Shown here piece by piece: positions 1 through 26,064 of a DNA stretch of 26,064 bases. A program made the position numbers and the translations under genes. Origin of the DNA: a virus. The notes beneath the pieces are model-generated. The model was not told the origin of the DNA. It did not search any database and saw only the letters and a list, made by a program, of their open reading frames with translations. Numbering within the stretch: the first letter of the stretch is position 1; each line of letters opens with the position of its first letter. The stretch lies in the IMG/VR virus record IMGVR_UViG_3300031566_000319, positions 1 through 26,064 of that record; one strand, given 5' to 3'.

Positions 1-2
1 TC

Positions 3-1091
3 CAGGCTCGTGGCTTCTCGCGTGCCATCAAGAACACGCTGGAGATGAACGAGTACCACCACCAGGTCTTCGGGAACCTGACCGGGACCCACAAGTGGAC
101 CGACGTGGAATGGATCATGAAGGGCTCCGCCCTCCACGGGACGCCGTACCTGAACATGTACGCTCAGGGTGCTGGCGGCGCGATCATCTCGAAACGCTTC
201 GATCTGATCTTGTGCGACGACATCCTCGACGAAGAGAACTGCGCCACACCCGAACAGCGAGAGAAGCTGGAGCTCTGGTTCTGGAAGACGCTCAAGCCGT
301 GTCTTGCGCCTGGTGGATCGATCATTGTCCTCGGGACCAGGTGGGCCGAGAGCGATCTGTACCAGGTCCTCATGGAAGAGAAGAAGTGGCCCAGCATGGT
401 GAGGGGGGCCATTTACAAGGATGAGAACGACCGAGACCAAGCTCTCTGGCCGGAATACTGGCCGCTCGAGGCTCTCGAGGCGGAGCGCCGCGACATGGGC
501 AGCGCGATGTTCGCCTGCTCGTATCTCAACGACATCAGCGGTCTCATGGCGGGCAACATCTTCCGGAGGGAGTGGTTCAACTACTTCGATCCGCACCAGT
601 TGGCTCCCGGCCACCTGGTCTGGAAGATGGGTGTCGACCTAGCTTCATCGGAGCGTCAGCGAGCTGACTTCACGGCCCGTGTTGTTGTTGGTGAGGATGC
701 AGACCGGAACGTCTACGTCTACTCCGTTGTCCGGGACAAGATCGAGACCGGGCACAAGGGGTTCATCGGTGACGGGTACAACGCTTTTCCCTTGATCAGC
801 AAGATCGTCGTCGAGAACAACCAGTTCCAGGGTGCGTTCGTGAAGGACCTGCTCTCGATGACGAACTGGCCGGTGGTCGGCAAGAAGAGCGAGGTCGACA
901 AGGTCACCCGGGCGAGAGCCGTTGCTTCGCGCTACGAGTCCGGGAAGGTCTTCCACAGCAGGAGCTTGCAGGGGACGGACTTCGAGATTGAGCTCCTGCA
1001 GTTCCCGAAAGGGCACGATGACATGATCGACGCTCTGGGTCTGGCCATGGAAACCGGTGCTGGTGGTGCGTTCTTCGGAGCGTTGACCTGA
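3..1091 (+). CDS. terL: Terminase large subunit, 5' truncated by window edge
   Basis: This is the packaging motor ATPase/nuclease that threads DNA into the prohead through the portal. The frame is open from base 3, reading QARGFSRAIKNTLE before the first ATG at 45, so the true start lies upstream and the Walker A region is missing. Visible are a Walker B-like segment (LILCDD) followed by DEEN, and the GTRWAESDLY coupling motif typical of terminases. The C-terminal RNase H-like nuclease shows its acidic clusters: GVDLASSERQRADF, the VVENNQ strand and the closing GHDDMIDALGLAM motif. The portal gene lies two small genes downstream, the usual order for tailed phages. The family assignment is firm; the packaging type (cos or pac) cannot be told from this fragment. 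Confidence 0.94.
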   Translation, partial: QARGFSRAIKNTLEMNEYHHQVFGNLTGTHKWTDVEWIMKGSALHGTPYLNMYAQGAGGAIISKRFDLILCDDILDEENCATPEQREKLELWFWKTLKPCLAPGGSIIVLGTRWAESDLYQVLMEEKKWPSMVRGAIYKDENDRDQALWPEYWPLEALEAERRDMGSAMFACSYLNDISGLMAGNIFRREWFNYFDPHQLAPGHLVWKMGVDLASSERQRADFTARVVVGEDADRNVYVYSVVRDKIETGHKGFIGDGYNAFPLISKIVVENNQFQGAFVKDLLSMTNWPVVGKKSEVDKVTRARAVASRYESGKVFHSRSLQGTDFEIELLQFPKGHDDMIDALGLAMETGAGGAFFGALT

Positions 1092-1092
1092 G

Positions 1093-1269
1093 ATGGAGAT
1101 GGTCGCCCCTGGGCCTGATCTCGTTCTTGGTCCATGTTTCGACTGCTTCATCAAGAGTCGACTGTTCGAGTTCATGCCCGGGCACTGGATTTGCCTGTCC
1201 TGCTACCGCGATCTCGTCGACGCGGCTTTAGAGACCGCTTACGAGGAGGATGCGGATGCCGCTCCCTGA
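1093..1269 (+). CDS. Small CxxC...CxxC protein, zinc-ribbon-like (58 aa)
   Basis: A short reading frame begins one base after the terminase stop (TGA-G-ATG) and overlaps the next gene by 14 bases. The protein carries two paired-cysteine knuckles, PCFDCF at residues 14-19 and WICLSCY at residues 32-38, then an acidic C-terminus (YEEDADAAP). The CxxC-x15-CxxC spacing fits a treble-clef or ribbon zinc site. Start may be the ATG at 1093 or the third codon, ATG at 1099. Small zinc-ribbon proteins of unknown role are common beside terminase and portal genes in high-GC phages. No function is assigned; it fills an otherwise empty gap and keeps the tight spacing of its neighbours. Confidence 0.6.
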   Translation: MEMVAPGPDLVLGPCFDCFIKSRLFEFMPGHWICLSCYRDLVDAALETAYEEDADAAP

Positions 1270-1471
1270 ACCGCCCATCATGATCGAGTTCAGGGATGGG
1301 GAGAAGTCCGTCCCTCCGCACATTGCGTCCAACATCTCGATCGCCGAGATCGATCCCTTCAACTACACCTATGAGGAGGCCGTCAGGCTGTCTGAGCAGG
1401 CGCTGATGAAGAACCTGTTGAAAGGGTTCCAGCAGGACATGATCTACAAGCACTTCCGAGAAAACCGCTGA
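1256..1471 (+). CDS. Hypothetical protein (71 aa) between terminase and portal
   Basis: I do not recognise this gene. The ATG at 1256 is chosen over the in-frame ATG at 1250 because a strong ribosome site (GAGGAGG, 1243-1249) sits six bases before it. The product begins MPLPEPPIMIEF and is mildly acidic in the middle, with a predicted helical C-terminal half (YEEAVRLSEQALMKNLLKGF). It ends in the TGATG overlap with the portal gene, so translation is probably coupled. Its position between terminase and portal suggests a packaging or portal accessory role, but that is inference from location only. Confidence 0.72.
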   Translation: MPLPEPPIMIEFRDGEKSVPPHIASNISIAEIDPFNYTYEEAVRLSEQALMKNLLKGFQQDMIYKHFRENR

Positions 1472-2805
1472 TGGGCATCCTCGTCCGGGCTGCGATGGGC
1501 TCGAGGGCTCAACCGCAGGTTGCTCTCGTGAAGGCACCAAAGTCCTCGCCCAACAACCTGCCTCCCGGCAGTGCGACAGCCTCGGTGACCTATGCCTGGG
1601 ATGGCAGGGTGCCCGTCCTCAACGCCAAGACCTACCGCAACTGGTACAAGACCAGCGAATGGGTCCGGGGGGCGGTTGACATCCGGACGTCACAGGTGTC
1701 CCAGGCGGAGTGGGACATCGTCGCCAAGGACAAGGACCAGCCCTACAGCAAGCGGCTTCGGCGCGAGATCCGAGAGAAGCTCGAGACCCCGAACCCGCTG
1801 AACGACTCTTTCTCTACCTTCCTCGAGCCGGTGACCCGAGACCTCGTCACCCTGGATGCCGGGTGTGTCGAGAAGGAACGGAACCTGATGGGGGATCTGG
1901 TCAACCTGTGGCCGGTTGATGCCGCCACCGTCCGCGTTTCGACCTCATGGGATGGATCCAACCCCAAGGAGCCCAGGTACTACTGGTACCCGGACAACTA
2001 CCGTCCGGTGGCGTCCTGGCGGAACAACGACTTCATCTACATGATCCAGCACCGCCGGACGGACTCGGTGGTCGGACTGCCTCCGATGGAGACGCTGAAG
2101 CTGACCATCGAGGCTGAGCTCCAGGCGCACGAGTACAACCGGCGACAGGTTGCCGGTGCTGCGCCTGACGGCATCATGGACCTGGGCGAGACATTCTCCC
2201 GCGACCAGGTGAACTCCTTCCGTGCGTTCTTCGAGAGCGAGGTCGCAGGTCGGGGGGCCGTTGGTTTCATCGGTGGGACGAAGAACCCCAAGTGGATCCC
2301 GCTCCGCCCTGGCAACAGGGAGATGCAGTTCCTGGAGTGGCAGGTCTACCTCGTCAGAAAGATCGCGGTCGTGTTCGGCCTGACGCCGCAGGACCTTGGT
2401 GTCACCTTTGACATCAACAAGAGCACGTCCGAGACCCAGGTGCAGATCTCCGAGGACCGAGGCCTGAGGCCGCTCATGTCCCGTGTCCAGGACTACATCA
2501 CGGAGGAGATCGTCTGGGACGCCGCGTACGGCGGTCCACGCAACAACCTGGCCTTCCGCTTCACCTCGCTCAACCTCAAGGAGAGCACGGCGAAGTCGAA
2601 GATCCTCGAGTCCGCCCTGGGCGGCGTTCCGTGGCGCTTCATCAATGAAGCACGCATGGAAGAGGGTCGTGAACCGATCCCGGCCCTCAACGGCAAGTTG
2701 GTCATGGAGACGCCCGTTGGCGCTCTTGACATTAGTGATGTCCCGACGGTGCGTGAGTACCTCGAGATGCAGATGGCCTCTCGGAAGCCCGATGGTGGCT
2801 CCTAA
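1471..2805 (+). CDS. Portal protein (444 aa)
   Basis: The portal forms the dodecameric ring at the head vertex through which DNA enters and to which the tail attaches. The length is typical of HK97-type portals. Recognisable segments are the N-terminal WYKTSEWVRGAVDIRTSQVSQ helix region, the P-domain strand set around DAGCVEKERN and LWPVDAATVRV, the QHRRTDSVVGLPPMETL stretch, and the clip/stem region leading to VFGLTPQDLGV and STSETQVQ. That last pattern (F-G-[LV]-x-P-x-x-L-G) is characteristic of the family. The start codon overlaps the previous stop. The C-terminal tail (DISDVPTVREYLEMQMASRKPDGGS) is polar and probably flexible. Confidence 0.93.
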   Translation: MGILVRAAMGSRAQPQVALVKAPKSSPNNLPPGSATASVTYAWDGRVPVLNAKTYRNWYKTSEWVRGAVDIRTSQVSQAEWDIVAKDKDQPYSKRLRREIREKLETPNPLNDSFSTFLEPVTRDLVTLDAGCVEKERNLMGDLVNLWPVDAATVRVSTSWDGSNPKEPRYYWYPDNYRPVASWRNNDFIYMIQHRRTDSVVGLPPMETLKLTIEAELQAHEYNRRQVAGAAPDGIMDLGETFSRDQVNSFRAFFESEVAGRGAVGFIGGTKNPKWIPLRPGNREMQFLEWQVYLVRKIAVVFGLTPQDLGVTFDINKSTSETQVQISEDRGLRPLMSRVQDYITEEIVWDAAYGGPRNNLAFRFTSLNLKESTAKSKILESALGGVPWRFINEARMEEGREPIPALNGKLVMETPVGALDISDVPTVREYLEMQMASRKPDGGS

Positions 2806-2832
2806 CAGTCAAGCCTCAAGGAGGGGCAACAC

Positions 2833-3111
2833 ATGGCAGCTCTCGCGGTGACCCCGGCCTCGGGGTCGATCAATTCCAGGAAGGACTTCGTTCGCGTTGA
2901 TCTCACCGATGGGGATGAGACTCTCCGCCAGCGGATCAAGGCTGAGCTCGCAGGCGCGGAAACACTCACCTCGCATGAGTTCCAGCCCTCGAGCGATGGC
3001 AAGCACTCCTGGTTCAACGTCATGTTCCCGGCTGACGGGAGCTGGACGCTGACCCTCTACAACACGGATGGCGACGGCACGCTCGCCACGCTTGCGGTGA
3101 CGGTCGCCTAA
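2833..3111 (+). CDS. Small beta-rich virion-associated protein (92 aa)
   Basis: A good ribosome site (AAGGAGGGG) lies about seven bases before the ATG. The protein reads as a compact all-beta domain: alternating strands with a SWFNVMFPADGSWTLTLYNTDGDGTLATLAVTV ending, which recalls an Ig-like or fibronectin-like fold. There is no signal peptide or membrane segment. It lies directly after the portal and overlaps the next gene by one base. A capsid decoration or tail-associated Ig domain is plausible, but I do not recognise the family, so the role is inference. Confidence 0.72.
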   Translation: MAALAVTPASGSINSRKDFVRVDLTDGDETLRQRIKAELAGAETLTSHEFQPSSDGKHSWFNVMFPADGSWTLTLYNTDGDGTLATLAVTVA

Positions 3112-3347
3112 TGACCGCGCAGACGGTAGGAGCCGTCGAAGCCATCCCCTTTCTCGTGCGCGTGGAGACGAACAGTCGCCTCCACGTGCGCTACCAGATC
3201 GTTGGCCGGACGCTCGATGACGGGCGCTGCGGCATCGATGACAACTGGGTCAGAGCATCGGCTGAAGATCTTGCCGACGCTGAGCCAGACCGGCTCTGCC
3301 GGTATTGCTTCCCCGTCGCAACCGGGGATAAGGAGGTCAGGGAATGA
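3111..3347 (+). CDS. Hypothetical Cys-containing protein (78 aa)
   Basis: The start overlaps the preceding stop (TAATG), and the stop overlaps the next start by four bases. The N-terminal half looks like beta strands (AIPFLVRVETNSRLHVRYQIVGRTL). Three cysteines occur, C40 in GRCG and a pair C63/C66 in LCRYCF, which could bind a metal but form an incomplete four-ligand set. I do not recognise the family. The gene contains the strong AAGGAGGT ribosome site used by the following virion protein gene, so the two are coupled. Confidence 0.65.
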   Translation: MTAQTVGAVEAIPFLVRVETNSRLHVRYQIVGRTLDDGRCGIDDNWVRASAEDLADAEPDRLCRYCFPVATGDKEVRE

Positions 3348-4210
3348 ACTTCCTTCGGATCCTCTCCCGGGATCGGGAGCAGCCGAAGAGCCAGGTCGAA
3401 GTCATCAAGCGGATCGACGACGACCTCAACTCGATGATCACTCGTGGCCGGTTCATGGGTGAGAAGCTCACCTTCGGCCCGAACTTCGTCCACACGTACA
3501 TCATGCGTGGCAGGTCGGGCGAGTACGGCAAGCCGGGGTCCGTCGAGGACCTGGGCTGGTCGCACAACATCAAGACCACCGTTGGGATGGACTGGCTCCA
3601 CAACAACATGGGTGGCCTGATCACTCCGACCAGCGGCAGCCCGGCGACCACCGTCACCGCGACGGCCATCACCAGCACCGGCACCACGCTCTCTGCTGAC
3701 GCCCTCAAGGGCATGCGGGTCGTGATGCCGATCACCGGCCTGACAACCAAGCCCGTGTTCGCCAACATCCTGTCCAACACCACGTCGGTCATCCAGGTCG
3801 ACTCGTGGCAGACAGAGGCACAGGGTGCGGGCACCACGCCCGCGAGCACCTCGGCGTACTTCGTGCTGCCGGGCCAGGGTCCTGCGTCCTACATCGGCCT
3901 CACGACTGACACCGGCGCTCCGGCCGTGGGTGACACCACGCTCGCAACGGAGATCACGACCAACGGCCTCGCGCGTGCGCTGGCCACCTTCGCTCACACC
4001 CCGGGTGCGACCACCTACACGCTGGCGAAGACGTTCGCCGCAACGGGCACGCACACCAACGTCCACAAGGCAGGCAACTTCACCGGTGGCTACGGAGCCT
4101 CCGGTGGCGGCATCCTCGTTGCGGATACGAACCTCAACGCTGACGCCACGCTCGCGAACGGCGACTCGCTCGCCGTCACCTGGACCTGGACGCTCCCGGC
4201 CGCTGGCTAG
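3344..4210 (+). CDS. Virion structural protein, probably abundant (288 aa)
   Basis: The gene has a near-perfect ribosome site (AAGGAGGT at 3330-3337, six bases before ATG) and is followed directly by a strong terminator, both signs of high expression. The N-terminal part (VEVIKRIDDDLNSMITRG) is polar; the rest is beta-rich and Thr/Ala-rich. The C-terminal half, from about residue 185 (YIGLTTDTGAPAVGDTTL) to the closing LAVTWTWTLPA strand, matches a beta-sandwich often seen in phage virion proteins: G-D-T-T-L, TNGLARALATFAHT, and a final GDSLAVTWT. A head decoration or tail-associated structural role is likely. The exact role is not shown by sequence. Confidence 0.72.
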   Translation: MNFLRILSRDREQPKSQVEVIKRIDDDLNSMITRGRFMGEKLTFGPNFVHTYIMRGRSGEYGKPGSVEDLGWSHNIKTTVGMDWLHNNMGGLITPTSGSPATTVTATAITSTGTTLSADALKGMRVVMPITGLTTKPVFANILSNTTSVIQVDSWQTEAQGAGTTPASTSAYFVLPGQGPASYIGLTTDTGAPAVGDTTLATEITTNGLARALATFAHTPGATTYTLAKTFAATGTHTNVHKAGNFTGGYGASGGGILVADTNLNADATLANGDSLAVTWTWTLPAAG

Positions 4211-4217
4211 GAGCTTG

Positions 4218-4259
4218 AGCCGTAGCGGGGCAGCAATGTCCCGCTACGGCTTTCTCTTT
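4218..4259 (+). terminator. Rho-independent terminator after the 288-aa virion gene
   Basis: A perfect 12-bp stem, AGCCGTAGCGGG (4218-4229) paired with CCCGCTACGGCT (4240-4251), encloses a 10-base loop. It is followed by a T-rich run, TTTCTCTTT, ending at 4259. It starts eight bases after the stop codon. This separates the portal-proximal genes from the fibre block, although read-through is probably needed because no clear promoter is seen before 4286. Confidence 0.85.
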
Positions 4260-4285
4260 GATCTGAGCAAGGAAAGGGGTATCTG

Positions 4286-4951
4286 ATGCCTGTCACCATC
4301 CCCGCGACGGGGACGGGTACTGCGACCCCGATCGTCAGTACCGACAACGTCACCGCAGACAGCAGCCAGGTCCAGAACGTCCAGCTCGTGACGGTGTCTG
4401 GCGGAGCGTTGACACGCATCGCTTCTGGGACTCAGTACACCGAAGACACGGCGCTGGGGACGGATCCAACTGGAACCGCCATTATCGCCAATGGATCATC
4501 TGCCACTCCTACCGCCGTCAGCGCAGATGGTGATGCGGTTACTGTCTGGGCCAACAAGAGCGGGGCGATCGTCCCTGTCAATGCCCCGCACATCGGTCTC
4601 AATGGAGATCCCTGGAGCCTGGTCCATGAGGGGGCGACTTACACCTCAGCCCAGACCAGCACGGTTGTCGTGGCTGGCGGTGCCAGTGAGAAGCTGGTGG
4701 TCACCCAGGTCCAGATCCAGGCCTATGGCACGACGGCTTTCACCTGTCAGGTCTACTTCGGGACCGGGGCTTTCAGCCGTGGAACCAGCAGGGCCGTGTT
4801 CGATGGAGAGTTCGCTCCGTCCGCGACCTCGAAGCCTGGTGTCGTCATGAATGGTCCCTTCATCTCGGGGACCAACGGCGACGATCTCTGCATCACGACG
4901 GTCGGTGCTGGCAGCGTGACCATCAATGTCTGGTACTACGTGGTGACCTGA
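4286..4951 (+). CDS. Tail or fibre-associated virion protein (221 aa)
   Basis: The ribosome site AAGGAAAGG lies about seven bases before the ATG. The N-terminal section (residues 1-100) is Thr/Ala-rich and resembles the polar start of many phage virion proteins, with TQYTEDTALGTDPTG and SADGDAVTVWANKSGAIVPVN. The second half is a beta-sandwich-like domain, with strands VVVAGGASEKLVVTQVQIQAYG, CQVYFGTGAF and a final VTINVWYYVVT. No transmembrane segment or enzyme motif is seen. It opens the block of adhesin genes and probably belongs to the tail tip or fibre complex. The call rests on composition and location as much as on family resemblance. Confidence 0.68.
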   Translation: MPVTIPATGTGTATPIVSTDNVTADSSQVQNVQLVTVSGGALTRIASGTQYTEDTALGTDPTGTAIIANGSSATPTAVSADGDAVTVWANKSGAIVPVNAPHIGLNGDPWSLVHEGATYTSAQTSTVVVAGGASEKLVVTQVQIQAYGTTAFTCQVYFGTGAFSRGTSRAVFDGEFAPSATSKPGVVMNGPFISGTNGDDLCITTVGAGSVTINVWYYVVT

Positions 4952-4952
4952 G

Positions 4953-6698
4953 ATGGCGATTGGCTTCAGGTCAGCCAACAAGGGGAACAACGGGACGGGG
5001 GCATCGACCCTCGCCATCTCCGCTCCGAGCGGTGTCCAGTCTGGCGACATGCTGGTGATGGGTGTCACCGCTCGTGGTGGCACGGGGACGACCATCGGCC
5101 TGGGTGCCTACTTCCGTGGGAGCGCGAGCCTGCCCAATTACCCGTCCGCCCTGGCGGTTGATCCTGGTGGCGCGTATTACTATGCCTCGTCGTCGGTCGG
5201 GAACTGGATCAAGAAGATCCGCGTATCGGATCTGACCGTGGTGTCAACGATCAGTACGTCGGTGACCTACGCCTCGAACATGTGTGTGACCCCCGATGGT
5301 GCCTGGTTGTACTGCGTGACCTCGCAGGGCAGCCCCGCCTACGCCTACGTCATCGACCTCGCCGACTTCACGCTCCAGACCACGATCACGCTGACGGGTG
5401 GCTATGCCACCAACGCGTTCTCTCTTTCCGACAGCTCCCGGGTCTATGTGCCCTGCGGTGGGCAGAACGTCGTCAAGGTCCTGCGGACGTCGGACCACAC
5501 GTTCGTCAAGGACATCGCCGTCACCTACGCCTTTGACTGGTGCCTCACGCCCGACGATGCGTACATCTACTTCCCCCGGGGAAACGGCAGCCAGATCTAC
5601 AAGGTCAGGACCTCGGACGACACGCTCGTTTCCACGCTGACGCCTACCAAGTCCAACACGAACGGGAGCGGTCCGTTCACGGCGGTCGATGCCGCTGGCG
5701 TATATTACTACCAGCCGAATTGTGGGATCGGTTCGGATGCGGTTACCAGGGTCACGCTCTCGAACGATGCCCTGACCTACTGCACCACTTCGATCACGAG
5801 GCCACAGATCGTCCGGCTGTCCCCAGATGAGTCGCTGATGGCCGTGTACTGCCAGAGTGCGGCGGACTCCAGCAGGGGCGTGGTCCTGATCCGCACGTCG
5901 GACTTCACCGAGATCCGGGCCACCGTAGGTGACACGCCCGACATCAATTCCTTAGAGTGGGACAAGGGCGGCAAGTACCTTGTGTGCCCGTCAGTGAACA
6001 ACAACAAGGCTTATGTCATTCGGGCGAGCGACATGAAGATGATCCGCGAGATCACCGGCCTGACTACGCCTAGTTATGCCAAGGTCAACGGAACCGAAAT
6101 GTACTTCAAGAGCGGTTCTGGTTTGTCGGACGTCGTGGATGCTGGCCCGCTCGACTGGGAGCTGATCGGCAAGCCCGAGAACAGCGGGACGACATTGCGG
6201 CAGGAGTTGTACTGGCGTCTCGCAGGGGCGACCGAACCGTCCGCCTACAGCGCGGCGTTCAACTCGTCCGTCCGAGCATCCGGCGTCGTGGTTGCCTTGT
6301 CGGGCGCTGACCCGTCTGCGCCGCTGAACGCGCAGTACGGAGGCCAGGTAAACGCGAGCAGCACGGCGGTCGATGCTCCCTCGTCCTTTGGCTCGTGGGA
6401 AGCCCGTAATGGGATTGATGTGGCGATGCTTGGGACGGCCTATGAGTCGTCGTTTTCCCCTCCGACTGACTATACCGAACCTGCGAACGGGGACGTCGCA
6501 TCAAGCGGAACGTCGAACGCGACGACCACCGCTGTTTCCTACCGGGCTTTAACGGCGGCCACCTCGGTGGCAGCGATCCAGGGGACAGCCGCGAACGCCG
6601 CCGTCAACATCGGCCAGCATGTGTTTGTGAAGGAGACCGCCCCGGATCTTTCTGACCCGACCCCGATCTCCGTGTTCTTCGGACCGGGTCAGGCATGA
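4953..6698 (+). CDS. Fibre protein: beta-sandwich split by a seven-bladed beta-propeller (581 aa)
   Basis: Residues 1-48 are the first half of a common phage beta-sandwich (FRSANKGNNGTGASTLAIS, GDMLVMGVTARGGTGTTI). In relatives this runs straight into a G-W-x-L-I...GTTLRQELYWR segment. Here that second half begins only at about residue 398 (GPLDWELIGKPENSGTTLRQ). The intervening 350 residues carry about seven YVTN/YNCE-like propeller blades, each with a [VIL]RTSD or IDLADF turn: near residues 90, 135, 178, 219, 268, 313 and 357, with SPDE/TPDG/TPDD motifs between. Propellers often bind sugars or proteins, so a receptor-binding head displayed on a sandwich is the natural reading (inference). 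The stop overlaps the next start by four bases. Confidence 0.75.
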   Translation: MAIGFRSANKGNNGTGASTLAISAPSGVQSGDMLVMGVTARGGTGTTIGLGAYFRGSASLPNYPSALAVDPGGAYYYASSSVGNWIKKIRVSDLTVVSTISTSVTYASNMCVTPDGAWLYCVTSQGSPAYAYVIDLADFTLQTTITLTGGYATNAFSLSDSSRVYVPCGGQNVVKVLRTSDHTFVKDIAVTYAFDWCLTPDDAYIYFPRGNGSQIYKVRTSDDTLVSTLTPTKSNTNGSGPFTAVDAAGVYYYQPNCGIGSDAVTRVTLSNDALTYCTTSITRPQIVRLSPDESLMAVYCQSAADSSRGVVLIRTSDFTEIRATVGDTPDINSLEWDKGGKYLVCPSVNNNKAYVIRASDMKMIREITGLTTPSYAKVNGTEMYFKSGSGLSDVVDAGPLDWELIGKPENSGTTLRQELYWRLAGATEPSAYSAAFNSSVRASGVVVALSGADPSAPLNAQYGGQVNASSTAVDAPSSFGSWEARNGIDVAMLGTAYESSFSPPTDYTEPANGDVASSGTSNATTTAVSYRALTAATSVAAIQGTAANAAVNIGQHVFVKETAPDLSDPTPISVFFGPGQA

Positions 6699-6940
6699 GC
6701 GAGAGACGGGGTAGTCCGGGCCGGACGACCTACGCCAGTGAAGAATCGATGCTTCTCTACAACTCTCTGATGGCTAGGATCGAACAGCTCGAAAGGGCTG
6801 TGATCGACCACGAGCAGCGGTTCGACACCCTCCAGACGTGGTGGTGGAAGAGGGTCTGGTTCTGGATTGACGGTTGGCCGTGGCATGACCTGAACGGAAC
6901 CCAGAAGCGGCGGTTCTGGCACCGCAGGGATGGTCGCTGA
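6695..6940 (+). CDS. Tryptophan-rich coiled-coil mini-protein (81 aa)
   Basis: The start lies in an ATGA overlap with the fibre gene and the stop in a TGATG overlap with the next. After a polar N-terminus, residues 20-47 form a likely short coiled coil (LLYNSLMARIEQLERAVIDHEQRFDTL pattern). A stretch with seven tryptophans in about 17 residues follows (TWWWKRVWFWIDGWPW), then a basic end (KRRFWHRR). The Trp block holds several charges, so it is unlikely to span a membrane. It may be an interface peptide joining neighbouring fibre proteins. I do not recognise the family. Confidence 0.6.
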   Translation: MSERRGSPGRTTYASEESMLLYNSLMARIEQLERAVIDHEQRFDTLQTWWWKRVWFWIDGWPWHDLNGTQKRRFWHRRDGR

Positions 6941-8184
6941 TGGCCTCGAGGCTTTACTTCAGGATATCTCTTATCGCGACGAGAGAAGACCTTCAATACG
7001 TTCGGGGCAAGCAGGTTCCACGGCTAGACTCCCGAAACAGCGACGCGTGCTTTGTTTGCGTAAGTTTGACTCCCGAGCAAGGCACTGGCACATATAACTG
7101 GTATAGCGTCAGCGTTGCAGGTACTACTACTGGCATAGAGGTACTTCCGCAAGTTCAACCTTACGACTGGGTATCGTCGCCGATCGCCGAAGATATTTCA
7201 GTTAGCGGCACGATCTCTGCGAACCTTTGGGGGTACGAGACCTCGATGTCTGCCAACACAACTATTGGTTGTGTTGTCTACCGGGTCGACAGCCAGGGAG
7301 AGATATCTGAGATTGGCCGTTCGGCTAGTACGACTGAGTTCGGAACGTCGTCGGCGCTTAGAACCTTTACAATCTCGCCAACATCGACGGATCTCTTCAA
7401 GGGCGACCGCATTTGTCTTCGGTCTTACTTTGACGATGCCGGGACGATGGGCGCTGGCTACGCAGTCTATTTCAGCTTCAATGGAAGCACGCCTGGCGCT
7501 GCTGGCGACTCTTGGGTTGAATTTACTGAAGACGTTAGCTTCATTACTTCAGCTCCTGCGGGTACTACCGTTTATCTGACGAACACTGCATCTGATGTAA
7601 GCACAGCAGCAGTAGATCGCGTAGCTTGGACAGACCGTGGGAGCGGGGTTCAGACAGACGTTACAAATACTGTCCTTGGCTGGACTGATCCAATTCAGAT
7701 TACCGATACTGCCGGTGGTACGGTTGTCGATTGGTGGACTCCAGGCCTAGCGGCCTTTACTCTCGGAGGCGCGGTCAAGGTCAATGCTCGGGGTAACAAT
7801 AGCAACTCGATTGCTTACGCTTCCCCAAGAATTGAAATTGCAGTAACAGATAGCGACGGCAGCAACCCCGTGGTCTGGGGTAGCAATGGAAGCTACGGAT
7901 TTCCTTCTACCGGGGAAGACGCCCGACCAACTTGGGTTAGCGGGCCTGACACGTCTGTTTCGACTGGGCAGCGCCTTCGCATTCGCATCTACATAGACGA
8001 CACTGACAGCCAAGGACATATGCAATCTGGTTATACTTCGACGTTCTACTACGCGGGGACATCGAGCGGAGCGTCAGGAGACAGCTATCTGGTCTTCAGC
8101 CAGACGCTCGAGGCTGATTCCCCGGGACCTGGTGGTTCTTCTGACGCGATGCCGTTCATCGGTGGTGGGTACTACCCCTCCTGA
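6940..8184 (+). CDS. Tail/fibre protein with two tandem related beta domains; lower-GC gene (414 aa)
   Basis: The protein contains an internal duplication. Residues 84-200 and about 275-391 both follow the same plan, closing with G-[DQ]-R-[IL]-x-[LI]-R-x-Y-[FI]-D-D and then G-A-[SA]-G-D-S-x-[VL]-x-F. The first copy has GDRICLRSYFDDAG and GAAGDSWVEF; the second has GQRLRIRIYIDD and GASGDSYLVF. These look like jelly-roll modules. The last 20 residues (SDAMPFIGGGYYPS) are a glycine-rich tail. Codon use differs visibly from its neighbours: A/T-ending codons are frequent (for example ACT ACT ACT GGC ATA), except in the final 100 bases. That suggests recent acquisition of most of the gene. A receptor-binding role is inferred from context. 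Confidence 0.72.
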   Translation: MASRLYFRISLIATREDLQYVRGKQVPRLDSRNSDACFVCVSLTPEQGTGTYNWYSVSVAGTTTGIEVLPQVQPYDWVSSPIAEDISVSGTISANLWGYETSMSANTTIGCVVYRVDSQGEISEIGRSASTTEFGTSSALRTFTISPTSTDLFKGDRICLRSYFDDAGTMGAGYAVYFSFNGSTPGAAGDSWVEFTEDVSFITSAPAGTTVYLTNTASDVSTAAVDRVAWTDRGSGVQTDVTNTVLGWTDPIQITDTAGGTVVDWWTPGLAAFTLGGAVKVNARGNNSNSIAYASPRIEIAVTDSDGSNPVVWGSNGSYGFPSTGEDARPTWVSGPDTSVSTGQRLRIRIYIDDTDSQGHMQSGYTSTFYYAGTSSGASGDSYLVFSQTLEADSPGPGGSSDAMPFIGGGYYPS

Positions 8185-8227
8185 CGTCTTCTGATTTGGG
8201 CCTCGCTGGGCCTGCGGAGGTTCCAGT

Positions 8228-8983
8228 TTGAGTCTCCTGCTGCTCTTCTCTAATGGCGCGGCCACAGGAACCGAATACCCGGTCACGGCCGGAGCTTCTG
8301 TGGCGACCATTTCGGAAGCAGCGGTCAGAAGCGCACTCTCTGCGACCCGGGCAACGTCCGGGTCGCTTTCGTCTGTCTCGGAGAGCGCCGTCAGGATCGG
8401 AACGGTCTCGAGATCGACCAGCGCCTCCCTGGCATCGCTGAGTGAGGTCGTTACCTCCCTCAAGGTCATGGCCCGTGGATTGTCTGACAACGTCGCCACC
8501 ATCAGCGCGGCGGCAACCCGGGCTGCGATGGCCAAGTCGAGAACCGTCGCGCAGTCCCTGGCTACGCTGTCAGAGACGGTCACGCGATCTGCAATGGCCA
8601 AGTCCCGGACGGTCGCACAGTCCTTGGGGACCTTGTCCGAGACTGTGGCCCGTGGTGCCGCCACCTTTATCCGTGCCGTCAGCGTGACGCTTGGATCGGT
8701 GTCGGAAGCCGCGACCCGTGGGGCAACGGCTATCTCCAGGACGGTAGCCCAGGCGCTGGGTGCCATCAGTGAGACCGTCGAGGGCATCTACCAGGCTGGG
8801 CTGATCCTGCGGTCGGCTGCTGACTCCGTTGCATCGGTGTCAGAGTCTGTCGCCAGGGGTGCTGTTGCTGCCACCAGGTCAGCCACCGCCACCGTTGCCA
8901 CCCTCGTGGAGTCCGCCGTCCGGGCTGGCATTGCCTTCATCCGCCGTGAGAAGCGGCCCAGCGATCCGGGTGGCCTGCCGTGA
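8228..8983 (+). CDS. Ser-rich 21/22-residue repeat protein, short form (251 aa)
   Basis: The start is the TTG at 8228, seven bases after a GCGGAGG ribosome site. The opening MSLLLLFSNGA resembles the start of other small phage tail proteins. From about residue 20 to 238 it consists of ten units of the same repeat that fills the next gene, with consensus R-[ST]-x-[SA]-x-S-[VL]-[AG]-[ST]-[LI]-S-E-[AST]-[VA]-x-R-x-A. One unit (ISETVEGIYQAGLIL) is a longer variant that recurs in the neighbour. The C-terminus (RREKRPSDPGGLP) is basic. The stop overlaps the next GTG start by four bases, so the two proteins are probably made together and may co-assemble. No family name is recognised. Confidence 0.72.
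   Translation: MSLLLLFSNGAATGTEYPVTAGASVATISEAAVRSALSATRATSGSLSSVSESAVRIGTVSRSTSASLASLSEVVTSLKVMARGLSDNVATISAAATRAAMAKSRTVAQSLATLSETVTRSAMAKSRTVAQSLGTLSETVARGAATFIRAVSVTLGSVSEAATRGATAISRTVAQALGAISETVEGIYQAGLILRSAADSVASVSESVARGAVAATRSATATVATLVESAVRAGIAFIRREKRPSDPGGLP
8285..8941 (+). repeat. Coding repeat array, about 10 units of 21/22 codons
   Basis: Ten degenerate units of 63-66 bp encode the Ser-rich repeat in the shorter protein. Two neighbouring units, both starting RTVAQSL, are nearly identical in protein but differ at many synonymous sites in DNA, so the array is old or kept diverged. Confidence 0.8.
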
Positions 8984-11900
8984 CCGAGATCACCCGCCAT
9001 CCCAGTGCATATACGGACACGACCGGCTTCAACGGTGGCTGGACAAACCCGACCAACGCCTATTCGACCAACACGACATACGCGACGATCCAGACCGGGA
9101 CCAAAGCCCGCAACCAGGAGTGGGCGACCAACTGGCGTGGCTTCGACTTCTCGGTTATCGGGTCTGGCGACACGATCGACTCGGTCGCCGTCCACGTCAT
9201 CGTCAAGGTCAGCGCGGCATGGTCGCAGGGAGAGTTCCGATCGTCGGTCTGGGAAAACGTCACCGTTGCTGCGGCCCTGACGGCTGGGACCACTGGGGCC
9301 ATCGGTCCCGATCTCCAGTACACGCAGAGCACCGCGTCGTGGCCAACCAGCGACACGGACTGGACCTACTCCCTCACCGGAACGATGCCGACGGTCGCCC
9401 AGCTCCAGGCGTCCAACTTCGGCATCCGCGTCCAGACAGCCAACGGCAACAGCGGCGCTGACAGCCTGATCAGCCTCGACGACATCTACCTGGTCGTCGA
9501 CTACTCGACTCCAGCTCAGAACCTGACCCGGACCACGTCAGATAGCGTCTCTTCGGTGTCGGCTGCCGTTGCTCGCGGCACCATGAGCGTCGGGCGTTCG
9601 ACATCTGCCTCGTTGTCCTCCATCGCGGAAGCCATCGTCGGTAGCAAGGTGCTCAACCGGATCACGTCGGCCACCGTGGCAACCCTGACCGAAGCTGCCG
9701 CGAGAACGATCACGCTGGGCAGGTCGACCAGCGCCGCCCTGGCTACTGCCAGTGAGAGCGTTGTCAGGTCCGGCACATTCAGCCGGTCGGTCCCGGTGTC
9801 CCTGGGGGCGATCACCGAAGCTGCCGTCCGATCGGCGATGGCCAAGGTCCGCACGACCGCCGACTCCATCAGCTCCTTCCTCGAAGACGTCATCGGGGAC
9901 TTCATCCCCGGAACACAGGAGATCATCGCCACCGTTGGTGATGCCCTGAGCGCCATCAGTGAGGCTGCGTCAAGGGCAACATCACCAGTTCGCACTGCGG
10001 CAGCTTCTGTGCCAACGCTGTCGGAAGCCATGGCGTCTGGAAGGCTCTTCGTCAGGACGGTTTCCGCCAGGATCTCGTTCGTCTGGGACTACCTCTTCGA
10101 GGCTGGAGCAGAGATCGAGGCCACGGTCTCGGATGCGGTTGGCACGCTTGGGGAGGCCGCGACACGAGGGACGATGGCCGTTGCCAGGTCGCTCTCCGAG
10201 ACGTTTGGCTCTCTCTCCGAGTCGATCTCGAAGCTGCTCTCGCTGGTTCGCTCGAACGCAGACTCTCTTGCGTCTTTGTCAGAGTCGGTTATCAGGAACA
10301 CGGCGTCGTTCGTCAGGTCCACGTCAGAGTCCATTGGATCTCTGTCGGAGGCTGTCGTTCGTGCGGCGGCGACCTTTTCCCGTGCGATCTCCGATGCTGT
10401 GGCATCGATCGGTGAGACAGTGGTTCGTGGAGCGTCGTCTGCCATCAGGTCGACCAGCGCATCCATCGGATCGTTGACCGAGACAGTCGCCAGGGCTGCT
10501 GGGACGTTCACGAGATCCGTGCCGCAGTCCATGGGCTCGATCAGTGAAGCCGTTGTGCGCGGCGCGGTTGCGGCTGTCAGAACTTTGTCTGACAGCGTTT
10601 CGTCCATCACCGCAGCCGTCGTCAGGGCGTCATCCACTTTCACTCGCTCGACGTCAGCCTCTCTTGCCACCCTGTCGGAGTCCGTCGCCAAGGCATCGCA
10701 GATCCTGCGGAGTACATCTGCTTCCCTTGCGTCCATCACGGAGTCCGTGGTCAGGGGCGCGATGTCGAAGGTGCGAAGCACATCCGACTCCGTCCCTGCT
10801 ATTTCGGAAGCAGTGGCCAGGGTCATCGGGTTCGCCAGGACGACATCGGCTGCCATCGCATCGATCTCTGAGGCTGCGACCAGGGGCGCGATGTCCGTGG
10901 CCAGGACGGTCGGGGATGCGATCAGCAGCATCACCGAGCTGGTGTTCACCGCTGGCAATCTCATCACCAGGTCGGCGGATGCCGCGATCAGCTCCATCAG
11001 TGAGAGCGTGGCTCGAGCTGCCATGGCGGTCTCGAGGAGCACTTCCGACAGCCTCTCGACGTTGGTGGAGACAGCCACCAGGGCTGCCATGGCAAAGGTG
11101 CGTTCACTAAGCGACTCCGTTGCCACCCTTAGTGAAGCCCTCGTGCGCGGGGCCTTTAGCAAGGTCAGGTCGGCTGCGGATAGCATCTCGACGGTGGGAG
11201 AGCAGGCTTCCCGGAGCTCCATGCTCGTGCTCCGCTCGTGGTCTGACTCCATCGGATCTGTCGCAGAGTCTGCGACCAGGGGGGCTCTTGCTGCCTCTCG
11301 ATCCGTTCCGCAGGCCGTCGAGTCGATCTCAGAGACAGTCACCAGGGCTGGGTCATTCGTTCGCTCGGCGACGGCTTCCATCGCGTCCATCGTTGAGACA
11401 GTTGTCCGGTCCGGGATGGCCAAGGTCAGGGATGCTGCTGATTCCGTGACTCTGATCTCCGAAACGGTGACCAGGATCGCGGCGGTGGCTAGGTCGCTTG
11501 CTGACACCGTGACGTCGGTGAGCGAGACCGTTCTCCGTGGCGCGATGGCCAAGATCCGCTCCGCTGCTGACTCCGTCTCATCGATGACGGAGGCTGTAGC
11601 CCGCTCTGCCATGTCCATTGCAAGATTGGCATCGCAGTCTCTGGGCTCGATCTCGGAGACAGTTGCCAGGCAGGCAATCTCGGTCGTCCGGTCCGCATCG
11701 GACACCATCGGGTCGTTGGCCGAGGTTGTCTCTCGAGCCACGATGGCAGTTGCTCGCTCCGCCTCCGCCTCGATCGCGTCGGTGCTGGAGAGCATTACCA
11801 GCTCTGCCCTGATCTCGAGAGTGGCTACTGCCGCCATCTCATCACTGAGTGAGGCACCCACAAGGATTGCCACGGTTTCCCGGTCCATCGGAGAGTCTAT

Positions 11901-14064
11901 TGGGACCCTGGCGGAGACGGTGTTCTCGGCAGGCAACCTCCTCGTTCGGACGGCTGCTGAAGCTATCGATACGGTCTCTGAGGCCTTGATCAGGGCCTCG
12001 ACGTCCGTTACTCGATCGGCTGCAGAAGCCGTAGGTTTGGTATCTGAGGCGGTTGGTCGATCTCTGGCGACGGTCAGAACGGCTGTAGCCTCGATCGCTT
12101 CGGTCGTGGAGTCCGTTATCCGGACCACCTCGGTCTACCGCCTGGCCAGTGATGCACTTTCGACGCTCACTGAGTCCGTGGTCAGAGGCTCGACTGCAGT
12201 GGTGCGAGCCACATCAGATGCCGTGTCGTCCATCTCTGAGGCTGTGGTCAGGACGGTTGGCCTGGTCATCAGGTCAATGTCCGAGACTGTCGCATCGGTG
12301 AACGAGACGGCGTCCAGGTTGCTCTCCATGACGCGGTCACTCGCCTCCTCTTTGGGATCCATCAGCGAGAACGCCGCCCGCCTGCTGTCCACTGTCCGCA
12401 CGGTCGCTGACTCTGTTCCCTCCCTAGCAGAGTCAGCGGTTCGCTCTGCAATGGCGGTCGCCAGAAGCGTCGCCGAGAGCATCGGATCGATCTCGGAAAG
12501 CATCGCAAGGCAAGCCATCGCCGTTGTCCGTTTGATGTCCGACGGAGTCTCGAGCCTCTCTGAAGCCATTGCGCGCGCGACCATGTCGGTTGTCCGCAGC
12601 GCCACGTCCTCAATCTCCTCGATGACAGAGACCACCGCGAGTTCCGCCTACATCCCCAGAGCAGTCGCCAGCGCCATCTCATCGGTGAGCGAGGTGGTCA
12701 CCAGGGTGGCCACGGAGATGAGATCAGTCTCCGACGTCATTGCCTCGTTGTCCGAGGTGGTGTTCCAGGGTCTGGCAGGGCTCATCACCAGGGCCGTGAG
12801 TGACAGCGTGGAGACCATCTCAGAGTCCCTGAGCCGCGCCTCGATGGGTGTCACTAGAGCCGTATCCGATGCCGTGAGCTCCATCTTCGAGGCTGTCGCC
12901 AAGGTGATGTCTTCCGCTAGAACGGCGGTGGCTTCGATCGGTTCGATCGTCGAGTCTCCGTCGAGGATCGCCGAAGTCTTCAGGTCTGCTGGCGACGTCG
13001 TCTCGTTTGCCTCCGAGACAGTGGTGCGGGCGTCGATGTCGGCGCTGAGGTTCGTTGGGGACTCTGTCTCCGGGATCTCGGAAGATGTATCAAGATCGCT
13101 TGGGACGATTGTGCGATCGGCGGCTGAGGTGCTGGGGTCGATCAGCGAGTCGGTTGCGAGGATCGCGACCAACGCCAGGTCGATGGCTGACTCCATCCCG
13201 TCCGTATCGGAAGCTGTGGTCCGTGGGGCGATGGTTGTGTCCAGGGCCGCCGCTGAGAGCATTTCCACGATCATCGACTTCGTCTCAACCGGCGCGCAGT
13301 ACATCGTCAGGTCGGTGACGGACAGCTTGTCCTCCTTGGCAGAGGCTGTTGTCAGGTCTGGTGATTGGGTCAGGTCCTCGAACGATGTCTTGGAATGGGC
13401 CAGCGAGTCCGTGTCCAGGGTCGCCGACAAGGTGAGGTTCGCCGCGTCCTCCATCGGCTCCATCCTCGAGGATGTCTTTGGGGAGTTCACCAGCGGTGCG
13501 GTTCACCTGATCCGCAGCGTGGCCGATGCGATCGAGTCCCTCGCAGAGTCAGTGTCCGGATCCTTCACCATCCAGCGGGTTGTGTCGGACACGGTCGGGG
13601 CGATCTCGACTGCCGTCGATCGAACGCTCGGTGCCGCCAGGTCGGCTGCTGACAGCATCTCGAGCATCGCGGCGTCGGTGGTCAGGTCGGGCTCGTTCTA
13701 CCGATCCACATCAGAAGCAATCGCTTCCATCTCAGAAGTAGCCGCACGTTATGGCGCGGTACTAGCACGGTATGCGACCGATCTCGTTTCACCGATGACA
13801 GAGGCTGTCAGCAGGGGCGGTAACGCGCTCTTCCGGACCGTCGACGATTCGATTGGCTCCATCGGTGAAGCAGCTTGGCGTCTGGGAACTCGGGCTCGAG
13901 CGATCATCATTCGCGAGGCCAAGGCATCAGCGACCATCATTCGTGCAGTGCCTTCAGCCGGGATCCTGCGCGTCAGCAAGGCCGTAAGCACGATCATCAG
14001 ACGACGCGGTACAACCACCATCGTCCGCGAAGACAAGCCTTCAGGAGGGATCGAACGTGAGTGA
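8980..14064 (+). CDS. Giant Ser-rich repeat fibre protein (1694 aa)
   Basis: The GTG start overlaps the previous stop. Residues 1-183 form a beta-sandwich-like N-terminal domain (SVIGSGDTIDSVAVHVIVKV, FGIRVQTANGNSGADSLISL, DIYLVVDY), a type common in phage fibres. Residues 184-1639 are about 67 consecutive units of 21 or 22 residues with consensus R-S-x-S-D-S-[VIL]-x-S-[IL]-S-E-[AST]-V-[VA]-R-x-A-M. Hydrophobic positions 3, 7, 10, 14, 18 and 21 are spaced 4-3-4-4-3-4, and R1/D5 and E12/R16 are i,i+4 pairs. This fits a long helical coiled coil of heptads (21) and hendecads (22). Seven longer or aromatic units interrupt it. The last 55 residues are basic and Ile/Arg-rich. It lies far upstream of the tail tube and chaperone genes, so a fibre fits better than a tape measure. 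Confidence 0.8.
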   Translation: MTEITRHPSAYTDTTGFNGGWTNPTNAYSTNTTYATIQTGTKARNQEWATNWRGFDFSVIGSGDTIDSVAVHVIVKVSAAWSQGEFRSSVWENVTVAAALTAGTTGAIGPDLQYTQSTASWPTSDTDWTYSLTGTMPTVAQLQASNFGIRVQTANGNSGADSLISLDDIYLVVDYSTPAQNLTRTTSDSVSSVSAAVARGTMSVGRSTSASLSSIAEAIVGSKVLNRITSATVATLTEAAARTITLGRSTSAALATASESVVRSGTFSRSVPVSLGAITEAAVRSAMAKVRTTADSISSFLEDVIGDFIPGTQEIIATVGDALSAISEAASRATSPVRTAAASVPTLSEAMASGRLFVRTVSARISFVWDYLFEAGAEIEATVSDAVGTLGEAATRGTMAVARSLSETFGSLSESISKLLSLVRSNADSLASLSESVIRNTASFVRSTSESIGSLSEAVVRAAATFSRAISDAVASIGETVVRGASSAIRSTSASIGSLTETVARAAGTFTRSVPQSMGSISEAVVRGAVAAVRTLSDSVSSITAAVVRASSTFTRSTSASLATLSESVAKASQILRSTSASLASITESVVRGAMSKVRSTSDSVPAISEAVARVIGFARTTSAAIASISEAATRGAMSVARTVGDAISSITELVFTAGNLITRSADAAISSISESVARAAMAVSRSTSDSLSTLVETATRAAMAKVRSLSDSVATLSEALVRGAFSKVRSAADSISTVGEQASRSSMLVLRSWSDSIGSVAESATRGALAASRSVPQAVESISETVTRAGSFVRSATASIASIVETVVRSGMAKVRDAADSVTLISETVTRIAAVARSLADTVTSVSETVLRGAMAKIRSAADSVSSMTEAVARSAMSIARLASQSLGSISETVARQAISVVRSASDTIGSLAEVVSRATMAVARSASASIASVLESITSSALISRVATAAISSLSEAPTRIATVSRSIGESIGTLAETVFSAGNLLVRTAAEAIDTVSEALIRASTSVTRSAAEAVGLVSEAVGRSLATVRTAVASIASVVESVIRTTSVYRLASDALSTLTESVVRGSTAVVRATSDAVSSISEAVVRTVGLVIRSMSETVASVNETASRLLSMTRSLASSLGSISENAARLLSTVRTVADSVPSLAESAVRSAMAVARSVAESIGSISESIARQAIAVVRLMSDGVSSLSEAIARATMSVVRSATSSISSMTETTASSAYIPRAVASAISSVSEVVTRVATEMRSVSDVIASLSEVVFQGLAGLITRAVSDSVETISESLSRASMGVTRAVSDAVSSIFEAVAKVMSSARTAVASIGSIVESPSRIAEVFRSAGDVVSFASETVVRASMSALRFVGDSVSGISEDVSRSLGTIVRSAAEVLGSISESVARIATNARSMADSIPSVSEAVVRGAMVVSRAAAESISTIIDFVSTGAQYIVRSVTDSLSSLAEAVVRSGDWVRSSNDVLEWASESVSRVADKVRFAASSIGSILEDVFGEFTSGAVHLIRSVADAIESLAESVSGSFTIQRVVSDTVGAISTAVDRTLGAARSAADSISSIAASVVRSGSFYRSTSEAIASISEVAARYGAVLARYATDLVSPMTEAVSRGGNALFRTVDDSIGSIGEAAWRLGTRARAIIIREAKASATIIRAVPSAGILRVSKAVSTIIRRRGTTTIVREDKPSGGIERE
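9529..13896 (+). repeat. Coding repeat array, about 67 units of 21/22 codons
   Basis: The array runs from residue 184 to 1639 of the giant fibre. Dividing it at each repeat-initial Arg (or its replacement) gives 67 units: mostly 21 or 22 residues, with outliers of 25, 23 and 26 at units 6, 50 and 61. DNA copies are strongly diverged at synonymous sites. Units 13, 15 and 17 share a TF[ST] ending, giving a local two-unit period, and units 33-41 resemble units 46-54. Confidence 0.85.
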
Positions 14065-14410
14065 GATCGTCGCCCAGCGTGGCGATAACGAGACCTACGA
14101 CCTCACGGTCGTAGACGCTTCGGGGGTGGCGATCGACCTGACGTCCTACACCCTGAAGTTCACCATCAAGGTCAACGCGAAGGACAAGCACTACATCGTC
14201 CAGAAGACAACCGGAAGCGGGATCACCCTGCTCGACCAGGGGGCTCCTGCGACCAAGGGCATGGCAACCATCGCCCTGCTCCCGGCAGACACCGCCAAGC
14301 TCGTTGCCCCCAAGACCCTCTACTTCGATGTGGAGATGACATCCGACAGTGACATCGTGACCACGGTCGTGGACGGCGACTTCTCGCTCCTGGCCGACAT
14401 CACTCGATAG
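14057..14410 (+). CDS. BppU-like N-terminal domain protein (117 aa)
   Basis: The GTG start, seven bases after AGGAGGG, overlaps the giant fibre gene by eight bases. The whole protein matches a small beta domain widely found at the start of baseplate and fibre proteins: QRGDNETYDLTVVDASG, then DLTSYTLKFTIK, a G-x-A-T-I-A-L-x-P-A-D-T strand, YFDVEM, and VVDGDFSLLADIT. In BppU-type proteins this domain docks a fibre to the tail tip. Here it stands alone, so it may be an adaptor for the neighbouring fibres. The fold assignment is fairly sure; the docking partner is inference. Confidence 0.77.
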   Translation: MSEIVAQRGDNETYDLTVVDASGVAIDLTSYTLKFTIKVNAKDKHYIVQKTTGSGITLLDQGAPATKGMATIALLPADTAKLVAPKTLYFDVEMTSDSDIVTTVVDGDFSLLADITR

Positions 14411-14423
14411 AAGGGAGACAGTC

Positions 14424-15173
14424 TTGGCAGCCTCTGTTCCTACGGTCGTAGACGAGACATCGGGCCTCTGGTACCGACCGTCCGTTGTCGGCGATCTCAA
14501 GATGCTTCGCGAGGTGGAGTCCGCTTACGACAAGCTGCCCATCAAGGATGACGACGTGTTCCTCGATCTCGGGGCGCATGTCGGTGCAGCCAGCATGTTC
14601 GCCCTCAAGCGTGGGGCAGCGAAGGTCATTGCAGTCGAGCCCGACCCGTCCAACCTCGAGCTTCTGCACCGCAACCTGGACGGTTCCAACGTCCAGATCA
14701 TTGAGGCTGCGGTGGGAGACAGAAGCGGGACCACGATGCTCTACACGAGGGCATCGAAGCCGCATCTCTCGACCACCGAGAGCAACGAGCCTGGTCGTGA
14801 GGCGATCGAGGTCTCGGTCATTGCATTGGGCGATCTGCTGCGGCGCTACCGGCCGACCATCCTCAAGTGCGACATCGAGTTCGGGGAGTACGCGCTGACG
14901 CGTCTCGGGAAGCTGAGCCCGACCATCCGCGCTGTGGCAATCGAGATCCACATTCGCTATGACCTCGTCTTCGACTCTGCCAGCCAGTCTGATACTGCAC
15001 TGCGTATCAAGCGGCGGGAGGCGTTGACCCTGGTCGACACGATCGAGGCCCAGGGCTTCACCCGCGTCGCCTACAGGACCAAGGAGTACCCCGGTCCGAG
15101 GGTCACCGACGACACCGGACTTCCTCCTGACACTGCTTCCATCGAAGGTGTTTGGGTTCGATCGGAGGACTAG
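14424..15173 (+). CDS. FkbM-family SAM-dependent methyltransferase (249 aa)
   Basis: The TTG start follows AAGGGAG by six bases. Motif I is VFLDLGAHVGAAS (residues 45-57), the acidic end of strand 2 is VIAVEPDPSNLELL (68-81), and motif III-like IIEAAVGDRSG follows. The KCDIEFGEY segment near residue 158 corresponds to the K-x-D-x-E-G-x-E signature of FkbM methyltransferases. These usually O-methylate sugars or small molecules. It is the first gene of a five-kilobase cassette of sugar enzymes, so a glycan on the virion or cell surface is the likely substrate (inference). Confidence 0.85.
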   Translation: MAASVPTVVDETSGLWYRPSVVGDLKMLREVESAYDKLPIKDDDVFLDLGAHVGAASMFALKRGAAKVIAVEPDPSNLELLHRNLDGSNVQIIEAAVGDRSGTTMLYTRASKPHLSTTESNEPGREAIEVSVIALGDLLRRYRPTILKCDIEFGEYALTRLGKLSPTIRAVAIEIHIRYDLVFDSASQSDTALRIKRREALTLVDTIEAQGFTRVAYRTKEYPGPRVTDDTGLPPDTASIEGVWVRSED

Positions 15174-15174
15174 G

Positions 15175-15846
15175 GTGCGGGTCGTCATTTTGGCTGGCTC
15201 TGATCCAGCGGTTGAGAGCGCCCGATGGCGTAACCATATGGGTGTGCCTCGTCACCTGGCACCGATCGACGGTGAGCCGATCCTGTATCACACCGTCAGG
15301 CAACTGGATGGTCATGACATCTATGTTGTCGGGCCTGATGACGACCGCTACCGCATTCCAGGAACGACGCTGTTCATTCCGACCATCACGCCATCCAACC
15401 TTTGGGCGGACCCCCTCTTGCACAACCGGTCACTTCGTGACCCTGATGGACGGACTGTTGTCCTGTGTGGTGACACATGGTTCTCGGACGATGGGATGTC
15501 CAGGATCCTGAACTACAACGAGCGGGAGTGGCGGTTCTTCTGTCGGTTCGGAGCCAGCAAGATGACGGGCTGCCTTTGGGGCGATATCTGGGGGCATTCA
15601 TTCTGGCCCGAGCATGTCGAGCGTCATGACGATCGTCTGCGCTACGTCATGGACCTGTTCACCTCGAAGGTCATCAGCCGCAACGGGTTCTGGGAGCACT
15701 ATCGCGCTATGGCGGGTGCGACCGGTCGCGATGTGGACTGCCATCGCAATCTCGGCATGGTGACCGAGATCGATGATTGGACCGAGGACTTCGATTTCGC
15801 CGAGGATTACGACAAGTACATCGCGAGGCGGGCTGAGCTTCTGTGA
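15175..15846 (+). CDS. Nucleotidyltransferase-like GT-A fold protein (223 aa)
   Basis: The GTG at 15175 is preferred to the in-frame GTG at 15148 because CGGAGG lies seven bases before it and it starts right after the methyltransferase stop. The N-terminus MRVVILAGSDP, then PRHLAPIDGEPILYHTVRQL, follows the NTP-transferase pattern (L-A-G...P-K-x-L-x-x-I-x-G-x-P-[IL]-[IL]). In place of the lysine it has RHL. VVLCGDTWFSDD holds the expected metal-binding Asp. It may make a nucleotide-sugar for the glycosyltransferases that follow, or be a diverged transferase itself. The C-terminus overlaps the next start by four bases. Confidence 0.7.
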   Translation: MRVVILAGSDPAVESARWRNHMGVPRHLAPIDGEPILYHTVRQLDGHDIYVVGPDDDRYRIPGTTLFIPTITPSNLWADPLLHNRSLRDPDGRTVVLCGDTWFSDDGMSRILNYNEREWRFFCRFGASKMTGCLWGDIWGHSFWPEHVERHDDRLRYVMDLFTSKVISRNGFWEHYRAMAGATGRDVDCHRNLGMVTEIDDWTEDFDFAEDYDKYIARRAELL

Positions 15847-16460
15847 TCAGCGTCATCATCCCGACCTACAACCGGGCGAAGCTTCTGGTCGAACGGTCGA
15901 TCCCATCGGTCCTCGCCCAGACCAACAAGGACTGGGAGCTCCTGATCGTTGGTGATGGAACGGACGACGAGACGGTCGAGGCCCTTGATCACCTCGATGT
16001 TCCGTTCAGGTTCTGGAACCTGGCCCATGATCGCTACCCCAGCAATCATGACCAGGCCTGGGGCATGTACGGACTGACGGCGCTCAACTTCGGTCTCGAC
16101 TGGGCCAAGGGAGAGTGGATCAGCGTCATCAACGATGACGACGAGTACACGCCCGACAACCACGAAGTTCTACTGGCGGAAGCCAAGAAAACCGGGTCGG
16201 ACTTCATCTATGGGATGAGCGACACCTGGAAGAACGGAGTCCGGACGGGACAGCTCTACGGCAAGGTCCCTCCTGGTGACGGGTCCGTGACCCAGGGTTC
16301 CTACATCTACCGTCGCAGTCTGGAGTACCGCTACCGGCATGACTGCTACAGCCGGGGGCTGAACGGTGATGCCGACATGTGGGTCAGGATGAGAAACGCA
16401 GGAGTGACGTTCGCCTTCCTGCCCAGAGTTGTCCATCACTATCACAGGAGCTTTCCGTGA
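15843..16460 (+). CDS. Family 2 glycosyltransferase (205 aa)
   Basis: The GTG start sits in a GTGA overlap. The protein begins with the classic GT2 signature ISVIIPTYNRAKLL, followed by SVLAQTNKDWELLIVGDGTDDET. The metal-binding motif is NDDDEY (residues 97-102) after the ISVI strand. ADMWVRMRNAG near the C-terminus fits the acceptor-side motif. At 205 residues it is a compact, single-domain GT-A enzyme without membrane segments, so it probably acts in the cytoplasm on a nucleotide-sugar donor. Acceptor and sugar are unknown; virion proteins or host glycans are candidates. Confidence 0.88.
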   Translation: MISVIIPTYNRAKLLVERSIPSVLAQTNKDWELLIVGDGTDDETVEALDHLDVPFRFWNLAHDRYPSNHDQAWGMYGLTALNFGLDWAKGEWISVINDDDEYTPDNHEVLLAEAKKTGSDFIYGMSDTWKNGVRTGQLYGKVPPGDGSVTQGSYIYRRSLEYRYRHDCYSRGLNGDADMWVRMRNAGVTFAFLPRVVHHYHRSFP

Positions 16461-17032
16461 TCCCTGGCAGTGACAAGGGGCCGACCTACCTGGCCCTCTA
16501 CGACCGCTACTTCGAGACTCTCCGCGATAAGCCCGTGAAGCTCCTCGAGATGGGCATTGCGAATGGTGCATCCCTTCGCTACTGGGCTGACTACTTCCCC
16601 AAGGGGAAGATCGTGGGTCTCGATCTCGAGCCGCCTGCCATCAAGCACCCCCGCATCAGGACGGTGAAGGGCAACCAGTCTGACGCAGCCGCTCTCGATG
16701 CCTGCGGCGACTCCTTCGACATCATCATCGACGACTGTGCCCACATCGGTGTGGCCGCGAGGGCGTCCTTCGCGCACTTGTTCCCCAAGGTCGTGTCGGG
16801 TGGCATCTATGCCATCGAGGACTGGGGCACCGGGTACTGGTCGAACTGGGTTGACGGGGCTGCCTTTAGGCCTGGACACAACGCTGGCATGGTGGGTTTC
16901 GTCAAGGATCTCTTCGACCGGGTGTCCATCAACGACATCACCAGGGGCAGCTTCGAGGGTCACTCGGACGAGCAGTCGGACATCGAGTCCATGACCCTCA
17001 TCAACGGCCTGGTGGTCGTGGTCAAGGCATGA
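16457..17032 (+). CDS. Class I SAM methyltransferase, sugar O-methyltransferase-like (191 aa)
   Basis: The GTG at 16457 is chosen because it overlaps the previous stop (GTGA) and has CAGGAG six bases upstream; the in-frame ATG at 16379 would overlap the glycosyltransferase by 80 bases. Motif I is LLEMGIANGASLRYW (29-43), then IVGLDLEP, a GNQSD turn, DIIIDDCAHI (88-97) and GGIYAIEDW (115-123). This set resembles macrolide-sugar O-methyltransferases of the MycE type. It may cap or modify the same glycan as the FkbM-like enzyme. Acceptor unknown. Confidence 0.82.
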   Translation: MIPGSDKGPTYLALYDRYFETLRDKPVKLLEMGIANGASLRYWADYFPKGKIVGLDLEPPAIKHPRIRTVKGNQSDAAALDACGDSFDIIIDDCAHIGVAARASFAHLFPKVVSGGIYAIEDWGTGYWSNWVDGAAFRPGHNAGMVGFVKDLFDRVSINDITRGSFEGHSDEQSDIESMTLINGLVVVVKA

Positions 17033-17727
17033 TCCCCGTCCTTGCCACCCCCGTCCTGGATCGATACGACCTTCTCGCGAACATGGAGAAGAGCGTGGAC
17101 GTGGACGTGGAGCGGTACTACATCGTCGACAACGGTGGTCGGTACGGGGGAGAGAGCAGCCTGTTCGCCGACGTCGTCCATGTTTGTCGCCCCGGTGCCA
17201 ACCTTGGGTTTTCAGCCTCGATCAACCTGGCGATCAAGGCCAACCTCATGGCTCCCTGGTGGCTGTTCGTCAATGACGACATCGTCTTTGGTCCTGGTGA
17301 CCTGAAGGCCATGGAGGACCAGATGTGGGCCTCGAAGGACAAGCCGCTGATCGCAACGATGCAGACCTGTGCCTTCGCCGCCTTCGCAATCAATGACGCT
17401 GCCCTGGAGCTGACGGGATGGTTCGACGAGAACTATCACCCTGCCTATTGCGAGGACTGTGACATTTCATGGCGAGCAACCCGCAAGGGTGTGAAGTTCG
17501 TCGATATACCGGGAGCTACTCGTCATCTTGGCAGCCAGACAATCGGCGGGAACCGCAAGCGCAGGGATGAGAACAACCGGACCTACCCCATCAACGTCAA
17601 GTATCACCGCGAGAAGTGGGGAGGAGCTCCAAGGCAGGAGGTGTACGAGACGCCCTACAACCAGGGTGGTGACTCTTTCCTTACCACTGCCCCGAGACTC
17701 AGCCGTCTACGAGAGCTAGTCTGGTAG
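17029..17727 (+). CDS. Family 2 glycosyltransferase, rhamnosyltransferase-like (232 aa)
   Basis: The start lies in an ATGA overlap. Recognisable GT2 elements are VERYYIVDNGG, the RPGANLGFSASINLAI helix (57-69), the metal-binding NDDI after WWLFV (79-85), and FDENYHPAYCEDCDISWRATRKG (132-154) with the acidic catalytic cluster. The N-L-G-F...F-D-E-x-[FY]...E-D-x-D-x-x-x-R pattern is typical of bacterial rhamnosyl- and related transferases. It has no membrane segment. With the other transferases it can build a short oligosaccharide; sugar identity is not inferable. Confidence 0.87.
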   Translation: MIPVLATPVLDRYDLLANMEKSVDVDVERYYIVDNGGRYGGESSLFADVVHVCRPGANLGFSASINLAIKANLMAPWWLFVNDDIVFGPGDLKAMEDQMWASKDKPLIATMQTCAFAAFAINDAALELTGWFDENYHPAYCEDCDISWRATRKGVKFVDIPGATRHLGSQTIGGNRKRRDENNRTYPINVKYHREKWGGAPRQEVYETPYNQGGDSFLTTAPRLSRLRELVW

Positions 17728-17750
17728 CGGACGCGACAAAGGAGAGCTCG

Positions 17751-17948
17751 ATGAGCGACACCAAGCGAAAGTGGAAGACGGATCCCCTGGAGAAGTTCAC
17801 GGACATCATCTCTCCGGAGGAGTACAGGAAGCACGGCATCAGGCGTCATCTTCCGCCTATCGCACCGTATCGCCCCTTTGATCCGACGGGTGACCTGGAG
17901 CTTCGTCGAGAAGTCGACGACAAGTTCCGCATCAAGCGCACGAAGTAG
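17751..17948 (+). CDS. Small charged hypothetical protein (65 aa)
   Basis: AAAGGAG lies some eight bases before the ATG, a good ribosome site. The product is strongly charged (MSDTKRKWKTDPLEKF, then HGIRRHLPPIAPYRPFDPTG, ending DDKFRIKRTK) with a Pro-rich centre and no hydrophobic core of note. It may be partly disordered. I do not recognise it. It sits inside the sugar cassette but could equally be an unrelated insert. Confidence 0.62.
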   Translation: MSDTKRKWKTDPLEKFTDIISPEEYRKHGIRRHLPPIAPYRPFDPTGDLELRREVDDKFRIKRTK

Positions 17949-17951
17949 CTC

Positions 17952-17980
17952 TTGCCCCGCGCATTGCGTTCGCGTATCGT
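17952..17980 (+). promoter_or_regulatory. Possible sigma-70-type promoter
   Basis: TTGCCC (17952-17957) and TATCGT (17975-17980) are separated by 17 bases; each matches the consensus at four of six positions. It lies at the start of the longest non-coding gap in the window (164 bases), upstream of the GT4 gene and the head module. This is a weak match and unproven. Confidence 0.3.
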
Positions 17981-17997
17981 TCATCGAAGTTGAAGGG

Positions 17998-18048
17998 CGA
18001 ACCGCGCAGGTTCGGCAAGCCGATCGGCGGCGTGAGTACGCTATGTAC
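17998..18048. other. Cluster of three dyad symmetries in the 164-base gap
   Basis: The gap 17949-18112 holds three inverted repeats in 51 bases: CGAACC/GGTTCG around a five-base loop (17998-18014), the perfect palindrome GCCGATCGGC (18019-18028), and GTAC/GTAC around five bases (18036-18048). They could be operator half-sites or leader RNA structure. No tRNA or open reading frame is convincing here. Confidence 0.45.
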
Positions 18049-18112
18049 GACGCGCCCTTCCTCCCCTACACCAGAGACCGGCTAGAGCCATGCTCGCCGG
18101 ACGGAGGCTTCT

Positions 18113-19381
18113 TTGGCTCGTGTTCTGTGGCTGGGTGACGCTGGATGCACCACTGGGTTCGGCACCGTCTCCCATGCGATCGGTGATCGCCTGGTAGATG
18201 TGTATGGACACGACGTCCATACGTTGGCGACGAACTATCGCGGCGACCATTGGCCGACATCAATGAAGCTCTACGTCCCGACTCTGCGTGATCAAAGGGA
18301 CGTCTATGGCGTCACCAGGTTCGTGGAGATGCTCGGTAAGGTCGGCCCAGAGGTCGTCATCTCGCTCAACGATCCACTTGTCCTGCTGCGGCACCTGTTC
18401 AAGAACAGCCACGACAAGGTGCTCTCGCTCGCCAGGTATGCGCCCATCCTTGCCTACTTTCCCGTTGATGGACTGAACTACCCGGGAGTGGTCAGCAGGA
18501 TCCCTGATCTGGTCAGCGCGTTGGAGCCGCTCGAAGGGGCCAGGACCCCGAAGCCGTTCCTTCTTCCGATCGTGATGAGCAAGTTCGGCAACACGACGTT
18601 CCCGAATGCTCCGCTCGTCTACCACGGCATCGACACCGAGACCTTCCGACCGGTCACGATGCGGCCGACGACGATGTCCAACGGGGCCATCATCAAGTCC
18701 AAGGCTGACGCCAAGCGTGCCCTGGAGCTCCCCGATGACTGCATCCTCGCGGTCCGGGTCGATCGCAACAGCCAGCGGAAGAACTACGCGGACTCGGTCA
18801 AGGCCCTTGTTCCGGTGATGCAGAAGGAGCCCAAGCTCCACGTCTGGTTCCACGCCAAGGCTGAGGACAGTGTTGGCATCGACTTCAACCTTCTCGTGTC
18901 CAGGTTCCCCGATGTCCAGGACAGGTTCCACTGGCCGGGGATGTTCGACACCACGATCGGCTGGAACCTCGAAGACCTGGTGACGGTCTACAACGCTGGG
19001 GACTTCTTCCTCAGCACCTCTGGCGGTGAGGGCTTCGGCCTGACGCTCGGTGAGGCTCTCGCGTGTGAGCTACCGGTCATCGCCATGAACGTATCGGCAA
19101 TCCCTGAGGTCGTTGGCCCAGGTGGCGTGTTGCTCGAGCCCGACCGGACCTATGTGCCGCTCTCGGGACAGGACAATTGGCTTCCCAATGTGGAGGCTTT
19201 CACCGGCGCAATCCGAAAGATGGTCAGCTCCAAGGGAGCCAGACGTGATCTCGGTAAAGCCGGACGGAAGCACGTCGTCGAGTCCTTCTCGTGGGACGAG
19301 GCAGCGAACCGCTTCGATCAACTCATTACTAGCGTGGTCCAGAAGGCCTCTGGAGATGCCACGCCAGGAGGCGCTTCGTGA
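18113..19381 (+). CDS. GT-B (family 4-like) glycosyltransferase (422 aa)
   Basis: The TTG start at 18113 follows CGGAGG by five bases. The N-terminal half has a GT4-type opening with glycine loop (RVLWLGDAGCTTGFGTVSHAI). The hinge region reads VYHGIDTETFRP (169-180), and the donor-binding half shows RVDRNSQRKN (215-224), then GGEGFGLTLGEALACELPVIA (304-324), where E306 and E314 form the E-x7-E motif. IPEVVG follows. This is a retaining-type glycosyltransferase acting on a nucleotide-sugar. It closes the sugar cassette and overlaps the prohead protease start by four bases, so it is co-expressed with head genes, in keeping with glycosylation of virion parts (inference). Confidence 0.87.
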   Translation: MARVLWLGDAGCTTGFGTVSHAIGDRLVDVYGHDVHTLATNYRGDHWPTSMKLYVPTLRDQRDVYGVTRFVEMLGKVGPEVVISLNDPLVLLRHLFKNSHDKVLSLARYAPILAYFPVDGLNYPGVVSRIPDLVSALEPLEGARTPKPFLLPIVMSKFGNTTFPNAPLVYHGIDTETFRPVTMRPTTMSNGAIIKSKADAKRALELPDDCILAVRVDRNSQRKNYADSVKALVPVMQKEPKLHVWFHAKAEDSVGIDFNLLVSRFPDVQDRFHWPGMFDTTIGWNLEDLVTVYNAGDFFLSTSGGEGFGLTLGEALACELPVIAMNVSAIPEVVGPGGVLLEPDRTYVPLSGQDNWLPNVEAFTGAIRKMVSSKGARRDLGKAGRKHVVESFSWDEAANRFDQLITSVVQKASGDATPGGAS

Positions 19382-20673
19382 CCACTACTACCCCGGCCTT
19401 CCGTTGGAAGGGACTCGATGCCATCGATGAGGCTGTTGCCGTTGTCGATGACCTCGCCCCGGATCAGCTCAAGCAGATCATGGACCTGCCGGAGCTGAAG
19501 ATCATCACTGATGCCTTCAAGACGGACTCGGGTCTGGTCGATGGCATGGCGATGAAGACGCTGCATTGCACCGCGTCCTCGACGATCAAGGACCTGCACG
19601 GCGACTTCATGACCGAGGAGTGCGTCAAGGACATGGCGCGTCAGGCCAAGCAGAGCCTGACCATCTTCCTCAACCACAAGTACGACGCCCCGGAGGATGT
19701 CGGCGGTCGCGTGTATGCCGCAGACGCCCGTCCCACCGGTGAGCATGACAGCGAGGGCAAGGAGATCTGGGATCTCCACTACGACATCGCCCTCACCAGG
19801 AACAACTCCCGCGTCGAGCAGATCTATAAGATGGTCCGTGATGACGGCATCCGCCTTGGGATCTCCATTGGCGCGTACATCGTCGAGTACGACTACATCG
19901 ACAAGGAGGCTGGCTTCTGGGGCGGCCTCATCATCAACAAGGTCCTCCTCGTGGAGACCAGCGTTGTCGGTATCCCGGCCAACCAGCGGTCGTGGGTCCA
20001 GAACGGCGTGATCGCCATCGGCAAGAGCCTGGGCATCGCCGAGAAGCAGATCCGTCGGGTCTTCGACGGTAAGGAGGCAGCTCCCATGACGCTCAAGACT
20101 GCGTCACTCAACGACAACAGCATGATCACCACCACCACCGCCGACAACGTCATTCTCAATGAGACGGCGACGACCACGACAGAGCTCGTGATCGAGCAGG
20201 CGGATGACACCGAAACCACCAGCACCGAAGAGGTGCAGGAGGCTACCGAGGCCGCTCCCGAGACGGAGAGCCCGGCCGAGGAAACGACCGAGGAGACGAC
20301 CGAGGAGCCCGTCGTCGAGACCACCGAGGCTTCTGCCCCGGCTCTCGAGGTTGTCGCGCCCGAGATCGCCCTCTCGCTGAACGAAGGCAACACGCCGACC
20401 GTGGAGCTGGTTCTGGCCGCACTGGAGCAGGCAGCGGAGACGCTGACTGCTGTCCGGACGGAGAAGGCCACCCTCCAGGTCAAGTATGACGCGCTGCTGG
20501 AGGAGCGAGACCAGGCCATCAAGGACCGTGACGACGCCGCCGAGATCATCGCGATCGTTGCCAGGTCTCCACTCGGACGGAAGTCCCAGTTCGTGGCACC
20601 CGTGCAGACCTTCCGGTCTCGCTTCGGGGACATCTACGACGAGGCCTTCCTGAAGCTTTTGGAAAGTGAGTAA
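19378..20673 (+). CDS. Prohead protease fused to scaffold-like C-terminal region (431 aa)
   Basis: The GTG start follows AGGAGG by five bases. Residues 1-215 form an HK97-type prohead protease: the catalytic His is H100 in FLNHKYDAPEDVGGRV, the catalytic Ser is S163 in GISIGAYI, and the LLVETSVVGIPANQ strand completes the fold. Residues 255-330 are a Thr/Glu-rich acidic linker (repeated EETTEE-like runs). Residues 350-400 form a likely coiled coil (LVLAALEQAAETLTAVRTEKATLQVKYDALLEERDQ pattern), typical of the delta/scaffold domain. The protein therefore probably guides capsid assembly and then degrades itself. It overlaps the capsid gene start by eight bases. Confidence 0.9.
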   Translation: MTTTTPAFRWKGLDAIDEAVAVVDDLAPDQLKQIMDLPELKIITDAFKTDSGLVDGMAMKTLHCTASSTIKDLHGDFMTEECVKDMARQAKQSLTIFLNHKYDAPEDVGGRVYAADARPTGEHDSEGKEIWDLHYDIALTRNNSRVEQIYKMVRDDGIRLGISIGAYIVEYDYIDKEAGFWGGLIINKVLLVETSVVGIPANQRSWVQNGVIAIGKSLGIAEKQIRRVFDGKEAAPMTLKTASLNDNSMITTTTADNVILNETATTTTELVIEQADDTETTSTEEVQEATEAAPETESPAEETTEETTEEPVVETTEASAPALEVVAPEIALSLNEGNTPTVELVLAALEQAAETLTAVRTEKATLQVKYDALLEERDQAIKDRDDAAEIIAIVARSPLGRKSQFVAPVQTFRSRFGDIYDEAFLKLLESE

Positions 20674-21958
20674 CCCAACAATGGACCAGGACTTCCTGGC
20701 TCGCCTCAAGGCGGCCCTGGATGAGCTCGGCCCGGAGCTGGACAAGCAGAACGACGCGCCCCGTACCGCTTTGGCGGGCGTGGGTGAGGATCGCGACCAC
20801 GCGGCTCGCAAGTTCCTCAACAGCGACGATCAGCTTCAGCTTCGCCGATCTCTCCGGAAGCTGTCTGACAGCGAGCTCAACTCGTTCTTCAGCGTCCAGG
20901 CGCGGAAGAACAACCAGGGCATCCCTGTCGACCACTGGATGGCGGCAGGCGGGAACTCCAACTCGATCGCCCAGGCGTTCGAGCAGAACCCGCAGATCAC
21001 TCGCGCTCTCGACTCCACCGGTTCGGCACCGCTGATCCGGCAGGACCTGGAGCCGGTCATCTACGAGATGTTCATCCGGAACTTCCCGGCCTACGAGCGG
21101 TTCCCGAAGGAACCGGCCAACGGCCTCGTGCATGCCTACAACCGGACGACCTCGTTCGGTGGTGCGGCGTTCATGGGCGAGCTCGGAACGGTCACCGACT
21201 CGGTGGCGGTCTACGAGCGGGCGACGACCCCGATCACCATCCTCGCCACCCGGCGCGGCGTGACGATCAAGGCCGTGGCAGCCGTGAACGCGGGCGGCAT
21301 GGCATGGAACCCGGAGCAGATGGAGATGCAGGCAGCCCTGCGCGCCATCAGCTACACCATGCAGAAGACCATCTTCCAGGGCAACAGCACGGTCTCGACG
21401 GCCGCGTCTGATGGTTCTGACGAGGACGGCGCTTACGACGTGTACGCGTTCGACGGTCTCCGCAAGCTCCTCAAGGCCAACACCCTGGGTGTCGATCCGA
21501 CCGTCTCGACGGACATGCGCGGCGTGTTCAACGATGCGGTCATCGAGGCCATCCAGAGCGCGGGCTCCCCGAAGATCGCGTACCTGGATCCGCTCACCAA
21601 GGGCGTGTTCGACAAGCAGCAGGACAAGAACATCCGCTACTCGAACGAGTTCGTGGATGTGGGCGTCGGCGTCACGACCAACGTCGTGAACACCGCCAAC
21701 GGTCCGATCCCGCTGTTCATCGTTCCCGGCGACTCGATCGGCGAGTACACCTACAGCGGCGACACCGTCTCTGACGTGTACTTCCTCGATGAGAGTGTCT
21801 TCTCGATCCCCTACCTGGGGAGTGAGGGACCGACGATCCTCGACATTCCGATGGGTGTTGGCGGGCAGCTCACCCGCCAGTTCATCGTCTTCGGGATGTG
21901 GGGCTTCGCCGCCAAGGCCCTGCAGTTCAGCCGCAAGGTCCGGGTCACCCGCGAGTAG
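20666..21958 (+). CDS. Major capsid protein, HK97 fold (430 aa)
   Basis: This forms the icosahedral head shell. Residues 1-110 are helical and charged and may be the part removed by the protease (delta-like). The mature fold shows APLIRQDLEPVIYEMFIRNFPAYERFP (N-arm and E-loop region), ATTPITILATRRGVTIKAVA, a P-domain helix with LKANTLGVD, KIAYLDPLTKGVFDKQQ, and the C-terminal strand GMWGFAAKALQFSRKVRV. Position after the protease-scaffold gene is canonical. The GTG at 20666 overlaps the protease stop; an in-frame ATG at 20681 is an alternative, with GGAAAGTGAG ahead of it. A GC-rich hairpin follows the stop. Confidence 0.92.
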   Translation: MSNPTMDQDFLARLKAALDELGPELDKQNDAPRTALAGVGEDRDHAARKFLNSDDQLQLRRSLRKLSDSELNSFFSVQARKNNQGIPVDHWMAAGGNSNSIAQAFEQNPQITRALDSTGSAPLIRQDLEPVIYEMFIRNFPAYERFPKEPANGLVHAYNRTTSFGGAAFMGELGTVTDSVAVYERATTPITILATRRGVTIKAVAAVNAGGMAWNPEQMEMQAALRAISYTMQKTIFQGNSTVSTAASDGSDEDGAYDVYAFDGLRKLLKANTLGVDPTVSTDMRGVFNDAVIEAIQSAGSPKIAYLDPLTKGVFDKQQDKNIRYSNEFVDVGVGVTTNVVNTANGPIPLFIVPGDSIGEYTYSGDTVSDVYFLDESVFSIPYLGSEGPTILDIPMGVGGQLTRQFIVFGMWGFAAKALQFSRKVRVTRE

Positions 21959-21965
21959 TGATCCC

Positions 21966-21991
21966 GAGGGGGAGCTTCGCGGCTCCCCCTC
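21966..21991 (+). terminator. GC-rich hairpin after the major capsid gene
   Basis: A perfect 10-bp stem, GAGGGGGAGC (21966-21975) with GCTCCCCCTC (21982-21991), encloses the loop TTCGCG. No T-run follows, so it may be a partial terminator or a 3' RNA-stabilising structure. It starts eight bases after the capsid stop. Confidence 0.7.
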
Positions 21992-22009
21992 AACCCCTCT
22001 GGAGTTCTG

Positions 22010-22882
22010 ATGCCGCAGTACCTCACGCCCAGTCGCTACAGGATGATGGCTCTCGGCATCGATCTTTCCTCCAAGACCGATGCTGAACTTGGGTCGCTCA
22101 TTGCCTCGGCATCCTCCGAGGTCAACCGCTATTGCGCGGCTCCTCGTGGGCATGACTTCCGTGGTGGAACTGTCACCCGTGAGGAGCATCTCTGGGACGT
22201 CGGCAACACGCATCGTCGACCGTCCGGACGTCTCTGGCCGAAGCACGGGATGGGCGTCATGCCGATCACCTCGTGCGACCAGATCGACATCTACACGACC
22301 AAGACGAACTACGTCCGGTTTACGCCGAACAACATCTTCTACAACAGCAGGCTGGGATACGTTGAGCCCATTGCGGCTCCGATCACCACGGCCCTGTTCA
22401 CGTCGATCCCGCCCTGGCTCCTTACCTCACCTGTGGCGTACATCGACTACACCTATGCAACTGAGTACGAGGAGGCGGATGAGCTCCTGTACCCGATCGG
22501 CGGCAAGGCGTACCAGGCGATCAACCAGTTCTGGGCTGATGCCGACGTGACCGTAAAGGTCGATGGGGTGACGACCACGGCCTACACGGTCAACAGGACT
22601 GAGGGCCAGGTCATCTTCACCGATGTCCAGGACTCCAGCGCAGAGATCACGGTGTCCTATACCCACAAGATGGACTTCGCCATCGCGATGGCCACGGGCA
22701 TCATCGTGACCGACCTGCTTGGCTACTCGAACATCAATGCCTCTGGGCTCGGTGGCCTGTCTGGGATCCGCGTCGAGGAGATCGAGCTTCGCCAGAGCAG
22801 CAGGGCTGGCTACAACAACATCGATCTTCACCCTGCCGCCAAGCAGTACCTCGGTTCCTTCATCTACGTGAGCATGGTCTGA
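22010..22882 (+). CDS. Head-tail connector/adaptor with large beta insertion (290 aa)
   Basis: GGAG lies five bases before the ATG. The N-terminus (YLTPSRYRMMALGIDLSSKTDAELGSLIASASSEVNRYC) and C-terminal helices (DFAIAMATGIIVTDLLGYSNINAS) match the helical bundle of portal-attached connectors such as HK97 gp6, normally 100-150 residues. Between them, residues 50-215 form a beta-rich region with AYIDYTYATEYE and DVTVKVDGVTTTAYTVNR, an Ig-like insertion. GLSGIRVEEIELRQSS is a connector-like strand. Position directly after the capsid protein supports the call. The TGATG-type overlap links it to the next gene. Confidence 0.75.
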   Translation: MPQYLTPSRYRMMALGIDLSSKTDAELGSLIASASSEVNRYCAAPRGHDFRGGTVTREEHLWDVGNTHRRPSGRLWPKHGMGVMPITSCDQIDIYTTKTNYVRFTPNNIFYNSRLGYVEPIAAPITTALFTSIPPWLLTSPVAYIDYTYATEYEEADELLYPIGGKAYQAINQFWADADVTVKVDGVTTTAYTVNRTEGQVIFTDVQDSSAEITVSYTHKMDFAIAMATGIIVTDLLGYSNINASGLGGLSGIRVEEIELRQSSRAGYNNIDLHPAAKQYLGSFIYVSMV

Positions 22883-23250
22883 TGCCTGGTCTCATCAGTG
22901 ACCAGCTCATCGACAACCTGCGGGTGGTCGCCTACAAGCAGCTCGTGACGCCGGTGAAGATCCATCGCTCAGTGAAGAGCGAGGGAGCCTACGGAACGAT
23001 GGAGACCGACCAGGTCGTTCTCGAGACCGAGTGCTGGTACAAGCCAGCCTTCAAGGGCGAGCTTGTCCTGCAGCCTGGTCGCATGATCGCCAACCCGTCG
23101 AACGCAGAGTTCAGGTTCAGGTGGGGAACGGACATCCGGGTTGGCGACAGGCTCGAGGTTGCTGGCATCACCAACAACATCGTCCAGGACACCAACATCG
23201 GGGCCACGATCTCCCTCTATCTCAAGGCATGGACGAATGTGACTGAGTGA
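22882..23250 (+). CDS. Head closure (stopper)-like protein (122 aa)
   Basis: The start overlaps the previous stop. The protein has a short helical N-terminus (LISDQLIDNLRVVAYKQL) and then a small beta barrel (VKIHRSVKSEGAYG, ECWYKPA, EFRFRWGTDIRVGDRLEVAGITNNIVQDTN). The R-V-G-D-R-L-E-V-x-G stretch is typical of stopper or head-completion proteins that seal the connector. Order in the cluster (connector, stopper, tail completion, tail terminator, tube) supports it. Fold-level rather than family-level recognition. Confidence 0.7.
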   Translation: MPGLISDQLIDNLRVVAYKQLVTPVKIHRSVKSEGAYGTMETDQVVLETECWYKPAFKGELVLQPGRMIANPSNAEFRFRWGTDIRVGDRLEVAGITNNIVQDTNIGATISLYLKAWTNVTE

Positions 23251-23945
23251 TGGCTAACTCTGAAGTCGACATCGACGAGAGCGCGCTCTACGGCATGTTC
23301 GACCAGGTCCTGATTGGTCTCGAGGGTCTCGCCAACGAGGTGGCCGAAACCGCAAGGCACAAGGCACCTGGGTATGGCAAGAAGTCGCGGGCCAAGGACA
23401 TCTCCCTTGACTTTCGGAAGGTCAAGAACCTTCCTGTCGGTCAGCACGACTATGTCCGGCCGCAGCTCCAGGACTCGACAGGCGAGTATCGAAGCGTCGA
23501 TTACAACCCCGATGTCGAGCAGTTCGTCCTTGGTGAGCTCAAGAAGCGAGAGAGCGGTCTCTATGAAGTCTACGGGTCCATCCCCAGCAAGAAGCGTGGA
23601 AAGACCGTCGACTACCCGATCGCCAATGCCAGGGCGATCATGAAGCCGACCGGCAGAAGGATCGAGACCAGGGAAGTCTATGGCGACATCGTCACGCATG
23701 AGCGCGAGATGGCCCCGGTCAAGCTGGTCACAGGTAAGCATCTGTGGGAATCGATCACCGTGGATGTCCATTCCACCGGTGATGCCAGTTGGGAGGCCGT
23801 CATCTCGGCTGACAAGTCCTACGCCTGGTATGTCGAGAAAGGTCTCGGACCGGGCCAGGAGAAGCGCACACCTGCCTACTTCATGGAAGGTGCGCTCGCT
23901 GAACATGCTGCCGACATTGAGTCCGGCAACATCCTCAAGAGGTAA
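23250..23945 (+). CDS. Neck/tail-completion protein, HK97 gp10-like (231 aa)
   Basis: The ATG at 23250 overlaps the previous TGA; the GTG at 23247 is one codon upstream and equally possible. The N-terminal helix (LYGMFDQVLIGLEGLANEVAETARHKAPGYGKKSRAKD) ends in the A-P-x-x-x-G-x-x-x-[RK] pattern of gp10-like tail-completion proteins. The C-terminal part (VISADKSYAWYVEKGLGPGQEKRTPAYFMEGALAEHAADI) shows the usual [YA]-x-x-x-[VH]-E-x-G...F-[ML]-x-x-A signature. The central 100 residues are extra relative to the usual 110-150 residue family. It probably joins head and tail. Confidence 0.75.
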   Translation: MANSEVDIDESALYGMFDQVLIGLEGLANEVAETARHKAPGYGKKSRAKDISLDFRKVKNLPVGQHDYVRPQLQDSTGEYRSVDYNPDVEQFVLGELKKRESGLYEVYGSIPSKKRGKTVDYPIANARAIMKPTGRRIETREVYGDIVTHEREMAPVKLVTGKHLWESITVDVHSTGDASWEAVISADKSYAWYVEKGLGPGQEKRTPAYFMEGALAEHAADIESGNILKR

Positions 23946-23951
23946 CCGGCG

Positions 23952-24389
23952 ATGGCAACAGGCGTCGGGCCTATCAAGCAGGCCTTCGTGAGAGCACTCC
24001 GGGATATCACAGCTCTGAAGGCTGCGGTTGGGAGTGACGGTTTCTACGAAGGCATCACGCTCGCTGGGGCCAGCTACCCCTACGTCATATACAGCTTGGG
24101 CTCCATGTACCGATCACGCCAGTTCGGTAATGAGGGCTCGCTGAAGGCGTCGATCGACTGCTGGGTCGTGAGCCGTGATCAAGTCGAGGCCCATAACCTC
24201 GACCAGCTCGTTCTCGATGGCATGGAAGACGTGACGCTTGACTTCACGGGGACCGTTACATCGGGCTATGAGCCATCCACCCTGCTCTGTCATCGGACAA
24301 GCGACATGTCGTTGACGAATCTCGATGACGCAGGGAACAAGGTCTACCAGGTCGGTGGCAACTACCAGATCTGGACTGACCGGCTGTAA
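23952..24389 (+). CDS. Tail terminator-like protein (145 aa)
   Basis: AAGAGG lies some eight bases before the ATG. The protein starts with a helix (PIKQAFVRALRDITALKAAVG), continues with YPYVIYSLGS and SLKASIDCWVVSRDQVEAHNLDQLVLDGM, and ends with a strand YQVGGNYQIWTD. This helix-strand-strand-helix plan is that of DUF3168-like tail terminator proteins, which cap the tail tube on the head side. The position right before the tube gene is the standard one. Confidence comes from fold and order. Confidence 0.74.
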   Translation: MATGVGPIKQAFVRALRDITALKAAVGSDGFYEGITLAGASYPYVIYSLGSMYRSRQFGNEGSLKASIDCWVVSRDQVEAHNLDQLVLDGMEDVTLDFTGTVTSGYEPSTLLCHRTSDMSLTNLDDAGNKVYQVGGNYQIWTDRL

Positions 24390-24405
24390 CTGCCGAAACA
24401 GGCAG
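24390..24405 (+). other. Small hairpin before the tail tube gene
   Basis: CTGCC (24390-24394) pairs with GGCAG (24401-24405) around GAAACA, beginning right after the tail terminator stop. It precedes the AGAAGG ribosome site of the tube gene and could help insulate or stabilise its message. Only five base pairs, so weak. Confidence 0.35.
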
Positions 24406-24419
24406 AAGGCGACCCTCTC

Positions 24420-24854
24420 GTGGCAAGCTCCCGTATCCATGGCAAGGGCGGAGCCATCTACATCGGTGGCACGTTCACCTCGGCAACTGCCGTTCCGGCC
24501 GGTGGCATTCGTGTCGCGTTCAAGTCGGAGTGGACCCTCAACCGTTCCCGCGATTACGTCGACGCGACGGCATTCGGGGACCCGAACAAGGTGTACCTTG
24601 CGGGCCTGCCGGACATCTCCGGCACGTTCCGTGGTCTCCTCGACAACGGCGGAGACGACCTTCTCGACGCGGCCACGTCGGAAGCAACCCAGATCTTCCT
24701 CTTCACCTCTGACGGCACCCTCGCGGGTTCGACCGCCCAGATGGTGGCTCACGGCCCGGGCTTCTTCGATGCCCAGGTCACGGTCAGCAACACCGATGCA
24801 GCCCGCGTCAGCGGCAACTTCCGTGCATCGGACGCCTGGACCATCGATCTCTAG
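24420..24854 (+). CDS. Major tail tube protein (144 aa)
   Basis: The GTG start follows AGAAGG at ten bases. The tube forms the non-contractile tail shaft through which DNA passes. Typical elements are VAFKSEWTLNRSRDYVDATAFGDPNKVYLAGLPDISGTFRGLLD: the D-[VA]-T-A-F-G-D...K-x-Y-x-x-G-L-x-D-x-S-G-T-F pattern is the hallmark of siphovirus tube proteins. The closing AARVSGNFRASDAWTI is the last strand. A strong hairpin follows the gene, as expected for an abundant product. This, with no sheath gene seen, argues for a siphovirus. Confidence 0.88.
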   Translation: MASSRIHGKGGAIYIGGTFTSATAVPAGGIRVAFKSEWTLNRSRDYVDATAFGDPNKVYLAGLPDISGTFRGLLDNGGDDLLDAATSEATQIFLFTSDGTLAGSTAQMVAHGPGFFDAQVTVSNTDAARVSGNFRASDAWTIDL

Positions 24855-24873
24855 TCCGCGCTTCGTGACCATC

Positions 24874-24901
24874 GGACCGGCTTCCGTCTGGGGGCCGGTC
24901 C
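24874..24901 (+). terminator. Hairpin after the tail tube gene
   Basis: GGACCGGCTTCC (24874-24885) pairs with GGGGGCCGGTCC (24890-24901), 12 bp including two G-T wobbles, around the four-base loop GTCT. No T-run follows (ACCAATCAC), so it is a partial terminator or stabilising stem. It begins about 20 bases after the tube stop. Confidence 0.65.
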
Positions 24902-24928
24902 ACCAATCACTCACCGATGAGGGGTGGT

Positions 24929-25252
24929 ATGGCTATAACCGCTATCAACGGCTTCGAGGGACAAGTTGAACTTGTCGGAGCTCGAGCCGTGGCGGCGATG
25001 TTCCAAAGATGGTCACTACGGCGTGATGGACCCGAGGATGATTCCTGGGTTCTTCACGCCGTTCTTTCGTACCAGAAGGAAGTCCTGCTCAAGCACCCGA
25101 AGTTCAAGCGACGGGTGATGATCAAGAACCACGCGTCTGGTACCTGGTTTGAGGTAGTGCCCCGCGATGGCGGGGAGCCTGAAGTCAACGGTGTCGATCT
25201 GACCATCGAAGGAGCAAGACTGATGAGAGCTGATCCGACAGGGCGGCCATGA
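24929..25252 (+). CDS. Hypothetical tail-module protein (107 aa)
   Basis: The ATG at 24929 is preferred to the in-frame ATG at 24917 because a GAGGGG site lies between them, although its spacing is short. The protein is mixed alpha/beta with VLHAVLSYQKEVLLKHPKFKRRVMI and WFEVVPRDGGEPEVNGVDLTIEGARLM. I do not recognise the family. Its last residues, RADPTGRP, are identical to the end of the next gene, because a short junction sequence is duplicated. It lies between the tube and chaperone genes, so a tail role is likely but unproven. Confidence 0.65.
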   Translation: MAITAINGFEGQVELVGARAVAAMFQRWSLRRDGPEDDSWVLHAVLSYQKEVLLKHPKFKRRVMIKNHASGTWFEVVPRDGGEPEVNGVDLTIEGARLMRADPTGRP

Positions 25253-25253
25253 C
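25227..25253 (+). repeat. Direct repeat, copy 1 (left flank of the HNH gene)
   Basis: This 27-bp copy has the core GATCCGACAGGGCG and ends CCATGAC. It differs from copy 2 (25625-25651) at three of 27 positions. It includes the upstream gene's last codons, a possible ribosome site (ACAGGG) and the ATGA stop/start of the HNH gene. Confidence 0.9.
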
Positions 25254-25650
25254 GAGTATCGAAAGTCATCGATCTTCGGTCGCCAGGTGGGATGCTGCAC
25301 ATCGGGAGAAGCGCCAGGAAAGAAGCCGTGAGTATCGAGCCCGACAGCGGGCCTCTAGCCTCCGGTCCTGGCACTCCACCAAGCGGTACTCCAGGTATGG
25401 CGTAACGGCTGAATGGTTTCGCGATCAGATCGTGGGACAAGCAGGTCGATGTGCGATCTGCGGGTCTGTGTTCAGGGATCGACGTGACACGCATCTTGAT
25501 CACGACCATGAGACCAATCAGGCTAGGGGACTGCTCTGCCACGGATGCAATCTGTTGCTTGGCAATGCGAAGGACAGCCCCGACATTCTCAACAAGGCAA
25601 TCACATATCTGGAGATGACATGCCGAGCCGATCCGACAGGGCGTCCGTGA
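25249..25650 (+). CDS. HNH/recombination endonuclease VII-like protein (133 aa)
   Basis: The start overlaps the upstream stop (ATGA) and the stop overlaps the chaperone start (GTGA). The first 45 residues are very basic. The catalytic core reads CAIC (68-71), HLDHDH (82-87), ARGLLCHGCN (92-101): two CxxC zinc knuckles around the H-x-D-H-D-H active site of endonuclease VII-type HNH nucleases. LLGNAKDSPDILNKAITYL is the usual C-terminal helix. Free-standing members often behave as homing endonucleases in phages. It is bounded by a 27-bp direct repeat, and its last residues (RADPTGRP) repeat those of the upstream gene, so it looks inserted at a gene junction. Confidence 0.9.
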   Translation: MTSIESHRSSVARWDAAHREKRQERSREYRARQRASSLRSWHSTKRYSRYGVTAEWFRDQIVGQAGRCAICGSVFRDRRDTHLDHDHETNQARGLLCHGCNLLLGNAKDSPDILNKAITYLEMTCRADPTGRP

Positions 25651-25651
25651 C
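25625..25651 (+). repeat. Direct repeat, copy 2 (right flank of the HNH gene)
   Basis: This copy matches copy 1 at 24 of 27 positions and ends CCGTGAC. It supplies the HNH stop and the GTG start of the tail assembly chaperone in a GTGA overlap, with ACAGGG some six bases before that GTG. Confidence 0.9.
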
Positions 25652-25982
25652 CGCCGAAGAGCCCGTGGCCATCAAGGCTGCACCCAGGGACCCGTTCGAC
25701 TTCCCGAGCGAGACCAAGAGCGTCACCTACAGGGGCGTGACCTACAAGTTCCGTGAGCTGACCGTCTCTGAGAACGACCTCTGCCGTGAGCTTGCGACCG
25801 GCAAGGAGGACGAGTTCGACGGGCGGACCATGATCCGCCAGATGATCGTCATCGGTGCCGTTGAGCCCGAGATGACCATGGACCAGCTCGAGAAGGTGCC
25901 CCAGCGCCTGTACGCCCAGTTCATCGATGTGGTGAACGAGCTCAATGACCCGGCGACCTTTGAGGCTGACCCGGGAAACTGA
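25647..25982 (+). CDS. Tail assembly chaperone, zero-frame product (111 aa)
   Basis: This protein helps load the tape measure protein during tail assembly. DPFDFPSETKSVTYRGVTYKFRELTVSENDL is the usual N-terminal beta region, followed by helices with TMIRQMIVIGAVEPEMTMDQLEKVPQRLYAQFIDVVNELND. The GTG at 25647 is chosen because the duplicated junction places a start there; an in-frame ATG at 25620 with GGAG five bases upstream would add nine residues. The frame ends in GGA AAC TGA, where a slippery heptamer sits just before the stop, so a longer frameshifted form is expected. Confidence 0.87.
   Translation: MTAEEPVAIKAAPRDPFDFPSETKSVTYRGVTYKFRELTVSENDLCRELATGKEDEFDGRTMIRQMIVIGAVEPEMTMDQLEKVPQRLYAQFIDVVNELNDPATFEADPGN
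25973..25979 (+). promoter_or_regulatory. -1 ribosomal frameshift site GGGAAAC
   Basis: G GGA AAC fits the X XXY YYZ slippery rule in the correct zero-frame phase and ends directly before the TGA stop (25980-25982). It resembles the GGGAAAG site of lambda G/GT. A small TCGAG/CTCGA stem at 26007-26020 is too far away and weak to be counted on. Confidence 0.85.
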
Positions 25983-26064
25983 TTTCGGTCGCGGACTTTG
26001 AGAGGTTCGAGATAGCTCGACTGTTCTCGACCGACCCCACCAACTTTCAGAACCTTCCTCGCTC
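25979..26064 (+). CDS. Frameshift extension of the tail assembly chaperone, cut by window end
   Basis: After a -1 slip at GGGAAAC, decoding resumes with CTG at 25979 and stays open to the last base (28 codons), reading LISVADFERFEIARLFSTDP and on. This is the gpGT-like second domain, which usually binds the tape measure. It has no start codon of its own placed to explain it. The rest of the domain and the tape measure gene lie beyond the window. Confidence 0.8.
   Translation, partial: MISVADFERFEIARLFSTDPTNFQNLPR

What the first reader, a model, noticed from the sequence alone, without database searches (positions are those of the whole stretch)
8980..14064. Giant fibre of about 67 Ser-rich 21/22-residue repeats with mixed heptad/hendecad spacing
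Every unit from residue 184 to 1639 fits R-S-x-S-D-S-[VIL]-x-S-[IL]-S-E-x-V-x-R. Hydrophobic positions in 22-residue units are spaced 4-3-4-4-3-4 (two hendecads), and the other common length, 21, equals three heptads. R1/D5 and E12/R16 are i,i+4 pairs. If wholly helical, about 1456 residues at 0.15 nm each would give up to about 218 nm, unusually long for a phage fibre. The Ser content is atypical for a coiled coil, so a beta structure or glycosylated rod remains possible.
Basis: partly seen in the sequence, partly recalled or inferred. Interest (0 to 1): 0.82.

Follow-up and report, generated by a model that had tools for sequence, protein, structure and literature searches.

The report
Giant helical-repeat phage adhesion fibre
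A virus of bacteria known only from environmental DNA carries a gene for a very long protein built from about 67 copies of a 21- or 22-residue helical unit, probably a roughly 200-nm rod-like fibre for reaching its host; the same repeat, undescribed as far as I could find, occurs in about 20 other uncultured phages.

Summary
ORF 8980-14064 (1694 aa) carries 66 detectable units plus one degenerate unit (residues 184-1639); 61 of 65 intervals are exactly 21 or 22. The quoted motif is only a consensus: no unit matches it fully. The array has one hydrophobic period, 3.62 residues, so it is helical. Unit length and core register are coupled: position 17 is hydrophobic in 133/218 21-residue units but 3/207 22-residue units, as heptads versus paired hendecads require. 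An AlphaFold2 monomer of residues 1-467 is helical over the array, but confidence is very low (mean pLDDT 41). The same repeat occurs in ~20 other uncultured phage contigs (483 units, 22 proteins), with variable N-terminal beta domains, inserted lectin-like domains in some, and often a BppU_N-like domain fused to the C-terminus or encoded next. The tape measure is a separate downstream gene in several relatives; PHROG 'tape measure' hits reflect helical composition. Best reading: the shaft of a multimeric coiled-coil adhesion appendage, more likely tail-tip than head, up to ~216 nm if fully extended. That length has precedents (phage chi, phiCbK). A new, uncharacterised variant of a known kind; oligomeric state, attachment site and receptor are not shown.

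The parts
8980..14064 (+). Giant repeat fibre gene (1694 aa, GTG start)
   Evidence: Open frame; intact in contig 3300031565_007922 with no SNP in the gene
8980..9528 (+). N-terminal non-repeat domain, residues 1-183, beta-rich; no family assigned
   Evidence: No Pfam/PHROG match to this part; AF2 strands at 32-37, 69-79, 94-102, 145-153, 164-175, low confidence; PDB phmmer hits only E 0.046 or worse
9529..13896 (+). Helical repeat array, residues 184-1639, 66 detected + 1 degenerate units of 21/22 residues
   Evidence: PSSM against shuffles, 3.62-residue hydrophobic period, heptad/hendecad register switch
9850..9927 (+). Long 26-residue unit (residues 291-316); the class of long units lacking R16 recurs in relatives (possible hinge)
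13435..13512 (+). Second 26-residue unit (residues 1486-1511), same class
9991..10119 (+). 43-residue double unit (338-380) with aromatic FVWDYLF segment; similar aromatic units in L014 (LTYVYDYFF) and L092 (LAFVHDYWS)
13897..14061 (+). C-terminal tail, residues 1640-1694, with short strand-like motifs
   Evidence: Sequence reading; different tails in relatives
8228..8983 (+). Companion repeat gene (251 aa, 10 units), overlapping the fibre start; the adjacent pair is also present in L014, with a similar C-terminus (FIRREKRPSD / FIRREHRPSD)
14057..14410 (+). BppU_N-like small beta protein (117 aa), overlaps the fibre's 3' end; fused to the fibre C-terminus in L009, L011, L020
   Evidence: PHROG 1084 E 1.5e-14; Pfam BppU_N weak E 0.041; alignment of 11 homologues; AF2 pLDDT 72.8; BFVD matches include domains of phage minor tail proteins

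Best explanation
The gene encodes the shaft of a multimeric (probably trimeric) alpha-helical coiled-coil appendage of a tailed phage. Each chain is one long, roughly straight amphipathic helix: 21-residue units are three heptads and 22-residue units two hendecads, and mixing them keeps the core stripe close to the natural 3.6 residues per turn, so the rod needs little supercoiling. The charged residues R1, D5, E12 and R16 lie on the outer face and pair within the helix; I/V/L at 7, 10, 14 and 17 (or 18/21) form the core. The variable N-terminal beta domain and, in relatives, inserted LamG-like domains are the likely binding elements. The C-terminal end is likely tied to the virion or to partner proteins through the BppU_N-like domain. 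Fully extended, the array would span about 216 nm and let the phage contact distant receptors such as flagella, pili or capsule. Attachment at the tail tip or baseplate is favoured over the head. Shown: repeat, helical periodicity, register coupling, family breadth, gene order. Inferred: oligomerisation, straightness, length, attachment, adhesion.
For: Hydrophobic power peak at 3.62 residues, 8.2 against a shuffle maximum of 1.66; 3.52 in the 21-rich relative L009 and 3.66 in the all-22 relative L016, as heptads and hendecads predict. Position 17 hydrophobic in 90/137 versus 2/118 (p 9e-31), repeated in relatives not used to define it: 42/79 versus 1/89 (p 2e-16). In both unit lengths the four charged residues lie 126-180 degrees from the hydrophobic face centre. 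Synonymous codons of conserved residues are randomised between units (35.0% same versus 34.1% expected), so the motif is kept by selection rather than recent copying. Related arrays in ~20 phage contigs with N-terminal beta domains, Laminin_G_3 insertions (E 3.6e-37) and a fused or adjacent BppU_N-like domain. A second repeat-bearing gene directly follows the tape measure-like gene in the 70-kb relative. The BppU-like protein matches phage minor tail protein domains by fold and a relative lies beside baseplate genes in a Microcystis phage.
Against: AF2 confidence is very low (mean pLDDT 41; shallow alignment, monomer only). Oligomeric state was not testable. The Ser/Thr content is high for a coiled coil. 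The gene lies among head genes (between portal and protease/MCP), not after the tape measure where tail fibres usually lie. No homologue in a cultured phage and no virion proteomics. The BppU_N Pfam match is below its cut-off and Foldseek gave no PDB match with E below 0.001.
Confidence: 0.6

Rival explanations
1. Head fibre or head filament: the same coiled-coil rod, but anchored to the capsid rather than the tail tip, as proposed for phiCbK gp76 and shown (with a much shorter fibre) for phi29 gp8.5.
For: The gene sits between portal and protease/MCP in the window and several relatives. phiCbK gp76 (2,799 aa) is a giant protein with a concanavalin A-like domain encoded nearer the head genes and proposed as the ~200 nm head filament (PMC3556154); L020 also has ConA-like (LamG) insertions.
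Against: The repeats also occur in a second gene right after the tape measure-like gene in the 70-kb relative. The BppU_N-like partner resembles minor tail protein domains. phiCbK gp76 is described as Gly-rich and coil/beta, not helical.
Confidence: 0.25
2. Tape measure protein: a long helical protein setting tail length inside the tube.
For: PHROGs best hits are tape measure families (phrog_5493 E 9e-24); long helical protein.
Against: Separate tape measure genes lie downstream in relatives: L014 (Pfam TMP_3 4.5e-8), L109 9264-13280, L105 16593-19340 and L022 4915-9477 by sequence and position. The window ends at a small gene in the tail-chaperone position, before any tape measure. Arrays carry extracellular-type LamG and N-terminal beta domains in relatives, and score only weakly (about 13-19 bits) with TMP_3.
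Confidence: 0.03
3. Disordered or glycosylated Ser/Thr-rich rod rather than a coiled coil; nearby glycosyltransferase-like genes could decorate it.
For: Ser 20%, Thr 8.5% of the array; glycosyltransferase-like genes follow it (sequence reading); low AF2 confidence.
Against: Strict helical hydrophobic periodicity, register coupling and conserved surface i,i+4 charge pairs are not expected of disorder.
Confidence: 0.07
4. Helix-turn-helix bundle: each unit folds back rather than continuing one helix (as the phi29 head-fibre stem does), giving a shorter rod.
For: Gly and Pro occur in linkers and caps in some units; [ST]-x-x-[DE] capping-box-like motifs at positions 2-5 and 9-12 (sequence reading); [quoted passage not shown]
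Against: The core stripe continues through the linkers in register for both unit lengths; AF2 gives helices of 30-75 residues spanning unit boundaries (low confidence).
Confidence: 0.15

Closest known systems
Phage chi (Salmonella) single long tail fibre
   Same: About 220 nm long, siphovirus fibre binding a distant receptor (flagellum) (PMC9266447)
   Different: No sequence link tested or claimed; no evidence here that this phage binds flagella
phiCbK gp76 candidate head filament
   Same: Giant repetitive protein encoded near head genes, ConA-like lectin domain inside, ~200 nm filament (PMC3556154)
   Different: gp76 is Gly-rich, coil/beta; the present protein is a helical 21/22-residue repeat, and the window copy has no LamG domain
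phi29 gp8.5 head fibre
   Same: N-terminal beta base plus a helical trimeric fibrous stem (PMC6542822)
   Different: 280 aa, helix-turn-helix, no sequence match in the PDB search
BppU_N / PHROG 1084 baseplate-type domain
   Same: Adjacent gene, or C-terminal fusion in L009/L011/L020; weak Pfam and fold similarity
   Different: Pfam score below cut-off; no PDB fold match with E below 0.001
HRTV-25 gp7 + gp8 (haloarchaeal tailed virus)
   Same: Giant LamG protein gene overlapping a BppU_N gene next to the terminase/portal genes; the BppU gene is 41% identical to L013's
   Different: gp7 is Ser/Thr/Gly-rich without the 21/22-residue helical unit
Apolipoprotein-type 22-residue / hendecad helical repeats (Pfam ApoLp-III, Apolipoprotein)
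   Same: Amphipathic 11/22-residue helical periodicity; weak Pfam hits
   Different: Different residue pattern, no homology claimed; hits are compositional

Membership tests
Tape measure protein | Gene follows major tail protein and tail chaperones | tested here: not met
   Lies between portal and protease/MCP; candidate tape measure genes occupy the expected place in L014, L022, L105, L109
Tape measure protein | Sequence match to a tape measure family | tested here: inconclusive
   PHROG 5493 E 9e-24 but confined to the low-complexity helical array; arrays of relatives score only about 13-19 bits with TMP_3
Phage adhesion fibre (tail or head) | Elongated repeat shaft with a distinct terminal globular domain | tested here: met
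   66 units plus N-terminal beta-rich domain
Phage adhesion fibre (tail or head) | Receptor-binding type domain present | tested here: inconclusive
   LamG in relative L020; none recognised in the window copy
Phage adhesion fibre (tail or head) | Present in the virion, homotrimeric | not testable with these tools
   Needs virions or purified protein
Alpha-helical coiled coil (heptad/hendecad) | Core stripe with 3.5 or 3.67 residue period, charges on the outer face | tested here: met
Alpha-helical coiled coil (heptad/hendecad) | Confident structure of an oligomer | not testable with these tools
   Only a monomer prediction, pLDDT 41
BppU_N domain (neighbour gene 14057-14410) | Pfam score over cut-off | tested here: not met
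   14.0 bits versus 23.1; PHROG 1084 E 1.5e-14

The most novel reading that the evidence does not exclude
A previously undescribed family of phage fibres in which two unit lengths (21 = heptads, 22 = hendecads) are mixed so that the supercoil of a very long coiled coil is tuned close to zero, giving straight rods of ~200 nm whose length changes by adding units, with hinge units and insertable lectin domains, widespread in uncultured phages.
Probability: 0.4. Interest if true: 0.65.

Novelty: new variant of a known kind. Interest (0 to 1): 0.52.

Why it matters
It describes a repeat family, apparently unnamed, that a PHROG search would file as tape measure protein. It shows a simple, testable rule (21 versus 22 residues per unit, with matching core residues) by which a phage could build very long, nearly straight helical fibres, and it would offer a modular scaffold for studying how phages reach distant receptors and how fibre length evolves.

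Tried and rejected
INPHARED tblastn of the fibre, its N-terminal domain and the MCP: no match. TRF on DNA: no tandem repeat in the gene, because units have diverged at the nucleotide level. Genome-collection scan with profile A5: 114 pattern stretches, none confirmed. The degenerate DNA patterns gave terminase false positives in viral contigs (L023, L024, L026) and mostly single chance matches in genomes; only L058 and L060 carry arrays, on MAG contigs that may be misbinned phage, so no host is claimed. Apolipoprotein, prominin, ZorA and tape measure family hits rejected as compositional. PDB profile search: only a designed helical repeat protein. A 13-unit block duplication (residues ~838-1053 versus 1119-1334, with nearly the same order of unit lengths) is suggestive, but shuffled unit orders reached higher values. 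The window's N-terminal domain is not detectably related to the N-terminal domains of the L014/L100 group. The long antisense ORF 10089-12128 is not treated as a gene.

Full report
What was checked. The window is an IMG/VR virus fragment of 26,064 bases. It encodes a terminase large subunit (3-1091), a portal (1471-2805, Pfam E 4.4e-34), several structural genes, the repeat genes, glycosyltransferase- and methyltransferase-like genes, a prohead protease (19378-20673) and a major capsid protein (20666-21958). The named ORF, 8980-14064, is real: a second contig with only 3 SNPs over 20.9 kb has the same 1694-residue frame with no change in it.

The repeat. An iterated position matrix finds 66 units from residue 184 to 1639, with one 43-residue stretch holding a 67th, degenerate unit. 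Shuffled versions of the same protein give 1.5 on average and 6 at most. Intervals are 36 of 22 and 25 of 21 residues, with two of 26, one of 23 and one of 43. The printed motif is a consensus that no unit matches in full. The preceding gene, 8228-8983, carries ten further units and overlaps the start of the fibre gene. At the DNA level the units are diverged: no tandem repeat is detected, and identical residues use the same codon no more often than codon usage predicts (35.0% versus 34.1%), so the motif is maintained by selection.

The helix and its register. Hydrophobicity in the array has one strong period, 3.62 residues (power 8.2 versus a shuffle maximum of 1.66). Relatives rich in 21-residue units peak near 3.52 and an all-22 relative at 3.66. 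If a 22-residue unit is two hendecads, the core after position 14 must move from 17 to 18 and 21. That is what is seen: position 17 is hydrophobic in 90 of 137 21-residue units but 2 of 118 22-residue units (p 9e-31; window alone 12/25 versus 1/42, p 9e-6), and again in relatives not used to define the rule, 42/79 versus 1/89 (p 2e-16). The charged positions 1, 5, 12 and 16 lie on the opposite face in both lengths. The mean, 21.6 residues per six turns, is 3.60 residues per turn, close to an undistorted alpha-helix; near-zero supercoil is an inference from this. AlphaFold2 on residues 1-467 gives helix across the array and strands in the N-terminal domain, but with mean pLDDT 41 it is only weak support.

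The family. A profile scan and a degenerate two-unit DNA pattern found related arrays in about 20 other contigs, all uncultured: in all 483 units in 22 proteins, with 425 of the 461 intervals exactly 21 or 22. The N-terminal parts vary. L020 has two Laminin_G_3 domains inserted near the start of the array (Pfam 3.6e-37), and L011 and L093 have other insertions of about 200 residues. Longer units of 23-26 residues, often EAVVAVKSG-like and lacking R16, recur and may be hinges (the hinge role is inference). Window and L014 share an adjacent pair of repeat genes, and the first proteins of the pairs have similar C-termini.

Neighbours. A small BppU_N-like protein overlaps the 3' end of the fibre gene (14057-14410; PHROG 1084 E 1.5e-14, BppU_N only 14.0 bits against a cut-off of 23.1). 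A similar gene follows the fibre gene in L008, L013, L016, L093, L095, L100 and L103, and the domain is fused to the fibre in L009, L011 and L020. In L012, L014, L015, L058, L091, L092 and L101 another gene follows. Its model (pLDDT 72.8) matches many small phage proteins and domains of Microbacterium phage minor tail proteins in BFVD, but nothing in the PDB with E below 0.001. In a Microcystis phage a 30%-identical protein lies just after baseplate genes. In the haloarchaeal virus HRTV-25 a 41%-identical gene (to L013's) overlaps a giant LamG gene next to terminase and portal, without the helical repeat.

Not the tape measure. PHROGs labels the array as tape measure, but in relatives separate tape measure genes lie downstream: L014 (TMP_3, E 4.5e-8), and by position and sequence L022 4915-9477, L105 16593-19340 and L109 9264-13280. 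In the 70-kb relative a second repeat-bearing gene follows the tape measure-like gene almost directly, which links the repeat to the tail tip.

Interpretation. The best reading is the shaft of a multimeric coiled-coil adhesion appendage. Gene position near head genes keeps a head fibre possible; the phiCbK head-filament candidate gp76 is also giant, head-proximal and contains a ConA-like domain (PMC3556154), and phage chi has a ~220 nm tail fibre (PMC9266447). The ~216 nm length holds only if each chain is one continuous helix; a helix-turn-helix stem like phi29 gp8.5 (PMC6542822) would be shorter. No description of this repeat was found in the papers searched, which cover open-access papers only.

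Noticed in passing
window 10089-12128 (-): A 679-aa antisense ORF lies inside the fibre gene, probably a by-product of its codon usage (no TTA and few CTA codons); not tested in relatives.
   Followed up: partly
window 4953-6698: 581-aa protein with a beta-propeller-like centre (weak Pfam THOC3/Lactonase hits) between segments resembling a generic phage beta domain.
   Followed up: no
window 15148-19381: Glycosyltransferase- and methyltransferase-like genes between the fibre and the protease; similar genes lie near the head genes in relatives.
   Followed up: no
L060 versus L008: An Armatimonadetes MAG contig carries a nearly identical copy of the L008 fibre, possibly a misbinned phage contig or a host hint.
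   Followed up: partly
L050 1930-4977 (Roseobacter phage CRP-6): A gene with a different, beta-looking short repeat precedes a BppU_N-like gene, as if the same slot holds other repeat types.
   Followed up: partly
window fibre residues 838-1053 and 1119-1334: Possible 13-unit block duplication with nearly matching order of unit lengths; not significant against shuffled unit order.
   Followed up: yes
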